In this document: positions 1 through 64,000 of the stretch, one piece after another
Numbering within the stretch: position 1 is the stretch's first letter
How the letters are laid out: every line of letters begins with the position of its first letter
Assembly: GCF_003014555.1 (NCBI RefSeq)
Contig: NZ_PYGE01000006.1
Location: 1 to 64,000, forward strand
Reading direction: 5' to 3'
DNA from: Haloactinopolyspora alba
GTDB lineage: Bacteria > Actinomycetota > Actinomycetes > Jiangellales > Jiangellaceae
DNA: 64,000 nucleotides
Notes under the pieces: model-generated
Databases searched by the model: none
Seen by the model: the letters and a program-made list of their open reading frames with translations, nothing else
Told to the model about the DNA's origin: nothing
Translations under genes and position numbers: made by a program

Positions 1-1
1 A

Positions 2-28
2 GTTTCTGATCCCTGACAAGACAGAAAC
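2..28. repeat. short inverted repeat at window edge
   Basis: A 7-bp perfect stem (gtttctg at 2-8, cagaaac at 22-28) encloses a 13-base loop. It could be the terminator of a gene lying outside the window or a small intergenic repeat. Nothing in the window shows which. Confidence 0.3.
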
Positions 29-95
29 CTAGAGCGAGAGCGGCGTGCAGCTCTATCAGACGCGCTCACCCACCCACGGAAACGTCACAAGAGCC

Positions 96-160
96 GGAAT
101 TCCATGCGTCACCACCCCTGCAGGCCTCGTGACGCGTGCACGATCCTGGTGACGGGCGGC
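96..160. repeat. dispersed palindromic repeat, copy 1
   Basis: This ~65-bp stretch aligns to 46906-46970 with only about ten to twelve mismatches, sharing the core catgcgtcaccaccc and caggcct. The arms catgcgtcac and gtgacgcgtg form an imperfect hairpin. It starts some 35 bases beyond the stop codon of the leftward nitrilase-family gene; copy 2 also sits just past a stop codon (pgl). It may act as a terminator or be a REP-like intergenic element. Confidence 0.7.
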
Positions 161-194
161 ACCGGAGCGACGACGCCCGCGCCCCGGGCGAGGT

Positions 195-1097
195 TCAGCC
201 GCCGTACGGGAACGACGTATCCGCCTCGCCGGCGAGGTCGTCGGCATACCGGCGGACGAGTTCGAGGTTGCGCTCGGCCAGGTGATCGAACCCCTGGCCC
301 ACACTGGACCCGGGTGTCAGCGACCGCATCGCCGTGTCCGGGTCGAGCCGCGCGGAGATCCAGCATTCGTGCGTCGCCGCACGCGCGACGACGTCGGCGA
401 TCGGCGTGACGATCATGGAGTTGCCGAAGTAGAGCACACCCGCCGGGTCGGTGCCGGTGCAATTGGCGCCGACGACGAAGACGTGGTTGTCGTACGCCCG
501 GGCACGGTTGGTCAGCTCCCACAGATCGGCCGAGCGCAGCAGCGCCGACGGCCGCACGACGACCTCCGCGCCGCGTACCGCGGTGATACGGGACAGCTCC
601 GGGAAGTCCCCGTCGAAGCAGATGATCATGCCGATGCGGCCGAGCTCGGTGTCGACCACGCACACGTCGTCGCCCGGAGTCACCCAGCCGCCGCGGGAGC
701 GCAGCTCGGTGCAGTACGGGTGCGTCTTGCGATAGATGCCACGGACGTCGCCGTCGGGCCCGGCGAGCGCGGCCGAGTTGTACACGATCCCCGGCTCCGC
801 GCCGCGCTCGTAGCTGCCCCATACCAGGTGCACGCCCAGCCGCCGCGCCGTCTCCTGGAACGCCTCGCTCAGCGGACCCGGAACGTCGCTCACCAGCTCC
901 CACAGCGCCTCGGGCGGGCAGCCGGGGGTGAACCCGGTGGTCACCGACTCGGGCAGCACGACGAGCTCGGCGCCGGTGTCCTCGACGCACCGCTCGACCT
1001 GCTCGAGCGCGTGCTCGACGTTCAACTTGACGCTCTCGGGCGTCAGCGTCTCGGCGCGCGGCCTGACCTGGACCGCGGCCGCTGTGAACGCGCGCAT
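195..1097 (-). CDS. nitrilase-superfamily carbon-nitrogen hydrolase
   Basis: This 300-residue protein belongs to the nitrilase superfamily, which hydrolyses amide or nitrile C-N bonds with a Glu-Lys-Cys triad. The triad is visible: E50 in VVLPES, K124 in YRKTHPY and C160 in GMIICFDGDFPE. An open frame continues upstream to 1232, but the start chosen at 1097 has a perfect AGGAGG seven bases ahead (1105-1110) and the usual short lead into the first beta strand (FTAAAVQVRP). It is monocistronic and divergent from the small metallothionein-like gene. Substrate cannot be read from sequence. Its place beside a purine-type catabolic cluster makes a ureido or amide intermediate plausible, but this is inference from context only. 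Confidence 0.9.
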   Translation of the reverse strand: MRAFTAAAVQVRPRAETLTPESVKLNVEHALEQVERCVEDTGAELVVLPESVTTGFTPGCPPEALWELVSDVPGPLSEAFQETARRLGVHLVWGSYERGAEPGIVYNSAALAGPDGDVRGIYRKTHPYCTELRSRGGWVTPGDDVCVVDTELGRIGMIICFDGDFPELSRITAVRGAEVVVRPSALLRSADLWELTNRARAYDNHVFVVGANCTGTDPAGVLYFGNSMIVTPIADVVARAATHECWISARLDPDTAMRSLTPGSSVGQGFDHLAERNLELVRRYADDLAGEADTSFPYGG

Positions 1098-1252
1098 TCG
1101 CCGTCCTCCTCTGCGCACCCGTACGGGCGGTGTAGGGACCCATCGTAGGCGCGGCGAGCACCGACTGCCGCACATCGCTTGCGTGCGGCCGGACGTCGGA
1201 GAACCATCGAAGACATCCGACCATGGATCCACTACCAGCGGAGATGATCACG

Positions 1253-1507
1253 ATGGCGGTCTGCGAGGTCTGCGGGAACGACTACGCCCTGGCCTTCGAG
1301 ATCCACGCCCAGGGCACGGTCCACGTCTTCGACAGCTTCGAATGTGCCATCCACCGGATGGCGCCGGTCTGCGAGCACTGCGGCTGCAAGGTCGTCGGGC
1401 ACGGCGTCGAGTCCGACGGGCACTTCTACTGCTGCGCGCACTGTGCGATGTCGCAGGGCGTCCAAGGGCTCGTCGACCATCTCGACGGACCCGGACGGGC
1501 GAGCTGA
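1253..1507 (+). CDS. small cysteine-rich, prokaryotic metallothionein-like protein
   Basis: This 84-residue protein has seven cysteines and several histidines arranged as CEVCG, FECAIH, CEHCGC and YCCAHC. The pattern is typical of the small actinobacterial proteins assigned to the prokaryotic metallothionein family, so metal (zinc) binding is likely. The frame is open from an ATG at 1223, but the ATG at 1253 has GGAG nine bases upstream (1240-1243) and begins directly at the conserved MAVCEVCG, so it is preferred. It runs convergently toward coxG with an 18-base gap. Whether it sequesters metal or is a structural zinc protein is unknown. Confidence 0.75.
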   Translation: MAVCEVCGNDYALAFEIHAQGTVHVFDSFECAIHRMAPVCEHCGCKVVGHGVESDGHFYCCAHCAMSQGVQGLVDHLDGPGRAS

Positions 1508-1525
1508 GCCCTGACGGGGCCGAGG

Positions 1526-2179
1526 TCAGCGCGATCGCCGGCCGGCCACCCATCCTCCGACCAGCACGCCGGCCAGCGCGATGGCCGCACCGGCGAGAGC
1601 GCCGCCGATGACGTCGCGGTTCACGGCACCGGCGGCCGAGCGCACCGGGACCGGCGCCTCGTGCACCGTCGGCGCACCCGGGGGCGCCTCGACCCCGGCG
1701 GCCGGCGCCCCGGGCACCCCCGCAGCGGCCGCCGGCTCGCGGCCGGTGAGCACGTCGTCGACCGCGGCGAAGAACTCGCCCGCGGTCTTCTTCGCCACCC
1801 CGGTGAGCATCCGCTGCCCCACCCCGCCGATCATGCCGCCCACGATGGCGTCGGCGTCGTAGGTCAGCTGCGTCGCCCCGTCACCGTCCGAACTGAGCGT
1901 GACCGCGACGTCCGCGCTCACGGTGCCGGGCGCTCCCGCCCCGGAGGCCGCGAGCACGAACGAATCCGGTTCCTGCTGGTCACGTAGCTGGACCTCACCC
2001 GCGTAGGTCCCCTTGACCGACCCCACGCCGGCGGTGACCGTCATCGTGTACGTGTCCCCGCCGCGCTCTTCCAGCCGCTCGCAGCCGGGAATGGTGCGGA
2101 CCAGGACGGCCGGATCGGTCAGCGCCTGCCAGACCCGCTCTCGCGGGGCGTGCAGCACGGCGGTTCCGGAGACCTTCAT
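1526..2179 (-). CDS. coxG: CoxG-like SRPBCC protein with C-terminal membrane anchor
   Basis: The first ~150 of 217 residues form a CoxG/SRPBCC fold (MKVSGTAVLHAPRERVWQ, then LTDPAVLVRTIPGCE). A Pro/Ala-rich linker follows, and then a C-terminal hydrophobic helix (GGALAGAAIALAGVLVGG) ending in basic residues, which suggests tethering to the inner membrane. In carbon monoxide dehydrogenase clusters CoxG anchors the molybdenum hydroxylase to the membrane. The start codon overlaps the stop of the upstream large-subunit gene (ATGA, 2176-2179), so it is translated as the last gene of that operon. CoxG homologues also accompany hydroxylases that are not CO dehydrogenases. Confidence 0.85.
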   Translation of the reverse strand: MKVSGTAVLHAPRERVWQALTDPAVLVRTIPGCERLEERGGDTYTMTVTAGVGSVKGTYAGEVQLRDQQEPDSFVLAASGAGAPGTVSADVAVTLSSDGDGATQLTYDADAIVGGMIGGVGQRMLTGVAKKTAGEFFAAVDDVLTGREPAAAAGVPGAPAAGVEAPPGAPTVHEAPVPVRSAAGAVNRDVIGGALAGAAIALAGVLVGGWVAGRRSR

Positions 2180-4569
2180 CGGCGGGGGCCCTCCTCGTTC
2201 GTCGACCGTTCGCGCAGGTGGTGCAGTTCGGACGGGGACATCGGCATCCGGGTCACGCGGATGCCCTCGGCGTCCTCGATGGCCGCGGCCAGGACCGCGG
2301 AGACCGGGATGACGCCGGCCTCGCCGGCGCCCTTGACGCCCAGCGGGTTCAGCGGCGACGGCGTCTGCAGATGGTCGATCTCGATGGCCGGAACCTCCGT
2401 CGCGTAGGGCATCAGGAAGTCCATGAACGACGCGTTCACCAGCTGTCCCGCGTCGTCGTAAACCATCCGCTCGTACAGTGCGCCGCCGACGCCCTGGGCC
2501 ACGCCGCCGTGGATCTGCCCCTCGACCAGCCGGGGATTGAGCAGGGTCCCGCAGTCGTGGACGACGCAGTAGCGCAGGATCGAGATCTCGGCGGTCTCGG
2601 GGTCGGTCTCGACGATCGCCGCGTGCATGCCGTTGGCGAACGTCGACCGCGGCGGCGAGTAGTAGTCGGTGCCCTGAAGGCCCGGCTCGTCGTCGTCGGC
2701 CACCGGCGGCTGGTCCGGGTCGCCCGGTGAGGCGAACTGGGTCGCCCGTTCGGTCTCGGCGTCGAAGGCGTAGCGCAACGGGTTCGACAGGACGGCGACG
2801 GTCGTCAGCGGGATCGTCGCGCCCGGGGTTCCCTTGACCCGGACCTCGCCGTCGACGATCTCGAGGTCGCGCGGGTCCGCCTCCAGCGCCTCGCCGGCCA
2901 CGCGCAACGCCTTCTCGCGCACGCGCCGCGCGGCCAGCGCCACCGCGTTGCCGCTCATCACGGCCGCCCGGGAGGCGAACGTCCCGACGGCGTAGCCGAA
3001 CCGCCGGGTGTCCCCGGTCGTGACGGCGACCCGGTCGACGCCGACGCCGAGCTCGTCCGCCACGACCTGGGCGAACACCGTCTGGTGCCCCTGGCCCTGG
3101 GTGGTGAGCCCGGTCGCGACGACGACCGTGCCGTCGGTCTCGACCTTGACGAAGCCGCCCTCGTACGGGCCGACTCCGGTGCCCTCGACATAGCAGCCGA
3201 TCCCGATACCGACCCGGCGGCCCTGCGCACGGGCCTGGTCGCGGTAGGTCTCGAACTCGTCCCAGCCGACGAGCTTGCGCAGCTTGGCCAGGGTCGCCGG
3301 GAAGTCCCCGGAGTCGTAGATCAGCGGGCGCCCGTCCTGGAACGTCAGGCCGTGGTCGTAGGGCATCTCGTCGGGCTGGATGAAGTTGCGTTCACGCACG
3401 ACGGTGCGGTCGAGGCCGAGCTCCGCGGCGATCGCGTCCATGGTCCGTTCCATGGCGAAGCAACCCTGCGGGCGCCCGGCACCGCGGTACGGCGTGACCG
3501 TGACGGTGTTCGTGTAGAGGCTGGAGAACTCCACCCGGTAGGCCCCGGGCTTGTACGGCCCCAGCAGCTGCGTCGAGGTGACGATCGGCACGATGATGCC
3601 GTAAGGGGTGTAGGCGCCGTTGTCGTGCCAGAACGTGACGTCGAGGCCGAGCACCCTGCCGTCGTCGTCGAACCCGGCCCGCACGTGCTGCAGCTGGCCA
3701 CGCTCGTGGGCGGCGGAGACGAAGTGCTCGCGGCGGTCCTCGGTCCACTTCACCTCGCGGCCGAGCCGGATGGCCGCCCACGGCACCAGGACCTCCTCCG
3801 GCCACGGGTGCACGATCTTCACACCGAAACCGCCGCCGACATCCGGGGCGATCACCTCCACCCGGTCCGGCGGCAGCTCGAGCTTCGCGGCGACCGCCGC
3901 GCGCACGGACGTCGACGCCTGGGTGGACGTGTACACGCGCAGGCTGCGGTCGTCGGCGTCCCAGCGTGCGTGCACGCCCTTGCCCTCCAGTGGCGTGGAC
4001 GCGCTGCGCTCGATCTCGAGGTCGAGCTCGACCACGTGCGGGGCCGCGTCCACGGCGGCACGCGCGTCACCGACCTCCTGCACCAGGTGCGCGGAGACGT
4101 TGCCCGGCACGTCGTCGTGCACCAGCGCCGCGGCGTCGCGGGAGGACTCGATCCCGACCACCGGCGGCAGGAAGTCGTACTCGACCCGAATCCGCTCACA
4201 CACGTCCTCGGCGACGTCCCGGCCGGTCGCCACCACCATGACCACGGCCTCGCCGACGTGGTTCACCTCGTCCCTGGCCAGGGCGTACGGCGTTCGCGGT
4301 TCGGTCAGTGCGGCGTGCGGGATCAGCACCGGCAGCGGCTCGCCCACCCGGCCCGGCAGGTCCTCGTGCGTGTAGATCGCCACCAGTCCGTCGACGTCCA
4401 GCGCATCCGTCACGTCGACGTCCACGATCCGCGCGTGCGCGTGCGGGCTGCGCACGAACGCCGCGGCCAGCGCATCGTGCCCGATGTCGTCCAGGTAGCG
4501 GCCCTGCCCGGTGAGCAGCCGCGGGTCCTCCCGGCGCGCGATCGGCTCGCCGACCGTCCGTGTCGTCAC
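2176..4569 (-). CDS. molybdenum hydroxylase large subunit (xanthine dehydrogenase/CoxL family)
   Basis: This 797-residue protein is the molybdopterin-binding subunit of a xanthine-oxidase-family hydroxylase. Visible landmarks are the N-terminal RREDPRLLTGQGRY, the GGGFG loop (DVGGGFGVK, about residue 245), PYRGAGR at 360-366 and the catalytic glutamate E750 in GVKGAGEAG. The PYRGAGR loop resembles form II CoxL and other hydroxylases, not the AYRCSFR loop that holds the Cu-binding cysteine of true form I CO dehydrogenase, so CO oxidation is not supported. It starts with GTG overlapping the stop of the 2Fe-2S subunit (GTGA). A nearby purine-type permease and PucR regulator suggest a purine or other N-heterocycle as substrate. 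Confidence 0.9.
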   Translation of the reverse strand: MTTRTVGEPIARREDPRLLTGQGRYLDDIGHDALAAAFVRSPHAHARIVDVDVTDALDVDGLVAIYTHEDLPGRVGEPLPVLIPHAALTEPRTPYALARDEVNHVGEAVVMVVATGRDVAEDVCERIRVEYDFLPPVVGIESSRDAAALVHDDVPGNVSAHLVQEVGDARAAVDAAPHVVELDLEIERSASTPLEGKGVHARWDADDRSLRVYTSTQASTSVRAAVAAKLELPPDRVEVIAPDVGGGFGVKIVHPWPEEVLVPWAAIRLGREVKWTEDRREHFVSAAHERGQLQHVRAGFDDDGRVLGLDVTFWHDNGAYTPYGIIVPIVTSTQLLGPYKPGAYRVEFSSLYTNTVTVTPYRGAGRPQGCFAMERTMDAIAAELGLDRTVVRERNFIQPDEMPYDHGLTFQDGRPLIYDSGDFPATLAKLRKLVGWDEFETYRDQARAQGRRVGIGIGCYVEGTGVGPYEGGFVKVETDGTVVVATGLTTQGQGHQTVFAQVVADELGVGVDRVAVTTGDTRRFGYAVGTFASRAAVMSGNAVALAARRVREKALRVAGEALEADPRDLEIVDGEVRVKGTPGATIPLTTVAVLSNPLRYAFDAETERATQFASPGDPDQPPVADDDEPGLQGTDYYSPPRSTFANGMHAAIVETDPETAEISILRYCVVHDCGTLLNPRLVEGQIHGGVAQGVGGALYERMVYDDAGQLVNASFMDFLMPYATEVPAIEIDHLQTPSPLNPLGVKGAGEAGVIPVSAVLAAAIEDAEGIRVTRMPMSPSELHHLRERSTNEEGPRR

Positions 4570-5102
4570 TGCGGCGTCTCCCCTCGCCCGTCTCCCTGGT
4601 CACTGCGGATCTCCGCGGCGCGCAGCACCGAGTCGACGATGCTCTGGTAGCCGGTGCACCGGCACAGGTTCCCGGAGATCGCCTCCCGCGCTTCGGTCGC
4701 CGACGGGCGCGGATGCTCGTCGAGGTAGGCGGTGATCGTGGTGACGAACCCGGGGGTGCAGAACCCGCACTGCAATCCGTGACAGTCCCGGAACGCCCGC
4801 TGCACCGGGCCCAGCTCGCCGTCGGGGCGGGTGCACCCCTCGACCGTCGTGATCTCGGCGCCGTCGTGCATGACCGCGAACTGCAGGCACGAGCGGATCG
4901 GGCGCCCGTCCACCAGCACGGTGCACGCACCGCACACGCCGTGCTCGCAGCCGACGTGCGTCCCGGTGAGAGCCAGGTCGTGGCGCAGGAAGTCGGACAG
5001 CAACCGGCGCGCCGGAACCGTGGCCGTGCGTGGGACGCCGTTCACCGTCACCCGGACGTCGTGCCGAGTCTCGGTGCGGCCGGGATGCTCCTCGATGCTC
5101 AT
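4566..5102 (-). CDS. molybdenum hydroxylase 2Fe-2S subunit
   Basis: This 178-residue protein carries the two [2Fe-2S] clusters of a xanthine-dehydrogenase/CoxS-type enzyme. The plant-ferredoxin cluster cysteines are C52, C57, C60 and C72 (GCEHGVCGAC, then SC), and the second cluster uses C112, C115, C147 and C149 (QCGFCTPG, NLCRCTGY). It passes electrons from the molybdopterin site to the FAD subunit. The open frame continues upstream to 5528, but the ATG at 5102 forms an ATGA overlap with the stop of the FAD-subunit gene, fits family length and is chosen. It is the middle gene of the FAD - 2Fe-2S - Mo subunit operon. Confidence 0.92.
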   Translation of the reverse strand: MSIEEHPGRTETRHDVRVTVNGVPRTATVPARRLLSDFLRHDLALTGTHVGCEHGVCGACTVLVDGRPIRSCLQFAVMHDGAEITTVEGCTRPDGELGPVQRAFRDCHGLQCGFCTPGFVTTITAYLDEHPRPSATEAREAISGNLCRCTGYQSIVDSVLRAAEIRSDQGDGRGETPQ

Positions 5103-6016
5103 GTACTCGCTCCCGTCGTGTCGCCGGCTCGGGCCACGGCCCGCTCGGCTGCGGCACGGGCGGCGCGGGCGGTGAGCACGCCCGCGAGATGGCCGCGGTA
5201 GGCCGCGGTGGCATGGATGTCGTCGTCGGGCTCCAGCCGCGCCGTCGCCAGGCGCCCGGCCGCCGCCCACTCGTCCGGCCGCGCCCCACCTGCGGCGATC
5301 CCGGCCACCGGCTCGGTCAGATCCAGCACCTCCGGCACCGGGCCCATGGACACGTACGCCGCCCGCGCCGAGCGCACCCGCAGCTCGTCGTCGACCGTGA
5401 CCAGCACGCCGACGCCGCACACGGCGTAGTCGCCGGCGCGGCGCGACACCTCCGTCCAGGCGGTGCCGGTGTGCCCCTGCGGCACCGGGAACGCCGCCTC
5501 GGTGGCGAGCTCGTCGGGACGCAGGCACGTCTGCATCGGCCCGGTGACCAGCTCGCTCGCGTTCACGACCCGGCTGCCCGTCGTCGAGCGCAGCGTCACC
5601 GAGCCGCCCAGCAGCGCGAGCACCGCGTTCAGCTCCGCCGCCGGGTCGGCGTGCACCAGGCTGCCCACGGTCGTGCCGCGGTTGCGGATCGTGGGATGGG
5701 CGACGTGCTCGAGTGCCTGCCGCAGCAGCGGAAGCACGGCCGCCACCTCGGCGTCGTGCTCCACGTCGGTGTGCCGCGCCGCGGCGCCCACCCGCACGCT
5801 CGCGCCGGCACCGTCGTCGACCACCCGCACCTCGTCGAGCCCGTCCACCCGGTTGACGTCCACCAGGTGCGCGGGGGCGGCCAGGCGCATGTTCAGCATC
5901 GGCACCAGGCTCTGTCCGCCGGCCAGCACCTTGCCGTCGTCGCCGACGCCGGCAAGCGTCGCGACGGCTTCGTCCACCGTGCCGGGCCGGTGGTACGCGA
6001 ACGCCGAAGGCTTCAC
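5099..6016 (-). CDS. molybdenum hydroxylase FAD-binding subunit
   Basis: This 305-residue protein is the FAD-binding (CoxM-like) subunit. The FAD-binding segments are AGGQSLVPMLNMRL near residue 33 and TTVGSLVHADPAAELNAV near residue 110, as expected of the FAD_binding_5 domain followed by the CO-dehydrogenase flavoprotein C-terminal domain. A longer frame opens at 6148, but the GTG at 6016 has AGGAGG eight bases upstream (6025-6030) and begins at the conserved KPSAFAYHRPGT. It follows the permease gene by 58 bases on the same strand, so permease and enzyme probably share a transcript. Confidence 0.92.
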   Translation of the reverse strand: MKPSAFAYHRPGTVDEAVATLAGVGDDGKVLAGGQSLVPMLNMRLAAPAHLVDVNRVDGLDEVRVVDDGAGASVRVGAAARHTDVEHDAEVAAVLPLLRQALEHVAHPTIRNRGTTVGSLVHADPAAELNAVLALLGGSVTLRSTTGSRVVNASELVTGPMQTCLRPDELATEAAFPVPQGHTGTAWTEVSRRAGDYAVCGVGVLVTVDDELRVRSARAAYVSMGPVPEVLDLTEPVAGIAAGGARPDEWAAAGRLATARLEPDDDIHATAAYRGHLAGVLTARAARAAAERAVARAGDTTGAST

Positions 6017-6074
6017 GCCCTCATCCTCCTCCTCGACGGCGCCGTGCTGCCCGGGTTCCGGCTCGGGCCGATGC

Positions 6075-7508
6075 TCATGGCGTTCCGGCCTCACCGGCGC
6101 GTTCGGGGACCGGTCCCGACGACGGTGCCCGTGGGCCGCCGCTGCCACCCTTCAGGTACGGCGGCGCGACCAGCCGCGACAGGTGATAGGCGGCGATCGT
6201 CACCAGCGTCCCGAGAGCGATCCCGGAGAGCACGAAGTCGTCGGTGATCTCGAGGGAGGTGTCGCCGATCGCGATGATGATCCCCGCGGACACCGGGACG
6301 AGGTTGATCGGGTTGGCGAAGTCGACACCGTTCTCGATCCAGATCTTCGCGCCCAGCATGCCGATCATGCCGTACAGCACGACGGTGATGCCGCCCAGAA
6401 CGCCGCCCGGCACCGCCGAGACCAGCGCGCCGAACTTCGGTGAGAAACCGAACCCGATCGCCACCAGCGCCGCGACGTAGTACGCGGCCGTCGAGTAGAC
6501 CCTGGTGGCGGCCATGACGCCGATGTTCTCGGCGTACGTCGTCGTCGGCGACCCGCCGACGGACGAGGCGAGGACGGTGCCGACGCCGTCGGCGCCGATG
6601 GCCCGGCCCATCTCGGGGTTGAGATCGCGATCGGTCATCTCCGCCACCGCCTTGACGTGTCCGGCGTTCTCGGCGATCAGCGCGATGACGGCGGGCAGCA
6701 CCAGCAGGATGAACGCGGCGTTGAAGCTCGGCAGGTGCCAGCCCGCGACCTCCGCGCCGTCCGGGCCGGTCATCGTCTCGGCGGGGAACCCGATCCAGTC
6801 CGCGTCGCCCACGGCGTCGAAGTTCACCCGCCAGTGCGTCGTCACCTCGCCGGCGTTCGCGTCGTAGGCGGTGATCTGCCCGAACACCCGGTCGAACACC
6901 CAGGACAGCGCGTAACCGAAGACCAGGCCGAGGAAGACGGCGATGCGGCCGAAGAACCCGCGCAGCCCGACCGCCATCATGATCACCGCGGTCATCACGA
7001 TCAGCGCGATCCACTGGTCCTGCGGCCAGTAGACGTCGGCGACCACCGGCGCCAGGTTGAACCCGATGAGCATGACCACGGCACCGGTCACCACCGGAGG
7101 CAGCACCGTGTGCAGCACACCCGGTCCGAGGACGTGGATCAGCACGCCCGCGGCCACCAGCACGACACCGGCGACGAGGATCGCGCCGGTCACCTCCGGC
7201 GAGTCGCCGCCCTGGGCGCGGATCGCGGCCACGCCGCCGACGAACGACGCGCTGGTGCCCAGGTAGCTGGGGACCTTCCCCTTGACGATGAGCAGGAAGC
7301 AGATGGTCGCGACCCCGCTCATCATGATCGCGAGCTGCGCGTTGAGCCCCATCACCAGCGGGAACACGAACGTCGCGCCGAACATCGCGACGACGTGCTG
7401 GGCGCCGAGCCCGACGGTCCTCCCCCACGACAGTCGCTCGTCGGGCCGGACGACCTCGCCCGGCGGAGGGGTCTTGCCGCCATGGACCACTTTCCAGCCG
7501 AATGCCAC
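6075..7508 (-). CDS. NCS2-family xanthine/uracil permease
   Basis: This 477-residue polytopic membrane protein belongs to the nucleobase-cation symporter-2 family. It has about twelve to fourteen hydrophobic segments and a family signature (AENAGHVKAVAEMTDRDLN, with the nearby GGSPTTTYAENIGVMA). It imports xanthine, uracil or a related nucleobase by proton symport. The GTG at 7508 is chosen over longer frames because AGGAGG lies six bases ahead (7515-7520) and the protein then begins with a short hydrophilic tail before LGAQHVVAMFGATF. A long extramembrane insertion (about residues 205-260) separates two membrane segments. As first gene of the hydroxylase operon it hints that the enzyme acts on a nucleobase. 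Confidence 0.9.
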   Translation of the reverse strand: MAFGWKVVHGGKTPPPGEVVRPDERLSWGRTVGLGAQHVVAMFGATFVFPLVMGLNAQLAIMMSGVATICFLLIVKGKVPSYLGTSASFVGGVAAIRAQGGDSPEVTGAILVAGVVLVAAGVLIHVLGPGVLHTVLPPVVTGAVVMLIGFNLAPVVADVYWPQDQWIALIVMTAVIMMAVGLRGFFGRIAVFLGLVFGYALSWVFDRVFGQITAYDANAGEVTTHWRVNFDAVGDADWIGFPAETMTGPDGAEVAGWHLPSFNAAFILLVLPAVIALIAENAGHVKAVAEMTDRDLNPEMGRAIGADGVGTVLASSVGGSPTTTYAENIGVMAATRVYSTAAYYVAALVAIGFGFSPKFGALVSAVPGGVLGGITVVLYGMIGMLGAKIWIENGVDFANPINLVPVSAGIIIAIGDTSLEITDDFVLSGIALGTLVTIAAYHLSRLVAPPYLKGGSGGPRAPSSGPVPERAGEAGTP

Positions 7509-7731
7509 GTGACGCCTCCTCGTCCGGGCGGCAACTGCCGGTGCCGGCAACATGCCGCGGCCTGATCCGGATCCGTTCAGGCGACGTATGCCACCCTGTT
7601 GGACACGATGGAGGCAACCTAGGCACCGAGGGCGTGTCCGGCATGGGCATGATCTACCGATCCCACCGCAACGCCATCGGCAACCTCTGCGCCCGGCCTC
7701 CGACGGGGCGGTGACCCGGTGTGCCGCCGGC

Positions 7732-9378
7732 TCAGTCCTGCTGAGGATGTCTGAGCAGGTAGGCAGCGGCTTCGGCACGGCTGCGCAGTCCCAGCGCAGA
7801 CAGGATGTTGCCGACATGGTGCTCCGCGGTCCGCGGGCTGATGACGAGGCGCCGGGCGATCTCGGTGTTGGACAGTCCCTCCGCGAGCAACCTCAACACG
7901 TCGTTCTGCCGCTCGGTGAGGACCCCGTCGGGCCGGGGCGCCTTCCTGGTGGGCTCGCCGAGGCGCCGGAGCAGGTGTGCGGCGACGTCAGCCTCCCGAC
8001 GCGCGCCCAGCCGCAGGAAGCCGTCCGCGGCGTATCGGGCGTGGCTACGGGCCACCTCCGGCGTCGTGTCCACGAGCAGAGCCGCCAGGTCGAGCCGCGC
8101 CGTCGCGAGTTCGAACGGCAAGCCCGACTCGGCGAAGGCCGCAAGCGCCCCTTCCAGTTCGACTTGGGCTTTCGCCGGATCGTCGGCAGCGGCCAGCATG
8201 ACTCTCGCCTGCGACAGTGCGGCGAGCCCGCGCAGCCACGTCGAGTCCGTGTCGGCGGCCAACCGGGCGAGGTCGTCGGCATCCGCGCGCGCTTCGTCGA
8301 CCGCATCGCAAGCCAGCGCCACCTCAACGCGGAGCGCGACCATCGGTGCCGTGGACAGCCAGCAGCCGTCACCCAGCGCGCGGTCCACCACCGAACGCGC
8401 GAGCCGCGGCTCACCCTGAACCAGCAACAGCCGCGCCCGCGGCCCCGCAGCGGAACCGTGGTCCTCGAACCCGTCCATCAGCCGCTCGGCCTCGTCGAAA
8501 CGTCCCTGTCTGACCCGCAGGTCGGCCAGCCGCAGCAGCGGCTCGAACCGAGTGCCCCAGGAGGTGTTCCGGTAGATCCGCAACGCCTCGGTGAGCTCAT
8601 GATCGGCCTCGTCCCATCGCCCGGCCGCCATGAGCAGTCCGCCGTAGTGCATCCGGCAGATCGCCGAGATCGGCAGCTCTCCGGTGCGCTCGACGTAGGC
8701 GTCGACCGCGCGCATCCACTGCTCCGCGCGGCGGACGTCGAGCACCATCTCGCAGCCGTGGAAGAGGGTGCAGTAGATCTCCCCGGCTGCCCACGCATCG
8801 CCGACGAGTCCGCTCGCGACCGCGGCCACCGCTTCGTCCATCAGCCGCATGCCCTCGTCGACCGCACCGGCCTCCAGCCGCGCCAGGCCGAGGTAGCCGA
8901 GCGCGTCGAATTCCAGGTCGGGCGAGCGCAGGCGCCGGCCCGCCGCGGCGGCCGACCGGGTGCGCCGTTCCCGTTCGGCGGGATCGGACGTGACACAACC
9001 CAGAAACAGCTCCAGCCATCCGCGTTCCACGCAGTCTCCGCCGTCGGCGAGCATCCGCCGCGCATGCCCGAGCCAGCCGTCGACGGCTGCCGCGTTGCCG
9101 GATATCAGCCCGTACAGCTGCGCCACCTGCACCGCGACAAGTCCGGCCGAGCGGCGGTCGTCACGCCGGCGGTAGCCCGCATACGCACGCTCACGCAGAT
9201 GAAGCGCGTGCTGGTACTCACCTTGCCAATAGACGGCCCGCCCGAGTCCGTCGAGCACTTCCGGCGTCTCGCGCACCTCGCGGGCTCGTTCGAAGCATTC
9301 GCGCGCGGTCGACCAGTCGCAGGAGGCCAACGCCGCATTCCCCTGCTCGGTCAGCTCGCCCACCACGTCGTGTGGCAC
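7732..9378 (-). CDS. LuxR-family regulator with TPR-like domain
   Basis: This protein of about 548 residues ends in a LuxR/GerE helix-turn-helix (roughly residues 485-548: GVLTERQNDVLRLLAEGLSN, then TEIARRLVISPRTAEHHVGN). The rest is alpha-helical and rich in Ala/Leu/Arg repeats reminiscent of tetratricopeptides, with no Walker motifs, so it resembles the helical half of MalT/LAL regulators without an ATPase. The frame stays open to 9711, but that upstream part is antisense to the methyltransferase gene; a GTG at 9378 gives a sensible N-terminus without a clear ribosome site. It is divergent from the methyltransferase and may control it. The ligand is unknown. Confidence 0.8.
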   Translation of the reverse strand: MPHDVVGELTEQGNAALASCDWSTARECFERAREVRETPEVLDGLGRAVYWQGEYQHALHLRERAYAGYRRRDDRRSAGLVAVQVAQLYGLISGNAAAVDGWLGHARRMLADGGDCVERGWLELFLGCVTSDPAERERRTRSAAAAGRRLRSPDLEFDALGYLGLARLEAGAVDEGMRLMDEAVAAVASGLVGDAWAAGEIYCTLFHGCEMVLDVRRAEQWMRAVDAYVERTGELPISAICRMHYGGLLMAAGRWDEADHELTEALRIYRNTSWGTRFEPLLRLADLRVRQGRFDEAERLMDGFEDHGSAAGPRARLLLVQGEPRLARSVVDRALGDGCWLSTAPMVALRVEVALACDAVDEARADADDLARLAADTDSTWLRGLAALSQARVMLAAADDPAKAQVELEGALAAFAESGLPFELATARLDLAALLVDTTPEVARSHARYAADGFLRLGARREADVAAHLLRRLGEPTRKAPRPDGVLTERQNDVLRLLAEGLSNTEIARRLVISPRTAEHHVGNILSALGLRSRAEAAAYLLRHPQQD

Positions 9379-9503
9379 TGACCCAGACTGCCACAGAACG
9401 CGGGTGATGGAGCGTGCAGCGACCCGGGCCACGACCCGTGTTTTCACCCATGACGAGCCGTCGGAGCACTGCCATGCTGCCACCGTCGGAGAGGAGAACG
9501 CAG

Positions 9504-10346
9504 ATGAGCGACACCACCACAACCGCAGAGACCAGAACCGGTACCGGCTGGCAGTTGCGCGACGATGCGGCCGCCGCCTACGAGGAGTACCTGGTCCCGG
9601 TGATCTTCGAACCGTTCGCCCGGCGCCTGGTGGACCACGCGGCCGTGCTCCCCGGCGCGCGGGTGCTCGACGTCGGGTGCGGGACCGGTGCCGTCGCGCG
9701 GGCGGCGGCACGACGCCTGGGGCACACCGGGACGGTCACCGGAATCGACATCAATCCGGACATGCTCGCTACCGCGCGACGGGTCACGGCCGACGCGGAC
9801 GCGGCGGTCGAGTTCCACCAGGCGGATGTCACCGACCTGCCGTTCGACGACGCCACGTTCGACGCCGTGCTCTGCCAGCAGGCGGTTCAGTTCTTCGACG
9901 ATCGGGTCGCCGCGCTCGGCGAGATGCGCAGAGTGACCGCCCCGGGCGGCCGCGTGACGTTCAGTGTGTTGCGTTCGCTCGCGCACCACCCGGTCTACGA
10001 CACGTTCGCGCGTGCCCTCGGCAGGCACGCTGGGCAGTCGGCGGCCGCGATGATGGCCTCGCCGTTCGCGCTCGGTGCTCCCGAAACGCTGCGGGCGGAC
10101 GCACACGCAGCCGGGTTCGCCGAGGTCAGCATCCTGATCGCCATCGGCGAGGAACGCTTCCCGACGGTGCCGGAGTTCGTCCGGCGCGAGGCCGCCGGCT
10201 CGCCGCTGGCCGCCCCGCTGAGTGCCCTGACCACTGAACGACAGGCGGCGCTGGTCGCGGACTTGGAGCATGAGTTGAGTGAGTACCTGGACGACGCCGG
10301 TCTGGCGTTCGGGAACGAAACCCACCTTGTGAGCTGTGCGTCTTGA
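9504..10346 (+). CDS. SAM-dependent class I methyltransferase
   Basis: This 280-residue protein has a Rossmann-type SAM-binding domain: motif I VLDVGCGTGAVARAAA near residue 53, an acidic post-I residue in TGIDINPDML, and LPFDDATFDAVLCQQAVQFF as motif IV. It looks like a UbiE/Methyltransf_11 enzyme, and the acceptor cannot be predicted. The ATG at 9504 has AGGAG seven bases upstream (9492-9496); an earlier in-frame ATG at 9414 lies in the regulator's promoter region and is rejected. It is divergent from the LuxR-type regulator across a ~125-base promoter region and is followed by the GNAT gene. Confidence 0.88.
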   Translation: MSDTTTTAETRTGTGWQLRDDAAAAYEEYLVPVIFEPFARRLVDHAAVLPGARVLDVGCGTGAVARAAARRLGHTGTVTGIDINPDMLATARRVTADADAAVEFHQADVTDLPFDDATFDAVLCQQAVQFFDDRVAALGEMRRVTAPGGRVTFSVLRSLAHHPVYDTFARALGRHAGQSAAAMMASPFALGAPETLRADAHAAGFAEVSILIAIGEERFPTVPEFVRREAAGSPLAAPLSALTTERQAALVADLEHELSEYLDDAGLAFGNETHLVSCAS

Positions 10347-10425
10347 CTTCTCCGGTCCGCGGTCGAGCCCGTGCCAGCGGAAAACCGTGTGCAGGCTGTC
10401 GGAGGCGGCCTTTAACGTCGCCCGT

Positions 10426-10983
10426 ATGAAGCTCCGCCTCGAACACGCCGGCGACCGGCGTGCGGTCCGCGACATCCACCTGCAGGCGTTCGGTGACGAG
10501 CACGGAGCCGCGGTCGCCGATCTCACCGACGACCTGCGCACGCTGGTCGTCCCGGGCGAGGGCCTGTCCCTCGTCGCACAGGACGGCGATCACGTCATCG
10601 GGCACGTGATGTTCACACCCGCGCTTCTCGACGCGCCCGAACGCCTCGTCGGCGTCCGGGTGCTCAGCCCGCTGGGCGTACTGCCGGACTCACAGCGTCG
10701 GGGCGTCGGGGCGGCGCTGGTCCGGCGCGGGCTCGAGATCATGCGCATCCGTTCGGTGCCGCTGGTGTTCCTGGAAGGCGAGCCCGGCTTCTATCCGCGG
10801 TTCGGGTTCGAGCCGGCGGGTCAGCTCGGGTTCCGCAAGCCGTCGCTGCGCATCCCCGACCCCGCTTTCCAGGTCGTGCGGCTCGACGCCGTCGAGCCCT
10901 GGATGACCGGCACGCTGGTGTACCCGGAGATCTTCTGGCGCCACGACGCCGTCGGCCTGCGTGACGGCGCCGTCCCGGCGTAG
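10426..10983 (+). CDS. GNAT-family N-acetyltransferase
   Basis: This 185-residue protein shows the GNAT fold, with the acetyl-CoA pyrophosphate-binding motif in QRRGVGAALVRRGLE near residue 87 and the following strand VPLVFLEGEPGFYPRFGFEP typical of YhbS-type acetyltransferases. The substrate is unknown. The ATG at 10426 (MKLRLEHAGD) is preferred over an upstream frame opening at 10336 that overlaps the methyltransferase. The ribosome site is weak. It converges on the PPOX gene with only eight bases between stop codons. Confidence 0.87.
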   Translation: MKLRLEHAGDRRAVRDIHLQAFGDEHGAAVADLTDDLRTLVVPGEGLSLVAQDGDHVIGHVMFTPALLDAPERLVGVRVLSPLGVLPDSQRRGVGAALVRRGLEIMRIRSVPLVFLEGEPGFYPRFGFEPAGQLGFRKPSLRIPDPAFQVVRLDAVEPWMTGTLVYPEIFWRHDAVGLRDGAVPA

Positions 10984-10991
10984 GGCAGCGC

Positions 10992-11429
10992 TCAGAGCCG
11001 CACGCCGTGGTGGTGCTCGACGTCGGTGTTCTCCATCGAACCCCACCCGTGCCAGCGGTCGACCTCGATCCACGCACTGATCCGGCGGCGGTCCCGCGTC
11101 GGGTAGGGCTGGCCGATGTAGTGCTGGGCCAGCGCGTCGATGTCGGCCAGCTCGGCGTCCTCAGTCAGCTCGACCACCCGGCCCTGGACGCTGACATGCG
11201 TGTACCAGTTGCCCTCGTCCAGGACGGTCAGGCTGACCCGCGGGTCGTGGCGCAGGTGCTCCAGCCGCTTGCGTCCCTCGTCGAGGTTGACCAGCACCCG
11301 CCCGTCACGCCACAGGTACCACGTCGCCACCGAGACGGGCTGCCCGTCCGGTCGCACGGTGGTCATGACGGCCGGGTTCGGTTTGGCGAGGAACTCGCCG
11401 ACTTCCTGCGGCAACGGTGGTTTCGGCAC
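10992..11429 (-). CDS. PPOX-class F420/FMN-dependent oxidoreductase-like protein
   Basis: This protein of about 145 residues belongs to the pyridoxamine-5-phosphate-oxidase-like split-barrel family. It shows the family pattern FLAKPNPAVMTTVRPDGQP, then VSVATWYLWRDGRVLVN and DPRVSLTVLD. Many actinobacterial members of this subgroup use F420, others FMN or heme; the sequence does not decide. The GTG at 11429 (VPKPPLPQEV) fits the family N-terminus and has AAGGAG about a dozen bases upstream; a GTG at 11441 sits directly on that motif and is less likely. It appears monocistronic. Confidence 0.85.
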   Translation of the reverse strand: MPKPPLPQEVGEFLAKPNPAVMTTVRPDGQPVSVATWYLWRDGRVLVNLDEGRKRLEHLRHDPRVSLTVLDEGNWYTHVSVQGRVVELTEDAELADIDALAQHYIGQPYPTRDRRRISAWIEVDRWHGWGSMENTDVEHHHGVRL

Positions 11430-11463
11430 GGTGATCAGCACTCCTTCGGCTGTGTGGTTGGGG

Positions 11464-11859
11464 TCAGAAGTCCTCGTCCCAGCGCGCGAGTGGAAGGTTC
11501 TGTCGAATCGTTCGGTCCTTGGTGACCAGCGGCATGTCCGTCGCCGTTGCCTGGGCGGAGAGGAGCCGGTCGAAGGGATCTCTCGTCCACCGGAGGGTCG
11601 TGGCAACAGTGCAGATCTGAGCCGATGGCGGGTCGGAGTGGATCATCTCCAGCTTGGCCGCCAGTTCGTCGACGATCGACTCTGCGGCAACCGTCACCTT
11701 GCCGACCTCGTTGAGATACTGCAGTTCCAGCCGGACGAACGGGGACAACACCAACGAATGTGCGTCCAGCGCCTGCCGAGTCGATTCGGGAATCAGCCGC
11801 TCAGCGTCCTGGTACAACCACACGACGACGTGCGTATCGAGCAGGATCACGGGCTCCAC
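11464..11859 (-). CDS. PIN-domain toxin (VapC-like)
   Basis: This 131-residue PIN-domain protein carries the acidic nuclease residues D8 (LLDTHVVVW), E45 (VRLELQYL), D94 and D97 (RDPFDRLL), expected of a magnesium-dependent ribonuclease toxin. The gene overlaps the 3' end of the upstream antitoxin gene by 13 bases, the usual arrangement for a toxin-antitoxin pair. The RNA target is unknown. All catalytic acids are present, so the toxin is probably active. Confidence 0.9.
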   Translation of the reverse strand: MEPVILLDTHVVVWLYQDAERLIPESTRQALDAHSLVLSPFVRLELQYLNEVGKVTVAAESIVDELAAKLEMIHSDPPSAQICTVATTLRWTRDPFDRLLSAQATATDMPLVTKDRTIRQNLPLARWDEDF

Positions 11860-12071
11860 TCACCCGACCAATCCACGTGGACAAGATCCTCGGGATCCCC
11901 CACGGTCGTGTCCGGATGTGGCGTGAGCCGGGCAAGCTTCGACGGCGACTCGACGGCCACGATCCGCAGCCGCCGGCCGTTGCGTTCGATATCCAGCGGC
12001 GCGCCGCTCTCGAGCACCTCGTCCAGCAGCCGATAGACGTTCTGCCGCAACTCCGACGCGGTGACCGTCAC
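11847..12071 (-). CDS. Phd/YefM-type antitoxin
   Basis: This 74-residue protein begins VTVTASELRQNVYRLLDEVL, the N-terminal DNA-binding and dimerisation pattern of Phd/YefM antitoxins, and ends in an acidic, probably disordered tail that would neutralise the PIN toxin. The GTG at 12071 has GGGAGG eight bases upstream (12080-12085) and is preferred over the ATG at 12107. As first gene of the pair it probably represses its own operon. Confidence 0.85.
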   Translation of the reverse strand: MTVTASELRQNVYRLLDEVLESGAPLDIERNGRRLRIVAVESPSKLARLTPHPDTTVGDPEDLVHVDWSGEWSP

Positions 12072-12140
12072 CAGAAACACCTCCCGTACGCACGTCAAGA
12101 ATATCACGTACGTTCGTCTTGGCGAGGGCTGTTCGACGAC

Positions 12141-13892
12141 TCAGTCGAGGCCGCGCATCTGCAGCACCTTCAGCGCGAGCGCGAGGTCCAGGCGCAGCTC
12201 CGGGTCGGTGGTGAACGGCCCGACCATGCGTTCGAGCTTGCCGATGCGGTAGCGCAGCGTGTTGTAGTGGAAATGCAGCTGCCGGGCGGCCTCGGCCACG
12301 TTCAGGTTCGTGTCCAGCAGCACCTTCAGGGTGTGCCGCAGGTCCGCCATCTCGGGGTCGCCGGTGTCGGCCAGCTCGTGCAGCGTCTCGTGGGCGAACC
12401 CGCGCAGCTCGGCACTGTCCTCGATCTGGCTGAGCAGCCGGAACGACCCCAGGCCGTCGAAGTGCGCCAGTGCGGCGCCGCCCTCGAGCTGCCTGCCCAC
12501 CTGCACGGCGCGGCGCGCCTGTTCGTAGGCGGTGGGCAGCTCGGCGGGGTCGTGCACGATGCGGCTGACCCCGGTGGAGAACGCGCGGCGCCCGCCACCG
12601 CCGTCGCCTGCGACCTGCCGGACCATCTCGCGCACGACGGCGTCGGCGTCACCGTCCTGCGGCACCGGCAACAACGCGACGACCTCCTGCGCGAAGCCGA
12701 CGACGGCGGCGCGTGGGTCGCGGCGGGTCACCACGGTGTGCCACGCCCCGGCGAAGCGTTCCTGGGCGGGACGGCGGTGCGGAGCCGCCGCGCTCGCGGG
12801 ACGCGCCTCGGGGTCGAGCTCGGCCACCACGACGACGAGGTCGCGGTCGACGTCCCAGTCCAGCGACTCGCAGTGCTCGACGACCTGGTCGCGGTCGCCC
12901 GCGCGGCCGGCCAGCACGTCCCGGAGGAAGTCGCCGCGGTACTTGCTCTCGACCGCGGTCACCGCGAGCTGCTTGTTCACCGCCAGTGCGGCCACCGTCG
13001 CCGCCCGCTCGAGGACGTTGATGTCGTTGCCGTCGAGCTGGCGGTCGCGGGCGAACGCGACGATGCGGCCGTGGTCGACCCGCCCGGCGACCACCGGAAC
13101 CACGGCATGGCTGCCGGGCGTGTCGCCGCAGCTGTGGATCCCGCCGCGCTCGTGCTCGGTGCGGAACCGCCCGGACGGGTCGAAACAGCTGGTCTCGCGC
13201 CACCCGGCGAGCTCGTCCTCGCCGCCGGCCTCGGCCAGCACCCGGCCGTCGGGCGTGGTGATGAACACCGACACCCCGAGCACGGCCGACGTCTTGCCGG
13301 CCACCTCGCGTAGCCCGCCGCCGTCCAGCACCACCGAGAGCAGGGCGTGGTGCACCTCCCACGAACGTTCCAGGGCCGACGCCTGCCGGTGCAGGACCCC
13401 GGTGAGCACCTGGTTCAGGATGTCGTCGAACCCGACCGCATCGGGCAGCAGCAACAACGGCATGCCCAGCCGCTCGGCCTCGTCGACCATCTCGTCCGGC
13501 AGCGCGTCCAGGTAGCGGTGCAGCTTGACCGCCAGCGCGGCCAGACCGCGCGCGTTCAGCTCGGTCACCAGCGAGGGCAGGCCCTGCGGCGTGTTGCGCA
13601 GCGGATATCCGGTGGTGAGCAGCAGCTCGTGCGGCTTCACCCACGGCAGGATGTCCGGCACCTCCATGACGTTCGCGCGCTGCACGACACGCTCCATGCC
13701 GCCGGCGCCGGCCAGCAGCCGCGCCCCCGCCAGCGCCGGGATATCCATCGCCTTCCGGATGGTCAGCCCCGGCACCGCGTGGGTCGGCCAGGTGACCTCC
13801 GGGCCCGGCGGCGAGGGGCGCGCCGCCCGGTGGCCCTCGCCCGCTGGCAACTCCGGCGAAGCCGGGACGCCATCGTTGGCAAGTTTTCCCAT
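12141..13892 (-). CDS. PucR-family transcriptional regulator
   Basis: This 583-residue protein has the PucR layout: an N-terminal PucR/purine-catabolism domain (about residues 42-165, with VMEVPDILPWVKPHELLLTT), a middle GAF/GGDEF-like region (about 185-430) and a C-terminal helix-turn-helix (about 521-583, NLNVAEAARQLHFHYNTLRY). PucR-type proteins activate purine or related nitrogen catabolic genes. Its promoter region faces the DUF2877-FdrA-DUF1116 operon, the most likely target. The ATG at 13892 lacks a ribosome site but lies seven bases after a TACCGT box, consistent with a leaderless transcript. Confidence 0.92.
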   Translation of the reverse strand: MGKLANDGVPASPELPAGEGHRAARPSPPGPEVTWPTHAVPGLTIRKAMDIPALAGARLLAGAGGMERVVQRANVMEVPDILPWVKPHELLLTTGYPLRNTPQGLPSLVTELNARGLAALAVKLHRYLDALPDEMVDEAERLGMPLLLLPDAVGFDDILNQVLTGVLHRQASALERSWEVHHALLSVVLDGGGLREVAGKTSAVLGVSVFITTPDGRVLAEAGGEDELAGWRETSCFDPSGRFRTEHERGGIHSCGDTPGSHAVVPVVAGRVDHGRIVAFARDRQLDGNDINVLERAATVAALAVNKQLAVTAVESKYRGDFLRDVLAGRAGDRDQVVEHCESLDWDVDRDLVVVVAELDPEARPASAAAPHRRPAQERFAGAWHTVVTRRDPRAAVVGFAQEVVALLPVPQDGDADAVVREMVRQVAGDGGGGRRAFSTGVSRIVHDPAELPTAYEQARRAVQVGRQLEGGAALAHFDGLGSFRLLSQIEDSAELRGFAHETLHELADTGDPEMADLRHTLKVLLDTNLNVAEAARQLHFHYNTLRYRIGKLERMVGPFTTDPELRLDLALALKVLQMRGLD

Positions 13893-13899
13893 GCGAGAG

Positions 13900-13905
13900 A
13901 CGGTA
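13900..13905 (-). promoter_or_regulatory. putative -10 box of leaderless pucR-like gene
   Basis: TACCGT (minus strand) matches the actinobacterial TANNNT -10 consensus and ends seven bases before the ATG at 13892. The missing Shine-Dalgarno sequence fits a transcript starting at or next to the start codon. I see no convincing -35 element. Confidence 0.4.
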
Positions 13906-13971
13906 GCGGCCCGGCTACGTTCTGGGCAGTACCAAGCTCCCGGCGCGCCGGGACGTCACGGAGGTGTGCCG

Positions 13972-14817
13972 GTGTCCGTCCCCACCGCCGCGACCGACCG
14001 GGTCGTCCGCGCCGCGCGGGAGGTCCCCGCTGTCGGCGCGGCACCGGTGGCGACCCTGCTGCGCGGTCCGCGTCGCCCGGCCCGGGTCGTGGCCGCGACC
14101 CGCCGGCTCGTGGCCGTCCGGGCCGACGACGAACTGATCGCCGTGGCGGCCGACGACGCCGTCGCGCTGCCGTGCGCGCTCACCGTCTCGACGCGGCTGC
14201 CACCGGTACTCTGCGGCGATCCGGCCGCCGTCGGAGACGGGCAGGTCGAGCTCGGCGGCGTCCGCATCCGCGCGCGCCGGTGGCGCCGGGTGCCGCAGGC
14301 GCACGTCACCGATCCGGAGCGCTGCCGTGCCCGCGCCGCACGGTCCGTGCCGCCGGTCGACCCGGCGCTGCTGGCGCGGGCGCGCGCACTCGCCACCGCC
14401 GGCGGTGATCCGGCCGCGCTGGAGGCCGCCGTGCTCGCGCTGCTGGGGTTCGGCCCCGGGCTCACCCCGGCCGGCGACGACGTCCTCGCCGCCGCCCTGG
14501 TCACGTGGCACGCCACCGGCGAACACCCGCGACGCGACCGGCTCGCGGCCGCCGTCGACGCCGCGCGGCCGTGGCAGCGCACGACCGCCGTCTCCGCCGG
14601 CCTGCTCCGGCACGCCGCGTCGGGCCGCGCCGTGCCCGCGCTGACAGCCCTGCTCGACGCGCTCGACGGTCCGTCCGACGACCTGGACGCCGCACACGAG
14701 CGCCTGCTGCGCGTCGGGCACACCTCCGGCGCCGCGCTCTGCCTCGGCCTGCGCACCGCACTCGGCACACCGCATCCGCCCGCCCCCAATCCGCCCGTCG
14801 CCGTTCCCAGGAGGTGA
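13972..14817 (+). CDS. DUF2877 protein (YlbF/AllH-like)
   Basis: This 281-residue protein matches the DUF2877 family, with the hallmark GFGPGLTPAGDDVLAAAL near residues 161-178 and a C-terminal helical half. In E. coli the family member ylbF lies with fdrA and ylbE in the allantoin-utilisation region, and these three have been linked to the oxamate carbamoyltransferase step (established knowledge recalled, not checked). Of two GTG candidates, 13972 has GGAGG seven bases upstream (13960-13964). The stop lies one base before the next start, so it is the first gene of a tight three-gene operon divergent from the PucR-type regulator. Confidence 0.85.
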   Translation: MSVPTAATDRVVRAAREVPAVGAAPVATLLRGPRRPARVVAATRRLVAVRADDELIAVAADDAVALPCALTVSTRLPPVLCGDPAAVGDGQVELGGVRIRARRWRRVPQAHVTDPERCRARAARSVPPVDPALLARARALATAGGDPAALEAAVLALLGFGPGLTPAGDDVLAAALVTWHATGEHPRRDRLAAAVDAARPWQRTTAVSAGLLRHAASGRAVPALTALLDALDGPSDDLDAAHERLLRVGHTSGAALCLGLRTALGTPHPPAPNPPVAVPRR

Positions 14818-14818
14818 G

Positions 14819-16321
14819 ATGCCCCGCCATCTCGACGTCCGCACCGGCAGCTACCACGACTCCGTCACGTTGATGCAGGTCAGCCGATCGGTGGCGGCCG
14901 AGCCCGGCGTTGTCGCCGCGATGGTCGCCATGGCCACCGAGCTGAACCTCGACCTGCTGGACGGCATGGGGTTCCAGCGCCCCGCCGGAGCCGGGCCGAA
15001 CGACCTCGTCGTCGCGGTCGAGACGGCCGACGACGACGCGCTGCCGGGGGCGCTGTGCGCGCTGGACACTGCTCTGGCCGGGCACCGTCGCCCGGGCCCG
15101 TCCGGCGATGCCGCCACCGCGCCACCGCGCACCGTGACGGCGGCCGCACGCGACGGCGACGCCACGGTGGCGTTCGTCTCCACCCCCGGCGCGCACGCCT
15201 TCGTCGAGGCCATGGACGCCGTCGAGCACGAGCTCCCGGTGATCGTGTTCTCCGACAACGTGCCCGTCGAGCAGGAGGTCCGGCTGAAACGCGCGGCCGC
15301 CGCGCGCGGCGTCCTGGTGATGGGCCCGGACTGCGGCACGGCCGTCGTGGGCGGCACCGGGTTCGGCTTCGCCAACGTCGTCCGGCCGGGACCCGTCGGC
15401 ATCGTGGCCGCGTCCGGCACGGGAGCCCAGCACGTGATGAGCCTGCTCGACGCGGTCGACGTGGGTGTCAGCCACTGCCTCGGCGTCGGCGGGCGTGACA
15501 TGTCCGCAGAGGTCGGCGGCGCGTCCACGCTCGCCGCGCTCGACCTGCTCGCCGACGACGATGCCACCGAGGTCGTCGTCGTGCTCGGCAAGCCTCCGGC
15601 GCCCGCCGTCGCCGATCTCGTGCACACGCGAGCCGAGTCTGCCGGCAAGCCGGTCGTCGTCGCCCCGCTCGGCGCGGGCGGACCGGACCTGACCGCCGTC
15701 GCCGAGAGCGTCGCCGAAACCGTCGGCGCGCCGTGGCGGGCACCGCGGTCCTGGCCCGCGCCCACGCCGCGGAGCCGGCCGCACGGGCACGTCAACGGGA
15801 TCTTCTCCGGAGGGACGCTCTGCGACGAGGCGATGCTGATCGCCAGTGCCGCGCTCGGCCCGGTCCGGTCGAACACCCCGCTGCGGGCCGACTGGGCGCT
15901 GCCCGAGGGCGCACCGCCATGGGGACGTCCGGGCGACGGGCACGTCATGATCGACTTCGGGGACGACGCGCTGACCCGCGGACGCGCCCACCCCATGATC
16001 GACAACACGCTGCGGATCGAGCGGCTGCTCGCCGCGGCGGACGACCCCGCCTGCGGCGTCGTCCTGCTGGACGTCGTGCTCGGCCACGGCGCGCACCCGG
16101 ACCCGGCCGGCGAACTGGCCCCGGCGATCAGCGAGGCACGCGAACACGCCGGCGCACAGGAACGCGACCTCGCCGTCGTGGTCTCGCTCGTCGGCACCGC
16201 CGACGACCCGCAGGGACTGACGCGGCAGGCCACGACGCTGCGCGACGCCGGGGCGTCGGTGCACCTGTCCAACGCGGAGGCCACCCGCACCGCTGTCGAG
16301 CTCGTGGAGGCCCGACGATGA
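14819..16321 (+). CDS. fdrA: FdrA-like protein (succinyl-CoA-synthetase-alpha-like)
   Basis: This 500-residue protein resembles FdrA, a CoA-ligase-like protein. It has the LVMGPDCGTAVV loop (about 167-177) and GIVAASGTGAQ (about 194-204), as in the nucleotide-binding half of succinyl-CoA synthetase alpha, and a C-terminal part containing RAHPMIDNTLR. In E. coli FdrA works with YlbE and YlbF, proposed together to be oxamate carbamoyltransferase (AllFGH). AGGAGG at 14809-14814 precedes the ATG by four bases, and the stop overlaps the next start (ATGA). Reaction and substrate here are inferred from the trio, not from catalytic residues. Confidence 0.85.
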   Translation: MPRHLDVRTGSYHDSVTLMQVSRSVAAEPGVVAAMVAMATELNLDLLDGMGFQRPAGAGPNDLVVAVETADDDALPGALCALDTALAGHRRPGPSGDAATAPPRTVTAAARDGDATVAFVSTPGAHAFVEAMDAVEHELPVIVFSDNVPVEQEVRLKRAAAARGVLVMGPDCGTAVVGGTGFGFANVVRPGPVGIVAASGTGAQHVMSLLDAVDVGVSHCLGVGGRDMSAEVGGASTLAALDLLADDDATEVVVVLGKPPAPAVADLVHTRAESAGKPVVVAPLGAGGPDLTAVAESVAETVGAPWRAPRSWPAPTPRSRPHGHVNGIFSGGTLCDEAMLIASAALGPVRSNTPLRADWALPEGAPPWGRPGDGHVMIDFGDDALTRGRAHPMIDNTLRIERLLAAADDPACGVVLLDVVLGHGAHPDPAGELAPAISEAREHAGAQERDLAVVVSLVGTADDPQGLTRQATTLRDAGASVHLSNAEATRTAVELVEARR

Positions 16322-17760
16322 GCGACGCACTGCTGCACAGCGAACCCAGCGTGATCACCGCGGGGGTGGAGCTGTTCACCGACGCGCTGACAGCGCAGGC
16401 CGTTCCCGTCGCCGCGGTCGACTGGCGCCCGCCGCTGCCGGGCACCGAGGACGACCTGGTCCGCGTCGCCGCCGATCCGCGCCGGGCCGCGGCCAACGCC
16501 GCCGCCGTCGAACGGATGCTCGCCGCCACCGCCGAGCTCGTCGACGTCCGTCCCGCACACGAGGCGCTGGGGTTGCGCCGGGGCGAGTTCCTGCACGCCG
16601 GTCCCCCGCTGTCGTGGGAACACGCGTCCGGGCCGATGCGCGGCGCACTGATCGGCGCCCTGCTGTTCGAAGGGTTGGCGGACACGCCGGAGGAAGCCGA
16701 GTCGATGCTGGACTCCGGCGCCCGCATCACCCTCGAGCCCTGTCACCATCGCGGCGCCGTCGGCCCGATGGCCGGCGTCGTGTCGCCGTCGATGTGGATG
16801 TTCGAGTTGCGTGACGAGGCGAACGACGGCACGGCGTGGTGCTCACTGAACGAGGGCCTCGGGGCCGTGCTGCGTTACGGCGCCTACTCCCCCGACGTCC
16901 TCGACCGGCTGCGGTGGATGACCGACGTCTTGGGGCCACAGCTGCGGGACGCGGTGCGCAGGCACGGGCGCGTCGACGTCAAGGGCATCGTCGCGCAGAT
17001 GGTGCAGATGGGCGACGAGGGCCACAACCGCAACCGCGCCGGCACCCTGATGCTGCTGCGCGAGCTGCTGCCGGACCTGATCGACAGTGACGCGCCAGGG
17101 ACGCGGATCGCCGAGGCAGTCCGGTTCGTCTCCGGCAACGACCACTTCTTCCTCAACCTGGTCATGCCGGCCGGCAAGCTGCAGACGTCCGCGGCCGCCG
17201 GCATCGACGGCTCGACGGTCGTCACCACGATGGCGCGCAACGGCACCGACTTCGGCGTCCAGGTCTCCGGAACGGGCTCGAGGTGGTTCACCGCGCCGGC
17301 GAACACCCCCGACGGGCTGTTCCTCGGAAGCTTCGGACCGGACGACGCGAATCCGGACATCGGCGACTCCACCATCTGCGAGACCATGGGCATCGGCGGG
17401 TTCGCGATGGCCGCCGCGCCCGCGATCGTCCGCTTCGTCGGCGGCAGCGTGCCCGACGCGCTGCGGACCAGCCGGGCGATGTACGAGATCACGCTGGCCG
17501 AGAACCCCGCCTACGCCTTTCCGATCCTGGATTTCAGTGGCGCGCCCACCGGGATCGACGTCTCCCTCGTCGCCCGCACCGGCATCCTGCCGCAGATCAA
17601 CACCGGCATGGCGGGCCGGGTGGCCGGAACCGGGCAGGTCGGCGCCGGGCTCGTGCAGCCGCCGCAGGCCTGTTTCACCGCCGCGTTGAGCGCACTGGCC
17701 GACGCCGCCCCGCCCATGATCATCAACGATGATCCGGGTCATGGCACGGAGGATCGTTGA
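16318..17760 (+). CDS. DUF1116 protein (YlbE/AllG-like)
   Basis: This 480-residue DUF1116 protein is the third member of the YlbF-FdrA-YlbE-type set. Conserved-looking stretches include LEPCHHRGAVGPMAG (about 140-154), GDEGHNRNRAGT (about 232-243) and MARNGTDFGVQVSG (about 304-317), likely active-site or interface loops. The start forms an ATGA overlap with fdrA. The last fifteen or so residues (PMIINDDPGHGTEDR) are encoded by a 19-bp inverted repeat and its loop, so the natural C-terminus was probably altered by that element. No carbamate kinase gene follows, unlike the E. coli allantoin locus. Confidence 0.85.
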   Translation: MSDALLHSEPSVITAGVELFTDALTAQAVPVAAVDWRPPLPGTEDDLVRVAADPRRAAANAAAVERMLAATAELVDVRPAHEALGLRRGEFLHAGPPLSWEHASGPMRGALIGALLFEGLADTPEEAESMLDSGARITLEPCHHRGAVGPMAGVVSPSMWMFELRDEANDGTAWCSLNEGLGAVLRYGAYSPDVLDRLRWMTDVLGPQLRDAVRRHGRVDVKGIVAQMVQMGDEGHNRNRAGTLMLLRELLPDLIDSDAPGTRIAEAVRFVSGNDHFFLNLVMPAGKLQTSAAAGIDGSTVVTTMARNGTDFGVQVSGTGSRWFTAPANTPDGLFLGSFGPDDANPDIGDSTICETMGIGGFAMAAAPAIVRFVGGSVPDALRTSRAMYEITLAENPAYAFPILDFSGAPTGIDVSLVARTGILPQINTGMAGRVAGTGQVGAGLVQPPQACFTAALSALADAAPPMIINDDPGHGTEDR

Positions 17761-17771
17761 TGATCATGGGC
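17712..17771. repeat. perfect 19-bp inverted repeat across a stop codon
   Basis: The left arm 17712-17730 (gcccatgatcatcaacgat) and right arm 17753-17771 are perfect reverse complements, separated by a 22-base loop. The element covers the last codons and stop of the DUF1116 gene. It could terminate transcription of the three-gene operon, although no T-run follows, or be an inserted palindromic repeat. Confidence 0.85.
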
Positions 17772-18089
17772 AGGGGACGTCGGTGTCGGGTTCGACGGAC
17801 GGCCTGGCCGACCACCGACACGAGGTGTACGCCGAGCACGGCCTCGACACCGACAGCGGCATCGTCGCCGTCGTTCCGATGTGGCGCGGCGACGGCTCCG
17901 TCGAAGACCGGGAATCCGCGGCCGGCGATCGGTGAACGGCCGCACCGACATACATGTGAGCGCTGGACATACAACTGAGCGCCGGATGCGGGCGCGAACG
18001 GGCCGCCGTTCGGCGCTCAGTTGTCTATGCGACGCTCAGTTGTACGTCGAGCCCGCTGCGGGAACGAGCCGTCGGCTGGTGGGCACGAG
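17772..18089. other. 318-base gene-free stretch with a long imperfect inverted repeat
   Basis: No supported gene lies here. Short open frames exist on both strands (for example 17729-17935 plus and 17723-17974 minus) but they lack ribosome sites and recognisable domains. The right two thirds is occupied by the inverted repeat at 17951-18044. The stretch separates the rightward FdrA operon from the leftward MobA/XdhC operon, so it must hold both 3' ends. Confidence 0.6.
17951..18044. repeat. ~33-bp-arm imperfect inverted repeat built from ACAACTGAGCG units
   Basis: The left arm (17951-17983) holds two units, tacatgtgagcgc and tacaactgagcgcc. The right arm (18012-18044) holds two reverse-complement units, ggcgctcagttgt and gcgacgctcagttgta. 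The innermost 13 bases of the arms (acaactgagcgcc / ggcgctcagttgt) pair perfectly across a 28-base centre. Two tandem units per arm in opposite orientation suggest an intergenic palindromic element or a MITE-like remnant, positioned between convergent operons. Confidence 0.75.
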
Positions 18090-18659
18090 TCACCTGCCGG
18101 GCAGGTCCTCCGGGACGTCGACGTCGTCGGGGCGCCCGGTGTCGTCGCAGGCCACCGACGTCACCAGCTCCGGACGCGCGGTCATGAACGCCCGCGCGCC
18201 GACGTCGCCCTGCGCCAGCGCGGCGACGTCGTCCCACACTTCCCGAGCCAGCAGCACCGGGTTGCCACGCTGCCCGCCGTACGTGGCCACCGCGACGAAC
18301 GCGCCGCCGGCCCGGGCCGCGCGCAACCGCCGCACCGACTCCGGCCCCAGCCACGGCTGATCGACCAGCACCACCACGACGGCGCCGGTGGCCTCGGCAC
18401 GCAGCGCCTCGAGTCCCGCCCGCAGCGACGAGCCCATGCCCGACGACCAGTCCTCGTGGTGCACGACCCGCGCGCCGCGGACCGTCAGCGGCACCGCGCC
18501 GTCGACGACCACCACCGGCCGGCAGCCGCCGTCGGCCAGCAGCCGGACGGCACGGTCGACGAGGCGCTCGCCGTCCAGCTCGACCGTCGCCTTCGGCGCG
18601 CCGAAGCGCCGTCCCTCGCCCGCGGCCAGCACCAGCCCGGCGGCCGGCGCGGCGGTCAT
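18090..18659 (-). CDS. MobA-like nucleotidyltransferase (molybdenum cofactor cytidylyltransferase type)
   Basis: This 189-residue protein shows the NTP-transferase signature LAAGEGRRFGAPKAT (residues 11-24) and the later LVDQPWLGPESV and QRGNPVLLAREVW. It fits the MocA/MobA-like group that attaches CMP to the molybdopterin cofactor for xanthine-dehydrogenase-type enzymes. The ATG overlaps the xdhC stop (ATGA), so it ends a four-gene maturation operon. It probably prepares the cofactor for the hydroxylase encoded at 2176-6016. Confidence 0.88.
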   Translation of the reverse strand: MTAAPAAGLVLAAGEGRRFGAPKATVELDGERLVDRAVRLLADGGCRPVVVVDGAVPLTVRGARVVHHEDWSSGMGSSLRAGLEALRAEATGAVVVVLVDQPWLGPESVRRLRAARAGGAFVAVATYGGQRGNPVLLAREVWDDVAALAQGDVGARAFMTARPELVTSVACDDTGRPDDVDVPEDLPGR

Positions 18660-19768
18660 GCGGTGCCCCGCTCGTCACGGTGGATCGGTCCGCCGATGTC
18701 GCGCAGCCGGCGCCCGGTCCCGCCCCACCGGGCGGCGACGATCTCGGCGGCGATCGACACCGCCGTCTCCTCCGGTGTGCGTCCGCCCAGGTCGAGGCCG
18801 AGCGGCGACGACAGCCGGGCCAGTTCCGCGTCGCTCACGCCCTGCTCGCGCAGCCGCGCCATCCGGTCCTCGTGGGTGCGCCGCGACCCCATCACCCCGA
18901 TGTAGGCGGCGGGTGTGCGCACCGCGGCCTCCAGCAGCGGGACGTCGAACTTCGGGTCGTGGGTCAGGACGCAGACGACGGTCCGCTCGTCGACCTCGGC
19001 TTCGGCCAGATAGTCGTGCGGCCAGCTCACCACGACCTCGTCGGCGTCCGGGAACCGGCGCGGCGTCGCGAAGACCGGGCGGGCGTCGCAGACGGTGACG
19101 TGATAGCCAAGGAACCGGCCGACCCTCACCAGAGCCGCCGCGAAGTCGATCGCGCCGAACACCAGCATCCGCGGCCGCGGCGCGAACGACTGGACGAACA
19201 CCTCCAGGTCGTCCATACGCCGCTCGCCGTCCGCGCCGTAGCGGCGCACGCCGGTCATCCCCTGCTCGAGCATGCCGCGGGCATCGTCGGCCACCGCGTC
19301 GTCCAGCCGCTGACCACCCAGCGTGCCCGACACGTGCTCCGCCCCGACGACGAGATGGGCGCCGACGTCGCCGGGGCCGGAGACGACGGTGGCCACCGCC
19401 ACCGGCTCACCCCGGGCGACGGCGTCGGCGACCGCCGGTAGCTGCGGAAACGTCTCGCCGCTCACCGCCTCGACGAACACGTCGATGGTCCCGCCGCAGG
19501 TCAGACCAACGGCGAACGCGTCGTCGTCACTGACGCCGTACCGTTGCATGGTCGGTTCGCGTCCGGCGACGACCTCGCCGGCGAGTTCGTAGACCGCCGC
19601 CTCGATGCACCCGCCCGAGACACTGCCGACCGCCTCACCGGTGTGGCTGACGACCATCGACGCTCCCGGCGGCCGCGGCGCCGACTGGAACGTGCGCACG
19701 ACGGTCACCAGCCCGGCACGATGCCCGCCGTCGACCGCCGCGACCAGGTCGTCCATCACCTCACGCAT
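18656..19768 (-). CDS. xdhC: XdhC/CoxI-family molybdenum cofactor maturation protein
   Basis: This protein of about 370 residues has the XdhC/CoxI N-terminal domain (TFQSAPRPPGASMVVSHTG, then GSVSGGCIEAAVYE with the conserved GGC) and a C-terminal Rossmann domain (MLVFGAIDFAAALVRVGRFL, then VTVCDARPVFATPRRFPDAD and YIGVMGSRRTHEDR). XdhC binds molybdopterin, aids its sulfuration and loads it into the hydroxylase. The ATG at 19768 overlaps the VWA gene by eight bases; an ATG at 19780 is the alternative start. It sits in the moxR-VWA-xdhC-mobA operon. Confidence 0.9.
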   Translation of the reverse strand: MREVMDDLVAAVDGGHRAGLVTVVRTFQSAPRPPGASMVVSHTGEAVGSVSGGCIEAAVYELAGEVVAGREPTMQRYGVSDDDAFAVGLTCGGTIDVFVEAVSGETFPQLPAVADAVARGEPVAVATVVSGPGDVGAHLVVGAEHVSGTLGGQRLDDAVADDARGMLEQGMTGVRRYGADGERRMDDLEVFVQSFAPRPRMLVFGAIDFAAALVRVGRFLGYHVTVCDARPVFATPRRFPDADEVVVSWPHDYLAEAEVDERTVVCVLTHDPKFDVPLLEAAVRTPAAYIGVMGSRRTHEDRMARLREQGVSDAELARLSSPLGLDLGGRTPEETAVSIAAEIVAARWGGTGRRLRDIGGPIHRDERGTA

Positions 19769-20909
19769 GGTCCACAGCATCTCCCACCGCCGGCTGCGCC
19801 GCCAGCAGCCGGGCCAGGCGTTGCATCGCGTCCACGGAGTGCCCCGCGACGAGCTGGTCGACGTGCGGTAACGCGGCCCGCATGCCGCCCGTCCGCGGCG
19901 CGTAGCCGGCGCGGCCGCGGTGCGGGTTGACCCACACGACGGTGCGGGCCAGCCGGGCGAGCCGTTCCATCTGCGTGCCCAGCAACGCCGGGTCGCCGCG
20001 TTCCCAGCCGTCACTGGCGATGACGACGACGGCGCCGCGAGCGGTGCCGCGCCGGCCCCAGCGGTCGAGGAACTCCTTCACCTCGTCACCGAGGCGGGTG
20101 CCGCCGCTCCAGTCGGCCACCGCCGCGGTGGCGGCCGACAGCGCCGCCTGCGGGTCGCGTCCGCGCAGTTCACGCGTGATGCGGGTCAGCCGGGTGCCGA
20201 CGGTGAATACTTCGGTGCCCGGCCGTGCCCGGCACGCGGCGTGCGCGAACCGCAGCGTCATGTCCGCGTACGGCGCCATCGAGCCGCTGACGTCGACCAG
20301 GAACACCAGCCGGCGGTTCCGGCGCGCCTGCCGGTGCCGGCGCAGCTCCGCGGGCTCGCCGCCGTGGCGCAACATCGACCGTACGGTGCGGTGCGCGTCG
20401 ACCCGCCCGGACGATGCCGGGTGCATCCGGCGGGTCACCCGTTCGAGCGCGGCCGGGGTCAGCATGCTGACGAACCGGTGCACCTCGGCGCGCTGGTCCG
20501 GGCCGAGCTCGGCCACGTCGCGGTGGCGCAGCACCTCCATCCGGCTGGCGGTGGCGAGCCGGTCCGGTGGTGCGGCGTCGTCGTCCTCGGACCTGCCGGA
20601 CGGGTCCGCCGGCACCGCGACCGGCCGTGTCGGCTCCGGGAGCTGGACCCGCACGCGCGGGCGCGGCCGGTGTCCGGAGAAGTAGTCGGCGAACACCCGG
20701 TCGTAACGCTCGACCTCCTCCGGAGACGCGCACAGCGTCACCCGCCCGGACCAGTAGACGGCACGCATCGACCCCGCGTCGAGCTCGCCGAGCGCTTCGA
20801 GCATCGCGTGCACCCGGCCTGGCGACACGACAACGCCCTCGTCCCCGAGCCGGCGCGTGAACCCCACGAGCACCTCGACGGCGTCGCGCGGCGCGGCCGC
20901 CCCGGTCAC
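19761..20909 (-). CDS. VWA-domain protein (CoxE-like)
   Basis: This 382-residue CoxE-type protein contains a von Willebrand factor A domain in its C-terminal half with the MIDAS motif DVSGSM (about residue 210) and a later WSGGTRLGD. CoxE works with the CoxD AAA ATPase to assemble the active site of molybdenum hydroxylases. The GTG start overlaps the MoxR stop (GTGA), showing translational coupling with its ATPase partner. A disordered acidic/proline segment (about 95-120) separates the N-terminal helical part from the VWA domain. Confidence 0.88.
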   Translation of the reverse strand: MTGAAAPRDAVEVLVGFTRRLGDEGVVVSPGRVHAMLEALGELDAGSMRAVYWSGRVTLCASPEEVERYDRVFADYFSGHRPRPRVRVQLPEPTRPVAVPADPSGRSEDDDAAPPDRLATASRMEVLRHRDVAELGPDQRAEVHRFVSMLTPAALERVTRRMHPASSGRVDAHRTVRSMLRHGGEPAELRRHRQARRNRRLVFLVDVSGSMAPYADMTLRFAHAACRARPGTEVFTVGTRLTRITRELRGRDPQAALSAATAAVADWSGGTRLGDEVKEFLDRWGRRGTARGAVVVIASDGWERGDPALLGTQMERLARLARTVVWVNPHRGRAGYAPRTGGMRAALPHVDQLVAGHSVDAMQRLARLLAAQPAVGDAVDHA

Positions 20910-21808
20910 GGGCCTGACCCGCCCGCGACGAGCTCGTCCACCCCGCCCAGCACCCGGTCGGTGTCCTCCTGGTACTTCAGCACCGCGCCCAGGGTCCGCG
21001 CCGCGAGCTCCGCGTTCAGCTCGGTGGCGCCGAGCGCCGCCAGCGCGGTGACCCAGTCGATGGACTCGGCCAGCCCGGGCGGCTTGAGCAGATCGTCGGC
21101 GCGCATGCGCTGCACCGCGCGGGCGACGTCGTCGGCGAGGCGGTCCTGCACGCCCGGAAGGTGCCGCCGGATCACGGCCACCTCGCGCTCGAACGAGGGG
21201 TGCGCCAGCCAGTGGTACAGGCAGCGGCGCTTCAGCGCGTCGTGGACCTCGCGGGTCCGGTTACTGGTCACGACAACGACCGGCGGATGCTGCGCCCGGA
21301 CGGTGCCGATCTCGGGGATCGAGATGGTGAAGTCGGACAGCACCTCGAGCAGGAACGCCTCGAACTCGTCGTCCGCCCGGTCCACCTCGTCGACCAGCAA
21401 CACCGACGGCGACGTCTCCAGCGCTCGCAGCAGGGGCCGGGCGAGCAGGAACCTGCGGTCGTAGAGCTCGTGCTCCAGGCGGTCGACGTCGGTGACGCCG
21501 GCGGCCTCCGACGCCCGCAGGTGCAGCAGCTGGCGCGGGAAGTCCCAGTCGTACAGCGCCTGGGCGGCGTCGACGCCCTCGTAGCACTGCAGCCGGATCA
21601 GCGGCGCGTCCAGCACGACCGCCAGAGCCCGCGCCAGCGACGTCTTGCCGACGCCCGCCTCACCCTCGAGGAACAGCGGGCGGTGCATCCGCAGCGCCAG
21701 GAACGCCGCCGTCGCCAGGCCGTCGTCGGCCAGGTACCCGGCGTCGTCGAGCCGGCGAGCCAGCTCACCGGGCGCCTCGGGGGCGGCGGTCGGTGCGGAG
21801 TCGTTCAT
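20906..21808 (-). CDS. MoxR/CoxD-family AAA+ ATPase
   Basis: This 300-residue AAA+ ATPase has Walker A GEAGVGKTS (residues 49-57), Walker B in VLLVDEVDRAD and a sensor region VVVTSNRTREVHDALKRRCL. MoxR ATPases act as chaperones for metal-cofactor insertion, and the CoxD subgroup matures molybdenum hydroxylases together with CoxE. It is the first gene of the operon moxR - VWA - xdhC - mobA. Transcription must start in the 52 bases shared with the divergent SMP-30 gene. Confidence 0.9.
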   Translation of the reverse strand: MNDSAPTAAPEAPGELARRLDDAGYLADDGLATAAFLALRMHRPLFLEGEAGVGKTSLARALAVVLDAPLIRLQCYEGVDAAQALYDWDFPRQLLHLRASEAAGVTDVDRLEHELYDRRFLLARPLLRALETSPSVLLVDEVDRADDEFEAFLLEVLSDFTISIPEIGTVRAQHPPVVVVTSNRTREVHDALKRRCLYHWLAHPSFEREVAVIRRHLPGVQDRLADDVARAVQRMRADDLLKPPGLAESIDWVTALAALGATELNAELAARTLGAVLKYQEDTDRVLGGVDELVAGGSGP

Positions 21809-21860
21809 GGACCCACGCTACGCCGCGGCGGTACGGCTGGCGATGTGATGAGATCTGCGC

Positions 21861-22745
21861 ATGGCCGACACTTCTCCCGCGACGTTCGAGCCCTGGGCGA
21901 GCTGGTTCCGGGTGAAGAGCGACGCTCGGCTCGAACGCCTCGCCTCCGGCTGCCGGTGGACCGAGGGCCCGGTCTACGTGCCCGCGTGGCGGCAGTTGAT
22001 CTGGAGCGACATCCCGAACGACCGGATGCTGCGCTGGGACGAGCCGACCGGGACCGTCGGCGTGTTCCGCGCGCCCTCGGGGTACGCCAACGGGCACACC
22101 CTCGACCGACAGGGCCGGCTGGTCAGCTGCGAGCACGGCCGGCGGCGGGTCACCCGCACCGAGCCCGACGGCAGCATCACGGTGCTCGCCGACCGATTCG
22201 ACGGTAAGCGGCTGAACAGCCCCAACGACGTCGTCGTCGGCTCGGACGGGTCGGTCTGGTTCACCGATCCGGCGTACGGCATCGACAGCGACTACGAGGG
22301 CCACCGCGCCGACTCCGAGATCGGCGCCTGCCACGTCTACCGGATCGACCCGGGGTCCGGCACCGTGCACGTCGTGGGCGACGACTTCGACCGGCCGAAC
22401 GGGCTGGCCTTCTCGCCGGACGAGCGGCGGTTGTACGTCACCGACAGCGGCAGGGACCACATCCGTGCGTTCGACGTCACCATCGACGGCGGGCTGAGTG
22501 GCGGCGACGTTCTCGCCGGCAGCGGCGGCGGGGTCGACGGCGTCCGCGTCGACCGCCTGGGACGCCTCTGGGCCGCCACTCGCGACGGTGTGCGCTGCAT
22601 CGACGCAGACGGCACCGCGCTGGGAACGCTGCGTGTGCCGGAGCCGGTCGCCAACCTCACGTTCGGCGGCCCGAAGGGCAACCGGCTGTTCGTCTGCGCC
22701 ACGACGTCGGTCTACTCGATTCTCACCGACGTCAACGGCGCGTGA
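21861..22745 (+). CDS. SMP-30/gluconolactonase-family protein
   Basis: This 294-residue six-bladed beta-propeller of the SMP-30/gluconolactonase/LRE family likely hydrolyses a sugar lactone using a divalent metal. Probable metal ligands are E35 (WTEGPVY), the asparagine in LNSPNDVVV, the asparagine in DRPNGLAFS and the aspartate in GVDGVRVD. It starts with ATG at 21861, divergent from the MoxR gene. Its 3' end overlaps the convergent DUF5615 gene by 34 bases. No sugar-catabolic neighbours identify the substrate. Confidence 0.88.
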   Translation: MADTSPATFEPWASWFRVKSDARLERLASGCRWTEGPVYVPAWRQLIWSDIPNDRMLRWDEPTGTVGVFRAPSGYANGHTLDRQGRLVSCEHGRRRVTRTEPDGSITVLADRFDGKRLNSPNDVVVGSDGSVWFTDPAYGIDSDYEGHRADSEIGACHVYRIDPGSGTVHVVGDDFDRPNGLAFSPDERRLYVTDSGRDHIRAFDVTIDGGLSGGDVLAGSGGGVDGVRVDRLGRLWAATRDGVRCIDADGTALGTLRVPEPVANLTFGGPKGNRLFVCATTSVYSILTDVNGA

Positions 22746-23166
22746 GCAGGCCCAAAGGGAGTGATACTCGTTCGCTCATCAGCCGGCGGATGAAAAGACC
22801 GCTGCCGGAGAGGTAGCGATCGGATCCGCATTCGGTCACTCGTGACCACGACCAGGGCGCCTGCGTCCAACTCATCGGATATCAACGGCAGGTTCTCGAG
22901 AAGTACGGCCGCCTGCTCGTGCGCCTGGCGTTCCGATCGCCGAAGCAGGACGACGCTCGGCAACGTCGCATTGCTCGATGCGAGAAGCTCACCGAAGTCG
23001 GCGTCGGCCGATATCAACACTCGTCCATCAGCCACTGCCGCCGCCATGACTTCCTCATCAGGGGCACCAAGAAGACCGGCGTCAGCGACATGGACCGGAT
23101 CGTGGCCTGCACCCCTCAACAGGTCGCTGAGCCGCCTACTGAGACATTCGTCGAAAGAATCTTCAT
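22712..23166 (-). pseudogene. DUF5615 PIN-like protein, frameshifted near its start
   Basis: The body from FDECLSRRLSDLLRGAGHDP through VLISADADFGELL matches DUF5615 (Mut7-C/PIN-like) proteins. The natural start appears to be the ATG at 23166, which overlaps the stop of the DUF433 gene (ATGA) and encodes MKIL, but that frame ends after 16 codons. One extra T in the CTTTC run (AAA at 23154-23156 on the plus strand) would join MKIL to FDECLS and restore the family N-terminus. An in-frame ATG at 23197 keeps the body open but replaces the conserved first strand and overlaps DUF433 by 35 bases. It is either a real inactivating frameshift, slippage or a sequence error. Confidence 0.75.
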
Positions 23167-23393
23167 GCGGATGCGAGCAGTGGTACCTCACGGGCATCCA
23201 CTACCGCGGGTGCATACTCGAGAGCCGTGCGGACGTCGTCAACCGTGAGCTGCGGGTAGTCGTTCACGATGTCCGTCGGCGCCAAACCTTCAGCGATGAG
23301 GCCCACCACGGTCGCTACCGGGACACGCGTACCACGGATACACGGCACGCCGCCCATGATCCGATGATCGACGGTGATTCTCTCGAACGCCAT
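23163..23393 (-). CDS. DUF433 (VapB-like antitoxin) protein
   Basis: This 76-residue DUF433 protein has the characteristic HRIMGGVPCIRGTRVPV, then VVGLIAEGLAPTDIVNDYPQ, followed by a short helix-turn-helix-like half. DUF433 proteins typically precede DUF5615 genes as putative antitoxins. The ATG at 23393 (MAFERITVD) matches the family length, and the longer frame to 23471 is unlikely. The stop overlaps the ATG of the frameshifted partner. If the partner is inactive, this antitoxin is an orphan. Confidence 0.85.
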   Translation of the reverse strand: MAFERITVDHRIMGGVPCIRGTRVPVATVVGLIAEGLAPTDIVNDYPQLTVDDVRTALEYAPAVVDAREVPLLASA

Positions 23394-23480
23394 ACCGCAA
23401 CGATACCCACACCGACAACAGACCCGTAGTGATTTCGCGCCTCGGTGGTTGCGAGCCGGACGCTCGCCCACAACGGCGGT

Positions 23481-23990
23481 TCAGCCGACCGACGGCTCGC
23501 GTGCCCAGTCGGCTTCGCGGATCGCCTTCAGCGCGGACTTGCGCTCGCCACGGTCGAGCTTGTCGACGTAGATCTCGCCGTTGATGTGGTCGGTCTCGTG
23601 CTGGAAGCAGCGGGCCAGCAACCCCTCGCCCGCCACCCGGACGGGCTCGCCGTGCACGTCCGCCCCGGACACCGTCGCGTACATCGCGCGGCGCCGGTCG
23701 TAGGCAAGGCCGGGCACCGACAGGCAGCCCTCCTCACCGACCTGCTCGCCTTCGAACTGCTCGAGGACCGGGTTGGCGACGACGCCCTTCAGCCCGTCGC
23801 CCACGTCGTACACGAACAGCCGCAACGACACACCGACCTGGTTGGCCGCCAGCCCGACGCCGGGAGCGTCGTACATCGTCTCGAACATGTCGTCGACCAG
23901 CCGCTGCAGCTCGCCGTCGAACTTCGTGACCGGGTCGCACGGGGTGCGCAGAACGGGATCGCCCCAGATCCGGATCGGCATGATGCTCAC
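23481..23990 (-). CDS. def: peptide deformylase
   Basis: This 169-residue enzyme removes the N-formyl group from nascent proteins. All three motifs are present: GVGLAANQ (44-51), EGCLS with metal ligand C89, and the HExxH variant QHETDH with H131, E132 and H135. The GTG at 23990 is chosen because AGGAGG lies seven bases upstream (23998-24003) and it overlaps the stop of the HAD gene (GTGA); the internal ATG at 23981 would be three codons shorter. It ends the long leftward suf transcript, an unusual partner for iron-sulfur genes, although the enzyme is itself iron-dependent. Confidence 0.95.
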
Positions 23991-24625
23991 GCCGTGGCCT
24001 CCTTGCGGTTCGGCACCAGACCCAGCTCGGCGAGCGAGCCGGCCAGCTGCTGGCTCCCGGTGAAACGCAGTGCGGTGAATCCGAGCTCGCGCGCGGCTTC
24101 GACGTTGGCCGGGTTGTCGTCGATGAAGACCGAAACGGACGGGTCCAGGCCGTACCGGTCGAGCAGCACCCGGAAGATGCGGGCATCGGGCTTGACGAGC
24201 CCTTCGCGGCCGGAGACCACGATGCCCTCGAACCACGACAGCCAGTCGAAGCGCTCTTCGGCGTGCGGGAACTTCTCGTCGGACCAGTTGGTCAGCGCGT
24301 ACAGGCCGACACCGGTGTCTCGCAGCTCACGCAGCAGGTCGACGGTGCCGTCGATCTGTCCGCCGATGGTCTCGGTCCACCGGTGGTGATAGGCCGCGAT
24401 CAGCTCCGCATGGTTCGGATGCTGCGCGGTGAGGGCGGCCACGGCGTCGTCCCAGCTGCGGCCGGCGTCCTGCGCGGCGTTCCACTCCGGCGTCGTGACC
24501 TCGGCGAGGAACGACTCGACGGCGTCGTCGTCGGCAAGCAACGAGCGGTACAGGTACCGCGGATCCCAGTCGACGAGGACACCGCCGAGGTCGAACACGA
24601 CGGTCGTCGGCGCCGAGCGGCTCAT
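23987..24625 (-). CDS. HAD-superfamily hydrolase
   Basis: This 212-residue haloacid-dehalogenase-like phosphatase has motif [13 protein letters not shown] (nucleophile D in FDLGG), motif II ALTNWS, a lysine in [11 protein letters not shown] and motif [14 protein letters not shown]. The pattern resembles the YihX/alpha-D-glucose-1-phosphate phosphatase and epoxide-hydrolase-N-terminal-like subgroup. The ATG at 24625 overlaps the sufT stop (ATGA), and its own stop overlaps the deformylase start. The substrate is unknown; the tight coupling suggests co-expression, not a known Fe-S role. Confidence 0.88.
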
Positions 24626-24942
24626 ACGTTGAAGCCGAGCGCCCGCAGCTGCTCCCGCCCCTCGTCGGTGATCTTGTCCGGGCCCCACGGCGGCATCCAG
24701 ACCCAGTTGATCTTCAATTCCTTGACCAGCCCGTCGGTGGCGGACGCGGCCTGCTCCTCGATCAGGTCGGTCAGCGGACAGGCCGCGCTGGTCAGCGTCA
24801 TGTCGATGGTGGCGACGCCGTCGTCGTCCACGGACACGCCGTAGATCAGCCCGAGGTCGACGACGTTGATACCCAGTTCCGGGTCCACCACGTCGCGCAG
24901 GGCTTCTTTGACATCCTCGATGTCAACAGTGCCGGTGGTCAT
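24622..24942 (-). CDS. sufT: SufT/MIP18-family (DUF59) Fe-S maturation factor
   Basis: This 106-residue DUF59 protein shows VKEALRDVVDPELGINVVDL and the cysteine motif TSAACPLTDLIEEQ. The family assists Fe-S cluster maturation, and the actinobacterial gene follows sufU in the suf operon. The ATG at 24942 shares one base with the sufU stop (TGATG). The upstream extension to 25020 overlaps sufU and is rejected. Confidence 0.9.
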   Translation of the reverse strand: MTTGTVDIEDVKEALRDVVDPELGINVVDLGLIYGVSVDDDGVATIDMTLTSAACPLTDLIEEQAASATDGLVKELKINWVWMPPWGPDKITDEGREQLRALGFNV

Positions 24943-25394
24943 CAGCGGGTCACTTCTCCTTCTGTCGCCAGTGCTCGCGATGCGGCGTCCTTGAACGCCA
25001 TCCAGGACAGCAACGCGCATTTCACCCGGGCCGGATACTTCGCCACGCCGGCGAAGGCGATCCCGTCACCGAGCACGTCCTCGTCCGGTTCGACTTCACC
25101 CTTACCCTGCATCAGCTCGACGAACGCGCGCTCGACCTCGAACGCGTCGTCGACGCCCTGCCCGCTGAGCAGGTCGTGCAGGACGCTCGCCGAGGCCTGG
25201 CTGATGGAGCAGCCCTGACCGTCGTAGGACACGTCGGTCAGCGTGCCGCCGTCCACCGCCACCCGCACGGTGATCTCGTCCCCGCACGTCGGGTTCACGT
25301 GGTGAGCCTCGGCCTGGAACGGCTCACGCAGCCCGCGCCCGTGCGGGTACTTGTAGTGGTCCAGGATGATCTCCTGGTACAGGCTGTCGCTCAC
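24942..25394 (-). CDS. sufU: SufU-type sulfur-transfer/scaffold protein
   Basis: This 150-residue protein belongs to the SufU/IscU family. Its zinc and sulfur-relay residues are C37 and D39 (NPTCGDEI), C62 (GQGCSISQAS) and C126 (VKCALLSW). SufU accepts persulfide sulfur from SufS. The GTG at 25394 overlaps the sufS stop (GTGA) and begins the family-typical LYQEIILDHYKYP. The insertion between the first two and last cysteine regions is the one that distinguishes SufU from IscU. Confidence 0.94.
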   Translation of the reverse strand: MSDSLYQEIILDHYKYPHGRGLREPFQAEAHHVNPTCGDEITVRVAVDGGTLTDVSYDGQGCSISQASASVLHDLLSGQGVDDAFEVERAFVELMQGKGEVEPDEDVLGDGIAFAGVAKYPARVKCALLSWMAFKDAASRALATEGEVTR

Positions 25395-26659
25395 CGGAAG
25401 AACCTCTTCACCCGCTCCAACCCGTCGGCCAGAGCGTCGATCTCGTCGGTCGTGGTGTACAGGTAGAACGACGCCCGCGTGGTCGCGGGTATTCCGTAGC
25501 GTACGCACACCGGCCGTGCGCAGTGGTGGCCCACCCGCACCGCGACGCCCTGCTCGTCGAGCACCTGCCCGACGTCGTGCGGGTGGACGCCGTCGACGGT
25601 GAACGAGATCGTGCCGCCGCGACCCTCGGGCGTGTCCGGGCCGATGATCGTCACGCCGTCGACACCGGCGAAGCGCTGCAGCGCGTAGCCGGTGAGCTCC
25701 CGCTCGTGCGCGTACACCTTGGCCATGTCCAGCCCGGTGAGATAGTCGACCGCCGCGCCCAGCCCGACGACCTGCGCGATCGGCGGCGTCCCGGCCTCGA
25801 ACTTGTGCGGCACCGCCGCGAACGTCGAGCCCTCCATGGACACCGTCTCGATCATCTCGCCGCCGCCGAGGAACGGGGGCAGCGCGTCCAGCACCGCACC
25901 GCGGCCCCACAGCACACCGACGCCGGTCGGCCCGCACATCTTGTGCCCGGTGAACGCCAGCAGGTCCACGCCCAACGCGGCGACGTCGACCGGCATGTGC
26001 GGCACCGACTGCGAAGCGTCGGCCATCACCAGGGCGCCGACCTCATGTGCGCGGGCCACGATCGGGGCGAGGTCGTTGACCGTGCCGAGGATGTTCGACT
26101 GGTGCACCACGGAGATGATCTTCGTCCGCGGGTTGATCAGCTCGTCGATCGTGGACAGGTCGAGACGGCCGTCGTCGGTCAGCCCGAACCACCGCAGCGT
26201 CGCTCCGGTGCGCCGGGCGGCCAGCTGCCACGGCACGATGTTGGAGTGGTGCTCCATCTCGCTGATGACGATCTCGTCGCCGGGCCCGAGCCGGTAGCGG
26301 GGGTCGTCGGCCAGGCCGCTGGCCAGCGTGTTGGCGACGAGGTTCAGCGCCTCGGACGCGTTCTTGGCGAAAACGATCTCGTCACGCGACGCCGCGCCGA
26401 CGAACGCGGCGATGCGATCGCGCGCGCCCTCGTACGCCGCGGTCGACTCCTCGCCGAGCTGGTGCACCGCCCGCGCGACGTTGGCGTTGTGGCGGGCATA
26501 GTGCTCGGTCAGCGCGTCGATCACCGCCTGCGGCTTCTGCGACGTGTTCGCCGAGTCGAGGTAGGCCAGAGCGTGGTCGCCGGCCAGCCGCCGGTCGAGG
26601 ATCGGGAAGTCCTTTCGGATCCGGTCCACGTCCAGCGGGCTGGTCAGGTCGTTCGCCAC
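25391..26659 (-). CDS. sufS: cysteine desulfurase SufS
   Basis: This 422-residue PLP enzyme extracts sulfur from cysteine for Fe-S assembly. The Schiff-base lysine is K240 in FTGHKMCGPTG, and the persulfide-forming cysteine is C380 in RVGHHCARP. The N-terminal YLDSANTSQKPQAVI and EMEHHSNIVPW are standard for group II desulfurases. The GTG at 26659 has AGGAG six bases upstream. The gene lies between sufC and sufU in the leftward suf operon. Confidence 0.96.
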   Translation of the reverse strand: MANDLTSPLDVDRIRKDFPILDRRLAGDHALAYLDSANTSQKPQAVIDALTEHYARHNANVARAVHQLGEESTAAYEGARDRIAAFVGAASRDEIVFAKNASEALNLVANTLASGLADDPRYRLGPGDEIVISEMEHHSNIVPWQLAARRTGATLRWFGLTDDGRLDLSTIDELINPRTKIISVVHQSNILGTVNDLAPIVARAHEVGALVMADASQSVPHMPVDVAALGVDLLAFTGHKMCGPTGVGVLWGRGAVLDALPPFLGGGEMIETVSMEGSTFAAVPHKFEAGTPPIAQVVGLGAAVDYLTGLDMAKVYAHERELTGYALQRFAGVDGVTIIGPDTPEGRGGTISFTVDGVHPHDVGQVLDEQGVAVRVGHHCARPVCVRYGIPATTRASFYLYTTTDEIDALADGLERVKRFFR

Positions 26660-26701
26660 GGTGCTCTCCTCAATGCTCTTCCTCGATGCCGGCCGGCGCC
26701 C

Positions 26702-27460
26702 TCAGGCGGAGGCGCCGGCGTAGTCGACGTAGCCGTGCTCCTCGAGCTTGTCGGCCAGTTCCGGGCCGCCCTCCTCGGCGACGCGGCCGGCGATGAACAC
26801 GTGCACGTGGTCCGGCTTGATGTAGCGCAGGATGCGGGTGTAGTGCGTGATCAGCATCACGCCCTTGTCACCGTCGGCGGTGAACCGGTTGACGCCGTCG
26901 GAGACGACGCGCAGCGCGTCGATGTCGAGACCGGAGTCGGTCTCGTCGAGAACGGCGAACTTCGGCTTCAGCAGCTCGAGCTGCAGGATCTCGTGGCGCT
27001 TCTTCTCACCACCGGAGAAGCCGGTGTTGAGGTCGCGCTCGGCGAACGCGTCGTCGATCGCGAGGCTCTGCATCGAGTTCTTGACGTCCTTGACCCAGGT
27101 GCGCAGCTTCGGCGACTCGCCGTCGACGGCCGTCTTCGCGGTCCGCAGGAAGTTCGACACCGACACACCCGGAACCTCGACCGGGTACTGCATCGCGAGG
27201 AACAGCCCGGCCCGTGCGCGCTCGTCGACGCTCATGGCCAGCACGTCCTCGCCGTCGAGCGTGACGGTGCCGCTGGTGACGGTGTACTTCGGGTGCCCGG
27301 CCAGGGAGTAGGCCAGGGTGGACTTGCCGGAGCCGTTGGGGCCCATGATCGCGTGCGTCTGCCCGCTGCTGACCGTGAGGTCGACGCCGCGCAGGATCTC
27401 CTTCGGGCCGGTCTCGGTGTCGACGGAGACGTGCAGGTCGCGGATCTCCAGGGTGCTCAT
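26702..27460 (-). CDS. sufC: Fe-S assembly ATPase SufC
   Basis: This 252-residue ABC-type ATPase is the energy subunit of the SufBCD scaffold. It has Walker A GPNGSGKST (40-48), signature SGGEKKRHEILQL and Walker B AVLDETDSGLDIDAL. The ATG at 27460 overlaps the stop of a 29-codon threonine-rich reading frame that fills the gap after sufD. Many actinobacteria place a Rieske-type ferredoxin gene between sufD and sufC, but it is absent here. Confidence 0.96.
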   Translation of the reverse strand: MSTLEIRDLHVSVDTETGPKEILRGVDLTVSSGQTHAIMGPNGSGKSTLAYSLAGHPKYTVTSGTVTLDGEDVLAMSVDERARAGLFLAMQYPVEVPGVSVSNFLRTAKTAVDGESPKLRTWVKDVKNSMQSLAIDDAFAERDLNTGFSGGEKKRHEILQLELLKPKFAVLDETDSGLDIDALRVVSDGVNRFTADGDKGVMLITHYTRILRYIKPDHVHVFIAGRVAEEGGPELADKLEEHGYVDYAGASA

Positions 27461-27548
27461 GTCGTATGCCTCACTCGCAGGTCTTGGTCAGTCGTGGTGT
27501 CAGTCGTGGCGGTCATGGTCGTGACGGTGATGGTGGTAGCCGTCATCG

Positions 27549-28772
27549 TCACTGCTCGCTGATGGCCAGCTCGCGCTCGACGGAGGCGACGAGCCGTTCG
27601 GCGATCTCGGGGACACCGATCCGGTTGATCAGCTCGGTGAAGAAGCCCCGGACGACCAGCCGGCGCGCCTCGTCGGCGGGGATGCCGCGCGCCTGCAGGT
27701 AGAACAACTGCTCGTCGTCGAACCTTCCGGTGGCGCTGGCGTGGCCCGCCCCCTCGATCTCGCCGGTCTCGATCTCGAGGTTCGGCACCGAGTCGGCGCG
27801 CGCGCCGTCGGTGAGCACGAGGTTGCGGTTGAGCTCGAAAGTGCTGATGCCCTCGGCCTCCGGACGGATCAGCACGTTGCCGATCCACACCGCGTGCGCC
27901 TTCGAGCCCTGCAGCGCACCCTTGTACAGCACGTCGCTGCGGCAGTGCGGCTGGTTGTGGTCGACCAGCAGCCGGTTCTCGAGGTGCTGCCCGCTGTCGG
28001 CGAAGTACAGCCCCAGCATCTCGGCGTCGCCGCCCGGGCCGCCGTAGTCCAGCGACGACGACACCCGCACGAGGTCGCCGCCGAAGCCGACGACAGCGTG
28101 CTTCACGGTGGCGTCGCGGCCGACGTGGACGTGGTGGTGCGACACGTGCACGGCGTCGTCGGCCCAGTCCTGCACGGCCACGACGACGAGCTTGGCGCCT
28201 TCCTCAGCGATGATCTCGACGTTGTCGGCCAGCGCGGCCGAGCCGCCGTAGTCGAGCACCACGACGGACTGGCTGAACCGCTCCGCGGTAACGACGACGT
28301 GCCCGGCGGCGCCCTTCTCGGAGCTGAGGCCGTTCACCCGGATCACCGTGGGCTGCTCGGTCACCGCCTCGCGCGGGACCGTCACGGTCACCACCTTGTC
28401 GGCCTCGGCCCACGCCCGTGCGCTGGGTCGGTCGACCGGGACGTACCCGGACGACCCACGCACGGGGGCGTTGCCCGCCTCGAGCGTCTCGACCTTCACC
28501 TGCGGGTCGGCGTCGACGGTGACCTCGTAGTCGTGCCCGTCGAGCGCGGCGTCGTCGTGCAGGCCGCGCATCCGCGCCATCGGCGTGAACCGCCAATCCT
28601 CCTCACGGCCGCGCGGGACGGGGTGGTCGTCGACGTCGAACGACGCCACGGTGTGGAAGGCGCTACCGCCGTGTTTGCTCTCGTCGAGCGCAGCACCACC
28701 GTGGGTGTGCTCGGTCAGGCCGTGCTGGGCGGCCCGCTCCTGCGTCGAGGCCGGCAATTCAGAGGTACTCAT
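27549..28772 (-). CDS. sufD: Fe-S assembly protein SufD
   Basis: This 407-residue SufD protein partners SufB in the SufBCD cluster scaffold. The C-terminal beta-helix region is typical (HNQPHCRSDVLYKGALQGSK, then GISTFELNRNLVLTDGA, EIEGAGHASATGRFDDEQLF, and a helix ending RGFFTELINRIG). The N-terminus is a long variable stretch with a His/Gly-rich segment (about 20-40). It lies between sufB and sufC in the same direction. Confidence 0.95.
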   Translation of the reverse strand: MSTSELPASTQERAAQHGLTEHTHGGAALDESKHGGSAFHTVASFDVDDHPVPRGREEDWRFTPMARMRGLHDDAALDGHDYEVTVDADPQVKVETLEAGNAPVRGSSGYVPVDRPSARAWAEADKVVTVTVPREAVTEQPTVIRVNGLSSEKGAAGHVVVTAERFSQSVVVLDYGGSAALADNVEIIAEEGAKLVVVAVQDWADDAVHVSHHHVHVGRDATVKHAVVGFGGDLVRVSSSLDYGGPGGDAEMLGLYFADSGQHLENRLLVDHNQPHCRSDVLYKGALQGSKAHAVWIGNVLIRPEAEGISTFELNRNLVLTDGARADSVPNLEIETGEIEGAGHASATGRFDDEQLFYLQARGIPADEARRLVVRGFFTELINRIGVPEIAERLVASVERELAISEQ

Positions 28773-28819
28773 CTACTCTCTCTCGTCGTCAAAGCTGGGT
28801 GTGTGGTCCGGTGACCACC

Positions 28820-30232
28820 TCACCCAACAGCGCCTTCCATCTGCAGCTCGATGAGCCGGTTCAGCTCGAGCGCGTACTCCATCGGCAGCTCGCGGGCGAT
28901 CGGCTCGATGAACCCGCGGACGATCATCGCCATCGCCTCGTCCTCGGTCATGCCCCTGCTCATCAGGTAGAAGAGCTGGTCCTCACTGACCTTGGAGACG
29001 GTGGCCTCGTGCCCCATCGAGACGTCGTCGTTGCGGATGTCGTTGTAGGGGTATGTGTCCGACCGCGAGATGGTGTCGACCAGGAGCGCGTCGCAGCGCA
29101 CCGTGCTGGCGCTGTGCTGCGCACGCGGCATGACCTGGACCAGGCCGCGGTACGAGGTGCGTCCCCCGGCGCGGGCCACCGACTTGGACACGATGGAGCT
29201 CGACGTGTTCGGCGCCATGTGCACCATCTTGGAACCGGAGTCCTGGTGCTGGTTCTCGCCGGCGAAGGCCAGCGACAGCGTCTCGCCCTTGGCCTGCTCG
29301 CCCATCAGCCAGATGGCCGGGTACTTCATGGTGACCTTGGAGCCGATGTTGCCGTCGATCCACTCCATGGTGGCGCCCTCGGCGGCCGTGGCCCGCTTCG
29401 TGACCAGGTTGTACACGTTGTTCGACCAGTTCTGGATGGTCGTGTAGCGGCAGCGGGCGCCCTTCTTCACGACGATCTCGACGACGGCGCTGTGCAGCGA
29501 GTCGGAGGTGTAGATCGGCGCCGTGCAGCCCTCGACGTAGTGGACGTAGGCGTCCTCGTCGACGATGATCAGCGTCCGCTCGAACTGGCCCATGTTCTCG
29601 GTGTTGATGCGGAAGTAGGCCTGCAGCGGGATGTCGACGTGCACGCCCTTCGGCACGTAGATGAACGAGCCACCGGACCACACCGCGGTGTTCAGCGCGG
29701 AGAACTTGTTGTCGCCGGCCGGGATGACCGAGGCGAAGTACTCCTTGAACAGCTCTGGGTACTCACGCAGCGCCGTGTCGGTGTCGAGGAAGACGACACC
29801 CTGCTCCTCGAGGTCCTCACGGATCTTGTGATAGACGACCTCGGACTCGTACTGCGCGGCCACGCCGGCGACCAGGCGCTGCTTCTCCGCCTCGGGGATG
29901 CCGAGCTTGTCGTACGTGGTCTTGATGTCCTCCGGCAGGTCCTCCCAGGACCCGGCCTGCTCCTCGGTGGAGCGCACGAAGTACTTGATGTTGTCGAAGT
30001 CGATGTCCGACAGGTCGGCACCCCAGGTGGGGACGGGCTTCTTCTCGAACAGCCGCAGCGCCTTCAGCCGGATGTCGAGCATCCAGTCCGGCTCGTCCTT
30101 GAGCGCGGAGATCTCGCGGACGACGTCCTCGTTCAGGCCTCGCTTGGCGGCAGCACCCGCGGCATCGGCGTCGGCCCAGCCGTATTCGTAGCGTCCGAGT
30201 CCCTCGAGTTCGGGGTGAGCGGTGGTGGTCAT
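28820..30232 (-). CDS. sufB: Fe-S assembly protein SufB
   Basis: This 470-residue SufB scaffold protein shows the family cores [60 protein letters not shown] and [18 protein letters not shown]. Most bacterial SufB lack an intein insertion site product, and none is present here: the protein is colinear with uninterrupted homologues. The ATG at 30232 immediately follows the TAG stop of sufR without a spacer, so translation is probably coupled. Confidence 0.96.
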
Positions 30233-31006
30233 CTATGAGATCCTCTCCGCGGATACGTTTCGTGCCTCGGTTTGTGCTGGAACTGGTGCGGAAGCGCTGC
30301 CGGGACCGGAGTCCTCGGAGCTGCGGGGAATGTGCGTGGTGCAGACCCCTTCGCCGTGCGCGATGGTCGCGATGCGCTGCACGTGGGTGTGCAGCAGCCG
30401 CGCGAACGCCTCGGTCTCGGCCTCACACAGCTGCGGGAACTGCTCGGCGACGTGAGCCACCGGGCAGTGGTGCTGGCACAGCTGCTCGCCGTCGACGACG
30501 GGCGAGGCCTGCGCCGAGGCGGCGTAACCGTCAGCGGACAACGCGCGCGCCAGCACCTCGGCACGTTGCCCCGGCTCGACGTCGTCGAGCAGCTGCCGGT
30601 AACGCTCCTCGAGATCGGCGATCCGGCGCCGGGCGAACTCCAGCACCATGTCGTCACCACCGGTCTCGGCCAGGAAGCGCAACGCCCCCACGGCGAGGTC
30701 GTCGTAGGCCTGCTCGAACGCGTCGCGGCCGGCCGTGGTCAGCACGAACACCTTGGCCGGGCGCCCCCGGCCGCGGTGGCCGTACACTCGCTCCTCCTGT
30801 GCCTCGAGTATGCCGTCGGCGACGAGCGTGTCGAGGTGGCGCCGGACCGCCGCCGGCGTCAGACCGAGCAGGTCGGCCAGTGTCGCCGCCGTGGACGGCC
30901 CGTTCTCGAGGATCGACCGGGCCACGCGTTCACGTGTACGCGCATGAGGATCCTGGGCGACGGGGGTGTTCCCCGGCGCCCCGGCTACCTCCTGCGTGTT
31001 TTTCAC
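30233..31006 (-). CDS. sufR: SufR-type Fe-S-sensing transcriptional regulator
   Basis: This 257-residue protein joins an N-terminal winged helix-turn-helix (about 25-90, STAATLADLLGLTPAAVRRH) to a C-terminal domain with four cysteines able to bind a cluster: C177 and C181 (QLCQHHCP), C194 and C222. In actinobacteria SufR represses the suf operon when Fe-S supply is sufficient. It is the first gene of the operon and starts with GTG at 31006. An IdeR-like box lies 60 bases upstream, suggesting a second, iron-responsive input. Confidence 0.92.
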   Translation of the reverse strand: MKNTQEVAGAPGNTPVAQDPHARTRERVARSILENGPSTAATLADLLGLTPAAVRRHLDTLVADGILEAQEERVYGHRGRGRPAKVFVLTTAGRDAFEQAYDDLAVGALRFLAETGGDDMVLEFARRRIADLEERYRQLLDDVEPGQRAEVLARALSADGYAASAQASPVVDGEQLCQHHCPVAHVAEQFPQLCEAETEAFARLLHTHVQRIATIAHGEGVCTTHIPRSSEDSGPGSASAPVPAQTEARNVSAERIS

Positions 31007-31065
31007 AACACCATCGTGCTCTTTTTCGTTCCCCGTCTCAACCTACCCCCCGTGGGATGCGTCAC

Positions 31066-31084
31066 GCAGGTCAGCCTTACCTTC
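31066..31084 (-). promoter_or_regulatory. candidate IdeR/DtxR iron box upstream of sufR
   Basis: On the minus strand the 19 bases read GAAGGTAAGGCTGACCTGC, matching the classical DtxR/IdeR consensus TTAGGTTAGGCTAACCTAA at 13 of 19 positions, including the AGGT, AGGCT and ACCT blocks. It lies in the region shared by divergent sufR and the ABC transporter, about 60 bases from the sufR start. Regulation by iron is inferred from the match only. Confidence 0.45.
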
Positions 31085-31154
31085 AACGTGTCGGTGTCGG
31101 ACTCGGCACCCACGTGCCAGCACTCGCCCACGTTGCGCGTGCGAGACTCACAGG

Positions 31155-32081
31155 GTGAGTGTGCCGCCCGCCGTCGAGGTCGACGGCCTGGTCAAGCGTT
31201 ACGGCACGACGACCGCGGTCGACGGGCTCTCGGTGCGTGTCGACTCCGGCGCGGTCACCGCGCTGCTCGGGCCGAACGGCGCGGGCAAGACCACGACGGT
31301 GGAGACCTGTGAGGGTTTCCGGGAGCCCGACACCGGCCGCGTCCGCGTGCTCGGCCTCGACCCGCGGCGCGACAGCGCCGAGCTGCGCCCGCGGGTCGGC
31401 GTGATGCTGCAGGAGGGCGCCGGCCTGTACCCCGGCGCCGGCGCCCGCGAACTGCTCACCCACCTGGGGCGGCTGCACCGGCACCCGCTGGACGTGGACC
31501 GGCTGGTCGAGCGGCTCGGGCTCGGCGGCACCGGCCGCACGCCACTGCGGCGGCTCTCCGGCGGCCAGCGCCAGCGCGTGGCCCTCGCCGCCGCCCTGGT
31601 CGGCCGTCCCGAACTGGTGTTCCTCGACGAACCGACGGCGGGCCTCGACCCGCATGCGCGGCACTCCACCTGGGACCTCATCGGCGAACTGCGCGGCGAC
31701 GGCGTGAGCGTCGTGCTGACCACGCATCTGATCGACGAGGCCGAGCAACTGGCCGACCACGTCGTCATCATCGACCACGGCCGCCTGGTCACCGAAGGCA
31801 GCCCGGAGGAGCTGACCTCGGGGCCGGGCGACGACGTCATCAGTTTCGGCGGGCCGCCCCGGCTGGACCTGTCGACGCTGCGGGCCGCGCTGCCGGAGTC
31901 CGCGGACGTCCGCGAGGTCACCCCCGGCTCGTACCAGGTCGCCGGGGTCGTCGACCCGCACCTGCTGGCGACGCTCACGTCGTGGTGCGCCACGAACGAC
32001 ATCCTCGCCGAAGGGCTGCAGGTCGGGCGCCGTTCGCTCGAGGACGTCTACCTCGAACTGACCAGGCGGTCGGCACGGTGA
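31155..32081 (+). CDS. ABC transporter ATP-binding protein
   Basis: This 308-residue ABC ATPase shows Walker A GPNGAGKTT (39-47), signature LSGGQRQRVALA and Walker B LVFLDEPTAGLDP. Its C-terminal extension is typical of drug/lipid exporter ATPases of the DrrA/CcmA type. The GTG at 31155 is used; a second GTG at 31161 is equally possible, and no strong ribosome site precedes either. It is divergent from sufR and overlaps the permease gene (GTGA). In mycobacteria the same ATPase-permease pair lies between sufR and ctaA, so the linkage is ancestral. The substrate is unknown. Confidence 0.9.
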   Translation: MSVPPAVEVDGLVKRYGTTTAVDGLSVRVDSGAVTALLGPNGAGKTTTVETCEGFREPDTGRVRVLGLDPRRDSAELRPRVGVMLQEGAGLYPGAGARELLTHLGRLHRHPLDVDRLVERLGLGGTGRTPLRRLSGGQRQRVALAAALVGRPELVFLDEPTAGLDPHARHSTWDLIGELRGDGVSVVLTTHLIDEAEQLADHVVIIDHGRLVTEGSPEELTSGPGDDVISFGGPPRLDLSTLRAALPESADVREVTPGSYQVAGVVDPHLLATLTSWCATNDILAEGLQVGRRSLEDVYLELTRRSAR

Positions 32082-32833
32082 CCTACGTACCCGCTCCCGG
32101 CGCCGCTCCCCTGACCCGCATGGTCGCCGCGCAGGTCCTGCTCGAAGTCCGGCTGCTGCTCCGCAACGGCGAGCAGTTGCTGCTCACCGCCGTGATCCCG
32201 GTGGTGTTACTGGGACTGCTCACCGCGGTGCCGGTGGTGGACACCGGCGAGTACGACCGCGTCGACTTCCTGGTCCCGGGCATCCTCGCGCTGTCGGTCA
32301 TGTCCACGGCGTTCACGTCCCTGGCCATCGCCACCGGGTACGAACGCCGGTACGGCGCGCTGAAACGCCTGGCCGCCTCGCCGCTGCCACGGTGGGCGCT
32401 GCTCGCCGCCAAGGCCGTGACCGTCCTGGTCGTGGAGGTCCTGCAGGTCGTCCTGGTCGGCGGCCTGGGCCTGGCACTGGGCTGGCGCCCGGACGGCGCG
32501 ATGGCCGCCGTCCCGTTGCTGCTGGCCGGCACCGCCGCGTTCGCCGGGCTCGGGCTGCTGATGGCCGGCACGCTGCGCGCCGAGGCCACACTGGCCGCCG
32601 CCAACCTGGTGTATCTGCTCCTGCTGGTGCTCGGCGGGGTCGTGATCCCGTTCGGGCAGTTCCCGGACGCGCTGCGGCCCGTGCTCGAGTCCACGCCGAC
32701 GGGCGCGCTCGCCGGTGGGTTGCGCTCGGTCCTCGCCGACGGCGACGGCCTGCCGTGGGCGCCGCTCGTCGTCCTCGTGATCTGGGCGGCCGCCGGCACG
32801 ACGGCCGCCGCGCGGTGGTTCCGCTGGGAGTGA
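32078..32833 (+). CDS. ABC-2 type transporter permease
   Basis: This 251-residue membrane protein has about six hydrophobic segments in the ABC-2 arrangement: a first helix after LEVRLLLRNGEQLL, a cytoplasmic loop RRYGALKRLAASPLPRWALL and the late LVYLLLLVLGGVVIPFGQFP. It forms an exporter with the ATPase whose stop codon its GTG start overlaps. Nothing in the sequence identifies the substrate. Confidence 0.9.
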   Translation: MTYVPAPGAAPLTRMVAAQVLLEVRLLLRNGEQLLLTAVIPVVLLGLLTAVPVVDTGEYDRVDFLVPGILALSVMSTAFTSLAIATGYERRYGALKRLAASPLPRWALLAAKAVTVLVVEVLQVVLVGGLGLALGWRPDGAMAAVPLLLAGTAAFAGLGLLMAGTLRAEATLAAANLVYLLLLVLGGVVIPFGQFPDALRPVLESTPTGALAGGLRSVLADGDGLPWAPLVVLVIWAAAGTTAAARWFRWE

Positions 32834-32864
32834 CCAGCGGTGCTGCCCATCCGAGCCGGGAGCA

Positions 32865-33608
32865 CTAGGGGCGGCTCGCCTGCACGAAGGTGACCGGGCC
32901 GAACCGATGCTGGACGTGCTCGACCTCGCGCGCGTCGGCGAACCCTGCGGCGGCGAGGAGCGCGACGATGCCGTCGCCGAGGTTGCGGGTGACGGCCGGG
33001 GTCTGCGTCGCCGGCTCGCGCACGAGGCGGCGCAGGTGCCGGAGGGCGTGGGCCGGGCCGTGTCCGTGTGTCGAGTGCTGAGCGTCCGCCGTGTTCGTCA
33101 TGGGACCGCCGAAGTCGACGATGGTGACGGTGCCTCCCGGCCGCAGGGCGCGCAGCGCGTCGTGCGCGAACGCGACCCGGCCGTCGTCGTCGACGTGGTG
33201 CAGCGCCAGCGACGAGACCACGTGGTCGAGCGAGGCGTCGTCGGCCGGGATCCGGTCGGCGTAGCCCTGGACGAGGGTGAGCGACACGCGCCGGCGGCGT
33301 GCCTTGCGAGCGGCTCTGCGCAGGCTGTCCGCGTCCGGATCGAGTCCGGTGACGCGCGCGTGCGGCTCGGCGGCGAGCACGGCGAGCGAGAGGTTGCCGG
33401 TGCCGCAGCCGACGTCGGCCACCGTCTGGCCGGGCTCGAGGCCGGCCAGCTCGACCGCGCGCTCGTGCAGCGCCCGGACGCCGCCGACGCGGCTGAGGGT
33501 GTCGTAGAACGGGAGGAGCCAGGTCCTGCCCATTCCCGGCAGGAACGGGCGGTCTCGCTCCTCCGGCGTGCGCTGGTCGAGGATGCGTACGGCGGCTTCT
33601 GCAGTCAT
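32865..33608 (-). CDS. SAM-dependent methyltransferase
   Basis: This 247-residue class I methyltransferase has motif I VADVGCGTGNLSLAVLA, post-I TGLDPDADSL, motif IV DASLDHVVSSLALHHVDDD and GGTVTIVDFGG. The ATG at 33608 (MTAEAAVRILDQRTPEE) has AGGGAG about seven bases upstream; the open frame extending to 34169 is antisense to the AraC gene. It is divergent from the AraC-type regulator, its probable controller. The pair separates the ABC exporter from ctaA, genes that are adjacent in mycobacteria. Confidence 0.87.
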   Translation of the reverse strand: MTAEAAVRILDQRTPEERDRPFLPGMGRTWLLPFYDTLSRVGGVRALHERAVELAGLEPGQTVADVGCGTGNLSLAVLAAEPHARVTGLDPDADSLRRAARKARRRRVSLTLVQGYADRIPADDASLDHVVSSLALHHVDDDGRVAFAHDALRALRPGGTVTIVDFGGPMTNTADAQHSTHGHGPAHALRHLRRLVREPATQTPAVTRNLGDGIVALLAAAGFADAREVEHVQHRFGPVTFVQASRP

Positions 33609-33725
33609 TCGGAACTCCCTGGGCTCTCGGTGGGCCGGTCCCGGCGAACCGTGACGGGACCTGGTGTCTACACCGTCGAGTCTTGGATATCCTGCGGGTC
33701 CGAGGCAGTACAGAAGTAGGGAACC

Positions 33726-34664
33726 ATGGCACATTCTTCGGTCACAGGCCCGCACGCGCCGTCGTCGCCGCGGCTGCGTTCGGTGCGCCCGGACGGGACA
33801 CCGGTCTACCGCTACGAGCAGCGTCCGGGCGTACCTCCGGTCTCGGTGATCCGCTTCGACACCGAGGCCGCTCACGCCCGGCTTCCGCCGGACCACCGGC
33901 ACGCCCACGACTTCCTCGTCCTGGTCTATGTCGAGGACGGCGCGGGCTCCTTCGTGGTCGACGATGCCGAGCTGGCGCTGCGCGCCGGGGAGGTTCACGC
34001 CGTGTCTCCCGGGCAGGTGATCGGTGTCTCGGCCCTCTCGGAACTGGCCCGCGCTCGCGCGTGGTCGGTCGCCTTCACGCCGGACGCGGTACCTGCGCTG
34101 GCCTCGGTCTCCCCACTGGCCTGGAGCCACCATCCGCTGCTCGCGATGTTCGCGCCCGGAGCAGGACACGGCCGGGTCGCCGAACCGGACCGGGAACGCT
34201 GGTCGGCGTGGCTCGCGGACCTGGCCGAGGAGCTCGCCGACCCGGGCCGCCTCGGCGCCCGCGAGGTCGTGACCGGACTACTCACCCGGGTCCTGGTCGC
34301 GGCCGCACGGGTGGCGCCGGCCGCACCGAGCGCACCGGACCCGCTGGTGCAGCAGGTCTTCGACCGGATCGAGGCGACGTTCCGCGAACCGGTCACCGTC
34401 GCCGACATCGCCGGGGCGCTCGGCTACACCGCGGGACACCTCACCACCGTGATACGCGAACGGACCGGCCGTCCGCTGCTCGAATGGATCACCGAGCGGC
34501 GCATGACCGAGGTCCGGCGGATGCTGCGCGACACCGATCTCCCGCTCGGCGCCGTCGCGGCCCGGACGGGCCTGCGCGACGCCACCTACCTCGTCCGCCG
34601 CTTCCGGGACCGGCACGGCATCACCCCCCAGCGGTGGCGGCACAGCCAGCGCGCATCGTCGTGA
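33726..34664 (+). CDS. AraC-family transcriptional regulator
   Basis: This 312-residue regulator has an N-terminal cupin-like sensor domain (HRHAHDFLVLVYVEDGAGSF, about 57-76, with histidines suited to metal or ligand binding) and a C-terminal pair of helix-turn-helix motifs (VTVADIAGALGYTAGHLTTV and LPLGAVAARTGLRDATYLVR). It starts at ATG 33726 after AGGGA with short spacing. It probably regulates the divergent methyltransferase gene; the ligand is unknown. Confidence 0.9.
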   Translation: MAHSSVTGPHAPSSPRLRSVRPDGTPVYRYEQRPGVPPVSVIRFDTEAAHARLPPDHRHAHDFLVLVYVEDGAGSFVVDDAELALRAGEVHAVSPGQVIGVSALSELARARAWSVAFTPDAVPALASVSPLAWSHHPLLAMFAPGAGHGRVAEPDRERWSAWLADLAEELADPGRLGAREVVTGLLTRVLVAAARVAPAAPSAPDPLVQQVFDRIEATFREPVTVADIAGALGYTAGHLTTVIRERTGRPLLEWITERRMTEVRRMLRDTDLPLGAVAARTGLRDATYLVRRFRDRHGITPQRWRHSQRASS

Positions 34665-34695
34665 CCCGCCTCTGCGTGCCGGGGTGCCGCTTCCG

Positions 34696-34724
34696 CACCC
34701 GGTCCCGCCGGGTGGTCGCGTTTT
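34696..34724 (+). terminator. putative intrinsic terminator of the AraC gene
   Basis: The stem cacccgg (34696-34702) / ccgggtg (34708-34714) with a five-base loop is followed by gtcgcg and TTTT. It lies 32 bases beyond the AraC stop and upstream of ctaA. Confidence 0.5.
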
Positions 34725-34779
34725 GCCCCGTTCGGTACTGATCACTCCCCCGGTCGGCGTTGTTGACCGTCCGGTTGTC

Positions 34780-34785
34780 TACGAT
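34780..34785 (+). promoter_or_regulatory. putative -10 box of leaderless ctaA
   Basis: TACGAT fits TANNNT and ends six bases before the GTG at 34792. No ribosome-binding site is visible, so a leaderless ctaA mRNA starting at the GTG is likely. TTGACC at 34763-34768 is too close (11 bases) to be the -35 element. Confidence 0.45.
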
Positions 34786-34791
34786 GGCGCG

Positions 34792-35757
34792 GTGAGCATG
34801 ACCACCGCGCCATCGCCGCCGGCCGAGGGCCGTGGGCGGTTCCAGCGGTGGGTTCCGCTGATCTCCGAGGCGGCGCTGCGCAAGCTGGCGCTGACCTCGT
34901 GGATCACCCAGGTCGGCATCGTCGTCACCGGCGGCGCCGTCCGGCTCACCGACTCGGGCCTCGGCTGTCCCGACTGGCCGCACTGCACCGAAGGCTCGCT
35001 GACGTCCACGCCCGAGATGGGCCTGCACGGCGCCATCGAGTTCGGCAACCGGCTGCTCTTCTTCGTGCTGGCCGCCGTCGCGACGGCCATGCTGCTCGCC
35101 GTGCTGCGCACGTTCTCGTCCGACCGTCCCCGCCGCGACCTCGTCGTCCCGTCGGTGGTGCTGCTCACCGTGATCCCCGCACAGGCCGTCATCGGCGGCA
35201 TCACCGTGTGGACGGGCCTGAACCCGTGGGTGGTGATGTTCCACTTCCTCGTGTCGGCGGCACTGGTCGGGGTGGCCACCGTCCTCGTGCGGCGGGCACG
35301 GCGACCGGCTGCGGTGCCGCCGCGGCGGATCGGCCAGCCGTGGCTCGAGCGGCTGGGGCTGCTGACCCTCGTCGCCACCGCGGTCGTCGTCTATCTCGGG
35401 ACCGTCGTCACCGGCAGCGGCCCGCACGCCGGCGACCCGGACGCCGAACGCACCGGCCTCGACGTCGCCGTGGTCACCCAGGTGCACGCCGACGCGGTCC
35501 TCGTGCTGGTCGGGCTCTCGATCGGCCTGTACTTCGCCGCGCGCGCCGTCGGATCGCCCGGGCGCGCGGCCCGGGCGGCAGCCGTCCTCCTCGGCGTCGA
35601 AGTCGCTCAAGGTCTCGTCGGCGTCGTCCAATACCGCTTGGAGCTGCCCGAATTGCTGGTCGGACTGCACATGCTCGGCGCGGCGCTGCTGATCGCCGCC
35701 GCGGTGGACGCCTGGTATGCCAGCCGCTGGCTCCCGGCAACAGAGACGGTGCGATGA
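34792..35757 (+). CDS. ctaA: heme A synthase (COX15/CtaA family)
   Basis: This 321-residue membrane protein has eight predicted transmembrane segments in two four-helix halves. It oxidises heme O to heme A for cytochrome aa3 oxidase. Visible features include the GGAVRLTDSGLGCPDWPHCT loop with the conserved cysteine pair, EFGNRLLFF, MFHFLVS and VTQVHADAVLVL, with histidines suited as heme ligands. The start is GTG 34792 with an alternative ATG at 34798. Its stop overlaps the next start (ATGA). The partner gene ctaB lies 2 kb away on the opposite strand. Confidence 0.93.
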   Translation: MSMTTAPSPPAEGRGRFQRWVPLISEAALRKLALTSWITQVGIVVTGGAVRLTDSGLGCPDWPHCTEGSLTSTPEMGLHGAIEFGNRLLFFVLAAVATAMLLAVLRTFSSDRPRRDLVVPSVVLLTVIPAQAVIGGITVWTGLNPWVVMFHFLVSAALVGVATVLVRRARRPAAVPPRRIGQPWLERLGLLTLVATAVVVYLGTVVTGSGPHAGDPDAERTGLDVAVVTQVHADAVLVLVGLSIGLYFAARAVGSPGRAARAAAVLLGVEVAQGLVGVVQYRLELPELLVGLHMLGAALLIAAAVDAWYASRWLPATETVR

Positions 35758-36551
35758 GCCCGCTGCCCCCGCTGGTCAGCGACTTGACCCGCCGGCATCT
35801 GGCGCTCGTCGACGACCTCGTGCCGGGCCTGGTGGAAGGGCTCTACGTCACCGGGTCGGCCGCGCTGGGCGACTTCCACGCCGGCACCAGCGACGTCGAC
35901 GTCGTCGTCGTGACCAGCCGCCCGCCCGACCCGCGAGAGTGTGCCGCCCTGGCCGACGTGCACGCCAAGCTGTCGGCGTCGACGTTCTACGACGGCTTCT
36001 ACGTGTCCCGCGAACACCTCGACGACCCGCCCCGTGACGGCGAGACCGTCCCGTTCGTCGCCGGGGGAACGCTGCGCGTCGACGAGCCCTGCGATGAGCT
36101 GAACCCCGTCACCTGGCGGGCGCTTCGCCGGCACGGACGGACGGTCCGCGGCGTCGACCCCGCCGACCTCGGCGTCCCGGCCCAGCCGGACGAGGTCGTC
36201 CGCGACTGGCTGCTGGACAACCTCGCCGGGTACTGGAGCCGGTTCGGCGAACGGGTCACCGCCGGTCTTGCGCACGCACCGGCCGACCGGGTGGTCGAGA
36301 ACGCGACGATCGAGTGGGCCGTGCTCGGCCCGCCACGGTTGCACTACACCCTGACCACCGGAGACGTCGTCTCCAAGTCGGGCGCGGCCGACCACCTCGC
36401 CACCCGCTTTCCGCGGTGGTCCGAACTGGGCGAACGCGCGCTCACCTCGCGCTCGGGCGGCGACGTCCTGTTCACCACCGAGGACCTGCGCGAGGCCGCA
36501 AGCCTGATCGAGGCGGTCCGCGACAGCGCTCAGGCGTTCGCCGCGTCCTGA
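35754..36551 (+). CDS. nucleotidyltransferase, aminoglycoside-adenylyltransferase-like
   Basis: This 265-residue protein shows a nucleotidyltransferase active site, VTGSAALGDFHAGTSDVDVV (about 30-49, with DVD as metal ligands), followed by a C-terminal helical domain (DWLLDNLAGYWSRFGERV) as in ANT(3'')-type adenylyltransferases. The substrate is unknown, and chromosomal homologues are often not resistance enzymes. Its ATG overlaps the ctaA stop (ATGA), which implies co-translation with heme A synthase. Its 3' end overlaps the convergent membrane-protein gene by 22 bases. Confidence 0.82.
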   Translation: MSPLPPLVSDLTRRHLALVDDLVPGLVEGLYVTGSAALGDFHAGTSDVDVVVVTSRPPDPRECAALADVHAKLSASTFYDGFYVSREHLDDPPRDGETVPFVAGGTLRVDEPCDELNPVTWRALRRHGRTVRGVDPADLGVPAQPDEVVRDWLLDNLAGYWSRFGERVTAGLAHAPADRVVENATIEWAVLGPPRLHYTLTTGDVVSKSGAADHLATRFPRWSELGERALTSRSGGDVLFTTEDLREAASLIEAVRDSAQAFAAS

Positions 36552-37423
36552 CGCGCGATGGCGGCGGCCGCGGTGCCGTCGCCCAGTTCCGCCCGCGCGT
36601 CCGGCCGGCTCGCATAGTGCTCGAGCGTGCGGAAGCAGACCACCGGGTCACCGGCCAGCCTGCCGGTCGGCACGGCCGCGACCACCGCTGCGGACACTCG
36701 GCCGGCCAGCCGGCCGAGAGCCGCCGGACGCGGACGGCTCCGCTCGGTCACCGCCCCCGGGTCCCTCGCCTCGATCAGCAGCCAGTGCTGTACCGGCGCC
36801 GGGATCGCGGTGCGGAAGCCGTAGCGGACGGTGGTCGCACCGATCGCGGCGATCTCGTCCCACGCCAGCACCACCCGGTCGATGCCCAGGCCGACGACGA
36901 CATGCCGCGGCGTGAGGTCGACACCGAGGCCGGTACGCGCCGAGCGCAGGCCGGCGATCCCGCCGAGCAGGAACACCGCTCCCACGGCCACCAGGACGGC
37001 GACACCGGCGAGCATCGGCCACTCCCCCTGCAGCACGGCCGCCACCCCGGCGGCGAGTGCCAGCGCGACGAACACGAGACCCGCCAGCAGCAGTCCCACG
37101 CTCACCAGCGGCGGAGTCGGACGCACCGGGAACCGCAGCCCAGGGGTGTGCGTCCCCTCGACCTCGACGAGCACGGCACGCGCCGGCGCACGACGCCGTC
37201 GAGGCCGCACGAGCACCGCCGTCACCACGAGAAGCACGGCGACCCCGCCGGTCACCGCTGTTTGCACCCGATCGCCGTCGAGCGCGAGCAGCACCGCGGG
37301 CACCACCAGGATCAGGGCGGCGGCCGCGCTCACCGTCGTCGCCAGCCATCCGCCGAGCGGCAAGGGCTTCCACCCGGCCGGTGGTGGCAGGGACGTGCCG
37401 GACGAGCCGTTGCGCGCTTTCAC
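36530..37423 (-). CDS. membrane protein of unknown function (PH-like domain)
   Basis: This protein of about 297 residues has four hydrophobic segments (two near residues 27-50 and 55-72, two near 107-160) and a soluble C-terminal half, including LTPRHVVVGLGIDRVVLAWDEIAAI, that resembles a bacterial PH-like domain. I do not recognise a specific family or role. The start is uncertain: GTG 37423 is used, and a TTG at 37468 would add fifteen residues. Neither has a convincing ribosome site. It lies downstream of ctaB on the same strand with a 138-base gap. Confidence 0.7.
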   Translation of the reverse strand: MKARNGSSGTSLPPPAGWKPLPLGGWLATTVSAAAALILVVPAVLLALDGDRVQTAVTGGVAVLLVVTAVLVRPRRRRAPARAVLVEVEGTHTPGLRFPVRPTPPLVSVGLLLAGLVFVALALAAGVAAVLQGEWPMLAGVAVLVAVGAVFLLGGIAGLRSARTGLGVDLTPRHVVVGLGIDRVVLAWDEIAAIGATTVRYGFRTAIPAPVQHWLLIEARDPGAVTERSRPRPAALGRLAGRVSAAVVAAVPTGRLAGDPVVCFRTLEHYASRPDARAELGDGTAAAAIARQDAANA

Positions 37424-37561
37424 GGCGTCAATGGTGCCTGACGGCTGTTGTCGACGTCGTGAGGCCAACGCGGGAACGGCGAGGTTCGCCCGCGCACTCG
37501 ACGGTCATCCGATACGTCCGGACCCATTCTCTTGGTGGCGGAATGCCGCGGCGCGGGCGGA

Positions 37562-38530
37562 TCAGCCGAGGATCAGGACGTCGGCCATCACGCCGGCGAA
37601 CACCACCGTCAGGTAGGTGATGGAGCCGTGGAACAGCCGCATGGCCTTGAGCCCGGCACCTGACGGATCGCGCCGGGCGCGCCCGTGCAGCCGGTGCGCC
37701 TCGGACAGGAACCACGCCCCGGTCACCACGGCCAACAGGCCGAAGATCCATCCGAGGTCGCCCACCGGCCACAGCGCCAGCGTCGTGACGACCATGGCCC
37801 ACGAGTAGGCGAGGATCTGCGTCGCGACGGTGGTGGCCGACGCCACGGCCGGCAGCATCGGCACCTCGGCGCGCACGTAGTCCTCGCGGTAGCGCATCGC
37901 CAGCGGCCAGTAGTGCGGCGGCGTCCAGAAGAACACGACGAGAAAGAGCAGCACCGGCGGCCAGTCCAGGCTGCCGGTCACCGCCGCCCAGCCGATCAGG
38001 GTCGGCACGCAGCCCGCGACACCGCCCCAGACGATGTTCTGCGACGTGCGGCGCTTGAGCAGCATCGTGTACACGAGGACGTAGAACAGGTTGGCCGCGA
38101 TGGTCAGCGCCGCCGCCAGCGCGTTCACCCACACCAGCATGATCGCCGTCGAGCCGGCCAACAGCAGCGACGCGAACGCGAACGCGTGGTACGGCGGGAC
38201 CTGCGCCCGCGCGAGCGGGCGGCGCCGGGTGCGGTGCATGACCGCGTCGATGTCGCGCTCGAGGACCTGGTTGAACGCGTGTGCGCTACCGCCGGCCAAG
38301 GTGCCGGCCACCAGCGTGGCCGCGACCAGGCCGGGCGACGGCAGCCCTCGCTCGGCCAGCACCATGGCCGGCAACGTCGTGATGAGCAGCAGCTCGACCA
38401 CACGTAGCTTCATCAGCGCCAGATAGGCGCCCGCGACCGCGCGCCACCGCGATGACGCGGGCCGCGACGGCTGCGTCTCGCGGCTGGTGTCGACGCGGCT
38501 CGGCTCGACGGGCGTCACGATCATCCTCAT
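37562..38530 (-). CDS. ctaB: protoheme IX farnesyltransferase (heme O synthase)
   Basis: This 322-residue UbiA-family prenyltransferase transfers farnesyl to heme B, making heme O for CtaA. The aspartate-rich motif is NQVLERDIDAVMHRTRRRPL, with a second conserved loop YTMLLKRRTSQNIVWGG and eight to nine membrane segments. ATG 38530 is given, but a GTG at 38518 has AGGA six bases upstream and may be the true start. It is divergent from the tkt operon, the usual actinobacterial layout. Confidence 0.94.
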   Translation of the reverse strand: MRMIVTPVEPSRVDTSRETQPSRPASSRWRAVAGAYLALMKLRVVELLLITTLPAMVLAERGLPSPGLVAATLVAGTLAGGSAHAFNQVLERDIDAVMHRTRRRPLARAQVPPYHAFAFASLLLAGSTAIMLVWVNALAAALTIAANLFYVLVYTMLLKRRTSQNIVWGGVAGCVPTLIGWAAVTGSLDWPPVLLFLVVFFWTPPHYWPLAMRYREDYVRAEVPMLPAVASATTVATQILAYSWAMVVTTLALWPVGDLGWIFGLLAVVTGAWFLSEAHRLHGRARRDPSGAGLKAMRLFHGSITYLTVVFAGVMADVLILG

Positions 38531-38736
38531 GTGTGGTCGAAGAGACAGACGGGACGGGAAGCTCCGTCACTCACGGCCCGTTGAGTCTACCGGTGGGTCC
38601 GTTGTCCCGAGTGCCCGGGCACTACGGACGGCGGCGCGCCGATACGCTCGACCCCGGGACGGCCATCACGCGAACACGGCGGCCCCGAGTTGCTTCACTG
38701 ACCTGATCCGCACCAGCTCGAGAGGAACGTCAGCCG

Positions 38737-40878
38737 GTGAACACGACACCCGACACCAACGCCAGCACGTCCGCCCCGGCGCAGACCGACGACGGCACGC
38801 CGTTCAGCTGGACCGCGCTCGACGACCGCGCTGTCGACACCGGACGGCTGTTGGCCATGGACGCCGTCGAGAAGGTCGGCAACGGCCACCCAGGGACCGC
38901 CATGAGCCTGTCGCCCGTGGCGTACACGCTGTACCAGCAGGTCCTGCGGCACGACCCCACCGACCCGCAGTGGCCCGGCCGCGACCGGTTCGTGCTGTCC
39001 GCGGGCCACAGCAGCCTCACCCAGTACGTCCAGCTGTACCTGTCCGGCTACCCGATGTCGCTCGACGACATCGCCGCACTGCGCACCTGGGGGTCGAAGA
39101 CCCCGGGGCACCCGGAGCACGGGCACACCGAGGGCATCGAGGTCACCACCGGCCCGCTGGGCTCCGGGCTGGCGTCGGCGGTCGGCATGGCCTTCGCGGC
39201 GCGGCGCGAGCGGGGGCTGCTCGACCCGGACGCCGCCCCCGGCGAAAGCGTGTTCGACCACCACGTCTACGTCGTCGCCTCCGACGGCGACCTCGAGGAG
39301 GGCGTGTCCGGCGAGGCGAGCTCGCTGGCCGGCACCCAGGAGCTGGGCAACCTGATCGTGCTCTGGGACGACAACCGGATCTCCATCGAGGACGACACCA
39401 ACATCGCCTTCACCGAGGACACCGCCGCCCGGTACGCCGCCTACGGCTGGCACGTCCAGGAGGTCGACTTCACCGCGGGCGGCGACTACCGCGAGGATCC
39501 GCGGGCCGTCTTCGACGCGCTGCAGGCGGCCAAGGCCGTCACCGACCGGCCGTCGTTCATCCGCGTGCGCACCATCATCGGCTGGCCCGCGCCGAACAAG
39601 CAGAACACCGGCGCCATCCACGGGTCGGCACTCGGCGCGGACGAGGTCGCCGCCACCAAGCGCATCCTCGGCGCCGACCCGGACAAGACCTTCGACGTCG
39701 ACCCGGACGTCCTGGCCCACGCCCAGCAGGTCGTCGAGCGCGGGCGCAAGCTGCACGCGGAGTGGGACCAGCGCTACCTGGTGTGGCGCGAGAACAACCC
39801 CGAGCGGGCGGCGCTGCTCGACCGGCTGCGCGCCCGCGAACTGCCGCACGGCTGGGCCGCGGCGCTGCCGGAGTTCGAGGCGACCGAGCCCGGCGGCAAG
39901 GGCCTCGCGACCCGGGCCGCGTCCGGCAAGGTCCTCAACGCCATCGCGCCGGTGCTTCCCGAGCTGTGGGGCGGTTCGGCCGACCTCGCCGGCTCGAACA
40001 ACACCACCATCGACGCCGAGCCGAGTTTCCTGCCGGAGAAGCGCTCCAGCGAGATGTTCCCGGGCCACCCGTACGGGCGGACCATGCATTTCGGCGTGCG
40101 TGAGTTCGCCGCCGGGCTGATCGCCAACGGCATCGCCCTGCACGGGCTCACCCGGCCGTACGCGGCCACCTTCCTCATCTTCAGCGACTACCAGCGCGCC
40201 GCCGTCCGGCTGGCGGCGTTGCAGCAGCTGCCGGTGACGTTCGTGTGGACGCACGACTCCATCGGCCTCGGCGAGGACGGCCCGACTCACCAGCCCGTCG
40301 AGCAGCTGTCCGCGCTGCGGGCCGTCCCCGGGCTCGACGTCGTGCGCCCCGCCGACGCGAACGAGACGGCGGTGGCGTGGCGGACCGTCCTCGAACGCGC
40401 ACACCGCCCGGCCGGCGTCGCGCTGACCCGGCAGGGCGTCCCGGTGTTCGACCGCACCGAGTTCGCCTCGGCCGACGGCACGGCGCGTGGCGCGTACGTG
40501 TTCGCCGAGGCCGACGGGGGTAAGCCCCAGGTGATTGTGATGGCCAGCGGTTCGGAGCTGCAGCTCGCGGTCGCCGCCCGCGAGCGGCTGCAGGCCGATG
40601 GCGTGCCCACCCGGGTGGTGTCGTTCCCCTCGCACGAGTGGTTCGACGAGCAGGACGCCGAGTACCGCGAGTCGGTGCTGCCGCCGTCCGTGCGGGCCCG
40701 CGTCTCGGTGGAGGCCGGTGTCGCGATGAGCTGGCACCGCTATCTCGGCGACGCGGGGCGCGCGGTCAGCCTCGAGCACTTCGGTGCCTCGGCCGACTAC
40801 AAGACGCTGTACGACGAGTTCGGCATCACCGCCGACGCCGTCGTCGCGGCGGCCCGCGAGTCCATCACCCACTCCTAG
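38737..40878 (+). CDS. tkt: transketolase
   Basis: This 713-residue thiamine-diphosphate enzyme acts in the non-oxidative pentose phosphate pathway. It has H51 in GNGHPG, H91 in SAGHSS, the TPP-binding ASDGDLEEG to N213 segment and a pyrimidine domain around [17 protein letters not shown]. It is full length. The start is GTG 38737 with GAGAGGAA upstream. It begins the operon tkt-tal-pgi-zwf-opcA-pgl. Confidence 0.96.
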
Positions 40879-40917
40879 ATCCGTCAGCGATGTCGATACC
40901 GGAAGCGAGATGACACC

Positions 40918-42048
40918 ATGACCGACACGATGACCGACATGGACCGGGACCCGCTGGCCCGCCTTTCCGACGAAGACGTGGCCATCTGGCTCGACGATCT
41001 GTCCCGCGACCGTTTGACCACCGGCAACCTGCAGAACCTGATCGAGCACAGCCACCTGGTCGGCGTCACCAGCAATCCGACGATCTTCCAGGCCGCGATC
41101 AGCAAGAGCAGCCTGTACGACGACGACCTGCGCCGCCACGCCGAGCTCGGGTCCAGCGCCGACACCGCCGTACGCGACTTCACCACCGACGACGTCCGCG
41201 CGGCGGCCGACCTGTTCGAGCCGATCGCCCGGAACAGCCGGCACGGCGACGGCCGCGTGTCCATCGAGGTCGACCCGCGGCTGGCGTTCGACACGGAGGG
41301 CACCATCGCCCAGGCGGCCGACCTGTGGACCGAGGTCGGCCGGCCGAACATCTACGTCAAGATTCCCGCGACCAAGGCGGGACTGCCGGCCATCACCGCG
41401 ACCATCGCCGCCGGCATCAGCGTCAACGTCACGTTGATCTTCTCCATCGACCGCTACCGCGAGGTCATGGACGCCTACCAGGCCGGGCTGGAACAGCGCC
41501 TCGAGAACGGCGAGTCGCTCGACGGCATCGCCTCGGTCGCGTCGTTCTTCGTCAGCCGCGTCGACGCCGAGGTGGACAAGCGCCTCGAGACCATCGGCAC
41601 GGACGAGGCCCTGGGGCTGCGCGGCAAGACCGCCGTGGCGAACGCCCGGCAGGCCTACGCCGCGTACGAGGACTTCGTCGCCACGGAGCGCTGGCAGCGG
41701 CTGGAGGCCGCCGGGGCGCTGCGGCAGCGGCCGCTGTGGGCGTCCACCTCGACGAAGAACCCCGACTACCCGGACACGATGTACGTCACCCAGCTGGTGG
41801 CTCCCGAGACCGTCAACACGATGCCGGAGTCGACGCTCGAGGCGACCGCCGACCATGCCGTCATCACCGGCGACACGGTGCGCCCGTACCGCGAGGACTC
41901 CGCGAACGTGCTGGCCGCCGTCCGCGCGGCCGGTGTCGATCTCGACGACGCCACCGAGGTTCTCGAGCGCGAGGGCGTCGAGAAGTTCGCCACGAGCTGG
42001 AACGAACTGCTGGACTCGGTCAACGCGAAGTTGGAGGCGGCGCAGTGA
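40918..42048 (+). CDS. tal: transaldolase
   Basis: This 376-residue transaldolase has the Schiff-base lysine K148 in NIYVKIPATKAG and the N-terminal signature GVTSNPTIFQAAIS (about 49-62). It converts sedoheptulose-7-phosphate and glyceraldehyde-3-phosphate. The length matches the long actinobacterial type. It starts 40 bases after tkt and its stop overlaps the pgi start (GTGA). Confidence 0.96.
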   Translation: MTDTMTDMDRDPLARLSDEDVAIWLDDLSRDRLTTGNLQNLIEHSHLVGVTSNPTIFQAAISKSSLYDDDLRRHAELGSSADTAVRDFTTDDVRAAADLFEPIARNSRHGDGRVSIEVDPRLAFDTEGTIAQAADLWTEVGRPNIYVKIPATKAGLPAITATIAAGISVNVTLIFSIDRYREVMDAYQAGLEQRLENGESLDGIASVASFFVSRVDAEVDKRLETIGTDEALGLRGKTAVANARQAYAAYEDFVATERWQRLEAAGALRQRPLWASTSTKNPDYPDTMYVTQLVAPETVNTMPESTLEATADHAVITGDTVRPYREDSANVLAAVRAAGVDLDDATEVLEREGVEKFATSWNELLDSVNAKLEAAQ

Positions 42049-43634
42049 CGAGTGAGCGGCTGGGCGTCGCCGTGCACGGGCTCGACACGTCCGGCGTCGT
42101 CGACGGGCTGGTCGCGGACGCGGTCGCTTCCCGCATCGCGGCGAAGGATCCGGGGCTGTGGGGTCCGGACGCCGAGCCCGAGGCGTCGATCCGGCTGGGC
42201 TGGACCGATCTGCACAAGACGTCGCGTCCGCTGCTCGCCGAGATCGAGGCGCTGTTGGCGGAGCTGCGTGCCGAGGGCCTCGACCGGATCGTGCTGGCCG
42301 GTATGGGCGGTTCGTCGCTGGCCCCGGAGGTGATCACCGCGACGGCGGGCGTCGAGCTGACGGTGCTGGACACGACCGATCCGGGCGCGGTGCGGCGTGC
42401 ACTGCGCGACCGCCTGGACCGGACCGTCCTGGTCGTGTCCAGCAAGTCCGGGTCCACGGTCGAGACGGACAGCCAGCGGCGCGTGTTCGAGGCCGCGTTC
42501 ACCGAGGCGGGCATCGACGCCGCCTCGCGGATGGTCGCGGTCACCGATCCGGGGTCGGGGCTCGCGGAGTACGCGGAGCAGGCCGGGTACCGCCGGCTGT
42601 TCCTGGCCGACCCGAACGTCGGCGGCCGCTATTCCGCGTTGACGGCGTTCGGCCTGGTCCCCAGCGGACTCGCCGGCGCCGACATCGCGGCGCTGCTCGA
42701 CGGCGCGGACTCGGTCGCGGCGGATCTCGCCCTCGACGACGCCGCCAACCCGGCCCTCGTTCTGGGCGCGGCGCTCGGCGGGTCCGGACGCGACAAGGTG
42801 GCCATCGCCGAGGCCGGCTCCGGCATCGCCGGATTCGCCGACTGGGCGGAACAGCTGATCGCGGAGTCCACCGGCAAGCTGGGCACGGGGGTGCTGCCGA
42901 TCGCCACGAGCGGGGCCGGCGACCCGGACGTCCGCAGGCCGGCAGCGGACGTGCTGGCGGCCTTCCTCGGCGAGGCGCCCGAGGGCGTCGAGCCGGCGGT
43001 GGGCGTCACCGGTTCGCTCGGTGCGCAGTTCCTGCTCTGGGAGTACGCGACGGCCGTCGCCGGCCGCCTGCTGCGGATCAACCCGTTCGACCAGCCGGAC
43101 GTCGAGAGCGCGAAGAAGGCGGCCCGCGGTCTGCTGGACGCGCCGCCGGAGCCGGAGGCGCCGGCGTTCGTCGAGAACGGCGTCGAGGTCCGCGGTTCCG
43201 CAGGGCTGCTCGACGGGGTCGACTCGCTGGCCGGGGCGCTCGGCGCGCTGCTCGACCGGCTCGACGCCGACGGCTACCTGGCGGTGATGGCCTATCTGGA
43301 CCGGGAGGGCGCGGACGCCGCACTCGCCGACGTCCGGGTGCCGCTGGTGCGGCGCACCGGGCGTCCGACGACGTTCGGCTGGGGTCCGCGGTTCCTGCAC
43401 TCCACCGGGCAGTACCACAAGGGCGGCCCGGCCCAGGGTGTGTTCCTCCAGGTCACCGGCGCACCGGAGGTGGACGTGGCGATTCCGGACCGGCCGTTCA
43501 CCTTCGGTGAGCTGATCAGTGCACAGGCGGCCGGTGACGCCCAGGTGCTGGCCGAGCACGAACGCCCGGTGCTGCGGCTGCACCTGACCGACCGGGCCAC
43601 GGGAGTCGAGACGTTGAAGGGTCTGCTGCGTTGA
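42045..43634 (+). CDS. pgi: glucose-6-phosphate isomerase
   Basis: This 529-residue phosphoglucose isomerase has SIS-type sugar-phosphate motifs: GMGGSSLAPEV (about 87-97) and SSKSGSTVET (about 131-140). A late GRPTTFGWGPRFLHSTGQYH provides conserved His/Lys residues. It joins glycolysis to the oxidative branch in the same transcript. GTG 42045 overlaps the tal stop, and its own stop overlaps the TTG start of zwf. This is the divergent actinobacterial pgi type in the pentose operon, not the longer classical Pgi. Confidence 0.9.
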   Translation: MTSERLGVAVHGLDTSGVVDGLVADAVASRIAAKDPGLWGPDAEPEASIRLGWTDLHKTSRPLLAEIEALLAELRAEGLDRIVLAGMGGSSLAPEVITATAGVELTVLDTTDPGAVRRALRDRLDRTVLVVSSKSGSTVETDSQRRVFEAAFTEAGIDAASRMVAVTDPGSGLAEYAEQAGYRRLFLADPNVGGRYSALTAFGLVPSGLAGADIAALLDGADSVAADLALDDAANPALVLGAALGGSGRDKVAIAEAGSGIAGFADWAEQLIAESTGKLGTGVLPIATSGAGDPDVRRPAADVLAAFLGEAPEGVEPAVGVTGSLGAQFLLWEYATAVAGRLLRINPFDQPDVESAKKAARGLLDAPPEPEAPAFVENGVEVRGSAGLLDGVDSLAGALGALLDRLDADGYLAVMAYLDREGADAALADVRVPLVRRTGRPTTFGWGPRFLHSTGQYHKGGPAQGVFLQVTGAPEVDVAIPDRPFTFGELISAQAAGDAQVLAEHERPVLRLHLTDRATGVETLKGLLR

Positions 43635-45166
43635 ACGCCGTTCCCACCACGAATCCGCTGCGCGACAAGAGGGACAAGCGGTTACCCCGGATCGCGGGGC
43701 CGTCCGGCCTGGTGATCTTCGGAGTGACCGGCGACCTGGCCCGCAAGAAGTTGATGCCCGCGGTGTACGACCTGGCCAACCGCGGGCTGTTGCCGCCGGG
43801 CTTCTCGCTGGTCGGCTTCGCCCGCCGCGACTGGGCACATCAGGACTTCAGCAAACAGGTCCACGACGCCGTGCGCGAGCACGCCCGCACGCCGTTCCGC
43901 GAGTCGACGTGGCGCCAGCTCGCCGAGGGGTTCCGGTTCGTCTCCGGCGACTTCTCCGACGACGACGCGTTCGACCGGCTCGCCGACACGGTGCGCGAGC
44001 TGGACGAGAAACAGGGCACCGGGGGCAACCACGCCTTCTACCTGTCGATCCCGCCGGCGTTCTTCGACGACGTCTGCAAGCAGCTCGCGCGGTCCGGGCT
44101 GGCCGATCCCGAGGACGAGAACCAGTGGCGCCGCGTCGTCATCGAGAAGCCGTTCGGGCACGATCTGGAAAGCGCCCGCGAGCTGAACGAGACCGTCGAG
44201 GCGATCTTCCCGGCCGACTCGATCTTCCGGATCGACCACTACCTGGGCAAGGAGACCGTCCAGAACATCCTCGCGCTGCGGTTCGCGAACCAGATGTTCG
44301 AGCCGGTCTGGCACGCCCACTACGTCGACCACGTGCAGATCACCATGGCCGAGGACATCGGCATCGAGGGACGTGCCGGGTACTACGACGGTATCGGCGC
44401 GGCCCGTGACGTCATCCAGAACCACCTCCTGCAGCTGCTGGCGCTGGTGGCGATGGAGGAACCGGTGTCGTTCGACCCGGCGGACCTGCGTGCGGAGAAG
44501 GAGAAGGTGCTCTCGGCCGTGCGGCTGCCGCAGGACCTGAGCCTGCACACCGCGCGTGGGCAGTACGCCGCCGGGTGGGCCGGGGGCAACCCGGTGTCCG
44601 GTTTCCTCGACGAGGAGGACATCCCGGACGACTCCACGACCGAGACCTACGCCGCCGTACGCCTGGACATCGACACCCGGCGCTGGGCCGGCGTTCCGTT
44701 CTACCTGCGCACAGGCAAACGCCTGGGGCGGCGGGTCACCGAGGTCGCGATCGTGTTCAAGCGCGCCCCGCACCTGCCGTTCGAGTCCACCGCCACCGAG
44801 GAGCTCGGCGAGAACGCCCTGGTGATCCGGGTACAACCGGACGAGGGTGTCACTCTGCGGTTCGGCTCCAAGGTGCCCGGGACGTCGATGGAGGTCCGCG
44901 ACGTCACCATGGACTTCGGCTACGGGTACTCGTTCACCGAGGAGAGCCCGGAAGCCTACGAGCGGCTCATCCTCGATGTGCTGCTGGGCGACCCGCCGCT
45001 GTTCCCCCGGCACGAGGAGGTCGAGCTGTCGTGGCAGATCCTCGACCCGATCGAGCAGTTCTGGGCGAACAACGGGGCCCCTGAGCAGTACCCCTCCGGC
45101 GGCTGGGGCCCGGAGTCGGCAGACGCCATGCTCGCCCGCGACGGCCGTAGCTGGAGAAGACCATGA
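43631..45166 (+). CDS. zwf: glucose-6-phosphate dehydrogenase
   Basis: This 511-residue enzyme opens the oxidative pentose phosphate pathway. It has the nucleotide-binding loop GVTGDLARKK (31-40) and the substrate motif RIDHYLGKET (200-209, catalytic His in DHYLGK). The rare TTG at 43631 is chosen because it overlaps the pgi stop (TTGA), matching the coupling pattern of the whole operon. The stop overlaps opcA (ATGA). Confidence 0.96.
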   Translation: MNAVPTTNPLRDKRDKRLPRIAGPSGLVIFGVTGDLARKKLMPAVYDLANRGLLPPGFSLVGFARRDWAHQDFSKQVHDAVREHARTPFRESTWRQLAEGFRFVSGDFSDDDAFDRLADTVRELDEKQGTGGNHAFYLSIPPAFFDDVCKQLARSGLADPEDENQWRRVVIEKPFGHDLESARELNETVEAIFPADSIFRIDHYLGKETVQNILALRFANQMFEPVWHAHYVDHVQITMAEDIGIEGRAGYYDGIGAARDVIQNHLLQLLALVAMEEPVSFDPADLRAEKEKVLSAVRLPQDLSLHTARGQYAAGWAGGNPVSGFLDEEDIPDDSTTETYAAVRLDIDTRRWAGVPFYLRTGKRLGRRVTEVAIVFKRAPHLPFESTATEELGENALVIRVQPDEGVTLRFGSKVPGTSMEVRDVTMDFGYGYSFTEESPEAYERLILDVLLGDPPLFPRHEEVELSWQILDPIEQFWANNGAPEQYPSGGWGPESADAMLARDGRSWRRP

Positions 45167-46119
45167 TCATCGACATCCCGTCCACTTCGGCTTCGGACGT
45201 CGCGAAGCGGATGGTGGAGTTGCGCGAGAAGCACGGCGCGGTGGCGCTGGGCCGTGTCCTGACGCTGGTGCTGGTCGTCGACGAGGACGACGCCGAGGAC
45301 GCGATCGCCTCGGCCAACCACGCCAGCCACGAGCATCCGTGCCGCATCATCGCGGTGATCCGCGGGACCTCACGCGGCTCGACCCGCATGGACGCGCAGA
45401 TCCGGGTCGGCGGCGACGCCGGCGCCAGTGAGGTCGTGGCGCTGCGCACGTTCGGGCCGCTGACGGCGCACCCGGTGTCGGTGGTGGTGCCGCTGCTGCT
45501 TCCGGACAATCCGGTGGTCGTGTGGTGGCCGACCGAGGCGCCGGCGGTTCCGGCCGACGATCCGGTCGGCCAGCTCGCGCAGCGCCGGATCACCGACGCG
45601 GCGGCGTGCAAGCGTCCCATCGCCGCGTTGCACGACCGGGTCTCCGGCTACCAGCCCGGCGACACCGACCTGGCGTGGACCCGGCTGACGTTGTGGCGTG
45701 CGCTGCTGGCCGCGGCGCTGGACCAGCCGCCGTACGAGTCGGTCCGGTCGGCCCGGGTGGTCGGCGGGGCGGACAACGCCAGCGCGGACCTGCTGGCCGG
45801 CTGGCTGGCGCTGACGCTGGACTGCCCGGTGACCCGGACCAAGGCCACCGGCGTGGACGGGCTGCTCAGCGTCCGTCTCGACCGCGAGTCCGGGCCGATC
45901 GCGATCGAGCGCCCGGACGAGGAGCTGGCCGTGCTCACCGCGCCCGGCCGGGCGGACCGCCGGGTCGCACTGCCACGGCGCACGGCCGGCGAGTGCCTGG
46001 CCGAGGAGCTGCGGCGGCTGGACCCGGACGACATCTACGGCGAGGTGCTGGTCCAGGGCCTGAGCCGTCAGGAGGAGACCGGCAAGACGACGCGGACGAA
46101 GGCGAAGGCCGGCAGATGA
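45163..46119 (+). CDS. opcA: glucose-6-phosphate dehydrogenase assembly protein OpcA
   Basis: This 318-residue OpcA protein allosterically activates or assembles glucose-6-phosphate dehydrogenase. Typical segments are EHPCRIIAVIRGTSRGSTRM, VVWWPTEAPAVPADDPVG and DRPPYESV-like DQPPYESVRSARVVGGADNA. The basic C-terminal tail (KTTRTKAKAGR) is family-like. It overlaps zwf and pgl by ATGA at both ends. Confidence 0.94.
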   Translation: MIIDIPSTSASDVAKRMVELREKHGAVALGRVLTLVLVVDEDDAEDAIASANHASHEHPCRIIAVIRGTSRGSTRMDAQIRVGGDAGASEVVALRTFGPLTAHPVSVVVPLLLPDNPVVVWWPTEAPAVPADDPVGQLAQRRITDAAACKRPIAALHDRVSGYQPGDTDLAWTRLTLWRALLAAALDQPPYESVRSARVVGGADNASADLLAGWLALTLDCPVTRTKATGVDGLLSVRLDRESGPIAIERPDEELAVLTAPGRADRRVALPRRTAGECLAEELRRLDPDDIYGEVLVQGLSRQEETGKTTRTKAKAGR

Positions 46120-46886
46120 GCGAGCACTCGACGGTCGTCATCCATCGCGACTCCGGCGTGCTGGCCGACGCCGTCGCGGCCCGGCTGATCACGTCCCTGG
46201 TGGACGCGCAGGCACACCAGGGACACGCGTCGGTGGTGCTCACCGGCGGCAGCGTGGGCATCGCCACGCTGCGGGCCGTGGCCGCCTCCCCGGCCCGTGC
46301 CGCCGTCGACTGGTCGGCCGTGGACGTGTGGTGGGGTGATGAGCGGTTCCTGCCGCCGGGCGACCCGGAGCGCAACGAGACCCAGGCACGCGAGGCGCTG
46401 CTGGACCACGTCCCGGTCGACGAGGCGCGGGTGCATCCGATGCCCGCGGAAGGGTCCGGCAGCCCGGAGGAGGGCGCGGAGCGTTACGCCGCGACGCTGG
46501 CCGACTACGTCCGCGCCCACCAGCACACCGGGGCGGCGACGTTCGACGTGCTGCTGCTGGGGGTCGGGCCCGACGGGCACGTCGCCTCGCTGTTCCCCGA
46601 GCAGCCGGCGCTGGACGACGAACGTCCCGTCGTCGCCGTGCACGGGGCGCCGAAGCCGCCGCCGACCCGGATCAGCCTGGGCCTGTCCGCGATCGGGGCC
46701 GCCGACGAGGTGTGGCTGGTCGTCGCCGGCGAGGACAAGGCTCCGGCGGTACGCATGGCACGGGCCGAGGCCGGATCGACGCGGATCCCTGCGTCCGGGG
46801 TGCGCGGTCACCGGGCCACCCGGTGGCTGCTGGACCGCTCCGCCGCCGCGGAACTCCCGGACCAGCACCGCCACGCCTCCCCCTGA
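46116..46886 (+). CDS. pgl: 6-phosphogluconolactonase
   Basis: This 256-residue DevB-type 6-phosphogluconolactonase has LTGGSVGIATLRAVA, VWWGDERFLPPGDPERN (active-site region) and LLLGVGPDGHVASLFP. It hydrolyses the product of Zwf and is the last gene of the operon. The hairpin repeat at 46909-46952 lies about twenty bases beyond its stop and may terminate transcription. Confidence 0.95.
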   Translation: MSEHSTVVIHRDSGVLADAVAARLITSLVDAQAHQGHASVVLTGGSVGIATLRAVAASPARAAVDWSAVDVWWGDERFLPPGDPERNETQAREALLDHVPVDEARVHPMPAEGSGSPEEGAERYAATLADYVRAHQHTGAATFDVLLLGVGPDGHVASLFPEQPALDDERPVVAVHGAPKPPPTRISLGLSAIGAADEVWLVVAGEDKAPAVRMARAEAGSTRIPASGVRGHRATRWLLDRSAAAELPDQHRHASP

Positions 46887-46905
46887 AAATGACCACGTTC
46901 ACCAT

Positions 46906-46970
46906 GGAATTGCATGCGTCACCACCCGTACAGGCCTGGTGACGCATGCAATCGCCTGGTGATGGCGGCG
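46906..46970. repeat. dispersed palindromic repeat, copy 2 (hairpin 46909-46952)
   Basis: The arms attgcatgcgtcacca (46909-46924) and tggtgacgcatgcaat (46937-46952) are a perfect 16-bp stem with a 12-base loop. The whole ~65 bp resembles 96-160. It lies between the convergent pgl and rbpA genes, where it could serve as a bidirectional terminator. Confidence 0.8.
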
Positions 46971-46980
46971 CTTCAAAGCT

Positions 46981-47027
46981 TCAGAGGTTGCGACGCTCCA
47001 GAGCGGAGCCTCAGAGGTTGCGACGCT
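46981..47027. repeat. 17-bp direct repeat duplicating the rbpA 3' end
   Basis: tcagaggttgcgacgct occurs at 46981-46997 and again at 47011-47027, exactly 30 bases apart. The second copy is the last codons and stop of rbpA. The extra copy downstream looks like a partial tandem duplication of the gene end. Confidence 0.85.
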
Positions 47028-47358
47028 GACGCAGCGCCTGCAGCGCCTCCTCGAGCAGCGCGGCGCCGTCCTCGTCGCTGCGGCGCTCTTTCACGTACGC
47101 GAGGTGCGACTTGTACGGCTCGACCCTGGGGGCGGTCGGCGGGTGCTCGCGATCCTGGCTGGCCGGCAGCCCGCACCGGACGCAGTCCCACGAGTCCGGG
47201 ATCTCGGCGTCGGCCGCGAAGCTCGGCGCGCTCTCGTGGCCGTGCTCACAGAAGTAGCTGACCCTGCGCCGGGGCGCAGTGTCGCCGCGCTCGGCCTCAC
47301 CCATCGGCCCCGCTCCTACGCGACTGCCACGGATTGCATTGCCACCAGCACCGACCAC
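47011..47358 (-). CDS. rbpA: RNA polymerase-binding protein RbpA
   Basis: This 115-residue RbpA is an actinobacterial transcription factor that binds RNA polymerase and the principal sigma factor to stabilise promoter opening. The N-terminal AIRGSRVGAG and the core VSYFCEHGHESAPSFAADAE, then IPDSWDCVRCGLPA, fit the family; the CEHGH and CVRCG pairs could bind zinc. A C-terminal sigma-interacting helix follows (VKERRSDEDGAALLEEALQA). The GTG at 47358 has AGGAG about seven bases upstream. It follows secG closely on the same strand. Confidence 0.93.
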   Translation of the reverse strand: MVGAGGNAIRGSRVGAGPMGEAERGDTAPRRRVSYFCEHGHESAPSFAADAEIPDSWDCVRCGLPASQDREHPPTAPRVEPYKSHLAYVKERRSDEDGAALLEEALQALRQRRNL

Positions 47359-47379
47359 TACGAGTCTCCTCTGTCCGGC

Positions 47380-47610
47380 CTATCCGGCGCGGAGTAGTCC
47401 GAGCGCGACGATCGCGGCGGCCCAGAGCAGGCCGAGCGCGACGGTGAGCCGGTCGAGATTCCGCTCGGCCACCGAGGACCCGCCCAGCGACGACGACACC
47501 CCGCCACCGAACATGTCGGACAGGCCGCCGCCTTTGCCCTTGTGCATCAGCACCAGCAGGATCAGCAGCAGGCTGGTGATGACGAGCAGGATAGAGAATG
47601 CCAGTTCCAC
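47380..47610 (-). CDS. secG: preprotein translocase subunit SecG
   Basis: This 76-residue protein has two membrane helices (about 4-21 and 55-73) flanking the conserved MHKGKGGGLSDMFGGG loop of SecG. It enhances SecYEG translocation. It is the usual gene after tpiA in actinobacteria. It starts with GTG 47610. Confidence 0.94.
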   Translation of the reverse strand: MELAFSILLVITSLLLILLVLMHKGKGGGLSDMFGGGVSSSLGGSSVAERNLDRLTVALGLLWAAAIVALGLLRAG

Positions 47611-47644
47611 GGTGGTCAGCCTTGTCCTTCCAGATCGGCCACGG

Positions 47645-47668
47645 CCCGCGCACCCCGTGGTGCGCGGG
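47645..47668 (-). terminator. intercistronic hairpin between tpiA and secG
   Basis: A 10-bp perfect stem (cccgcgcacc at 47645-47654, ggtgcgcggg at 47659-47668) has a four-base loop and no T-run. It lies in the 132-base gap between tpiA and secG and may partially terminate or stabilise the upstream mRNA. Confidence 0.5.
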
Positions 47669-47742
47669 TCAAGCCTACGTTCTCTTGCCCGTCGGACCGA
47701 ATGATACCGGTGTACGAGCGATGATCACAGGGGGTGAGGCTG

Positions 47743-48528
<786 letters not shown>

Positions 48529-48553
48529 TCGTGTCCTTCCCGATCAACAGCCG

Positions 48554-48580
48554 ACGGGCCGCCGCCCGGCGGCGGCCCGT
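48554..48580 (-). terminator. intercistronic hairpin between pgk and tpiA
   Basis: An 11-bp perfect stem (acgggccgccg at 48554-48564, cggcggcccgt at 48570-48580) has a five-base loop and no T-run. Pgk and tpiA are 66 bases apart; the hairpin fills the middle and may tune relative expression of the two genes. Confidence 0.5.
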
Positions 48581-48594
48581 CCGCTCACGTCAGC

Positions 48595-49785
48595 TCAATC
48601 GTCGAGCACCGTCAGTCCCGGCAGCGACTTGCCCTCGAGCAACTCGAGGGACGCCCCGCCGCCGGTGGAGATGTGCGTGAAAGCGTCCTCGTCGAGTCCG
48701 AGCTGACGCACCGCCGCCGCGGAGTCGCCCCCGCCCACGACGCTGGTCCCCTCGACCTGCGAGACGGCCACGGCCACCTCGCGCGTCCCGGCGGCGAACG
48801 GCGCCACCTCGAACACGCCCATCGGGCCGTTCCACACGACCGTCCGCGCGTCGGCGAGCTTGCCCCGGAACAGGTCGACCGACGCCGGCCCGATGTCGAG
48901 GCCCTTGCGGTCCTGCGGGATGGCCGTGGCCTGGACGACGTCGGTCACGGCGTCCTCGGCGATGTCCTCGGCGACGACGACGTCGACCGGCAGGACCAGC
49001 TCGACGCCGGCCTCGGCCGCACGGGCCAGGTACCCCTTGACGGTGTCGACCTGGTCGGCCTCGAGCAGGGACCCGCCGACCCCGTAACCCTGCGCGGCCA
49101 GGAAGGTGAACGCCATGCCACCGCCGATGAGCAGCCTGTCGACGGTGTCGATCAGGTTGTCGATGACACCCAGCTTGTCCGACACCTTCGAACCACCCAG
49201 CACGACCACGTAGGGCCGCTCCGGGGCGTCGAGCACCTTCGAGAACGCCTCGACCTCGGCCGCCACCAGGCCTCCGGCAGCGTGCGGCAGCCGCTGGGCG
49301 ATGTCGTAGACACTCGCCTGCTTGCGGTGCACCACACCGAAACCGTCGGAGACGAACACGTCGGCCAGCGCCGCCAGGTCGGCGGCCATCGAGCCCCGCT
49401 CGGCGTCGTCCTTGCTGGTCTCACGCGGATCGAAGCGCAGGTTCTCGAGCATCGCGACGTCGCCGTCGGACAACGCGGCCACGGCCTTCTGCGCGCCCTC
49501 ACCGACGGTGTCGGCGGCCAAGCCCACCTGCTGGCCCAGCAGCTCGCTCAGCCGTCGCGCGACCGGCGCCAGCGAGTACTTGGCGTCCGGCACGCCCTTC
49601 GGCCGGCCGAGGTGGGCCGTGACGATCACACGCGCACCGGCCTCGGTCAGCCGCCGGATGGTCGGCACGGACGCTTTGACGCGGCCGTCGTCGGTGATCG
49701 TGTCGCCGTCGAGAGGCACGTTGAGGTCCGCACGGACCAGCACCCGCCGGCCGCGCAGGTCCCCCAGGTCGCCGATGCCCTTCAT
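48595..49785 (-). CDS. pgk: phosphoglycerate kinase
   Basis: This 396-residue kinase has [10 protein letters not shown] (substrate loop), [16 protein letters not shown] and the nucleotide site [16 protein letters not shown], then [15 protein letters not shown]. The ATG at 49785 has GGAG eight bases upstream; a GTG at 49809 overlapping the gap stop (GTGA) would add eight residues. It acts directly after the upstream gap gene in glycolysis. Confidence 0.96.
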
Positions 49786-49805
49786 CGCCGTGGCTCCGAC
49801 CCCGC

Positions 49806-50867
<1,062 letters not shown>

Positions 50868-51018
50868 TCAACGCCCAGGCCGCGAGTCGGCTGGTCGTCC
50901 CACCCCGTCGTGGTGACCCACTCGGAAACACTATGGCATCACCGCCGACAAGTGGTACCGCGCCTGCCGTCGCAGGGCAACACCGCCGTCACACGGTCGG
51001 CACACGCCGCGGTCAGCG

Positions 51019-51048
51019 GCCGTGACCGGCCCTCGACCGGCTCACGGC
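51019..51048 (-). terminator. hairpin overlapping the whiA stop codon
   Basis: gccgtga (51019-51025) pairs with tcacggc (51042-51048), extended by ccgg/ccgg inside with one bulged base. The 3' arm holds the whiA stop. It separates the uvrC-whiA transcript from gap and probably terminates the former. Confidence 0.45.
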
Positions 51049-52022
51049 GCGAGCATGTCCGGCGTGAGATTGGCGTCGGTGCCCGGCAGGCCCTCGTCGG
51101 ACGCCTTGCGGTCGGCCATCGCGAGCAGCCGGCGGATCCGGCCCGCGACCGCGTCCTTCGTCATCGGCGGGTCCGACAGTTGCCCGAGCTCCTCGAGACT
51201 CGCCTGTTTGTTCTGCAGCCGCAGCTCGCCGGCGACGCGCAGGTGGTCGGGCACCTCGTCACCGAGGATCTGCAGTGCCCGCTCGACGCGCGCGCCGGCG
51301 GCCACCGCCGCCCGTGCGGAGCGCCGCAGGTTGGCGTCGTCGAAGTTGGCCAGCCGGTTCGCGGTGGCCCGGACCTCGCGGCGCATCCGGCGCTCCTCCC
51401 ACGCCAGCACGCTGTCGTGGGCGCCGAGACGGGTCAACAGCGCGCCGATGGCATCGCCGTCGCGCACCACCACCCGGTCGATGCCGCGCACGTCACGCGC
51501 CTTGGCCTGAATCTCGAGCCTGCGGGCCGCGCCCACGAGCGCCAGAGCTGCCTCCGGTCCCGGGCACGTCACCTCCAGCGCCGACGAGCGGCCCGGCTCG
51601 GTCAGCGACCCGTGGGCGAGGAACGCGCCGCGCCACGCCGCCTCCGCGTCGTGCTCGGCGCCGTTCACGACCTGTGGCGGCAGCCCGCGGACCGGCCGCC
51701 CGCCGCCGTCGACGAGACCCGTCTGGCGGGCCAGCCGCTCGCCGTCACGCACCACCCGCACGACGTACCGGCTGCCCTTGCGCAGCCCGCCCGCCGAGAC
51801 CATGGCCAGGTCGCTGTCGTGGCCGAACACCTCAGCTATGTCGCGCCGCAGCCTCCGGGCCGCGACCCCCGTATCCAGCTCGGCCTCGATGACGATCTTT
51901 CCACTGACGATGTGCAGGCCGCCGCCGAACCTGAGCAGCGACGACACTTCCGCTTTGCGGCAGCATGTCTTGGTGACCTCGAGGCGAGCCAGCTCGTCCT
52001 TCACGGATGCGGTCATCGCCAT
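51042..52022 (-). CDS. whiA: sporulation/cell-division regulator WhiA
   Basis: This 326-residue WhiA has an N-terminal LAGLIDADG-homing-endonuclease-like part ([38 protein letters not shown]) and a C-terminal helix-turn-helix ([28 protein letters not shown]). In actinomycetes it co-regulates septation genes. Start 52022 ([11 protein letters not shown]) matches the family, and the longer frame is rejected. A 186-base gap with an inverted repeat separates it from yvcK, to which it is often directly adjacent. Confidence 0.95.
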
Positions 52023-52066
52023 GGCTCGATCCTGCCACACGGTCGGGAGTGGTGTTGCCGGGCGGA

Positions 52067-52199
52067 GCCGTTCCCGCCCGCGGCCAACGCCAGGTAGCGA
52101 GGTTGCGCCGCGTGTGGGGCCGTTCAGGGTTCGGACGGGCATCGGCGAGCGAGGGACGAGTGAGCCGCGGGCGGGAACGGCCCCACACGGGGCGCAACC
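52067..52199. repeat. composite inverted repeat between yvcK and whiA
   Basis: Two left elements, 52067-52084 (gccgttcccgcccgcggc) and 52101-52125 (starting ggttgcgccg), both have reverse complements on the right, at 52164-52181 and 52175-52199. The first pair is perfect over 18 bases and the second matches at 24 of 25. The right copies overlap by seven bases. Pairing either left element with the right arm gives alternative hairpins, so the structure could switch. Confidence 0.75.
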
Positions 52200-52208
52200 G
52201 CACAACTC

Positions 52209-53237
52209 TCAGCGCCAGGGGGCGATGGCGTCACGGCCGAGGATGCGGGCGAACACCCGGCCGAGCCGCTCCGGGTCGTGCCGTCCGGTGCCGTCGTGCG
52301 CGCCCACGTCGGCCACCACCAGCTCGCCGCCCATCTCGCCGGCGATGCGGCGCAGCAGCTTCTCGTCCGGGGACGACGCCCGCTCGGCGATCACGAGGTC
52401 GACCGGCAGCTCGGGCGCGTAGGCGCCCAGCACCTCGAGGTGCATCTCGGGGGTGAAGCCGGTGGTCTCGCCACCCTCCTCGGAGAGGTTCAGCGTCACC
52501 GCCACCCTCGCCCGCGTCTCGACGAGCGCGGCGCGCAGCTCCGGCACCATCAGGTGCGGGATGACGCTGGTGAACCACGAGCCCGGTCCCAGCACCACCC
52601 AGTCGGCGTCGGCGATGGCTTCGAGCGCCTCCGGACACGCCGGCGGGCTCTCGGGAACCAGCCGCACCGCGACGACGTCGCCCTGCACCGTCGCCACGGC
52701 GTGCTGGCCGGAGACGGTGCTGAGGACGCGGTGGCCGTCGGCGCCGCGGTCGGCGCTGCCCACGATCGCCTCGATGTCCATCGGGACCAACGACATGGGC
52801 AGCACCCGGCCCTGCGCGCCCAGCAGGCGCGCGACCCAGTCGAGACCCTCGACATGCCCGTCCAGCAGCTCCCACAACGCGACGATGAGCAGGTTGCCGG
52901 CGGCATGGTTGTGCAGCTCGCCACCGCTGGCGAACCGGTGCTGGAGCACGCGCGCCCAGGTACGGCCCCAGTCGTCGTCGCCGCACAGGGCCGCCAGCGC
53001 CATCCGCAGATCGCCGGGCGGCAGCACGCCCAGCTCGCCACGGAGCCGGCCGCTGGAGCCGCCGTCGTCGGCGACCGTCACCACCGCCGTCAGCCGGCCG
53101 GCCATGCGGCGCAGCGCCGACAACGAGGCCGCCAGACCGTGTCCGCCGCCGAGCGCGACGACCTTCGGACCGGCCAGCCCGGACGGGTGCGGCCGTCCCG
53201 CGACGGTGACCGCCGGCGCCGGCGGCAGCTCACTCAT
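52209..53237 (-). CDS. yvcK: YvcK/CofD-like protein (gluconeogenesis factor)
   Basis: This 342-residue CofD-fold protein of the YvcK type has VVALGGGHGLAASLSALRR, TVADDGGSSGRLR and LGPGSWFTSVIPHL, motifs that bind UDP-sugars in the family. YvcK is needed for normal cell shape and growth on gluconeogenic carbon. It lies between rapZ (25-base gap) and whiA in the conserved rapZ-yvcK-whiA order. Confidence 0.93.
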   Translation of the reverse strand: MSELPPAPAVTVAGRPHPSGLAGPKVVALGGGHGLAASLSALRRMAGRLTAVVTVADDGGSSGRLRGELGVLPPGDLRMALAALCGDDDWGRTWARVLQHRFASGGELHNHAAGNLLIVALWELLDGHVEGLDWVARLLGAQGRVLPMSLVPMDIEAIVGSADRGADGHRVLSTVSGQHAVATVQGDVVAVRLVPESPPACPEALEAIADADWVVLGPGSWFTSVIPHLMVPELRAALVETRARVAVTLNLSEEGGETTGFTPEMHLEVLGAYAPELPVDLVIAERASSPDEKLLRRIAGEMGGELVVADVGAHDGTGRHDPERLGRVFARILGRDAIAPWR

Positions 53238-53262
53238 CCCTGCCTGCTCATTCGCTGTTCGC

Positions 53263-54144
53263 TCACTCCCGGCCGAGGTCGCGGTGGACGACCAAGGTCT
53301 CGATGCCCTGTTTCCGCAGTCGCTGCGCCAGTGCCTCGGTCATCGCGACACTCCGGTGCTTGCCGCCGGTGCAGCCGATGCCGACCGTGACGAACCGTTT
53401 GCCCTCACGCAGGTAACCCTGCGAGACCATACCCACAAGATCGTCGTAGTGGTTCAGGAACTCCTCGGCGCCCGGCTGTGTCAGCACGTAGTCGCTCACT
53501 TCGGCGTCCCGGCCGTTCAACGTGCGCAGATGCGGCACCCAGTGCGGGTTGGGCAGGAACCGCATGTCCGCGACCATGTCCGCGTCGACCGGCAGCCCGT
53601 ACTTGAAACCGAACGAGACGACGATCGCGCGCAGCCCGACCTCGGGCCCGGAGAACGCCGCTCGCACCCGTTCGGCCAGCTCGTGCACGTTGAGCAGGGA
53701 GGTGTCGACGACGGTGTCCGCCGCCGCGCGCAACGACGCGAGCTCCTCGCGCTCGCGTTCGATGGCCTCGAGCACACGCCCGCCCGCCTGCAGCGGATGC
53801 GGCCGCCGCGCCGACTCGAACCGGCGGACCAGGGACTCGTCGCCGGCCTCGAGGAACAGCACCGTGGGCCGGATGCCGTGCTCACCGAGGCGGTCGAGAG
53901 CACCGCGTAGCTCGCCGAAGAACACGCCGCCGCGCACGTCGGCGACCACCGCCACCCGGCGCAGGTCCGTGCGGTCGGTGACGGTCGTGACCAGATCCAT
54001 CAGCAGCGACGGCGGCAGGTTGTCGACCACGAACCAGCCGAGATCGTCCAGCGCGGCCGTCGCCGCCGTCTTCCCGGCACCGGACATCCCGGTGACCAGC
54101 AGCAGCTCCGGCGACTCGGCCCCGGCGTGTTCACCACTGCTCAT
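53263..54144 (-). CDS. rapZ: RNase adapter protein RapZ
   Basis: This 293-residue P-loop protein has Walker A GMSGAGKT (19-26) and the C-terminal domain GIGCTGGKHRSVAMTEALAQ. RapZ binds nucleotide and, in proteobacteria, GlmZ/GlmY small RNAs; its actinobacterial role is less clear. The ATG is at 54144. It is followed by yvcK and whiA and preceded by uvrC, the usual cluster. Confidence 0.94.
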   Translation of the reverse strand: MSSGEHAGAESPELLLVTGMSGAGKTAATAALDDLGWFVVDNLPPSLLMDLVTTVTDRTDLRRVAVVADVRGGVFFGELRGALDRLGEHGIRPTVLFLEAGDESLVRRFESARRPHPLQAGGRVLEAIEREREELASLRAAADTVVDTSLLNVHELAERVRAAFSGPEVGLRAIVVSFGFKYGLPVDADMVADMRFLPNPHWVPHLRTLNGRDAEVSDYVLTQPGAEEFLNHYDDLVGMVSQGYLREGKRFVTVGIGCTGGKHRSVAMTEALAQRLRKQGIETLVVHRDLGRE

Positions 54145-54222
54145 GTGAATCGTGTCCCCCTTCGGTGTGCCGTGCTCCCCGTGACCCGCCGCACCGGATC
54201 GGTGTGTGGCCGGCGGTGACGC

Positions 54223-56199
54223 TCATGACTCCGCGACCTCGCCGGTAGCGGTGTTCACCGAGGTCGGCCGTGGACCGGTGGCCAACGCGTCCACGACGGC
54301 CTGTGCCGTGGCCGGGCCGACCCCGGGCACGGCCGCGACCTCGTCCACTGTGGCCGCCCGCAGCCGCTTCAGCGAACCGAACCGTGCCAGCAGCGCCTTG
54401 CGCCGTGCCGGGCCGAGCCCCGGGATCCCGTCCAGCGCGCTGTCGGTCATCGAGGTGGAGCGGCGCTGGCGGTGATGGGTGATGGCGAAACGGTGCGCCT
54501 CGTCGCGGACCCGCTGCAGCAGGTACAGCCCCTCACTGGTGCGCGGCATGATGACGGGGTCGTCGGTGTCGGGCAGCCACACCTCCTCGAGCCGCTTCGC
54601 CAGCCCGATGACCGGGATGTCGGCGACGCCGGCCTCGTCCATGGCCACCCGCGCCGCGTTCACCTGCGGCTGCCCCCCGTCGACGACGACGAGGCCCGGC
54701 GCGTAGGCGAACGCCCGTGGGCGTGCCGTCTCGGGCTGGTCGCCGGCGTCCGGCGCGCCGTCGGCGGTCTCGTCAGCGGCCTCGTCGTCGGCCGGCGCCT
54801 CCCGGAGCCTCCGGAAACGCCGCGAGAGGACCTCGCGGATTGCCGAGACGTCGTCGTGCCCGTCCTCGCCGCGGACGGTGAACTTGCGGTACTCGCGCTT
54901 GCGGGCCAGCCCGTCCTCGAAGACGACCATCGACCCCACGACCTCGGTGCCGGCGAGGTTGGAGATGTCGTAGCACTCGACGCGCAGCGGCGGCTCGTCG
55001 AGCTCGAGCGCCTCCTGGATCTCCTCGAGCGCGCGGCTGCGGGTGGTGAGGTCGCTGGCGCGCTTCGACTTGTGCAGCTTGAGCGACTGCTGGGCGTTGG
55101 TGGCCACGGTCTCGAGCAGAGCCTTCTTGTCGCCACGCTGCGGCACCCGGAGGTCGACCTTGGCCCCGCGGATCTCGGCCAGCAACTCCCGCAGCGCACC
55201 GGCCTCGTCCGGGTCCGCCGGCAGCTCGGGCACCAGCACCTCGCGCGGCACGGCCTCGCCACCGAGCTCGCCGTACAACTGCAGCAGGAAGCGTTCGACC
55301 AGGTCACCGGCCGACGCGTCGTCGGACTTGTCGGCCACCCAGCCTCGCTGGCCGCGGATGCGGCCGCCGCGGACGTAGAAGATCTGGACCGCCACCTCGA
55401 GCGGGTCGTCCGCGAGCGCGACGACGTCGGCGTCGGTGCCGTCGCCGAGCACGACCGCGTTGGCCTCCATGGCCCGTTCCAGCGCCGCGATGTCGTCGCG
55501 CAGCCGTGCCGCCCGTTCGAAGTCGAGCTCGGCCGAAGCGGCCTTCATCTCCCGCTCGAGTCGGCGGACGTAGGCGGTGGTCTTTCCGTCGAGAAACGCC
55601 ACGAGATCGTCGACGATGGCGCGGTGTTCGTCGGCGTCGACACGATCGACGCACGGCGCCGAGCATTTTCCGATATAACCCAGCAAGCACGGACGCCCGA
55701 TCTGCCGGGATCGGTTGAACACTCCCTTGGAACAGCTCCGTACCGGGAATACCCGCAGCAGTTGGTCGAGCGTCTCGCGAATCGCCCACGCGTGGGCGTA
55801 CGGCCCGAAGTAGCGGACACCGCGCTTCTTGGCGCCACGCATCACCATGGCGCGCGGGTATTCCTCGTTCAGTGTCACGGCGAGATAGGGATACGACTTG
55901 TCGTCGCGGTAACGGACGTTGAACCGGGGGTCGTACTCCTTGATCCAGGAGTACTCGAGCTGCAGCGCCTCGACCTCGGTGCGCACGACGGTCCATTCGA
56001 CCTTGGCGGCCGTGGTCACCATCGCGAGCGTGCGCGGATGCAGCGCGGCGAGGTCCTGAAAGTACGACGAGAGCCGCGCGCGAAGGCTCTTCGCCTTACC
56101 GACATAGATGACGCGACCGTTCGGGTCACTGAAGCGATAGACACCCGGTTCGACCGGGATCGACCCCGGGGCCGGGCGGTACGTCGACGGATCGGCCAC
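54223..56199 (-). CDS. uvrC: excinuclease ABC subunit C
   Basis: This 658-residue UvrC makes the two incisions in nucleotide excision repair. It has the GIY-YIG domain ([20 protein letters not shown], about 19-38), UVR motif ([20 protein letters not shown]), RNase H-like domain ([20 protein letters not shown], later [15 protein letters not shown]) and C-terminal double HhH ([20 protein letters not shown]). An acidic linker of about 30 residues ([19 protein letters not shown]) is inserted in the nuclease region. The GTG at 56199 lies seven bases after TAGGGT, consistent with a leaderless start. Confidence 0.96.
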
Positions 56200-56206
56200 G
56201 TGTCCC

Positions 56207-56212
56207 ACCCTA
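56207..56212 (-). promoter_or_regulatory. putative -10 box of leaderless uvrC
   Basis: TAGGGT (minus strand) fits TANNNT and ends seven bases before the GTG start, and no Shine-Dalgarno is present. It is inferred from pattern only. Confidence 0.3.
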
Positions 56213-56494
56213 TGCCGCGACACCGACACCTCCGACGGCGGCCGACGCGCCCGCCGCTCCCGGCGGACACCACCGGAAACGGCGCAGAGAACACCGGCCC
56301 GCCCCGGCCACGTGCAGGTCACGAGAAGCTAACGACAGCAGCAACCGCCCCGCTGACCCATGCCGGAACGGGCAAATTCTGACAATACCGCTTGTCGTGA
56401 ACCGTAGAAACCGAGGAATAAAGCGGATTCGGCTGATGAACACCTTGACTCGGAACTACCTTCGACGCAGCACGCCGCGAATTTTGGAGGTCAG

Positions 56495-57331
56495 ATGCGT
56501 ACATTGGTCAAAACCGACGTGAACTTCGTCGACGAGCTCAGTAACTCGTTCTCCGAACTTGGTTCCGACGTCGGGGACTTCGTACCGCGACTCGTCATCG
56601 CGCTCCTCCTGATACTGATCGGTCATTGGATCGCCAAACTCATTCGCCGGATACTCGTCATGGCGCTCGAGAAGGTTGGCGCGGGCCGGCTGACCGAAGC
56701 CACCGGACTGGAGGGCACCCTCCAGCAGGCCGGCACATCGGGCGTGAAGCTGATCGGTCAGGTCGTCTACTTCCTGATCTTTGTCGTCTTCATCCAGATC
56801 GCCGCGGAAGTCCTCGGCATCGATCAGCTCACGTCGATGCTCAATCGCCTGATCGCCTACATTCCGCTGATCGCGATCGCGTTGCTGGTGCTGTTCGTGG
56901 CCGCGGCCATCGCGAACTGGGCGGCCGGAGTCGTCCGGCCGTTCGCGGAGAGCCGGAACATGGCGTGGATCAGCACCGTCATCAGGATCGGTGTGCTGAT
57001 CATCGGCGTTCTCGCGGCCCTCGACACGTTGAACTTCGCGCCGTCGGTCACGGCGAAGGTCGAGAACACGCTGCTGCAGTACCTGCCACTGGCGGTGCTC
57101 GTGGCCGGAACGATCGCTTTCGGCATCGGCGGCATCAAGACCGCGCAGCAGTGGTGGGAGAAGCTCGCCCCTCGGCCCGACGGCGGCCGCCCTGGCGGCC
57201 CCACCGGCGGCCCCACCGGCACACCGGGTTCACCGACCGGCGGCTCGACCGGCTACGGCGAGACCTCCGGCGGCCGTGGAGAGTCCGGAGGCTACGGCCA
57301 GCGTCCCCCGGAGTCTCCCGGTCCGCTCTGA
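56495..57331 (+). CDS. mechanosensitive-channel-like membrane protein (TM-helix repeat family)
   Basis: This 278-residue protein has about five membrane segments (near residues 30-52, 86-108, 117-146, 158-180 and 190-214), resembling the conserved TM helix of MscS-related proteins but lacking the long soluble MscS beta domain. The C-terminal ~50 residues are Gly/Pro/Thr-rich and repetitive (GGPTGGPTGTPGSPTGGS) and probably disordered in the cytoplasm. TTTTGGAGG precedes the ATG at normal spacing. The 295-base gene-free region before it is less GC-rich than the rest and should contain its promoter and that of uvrC. Confidence 0.8.
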   Translation: MRTLVKTDVNFVDELSNSFSELGSDVGDFVPRLVIALLLILIGHWIAKLIRRILVMALEKVGAGRLTEATGLEGTLQQAGTSGVKLIGQVVYFLIFVVFIQIAAEVLGIDQLTSMLNRLIAYIPLIAIALLVLFVAAAIANWAAGVVRPFAESRNMAWISTVIRIGVLIIGVLAALDTLNFAPSVTAKVENTLLQYLPLAVLVAGTIAFGIGGIKTAQQWWEKLAPRPDGGRPGGPTGGPTGTPGSPTGGSTGYGETSGGRGESGGYGQRPPESPGPL

Positions 57332-57349
57332 TCGATCGACCACGCCGTG

Positions 57350-57384
57350 CCGCGGCCCGAGGGTTCCGCACCCTCGGGCCGCGG
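57350..57384. terminator. strong bidirectional hairpin terminator
   Basis: A 15-bp perfect stem (57350-57364 and 57370-57384) with a five-base loop is followed by TTTCG on the plus strand. It lies between the convergent mechanosensitive-like and Rieske genes and can terminate both. Confidence 0.75.
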
Positions 57385-57418
57385 TTTCGCGTGGCCGCGG
57401 ATGCGCAGCCGGCGTGGG

Positions 57419-58015
57419 TCAGCCGCGCACGATCCGGCCGCCCTCGACCGTGATCGGCACCTCGGGCAGCGGCTCCGGAGCCGGCTGACGCACCACCGAG
57501 CCGTCGGTCGCGGAGAACTCACTGCCGTGGCACGGGCAGCGGATGACGCCGTCAGACACCTCGGTCACCGCGCATCCCTGGTGGGTGCAGATGCTGCTGA
57601 ACGCGACGAACTCGCCGGCCGTGGGCTGCGTGACCACGACCGACGCGCCGTCGAGGATCACGCCGCCGCCCACGGGGACCTCTTCGGTGGTGGTCAACTG
57701 CCCGTCGTTGCCGCCCGTGCCGCCCCCGCCGGTCGAGGATTCCGTCGAGGTGTCGCCGGTCGAGGAGTCCGGCTGCGTCCGGCCGGTCGAGCCGCCACTC
57801 GGCGTGCCTGGTGTTTCCCCGGCGGTGCCGTCGCCGGCGTCCTCGCCGCCGCAGGCGGCCAGCACGCCGGCCACCCCGACGGCGCCGGCGCCCATCAGGA
57901 CGGTACGGCGCCGTGGTGCACAGTGTGGGCACCCCCCGGGAGCGCCGGGGTGGCCCGCGGACGTGTCGTGTCGGGCCGGAACGTCGGTCGTCTCGGTGTG
58001 TCGATCGTGATCCAT
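57419..58015 (-). CDS. Rieske [2Fe-2S] lipoprotein with Tat-type signal
   Basis: This 198-residue protein has a twin-arginine-like signal (RRRTVLMGAGAVGVAG, 35-50) ending in the lipobox LAAC with C55, a Gly/Ser/Thr-rich spacer (about 58-108) and a Rieske domain with ligands C143 and H145 (CTHQGC) and C160 and H163 (CPCH). C148 and C162 would form the stabilising disulfide. It is thus probably an exported, lipid-anchored electron-transfer protein of unknown partner. A CPHC pair at 29-32, just before the signal arginines, is unusual. It lies 36 bases downstream of uvrA on the same strand. Confidence 0.9.
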   Translation of the reverse strand: MDHDRHTETTDVPARHDTSAGHPGAPGGCPHCAPRRRTVLMGAGAVGVAGVLAACGGEDAGDGTAGETPGTPSGGSTGRTQPDSSTGDTSTESSTGGGGTGGNDGQLTTTEEVPVGGGVILDGASVVVTQPTAGEFVAFSSICTHQGCAVTEVSDGVIRCPCHGSEFSATDGSVVRQPAPEPLPEVPITVEGGRIVRG

Positions 58016-58051
58016 ACCTGCGATACGGATCCGCCCGCGGGTGGGATTGCG

Positions 58052-60925
<2,874 letters not shown>

Positions 60926-60949
60926 GTGGCCCCGTGGACTCCGGTCTGG

Positions 60950-60977
60950 ACAGTATGCGTGCGGGTACTTCGGCTAA
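60950..60977 (-). promoter_or_regulatory. putative uvrA promoter
   Basis: On the minus strand TTAGCC (60972-60977) and TACTGT (60950-60955) are spaced by 16 bases upstream of uvrA. No LexA-type palindrome is obvious in the 121-base intergenic region. This is pattern inference. Confidence 0.3.
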
Positions 60978-61046
60978 CCCTTCGCATCGTAGGCGCGGGC
61001 ACCGACAAGGTCGCCCTGTCAGCCAAAGACGACTAGTTTCGGGTCC

Positions 61047-61802
61047 GTGACTTCTGTCAACGCCGAATCCACGCCCGACGATTCCGGCGGCGACTCCGCT
61101 GCCGGGCCCGTCACCGCCGCGACCGACCGCGTCCTGGCCACCGCCGCCGGCCTCGACGAGGCGGCCCTGCGCGGCCCCAGCCTGTGCGCGCCCTGGACGC
61201 GCGCCCACGTGCTGACGCACCTCGCTCGCAACGCCGACGCGCTCGTCAACCTGCTCACCTGGGCACGTACCGGCACCGAGACGTTCGCCTACCCCAGCGC
61301 CGAGTCACGCGCCGCCGACATCGAGGCCGGCGCCGCCCGGCCCCCCGGCGAACTCGTCGAGGACCTGTACACCTCCGCCGAGCGCTTCACCAAGGCGGTC
61401 ATGGACATGCCGGACCACGGCTGGGAGCGCCGGGTGCACCCGCGTGCCGGCGGCGAGGGCGACCCGGTGCCGGGGCGCCGGGTGCTCTGGCTGCGCCTGC
61501 TCGAGCTCGAGCTGCACCACGTCGACCTGGACGCCGGCTACACGCCCGCGGACTGGCCTGACAGCTTCGTCCGCCGCGCACTCGACGACACGGTGCGCGC
61601 GTTCGGCCGGCGCGACGACGTTCCCGCCGTCGCGGTCGCCGTCGACGGGCGGCCGACCGAGCATCTCGGCACCGAGACCCGGGTCACCGTCGCCGGCCCG
61701 GCGCGGCCGATGCTCGGCTGGCTCACCGGGCGCGGCGGCGGGGCCGAGCTGACCGTCGACCCCTCGGACGCGCGCCTGCCCGTCCTGCCGCCCTGGTCGT
61801 GA
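61047..61802 (+). CDS. maleylpyruvate isomerase-family mycothiol-dependent protein
   Basis: This 251-residue protein has the DinB-like MDMPI N-terminal domain with likely zinc ligands in TRAHVLTHLARNADAL and LRLLELELHHVDLDAGY, followed by the typical C-terminal domain. Family members are mycothiol-dependent, and mycothiol is actinobacterial. The reaction here is unknown. It starts with GTG 61047 and is followed after 13 bases by the metallo-beta-lactamase gene, a common pairing beside uvrA. Confidence 0.87.
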   Translation: MTSVNAESTPDDSGGDSAAGPVTAATDRVLATAAGLDEAALRGPSLCAPWTRAHVLTHLARNADALVNLLTWARTGTETFAYPSAESRAADIEAGAARPPGELVEDLYTSAERFTKAVMDMPDHGWERRVHPRAGGEGDPVPGRRVLWLRLLELELHHVDLDAGYTPADWPDSFVRRALDDTVRAFGRRDDVPAVAVAVDGRPTEHLGTETRVTVAGPARPMLGWLTGRGGGAELTVDPSDARLPVLPPWS

Positions 61803-61815
61803 GGAGGCCGACCTC

Positions 61816-62475
61816 GTGCGGACGTACAGCGGACACGTCGTCCCCGGGGGCACGCCCGCGGTGCACGAACTGGCGCACCTGATCGTCACCAAGCTCTCGG
61901 TCGGCGGCGCGTGGAACAACAACGTCTATGTTCTGCGCTGTCGTGACACCGGACAAGAGCTGATCGTCGACGCCGCCGCCGAGCCGGACCGGATCACGGC
62001 GAGCTGCGGCGACGGGCCGGTCGTCCGCATCGTCACGACGCACCGGCACGCGGACCACTGGCGCGCGCTCGACGACGTCGTCGACGCCACCGGCGCCACC
62101 ACGGTCGCGCACGTCGACGACGCGCCGGCCATCGCCGTGCCCACCGCCGAACCGGTGACCGACGGTGAACACGTCCGGTTCGGCAGGTGCGAGCTCGAGG
62201 TCGTCCACCTCGTGGGGCACACACCGGGAAGCGTCGCGCTGCTGTACGACGACCCCACCGGTCCGCCTCACCTGTGGACGGGCGACTCGCTGTTCCCGGG
62301 TGGCCCCGGCCGGACCACGACGCCGGAGGACTTCACCTCGCTGATGGACGACCTCGAAGCGAAGATCTTCGAGCGCCTCCCGGACGAGACGTGGGTCTAC
62401 CCCGGTCACGGCGACGACACCACCCTCGGGCGGGAGCGTCCACAGCTGACGCAGTGGCGTGAGCGCGGCTGGTGA
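61816..62475 (+). CDS. metallo-beta-lactamase-fold hydrolase
   Basis: This 219-residue MBL-fold protein has the THRHADHW motif (H76, H78, D80, H81), a further histidine in LVGHTPGS, the bridging aspartate in TGDSLFPGGPG and the last histidine in YPGHGDD. Glyoxalase II-like hydrolase function on a thioester is plausible next to a mycothiol-dependent protein. GTG 61816 follows AGGAGG (61803-61808). It ends before a repeat-rich intergenic region. Confidence 0.9.
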   Translation: MRTYSGHVVPGGTPAVHELAHLIVTKLSVGGAWNNNVYVLRCRDTGQELIVDAAAEPDRITASCGDGPVVRIVTTHRHADHWRALDDVVDATGATTVAHVDDAPAIAVPTAEPVTDGEHVRFGRCELEVVHLVGHTPGSVALLYDDPTGPPHLWTGDSLFPGGPGRTTTPEDFTSLMDDLEAKIFERLPDETWVYPGHGDDTTLGRERPQLTQWRERGW

Positions 62476-62506
62476 CGACGGCCGCTACGTGCGCGACTCC
62501 TCATCC

Positions 62507-62655
62507 GTCACCTGATCGTTCGTGCACTGTCGATCAGGTGCTCCGCGCCGGCGCCACCCCCGCCGTGCGCGTCACCTGATCATGTCCAGATGCCGGACGC
62601 GAAACGATCAGGTGACGCCGTGCCCGGAAACCCCCCAGCTGTGTCACCTGATCGT
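62507..62655. repeat. five alternating copies of CACCTGATC
   Basis: Copies of the core cacctgatc lie at about 62509, 62573 and 62645 (plus) and 62532 and 62605 (minus). The first plus/minus pair makes a 10-bp stem around a 12-base loop, and the second makes an 11-bp stem (gtcacctgatc/gatcaggtgac). The fifth copy is single. The cluster lies downstream of both flanking genes. Irregular spacing and alternating orientation rule out CRISPR. Confidence 0.8.
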
Positions 62656-62708
62656 CTTCGTCCTCGCCGCTGCCGAGCTCGAACGCCGGGCACGCGCCGA
62701 CGAACCGG

Positions 62709-62753
62709 CGCGGCGAACCGGTGTGGCGCGACGTCGCGCACCGGTTCGCCGCG
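62709..62753. terminator. hairpin terminator after terC
   Basis: cgcggcgaaccggtg (62709-62723) pairs perfectly with 62739-62753 over 15 bp with a 15-base loop. It begins four bases past the terC stop on the minus strand and can also act on the plus strand. No T-run is present. Confidence 0.65.
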
Positions 62754-62757
62754 ACGG

Positions 62758-63777
62758 TCAGTTCGACTGTTCGGACTCGGTGACGGCGTCGGCGCGACGC
62801 TGGTCGTGCCGGCTCTTGAGTAGGCTTGCGACGGTCGTGACCAGCAACGTTCCGACGATGACCGTCAGCGACAGCCAGATCGGCACCTCGGGGACTCCGT
62901 GCAGCCCCTCGCCGTTGTTCACGAACGGCAGGTTGTTCTCGTGCAGCGCATGCATGATCAGCTTCACGCCGATGAACGCCAGAATGACCGCGAGTCCCGC
63001 CGACAGGTACACGAGGCGTTCCAGGAGACCGCCGATCAGGAAGTACAGCTGCCGCAACCCCATCAGGGCGAAGATGTTCGCGGTGAAGACGATGAACGCC
63101 TCCTGGGTCAGCCCGAAGATCGCCGGGATGGAGTCGACCGCGAAGAGCAGATCAGCCGAGGCGATGGTCACGAAGACGATCATCATCGGCGTGTAGAGCC
63201 GCTTGCCGTCCACGCGGGTGCGCAGCTTGATGCCGTGGTAGTCGTCGGTCATCGGCAGCATCTTGCGCGCACGCCGGACCACCGCGTTCTCGTACTGCTC
63301 TTCGTGCTCGTCCTCGTGCACCTGCTGGTTCGCCAGCTTGACCGCGGTGTAGACGAGGAAGATGCCGAAGATGTAGAAGACCCACGCGAACTGGTTGATC
63401 GCCACCGCGCCGATCAGGATGAAGATGCCGCGCAACACGATGGCCGTCAGGATGCCGAACATCAGCACCGACTGCTGGTACTTCCGCGGCACCTTGAACT
63501 GGGCCATGATGATGACGAACACGAACAGGTTGTCGACGCTCAGGCTGTACTCGGTGAGCCAACCCGCATAGAACTCGCCGGACGCCTGTCCGCCCGCGGC
63601 CGCCAGCATGGCCACGCCGAACAGCACAGCAAGGCTGACATAGAACGTCACCCACGCCGCGGCCTCCTTCATGGACGGAGCGTGCGGGCGGCGGGTGACG
63701 AGGAGTAGATCGACGGCGAGCAGGAGGGTCAGGACGACGAAGGTTCCGATTTCGAACCAGACGGGAAGATCCAACAC
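62758..63777 (-). CDS. TerC-family integral membrane protein (metal exporter type)
   Basis: This 339-residue TerC protein has nine or so membrane segments and the family acidic motifs LSVDNLFVFVIIMAQF (about 90-105) and SADLLFAVDSIPAIFG (about 205-220). The charged loop between (VHEDEHEEQYENAVVRRARK) is typical. Family members such as YkoY and Alx export manganese, often with genes controlled by the yybP-ykoY riboswitch. Such a leader is present upstream here, supporting manganese export. The GTG at 63777 is chosen because the protein then begins LDLPVWFEIGTF; the longer frame reads through the riboswitch. Confidence 0.92.
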   Translation of the reverse strand: MLDLPVWFEIGTFVVLTLLLAVDLLLVTRRPHAPSMKEAAAWVTFYVSLAVLFGVAMLAAAGGQASGEFYAGWLTEYSLSVDNLFVFVIIMAQFKVPRKYQQSVLMFGILTAIVLRGIFILIGAVAINQFAWVFYIFGIFLVYTAVKLANQQVHEDEHEEQYENAVVRRARKMLPMTDDYHGIKLRTRVDGKRLYTPMMIVFVTIASADLLFAVDSIPAIFGLTQEAFIVFTANIFALMGLRQLYFLIGGLLERLVYLSAGLAVILAFIGVKLIMHALHENNLPFVNNGEGLHGVPEVPIWLSLTVIVGTLLVTTVASLLKSRHDQRRADAVTESEQSN

Positions 63778-63831
63778 GGACGCTGATTGTCCTCTCCGGT
63801 CGGTGGCAATGGGCAAACGGTCACCGCGACC

Positions 63832-63938
63832 GGAGGTCTGGTCCGCCCGAGGGTACGGGCCGGAGGCACCGGGTGCCCCCACCAGTCGGGGAGCATCCGT
63901 GATGACGATGCCACCGCGTCGGGATTACTCCCCTCCAC
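63832..63938 (-). promoter_or_regulatory. yybP-ykoY-type manganese riboswitch in the terC leader
   Basis: On the minus strand the leader begins GGAGGGGAGTAA (about 63936-63925), has a central ATCGTCATCACGG loop and ends ACCAGACCTCC (to 63832). The outer GGAGG and CCTCC pair as P1. These are the conserved blocks of yybP-ykoY aptamers (GGGGAGUA, UCGUCA-type loop, AAGACC before P1). CCGGTCG at the 3' end can pair with CGACCGG just before the GAGAGG ribosome-site region, a possible expression platform. The 54 bases to the GTG complete the leader. Confidence 0.8.
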
Positions 63939-64000
63939 GTCGGTACCAGTATCTCACAACCACCATCGTGGTCAGGAAACTCGCAGGTGAAGCGGTCGCG

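What the first reader, a model, noticed from the sequence alone, without database searches (positions are those of the whole stretch)
52067..52199. Composite inverted repeat that can form two competing hairpins upstream of whiA
The right arm (52164-52199) can pair with either of two left elements, 18/18 or 24/25 bases. It lies in the yvcK-whiA interval, often without a gap, directly upstream of the developmental regulator whiA. It could be a mobile palindrome or a regulatory switch.
Basis: partly seen in the sequence, partly recalled or inferred. Interest (0 to 1): 0.5.

Follow-up and report, generated by a model that had tools for sequence, protein, structure and literature searches.

The report
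Dispersed hairpin element beside whiA gene
The odd palindrome between yvcK and whiA is one of about thirty scattered copies of a hairpin DNA element that keeps its folded design while its stem letters differ at every site, so it is a repeat family rather than a private switch for whiA.

Summary
The inverted repeat is real (18/18 and 24/25 complementary), but it is not a whiA switch. The window's element (52101-52199) is one of 32 model matches in this genome. The family is found in 18 of 22 genomes of the same bacterial family; in a 148-genome class sample the only match outside that family is one weak hit. Members include Phytoactinopolyspora species.

A typical copy is a 93-nt hairpin. An outer stem of about 23 bp has different letters at each site yet stays paired. 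Inside lie a short mid helix, a conserved 9-nt bulge, and an apical helix that I read as tandem sheared G.A pairs closed by a GNA triloop.

Most copies sit near gene ends, rarely between divergent genes; here 9 nt after yvcK. Some lie in frame inside ORFs. At one orthologous ORF site the core points the other way in two species, as template switching between inverted-repeat arms would produce. No REP transposase (Y1_Tnp) was found in the 22 genomes.

The second left element (52067-52084) looks like an inverted scrap of the conserved core. The whiA-locus copy is missing from the 19 relatives whose junction was complete. The function, probably a 3'-end hairpin, is inferred.

The parts
52101..52125 (+). 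left arm of the outer stem (copy-specific letters), 24/25 paired with 52175-52199
   Evidence: all 22 stem columns in 24 selected copies show compensatory changes
52129..52133 (+). mid helix, 5' side (pairs with 52168-52172, one mismatch)
   Evidence: RNAalifold on 24 copies, (columns 26, 27, 29, 30 with 69, 68, 66, 65); supported by one-sided changes only
52134..52142 (+). conserved 9-nt one-sided bulge, consensus GWCGGGCAT
   Evidence: columns 31-39 of A1 strongly conserved except column 32
52144..52166 (+). apical helix: Watson-Crick pairs alternating with two tandem G.A steps (inferred sheared), closed by a GNA triloop
   Evidence: all 8 G.A letters invariant in the 24 copies of A1 and in 50 of 57 long apices; symmetric short forms and swapped Watson-Crick contexts
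52154..52156 (+). inferred GNA triloop (GGA in this copy)
   Evidence: 54 of 57 long apices have GNA: GAA 32, GCA 10, GTA 8, GGA 4; three do not
52175..52199 (+). right arm of the outer stem
52104..52196 (+). whole element as matched by covariance model R1 (89.9 bits, E 3.7e-18)
52067..52084 (-). inverted partial copy of the 3' shoulder of the core; 18/18 complementary to 52164-52181; not part of the family structure
   Evidence: other copies carry core scraps in other places (L009, L010, L110)
52209..53237 (-). yvcK-like gene; its stop codon is 9 nt from the outer stem
   Evidence: gene name from the finding and recall
51042..52022 (-). whiA-like gene (ATG at 52022)
   Evidence: gene name from the finding and recall

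Best explanation
The feature is one copy of a dispersed, structure-conserved palindromic element of the Jiangellaceae (93 nt in its main form; 85-112 nt in the variants fetched). SHOWN: many copies; copy-specific but paired arms; a conserved core; a preference for the 3' ends of genes; occasional in-frame residence in ORFs; a core pointing the other way in two species at one orthologous site. INFERRED: (1) the apex is a helix of tandem sheared G.A pairs with a GNA triloop formed by the G/A-rich strand; (2) the arms are rewritten in step by template switching between the two arms during replication, which also turns the core round; (3) selection, or conversion between copies, keeps the core; (4) in place, the hairpin acts as a two-way 3'-end structure (transcription end, mRNA 3' protection or insulation), here behind yvcK, where it may uncouple whiA from yvcK. 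In six relatives the two genes abut or overlap. How copies spread is unknown.
For: Copies: 32 matches in this genome and matches in 18 of 22 family genomes, 80 in one of them. Arms: 63 of 78 collected copies have an ungapped stem scoring at least 10, mean 23 nt, 95.5% Watson-Crick; arms swapped between copies score median 4 (4 of 187 reach 10). In 24 selected copies the covariation score is 0.727 against 0.177 shuffled, and 22 of 22 outer pairs have double changes. Apex: all eight G.A letters kept in 50 of 57 long apices and a GNA loop in 54 of 57 while neighbouring pairs change in step (C-G to T-A, G-C to C-G, G-C to A-T); eight short forms lose CGAG on both sides; G.A steps persist inside quite different Watson-Crick contexts in G010, G012, G013, G017, G018 and G020 (my reading). 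Strand: G-T mismatches exceed A-C on the G/A strand, 27 to 11. Position: of 62 copies between two called genes, 24 convergent, 37 co-directional, 1 divergent; window background 9, 42, 9 of 60. Turned core: the hydantoinase ORF site is occupied in 5 species, with opposite orientation in G010 and G014. PMC8604942 (abstract and passages) describes arm homogenisation plus spacer inversion by template switching; PMC8794818 (significance statement and passages) describes template switching creating and keeping hairpins.
Against: No expression, termination or structure data. Empty sites in relatives are too diverged to show an insertion event or a target-site duplication. The strand bias is modest (p 0.014 by cells, 0.035 by copies). 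The gene nearest to the element usually transcribes the C-rich strand, not the G/A strand that I think folds, which sits badly with a simple RNA-level role of the G/A strand. Standard energy models do not favour the apex in DNA (z = 0.66) and favour it only weakly in RNA (z = -1.5). Seven of 57 long apices break a G.A letter and 3 of 57 lack a GNA loop; the G010/G012 form has a loop that is mostly not GNA, and five long forms from G006 (110-112 nt) do not fit the plain scheme. Arms at 12 orthologous pairs are hardly more alike (0.45-0.73) than at unrelated sites (mean 0.495), so independent insertion at a hotspot is possible in some cases. The turned copy in G014 is also heavily altered.
Confidence: 0.6

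Rival explanations
1. Regulatory switch: the whiA leader chooses between the 18/18 and the 24/25 hairpin.
For: Both pairings exist and share bases.
Against: The element is one of 32 genome matches; the second partner is not part of the family; the copy is missing at the 19 complete junctions of relatives; the fold without the 24/25 stem is 15.5 kcal/mol worse on the whiA-sense strand.
Confidence: 0.05
2. Classical REP or MITE: a non-autonomous transposon moved by a transposase that recognises the hairpin; arms diverged after insertion.
For: Many copies, 0-80 model matches between related genomes, tandem pairs.
Against: No Y1_Tnp (PF01797) in any of 22 genomes; no target-site duplication recognised; arms far less alike than the core (0.495 against 0.896), whereas a transposed unit should carry its ends unchanged. 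Other transposase families were not searched.
Confidence: 0.3
3. Dispersed structured RNA: the G/A strand is transcribed as a functional RNA or 3'UTR module that binds a protein.
For: Covariation, conserved bulge and non-canonical pairs, G-T bias on the G/A strand.
Against: In co-directional settings the G/A strand is antisense in 24 of 37 (p 0.10); no Rfam match in the window.
Confidence: 0.25
4. Insertion of a small core into the loops of pre-existing terminator hairpins, so that the stems are native terminators.
For: Stems are site-specific and sit at gene ends.
Against: At four element sites compared in relatives (18 fetched loci; 17 read, one gap of 2 kb not shown), I saw by eye no hairpin with matching arms; some sites have no clear hairpin, some an unrelated one. 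The model finds no full copy there, only one weak partial hit (L128, 17.6 bits, E 0.03). Some in-ORF copies carry full stems too. Left arms share residual similarity (0.495 against 0.328 shuffled).
Confidence: 0.1

Closest known systems
REP / BIME repeats (GTAG REPs with RAYT; CGTC REPs without a dedicated transposase)
   Same: dispersed, mostly extragenic hairpins, tandem pairs, some intragenic copies, G-T pairing in stems (passages of PMC3733652 and PMC12306157)
   Different: 93 nt rather than 14-40 nt; stem letters not shared between copies; conserved elaborate loop; no Y1 transposase in the family
Rickettsia palindromic elements (RPE)
   Same: palindromic, dispersed, some copies in frame inside protein-coding genes (recalled; search listings only)
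   Different: unrelated bacteria; most copies outside genes; arms copy-specific; in 3 of 4 in-ORF copies checked against Pfam the element lies between domains or at the C-terminal end, in 1 of 4 inside a domain match
Template-switch hairpins / quasipalindromes
   Same: arms kept alike and spacer turned round (PMC8604942, PMC8794818, passages)
   Different: there a mutation process at single loci; here a dispersed family with a conserved core
Intrinsic terminators / 3'UTR hairpins
   Same: position just behind stop codons, G+C-rich stem, often between convergent genes
   Different: about 49-nt conserved loop; no T run in the window copy; termination untested
Intrastrand triplex motifs (PMC4666352, abstract and passages)
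   Same: abundant non-B DNA repeats in bacteria
   Different: triplex formation was not tested here; the proposed unusual feature is G.A pairing

Membership tests
REP sequences | short (14-40 nt in E. coli) hairpin with a common consensus in its members (passage of PMC12306157) | tested here: not met
   93 nt; arm identity between copies 0.495, core 0.896
REP sequences (GTAG type) | RAYT / Y1 transposase in the genome | tested here: not met
   PF01797 absent in 22 of 22 genomes; rings in 5 of 14 control genomes
REP sequences | multi-copy and mainly extragenic | tested here: met
   62 of 78 collected copies between called genes, 13 inside ORFs, 3 undecided; 32 model matches in the genome
RPE-like intragenic palindromes | in-frame insertion in ORFs without breaking them | tested here: met
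   13 copies lie inside open ORFs of my ORF scorer; 5 of these are one orthologous site and 3 another
RPE-like intragenic palindromes | sequence homology to Rickettsia elements | not tested
   no Rickettsia element was compared
MITE | terminal inverted repeats shared with an autonomous transposon and target-site duplication | tested here: inconclusive
   arms not shared between copies; empty sites too diverged; transposases other than Y1 not searched
Intrinsic terminator | hairpin that stops transcription | not testable with these tools
   no RNA data
Known structured RNA (Rfam 15) | match at the gathering score | tested here: not met
   0 matches in the window

The most novel reading that the evidence does not exclude
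A class of repeat that inherits architecture instead of sequence: a conserved, non-canonically paired cap (tandem sheared G.A steps with a GNA triloop and a 9-nt bulge) is kept by selection or conversion, while template switching continually rewrites the stem letters and turns the cap round at each site. The cap would be recognised by an unknown host factor or mobilising enzyme, which spreads the element to 3' ends of genes without a REP transposase. The same G.A/GNA cap occurs on an unrelated stem in another actinobacterial family (4 copies in G325), which would make it a recurring module.
Probability: 0.25. Interest if true: 0.75.

Novelty: new variant of a known kind. Interest (0 to 1): 0.5.

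Why it matters
Dispersed bacterial palindromes are usually defined by shared sequence. This family is held together by shared structure, with stems that differ at every locus yet stay paired, so sequence-based repeat finders would tend to split it. It gives 32 natural copies in this genome, some at sites shared with other species, on which arm rewriting and spacer inversion by template switching can be followed, and a concrete, cheap structural prediction (a G.A/GNA capped hairpin) to test. For the window itself it removes a false lead: there is no sign of a private two-state leader for whiA.

Tried and rejected
A whiA-specific switch: rejected because the element is a dispersed repeat and is missing at this junction in relatives. 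Two weak model hits do lie inside the G009 junction (24.2 and 20.2 bits); their alignments show other palindromes without the core. A RAYT-mobilised REP: Y1_Tnp searched and absent. Core inserted into the loops of native terminators: no hairpin with matching arms seen by eye at compared empty sites. A coding role of the core in intergenic copies: one frame has a stop in some copies (TGA in L028), so dropped. In ORFs, 7 of 8 opposite-orientation copies use the frame that gives SLVPRSPMP or a variant of it (exact LVPRSPMP in 3, only RSPMP in L113), but these come from few independent sites. A G-quadruplex in the G-rich shoulder was considered and not tested. Generality of the G.A/GNA cap: the pattern GCGAGC-GNA-GCGAGC occurs in 47 of 98 class genomes, in most of them at counts like the reversed control, with excess in a few (G072 20 of 39 GCGAGC-NNN-GCGAGC sites, G087 25 of 56, G102 18 of 42; G064 34 of 90, but there the reversed control also gives 19); so the cap is not general. 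Plasmid collection: no match to the locus. Literature: the listings of searches show no paper on this family; the apex strings hit nothing, and a related generic string hit one unrelated paper. One search used too loose a pattern and its output was not used.

Rows dropped before counts: alignment A1 holds 24 of the 39 copies with a 23-nt apex. They were chosen for gap-free pairing (at least 15 of 22 arm positions); three more with 15 (L023, L024, L090) and 12 with fewer were left out, so the percentages are inflated by choice. Ten short-apex copies and 29 copies whose apex or flank lengths did not fit were not aligned. One search gives the less selected figures (63 of 78 passed; 15 failed). 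The apex count covers 57 of 78 copies; 21 (short, altered or truncated) were not counted. The 78 copies are profile hits of 15 bits or more on loci fetched for earlier DNA hits, and a few weak ones may be false. Gene calls come from a home-made ORF scorer, not from annotation, and the position counts pool copies that are not independent (tandem and orthologous ones). At the yvcK-whiA junction G003 had no whiA side on its fetched stretch and G004 gave no usable match.

Full report
Observation. The window holds the inverted repeat as described: 52067-52084 with 52164-52181, 18/18, and 52101-52125 with 52175-52199, 24/25. It lies in the 186-nt gap between the yvcK stop (gene 52209-53237, minus strand) and the whiA ATG at 52022 (minus strand), 9 nt behind the yvcK stop and 78 nt before whiA. 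Gene names are those of the finding and of recall; no call named them.

It is a dispersed repeat. A DNA search of the own genome with 161 bases around the element gave 30 matches, of which 3 are the element itself and its two arms and 27 lie elsewhere. Most cover window 52112-52180, that is, the loop and the inner stem. A covariance model built later found 32 matches in this genome and matches in 18 of 22 genomes of the family: 80 in G006, 34 in G010, 22 in G012, 21 in G018, 6 in the congeneric G001, none in G004, G005, G015 and G019. In a sample of 148 class genomes, scored with stricter filters, it matched 11: ten of the same family, and one (G117, E 1.1e-5) that may be chance. Named carriers of the exact core string are Phytoactinopolyspora alkaliphila, halotolerans and limicola and a MAG, DX1.bin79. 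That these belong to the Jiangellaceae is recalled. No Rfam family matched the window.

Anatomy. About 49 nt of core are alike between copies; the arms are not. Of 78 copies collected with a core profile, 63 have an ungapped stem scoring at least 10, mean length 23 nt, 95.5% Watson-Crick; when right arms are exchanged between copies the median score falls to 4 and 4 of 187 reach 10. In 24 copies chosen for gap-free alignment (see Tried and rejected for what was dropped), 95.8% of cells pair, against 67.2% after shuffling and 36-43% after sliding; each of the 22 outer pairs shows changes on both sides; the covariation score is 0.727 against 0.177. RNAalifold adds a mid helix (columns 26-30 with 65-69), supported by one-sided changes only, and leaves a conserved 9-nt bulge, GWCGGGCAT.

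The apex. The 23-nt apex GGC-GA-GC-GA-G-GNA-C-GA-GC-GA-GCC reads as Watson-Crick pairs alternating with tandem G.A steps and closed by a GNA triloop. That CGAG/CGAG steps form sheared G.A pairs and that GNA triloops are stable is recalled knowledge. Support: the eight G.A letters are invariant in the 24 aligned copies and kept in 50 of the 57 long apices that could be counted; 54 of 57 have a GNA loop (GAA 32, GCA 10, GTA 8, GGA 4) and 3 do not. Neighbouring pairs change in step (C-G to T-A, G-C to C-G, G-C to A-T). Eight short apices lose one CGAG on each side (GGYGAG-GNA-CGAGCC). By my reading the G.A steps survive in other Watson-Crick settings, such as CCGAGCGAG-GAA-CGAGCGAGG (G017, G018), GGGGG-TGAG-GAA-CGAG-CCCCC (G020, and with GGA in G013) and a form with two G.A steps under GGCG...CGCC in G010 and G012, whose loop is mostly not GNA. 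Five long forms from G006 in the same call do not fit the plain scheme. Only the G/A strand can form G.A steps; the other strand would have C/U mismatches. In the stems G-T mismatches outnumber A-C 27 to 11 on that strand (p 0.014; by copies 17 to 6, p 0.035). Against it: folding programs give the apex no special stability in DNA and only a weak one in RNA.

Position. By my own ORF scorer, of 78 copies 62 lie between two called genes: 24 convergent, 37 co-directional (24 with the G/A strand antisense, 13 sense, p 0.10), 1 divergent; 3 were undecided. The window's own gene pairs are 9 convergent, 42 co-directional and 9 divergent of 60 (Fisher p 0.004 for convergent and 0.008 for divergent); the copies are not all independent. 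Where the right-hand gene points at the element its stop is a median of 32.5 nt from the core profile's edge (48 copies, 37 of them within 60 nt). 13 copies lie inside ORFs. Of four such ORFs checked against Pfam, two carry the element between the membrane and ATPase domains of an ABC transporter protein, one at the C-terminal end of an ABC ATPase, and one inside the match to the C-terminal domain of hydantoinase A.

Orthologous sites. Several copies are shared between species. The hydantoinase site is filled in G000, G001 and G008 with one orientation and in G010 and G014 with the other; the G014 copy is heavily altered. Behind a gene ending KKKAGK (a histone-like HU protein by recall), G000 and G006 have copies of different subtypes and opposite orientation. 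At 12 orthologous pairs left arms are 0.45-0.73 identical, and cores of equal length (11 pairs) 0.76-0.96; at unrelated sites arms average 0.495 and cores 0.896; shuffled arms give 0.328. So arms keep a faint common origin but have been rewritten in step. PMC8604942 describes arm homogenisation together with spacer inversion through polymerase template switching, and PMC8794818 describes template switching creating and maintaining RNA hairpins (abstract or significance text and passages). That one process would explain both oddities here, but I have no direct view of an event.

The window copy. Of 21 yvcK loci searched with the model (the window's own and 20 relatives), only the window's own had a strong hit (89.9 bits). 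The weaker ones are 24.2 and 20.2 bits inside the G009 junction, where the alignment shows other palindromes without the core, and 22.2 bits in G020 outside the gap. 19 of the 20 relatives have the complete junction; G003 does not. In six relatives (G002, G006, G008, G010, G012, G014) the two genes abut or overlap; by the letters, in G010 and G002 the yvcK stop overlaps the whiA start region. In several genomes of the Jiangella-like genus the gap carries other palindromes. Hence the element is not an old, conserved whiA control. It may well uncouple whiA from yvcK in this species; that is inference. The second left arm, 52067-52084, matches the inverted 3' shoulder of the conserved core. Core scraps occur at other copies too (L009, L010, L110). 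I read it as a partial inverted duplicate.

Spread. REP-type Y1 transposases are missing in 22 of 22 genomes. Other enzymes were not searched. Model matches vary from 0 to 80 per genome, so copies are probably gained or lost readily.

Same cap elsewhere. In 393 class genomes the apex pattern with one mismatch occurs in 7: six of this family and G325 of another, which has 4 copies on an unrelated stem (CCCCTTGAGG...CCTCGAAAGGGG or variants); the reversed pattern occurs in none. A simpler cap pattern is enriched in a minority of genomes only.

Verdict. A real, well-structured repeat family that I found in none of the literature listings (searches; an open-access library only), a new variant of the dispersed-palindrome kind. 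The identification as a family is near certain; the G.A/GNA cap is likely (about 0.75); arm rewriting by template switching is plausible (about 0.5); a 3'-end function is a reasonable guess (about 0.4).

Noticed in passing
L041, L044, L047, L052 (yvcK-whiA gaps of G015, G007, G016, G021): A different palindrome, AGTTGATCTTGGAGT...ACTCCAAGATCAACT or close to it, occupies the same intergenic gap in the Jiangella-like genus; this gap seems to attract palindromes.
   Followed up: no
   Followed up: no
L127, L128, L130, L124 (sites orthologous to element sites): Long palindromes with GATCATG or GATGATC at gene ends in G014, G001, G020 and G010; the one in G014 has arms of roughly 40 nt.
   Followed up: no
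L145-L148 (G325): Unrelated actinobacterial repeat with the same G.A/GNA cap on a largely conserved stem, between genes.
   Followed up: partly
L016 1227-3023: Branched-chain amino acid permease and ATPase domains fused in one ORF with an element as the in-frame linker; the element may have joined two genes.
   Followed up: no
L110 about 2026-2125 (G000 C6, near 73.2 kb): Second composite copy: an inverted scrap of the core follows the right arm, as the scrap precedes the left arm in the window copy.
   Followed up: partly

Follow-up and report, generated by a model that had tools for sequence, protein, structure and literature searches.

A probable alx-class manganese riboswitch predicted to switch on translation of terC in Haloactinopolyspora alba

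In the window, the whole stretch of 64,000 nucleotides of Haloactinopolyspora alba DNA analysed here, the leader of the terC gene probably forms an alx-class Mn2+ riboswitch that acts as a translational ON switch. The full reading is assigned a probability of about 0.87. In it, the leader acts in cis as a Mn2+ riboswitch of the yybP-ykoY class, most closely resembles that of E. coli alx in type and activates terC translation, and TerC exports Mn2+. The assignment of the leader as a riboswitch is strongly supported by comparison of sequences, namely by covariation, an invariant adenosine at the predicted metal site, the cross-detection of the E. coli alx leader and the presence of a second element before a GDT1 gene. 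The riboswitch-like character of the leader, which an original prediction had recognised from the letters of the window, is thereby confirmed.

The leader is encoded on the minus strand and extends from approximately 63953 to the GTG start codon at 63777, with the aptamer located directly upstream of terC. When the sequence is read directly, the conserved blocks occur where the original prediction placed them and follow the expected order (GGAGG-GGAGUA ... CG-UCAUCAC-GG ... CC-CGGUGCC ... CAGA-CCUCC, followed by ...ACCGGAGAGGA...GUG); from 63941 the leader reads GACGUGGAGGGGAGUAAUCCCGACGCGGUGGCAUCGUCAUCACGGAUGCUCCCCGACUGGUGGGGGCACCCGGUGCCUCCGGCCCGUACCCUCGGGCGGACCAGACCUCCG, then GUCGCGGUGACC...CACCGACCGGAGAGGACAAUCAGCGUCC-GUG. 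The span of 63778-63960 proposed at that stage does hold the entire leader, including a -10-like promoter element, while the aptamer proper is restricted to 63831-63941. Consensus promoter and terminator scans of the leader returned nothing, and the -10-like element places the predicted RNA start just ahead of P1.1. The features of the region are as follows.

63948-63953, minus strand: -10-like element GATACT, seen directly; a TANNNT-like element occupies the same place in close relatives.
63831-63941, minus strand: predicted Mn2+ riboswitch aptamer (yybP-ykoY class, three-way-junction form), from the score with model R3 (see below) and covariation.
63932-63936, minus strand: P1.1 5' strand, GGAGG, pairing with 63832-63836 (98-99% paired, both-sided changes in 3 of 5 pairs).
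63926-63931, minus strand: L1 5' strand, GGAGUA, in 88 of 88 aligned sequences.
63922-63925, minus strand: P1.2 5' strand, pairing with 63841-63844; three of the four pairs form in the window leader.
63906-63915, minus strand: P3.1 5' strand, GGUGGCAUCG, pairing with 63862-63871 (CGGUGCCUCC); 10 bp with one U-U mismatch, both-sided changes in 8 of 10 pairs.
63899-63905, minus strand: L3 bulge UCAUCAC, 7 nt.
63889-63898, minus strand: P3.2 5' strand, pairing with 63872-63880; all seven variable pairs change on both sides.
63845-63860, minus strand: P4 hairpin GCCCG-UACCCU-CGGGC, both-sided changes in 5 of 5 pairs.
63837-63840, minus strand: L1 3' strand, CAGA; the consensus GAGA is found in 84 of 88 sequences and the C at 63840 is unique to the window leader.
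63832-63836, minus strand: P1.1 3' strand, CCUCC, from the alignment; also part of the ribosome-site hairpin.
63794-63835, minus strand: competing hairpin of CUCCGGUCG (63827-63835) with CGACCGGAG (63794-63802); local fold -26.1 kcal/mol, also part of the optimal fold predicted for the complete leader.
63790-63797, minus strand: Shine-Dalgarno-like GGAGAGGA, ending 12 nt ahead of the GTG start, a long spacing, though one common to close relatives.
62758-63777, minus strand: terC, Alx-type TerC membrane protein of 339 aa with a GTG start at 63777 (PF03741, E 1.5e-50; TIGR03718).

The fold common to the aligned leaders comprises P1.1, L1 (GGAGUA/GAGA), P1.2, P3.1, L3, P3.2 and P4, of which P1.1 is the closing stem described in the original prediction. 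In L1, the A at 63929 is the counterpart of A10, which forms a cross-helix A-minor contact in the X. oryzae structure (PMC6754395). L3 is 7 nt long in every aligned sequence and the C and A at its positions 2 and 3 are invariant (88/88); in the window leader it is flanked by the CG/CG of P3.1 and by P3.2. The solved aptamers carry the L3 sequences UCA41AUUC (L. lactis) and ACA48UACU (X. oryzae), in which N7 of the numbered adenosine touches Mn2+ and mutation of this base abolishes the Mn response (PMC6754395). The window bulge matches both at this position, and the A at 63903 is thus predicted to be the Mn2+-sensing adenosine, equivalent to A41 and A48. P2, found in the four-way-junction aptamers, is absent, with just a short single-stranded linker between P1.2 and P3.1. 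This helix is not treated as defining for the class, as a three-way form has been reported for S. pneumoniae mgtA (PMC9495176). The 3' strand of L1 in the window is one base off GAGA but retains the GA adjoining P1.1. Among the other 87 aptamers position 63840 is occupied by G in 84 and by A in three, and the congener has G; the C of the window might represent a weakened motif, a functional variant or a sequencing error.

As the single-sequence fold energy of the leader is unremarkable (z -0.76) and is not used as evidence, support for the aptamer is comparative. More than 20 related genomes carry the element in the leader of terC and, among 16 members of the window's family, mean pairwise identity reaches 0.81 over the aptamer, while the flank preceding it has 0.40. 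The alignments used were A2 and those fitted to covariance models, which replaced an initial MAFFT alignment covering every leader (A1) with P3.2 and P4 misplaced. Three models were built: R1 from 17 terC leaders (16 of the window's family and one from elsewhere in its class), the wider R2 from 88 sequences, and R3 from 72 sequences, with both the window's family and its genome excluded to guard against circularity. On the R3 alignment, which like others of its type is model-fitted and biased toward the model, 28 of 33 pairs show changes on both sides, a figure reached in none of 500 shuffles and approached by no slide, and 95.7% of the paired cells are filled by pairs, against 72.1% in shuffled alignments. 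An unfitted alignment of 17 rows agrees, with double changes in 10 pairs versus 4.3 when shuffled. R1 scores the window, which is part of its training set, at 115.5 bits, while R3 recovers it at 82.4 bits (E 1.4e-19 within the window, 1.2e-17 genome-wide). Homology to an experimentally established member is indicated by detection of the E. coli alx leader with R1 (36.7 bits, E 2e-7) and R2 (51.7 bits, E 6.8e-12). Of 297 genomes belonging to the window's class, 158 have a match to R1, and of 247 sampled from the phylum, 56 have a match to R2. Comparison across genomes thus defines a consistent predicted aptamer fold, the conserved bases of its metal site, a mutually exclusive pairing and the gene context.

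The original prediction had named a covariance search with RF00080 (Manganese) as a check, and here it fared badly: this model is meant to describe the yybP-ykoY class, and the window falls below detection both at its gathering score (45 bits) and at E<=10. However, in E. coli RF00080 likewise finds no alx leader at E<=1 and gives the mntP leader 41.6 bits, under the cut-off, so that the miss reflects a weakness of the model and its score is no fair test of class membership. Its printed structure line is without the P1 helix and with a long tail, which may explain the failure. RF00080 exceeds its cut-off in none of the 297 genomes of the class, and one class member that it matches (G037) is also matched by R1. 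Routine annotation consequently overlooks a familiar switch, the Rfam model being blind to a common regulator in this class, and a better model would allow Mn-responsive genes to be listed across the phylum, including candidates beyond the known transporters.

In the window's own genome, R3 identified one further match, at C5:100050-100147 (plus strand; locus L001 1470-1567; 70.9 bits, E 1.3e-14). This second candidate Mn2+ riboswitch, with the L3 sequence ACAGACU, precedes a GDT1/UPF0016 gene (PF01169), whose family includes the Vibrio Mn exporter MneA. The competing hairpin of this candidate is long and GC-rich and is situated well upstream of the start codon. The candidate was missed by Rfam and by the fast search with R1, while R1 applied directly to the locus gave 49.2 bits. 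Two weak R1 matches in the same genome, on C21 (19.5 bits) and C9 (17.7 bits), were discarded, as they are absent with R2 and R3. In V. parahaemolyticus, mneA and terC are each preceded by a yybP-ykoY element, are Mn-induced and lower cell Mn (PMC13274385). The window's genome also encodes an Nramp-type importer.

The genes downstream of the 88 aligned elements code for TerC (73), GDT1 (8), an uncharacterised protein (4) and unclear or other products (3), and seven further GDT1 cases are found among loci flagged by RF00080 (L126-L136). The type of L3 bulge tracks the downstream gene: the UCA type accompanies TerC in 73 of 73 cases and the ACA type accompanies GDT1 in 15 of 15, comprising 8/8 among the 88 aligned aptamers (A3) and the seven flagged loci. 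Both types are also found in E. coli, in alx (UCAUUAC) and mntP (ACAUACU). In Microbacterium and relatives (L095, L103, L112, L114, L138-L150), all 13 named loci have an R2 element (63-74 bits) followed by a gene for an Ala/Gly-rich protein of approximately 250-310 aa. The one member searched had no Pfam match, and these proteins appear to constitute an orphan family under candidate Mn-riboswitch control. Other genes following aptamer matches code for a PGPGW membrane protein (L119 640-972), a GreA/GreB-like protein (L121 756-1403) and a protein that, judged by eye, is possibly Na+/Ca2+-exchanger-like (L127), while L082 is an unclear case. Whether the Actinomycetota hold a large Mn2+-riboswitch branch missed by the current Rfam model is evenly balanced; such a branch would have a three-way junction and in many cases a link to the ribosome site, its L3 type would be paired with the transporter family, and it would also control genes without a known Mn link, such as the Microbacterium orphan family.

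The pairing element near the ribosome site that had been suggested as possible proved to be real. CUCCGGUCG, made up of the P1.1 3' strand and the bases after it, can pair with CGACCGGAG, a strand that shares bases with the ribosome site GGAGAGGA. Across genomes the switch strand and the ribosome-site strand change together (CCUUCGGC/GCCGAAGG, CCUCCGAC/GUCGGAGG, CCUCGAACG/CGUUCGAGG, CCUCAG/CUGAGG), with a pairing score of 17.3 for a strand with its own partner, compared to 14.6 +/- 0.46 for between-genome swaps and with none of 10000 permutations as high. The excess also holds for 21 distinct strands that do not begin with CCUCCGG. In most terC members the paired strand includes the ribosome site; the second pairing is missing in some members, and others, especially those before GDT1, have their competing hairpin a long way from the start codon, so that the mode of control may differ there. 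As formation of P1.1 and sequestration of the ribosome site are mutually exclusive, a translational ON switch is the simplest reading. Mn2+, the predicted ligand, would bind where L1 (GGAGUA) docks on L3 (UCA*UCAC, the asterisk following the metal-sensing A), and the docked fold would stabilise P1.1, holding CCUCC and leaving GGAGAGGA free. Without Mn2+, CUCCGGUCG would instead pair with CGACCGGAG and hide the ribosome site. TerC would be made only when Mn2+ is plentiful, and would then reduce cytosolic Mn2+ through export.

Several points count against this explanation, namely the lack of a match to RF00080, the C at 63840, the absence of P2, the long ribosome-site spacing and the distant competing hairpin of some members. 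The original prediction itself named a poor RF00080 score as a refutation, and the terC frame is open upstream to a GTG at 63882, two points in favour of a conserved leader that is no riboswitch but a protein-binding site, a leader peptide or a DNA operator. That reading is scarcely credible given the RNA covariation over all helices, which rejects the leader-peptide and operator readings, the detection of E. coli alx, and loop lengths that vary in a manner incompatible with a coding frame or operator. A yybP-ykoY structure responding mainly to another signal, whether Ca2+, Ni2+/Co2+ or pH, would find precedent in the S. pneumoniae mgtA aptamer, which binds Ca2+ tightly (PMC9495176), and in alx, the regulation of which is also alkaline-pH-dependent (PMC9603457, PMC13274385); the Mn2+-selecting adenosine is, however, invariant and the downstream targets are Mn exporters, rendering this very improbable. 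Control of transcription termination, intrinsic or by Rho, rather than of ribosome access is also unlikely, if less so. Many class members are transcriptional, the competing hairpin is GC-rich and in the GDT1 elements it sits well upstream of the start codon, but in the window it is followed by neither a U-run nor a terminator-like site in the leader, and the inclusion of the ribosome site in the paired strand of most terC members argues for translational control.

The remaining alternative concerns the protein rather than the RNA: a real Mn2+ riboswitch may govern a TerC that mainly metalates exported enzymes, like MeeF/MeeY of B. subtilis, instead of performing detoxifying export. The TerC proteins of B. 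subtilis deliver Mn to exoenzymes together with the Sec machinery, with meeY under an Mn riboswitch (PMC10550928), and the GDT1 gene of the window's genome, under its own element, could handle detoxification. Conversely, the window TerC belongs to the Alx subfamily (TIGR03718, 383.1 bits, cut-off 246.4) and not to the YkoY subfamily (75 bits, below the cut-off), and Alx and V. parahaemolyticus TerC are both described as lowering cell Mn (PMC13274385). Metalation as the main role is thus a tentative possibility. Mn2+ export is plausible and is the likeliest role of the window TerC, in view of its riboswitch control and Alx subfamily; the step from riboswitch to exporter is nevertheless one that we infer, given the metalation of exported enzymes in B. 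subtilis and the description of the role of the TerC family as controversial (PMC13274385). The window TerC shares 41% identity with E. coli Alx, and a sequence search of the PDB found no relative. As its subfamily is already called Alx/riboswitch-controlled, the gene is less vaguely named than had been assumed at the outset, although the analysis assigns putative manganese control to a TerC gene of a kind that annotations usually name after tellurite resistance.

The gap separating terC from the following gene holds, at window positions 62508-62653, one cluster of the sequence GATCAGGTGAC, which has 258 copies in the genome, compared to none for a reversed control pattern. The copies are spread over many contigs and often form clusters of four to six, in which orientation alternates from one copy to the next at spacings of a few tens of bases. 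The sequence resembles an interspersed repeat of REP/BIME-like or MITE-derived type.

The riboswitch class, its association with terC and at least one actinobacterial terC leader are already known, the latter being that of C. glutamicum terC (cg2157), an RNA-seq-supported yybP-ykoY leader that scored 49 bits in an older Rfam (PMC3890552). A literature search of incomplete coverage turned up no publication devoted to the actinobacterial form. New here are the window member, the blindness of Rfam to a class-wide form, the association of L3 type with gene family and the further controlled gene family in Microbacterium. The three-way junction of the window is shared with the form reported for S. 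pneumoniae mgtA. The crystallised X. oryzae and L. lactis yybP-ykoY aptamers have in common with it the GGAGUA of L1, the 7-nt L3 with its invariant metal-sensing A and the P1.1 switch helix, and differ in their four-way junctions with P2 and in their expression platform. The Mn2+/pH riboswitch of E. coli alx has a longer P4-side insertion, whereas the window has a higher G+C content and a ribosome-site hairpin of another sequence; like the window, it is found by the models built here, carries an L3 of the UCA type and regulates a gene of the Alx/TerC family.
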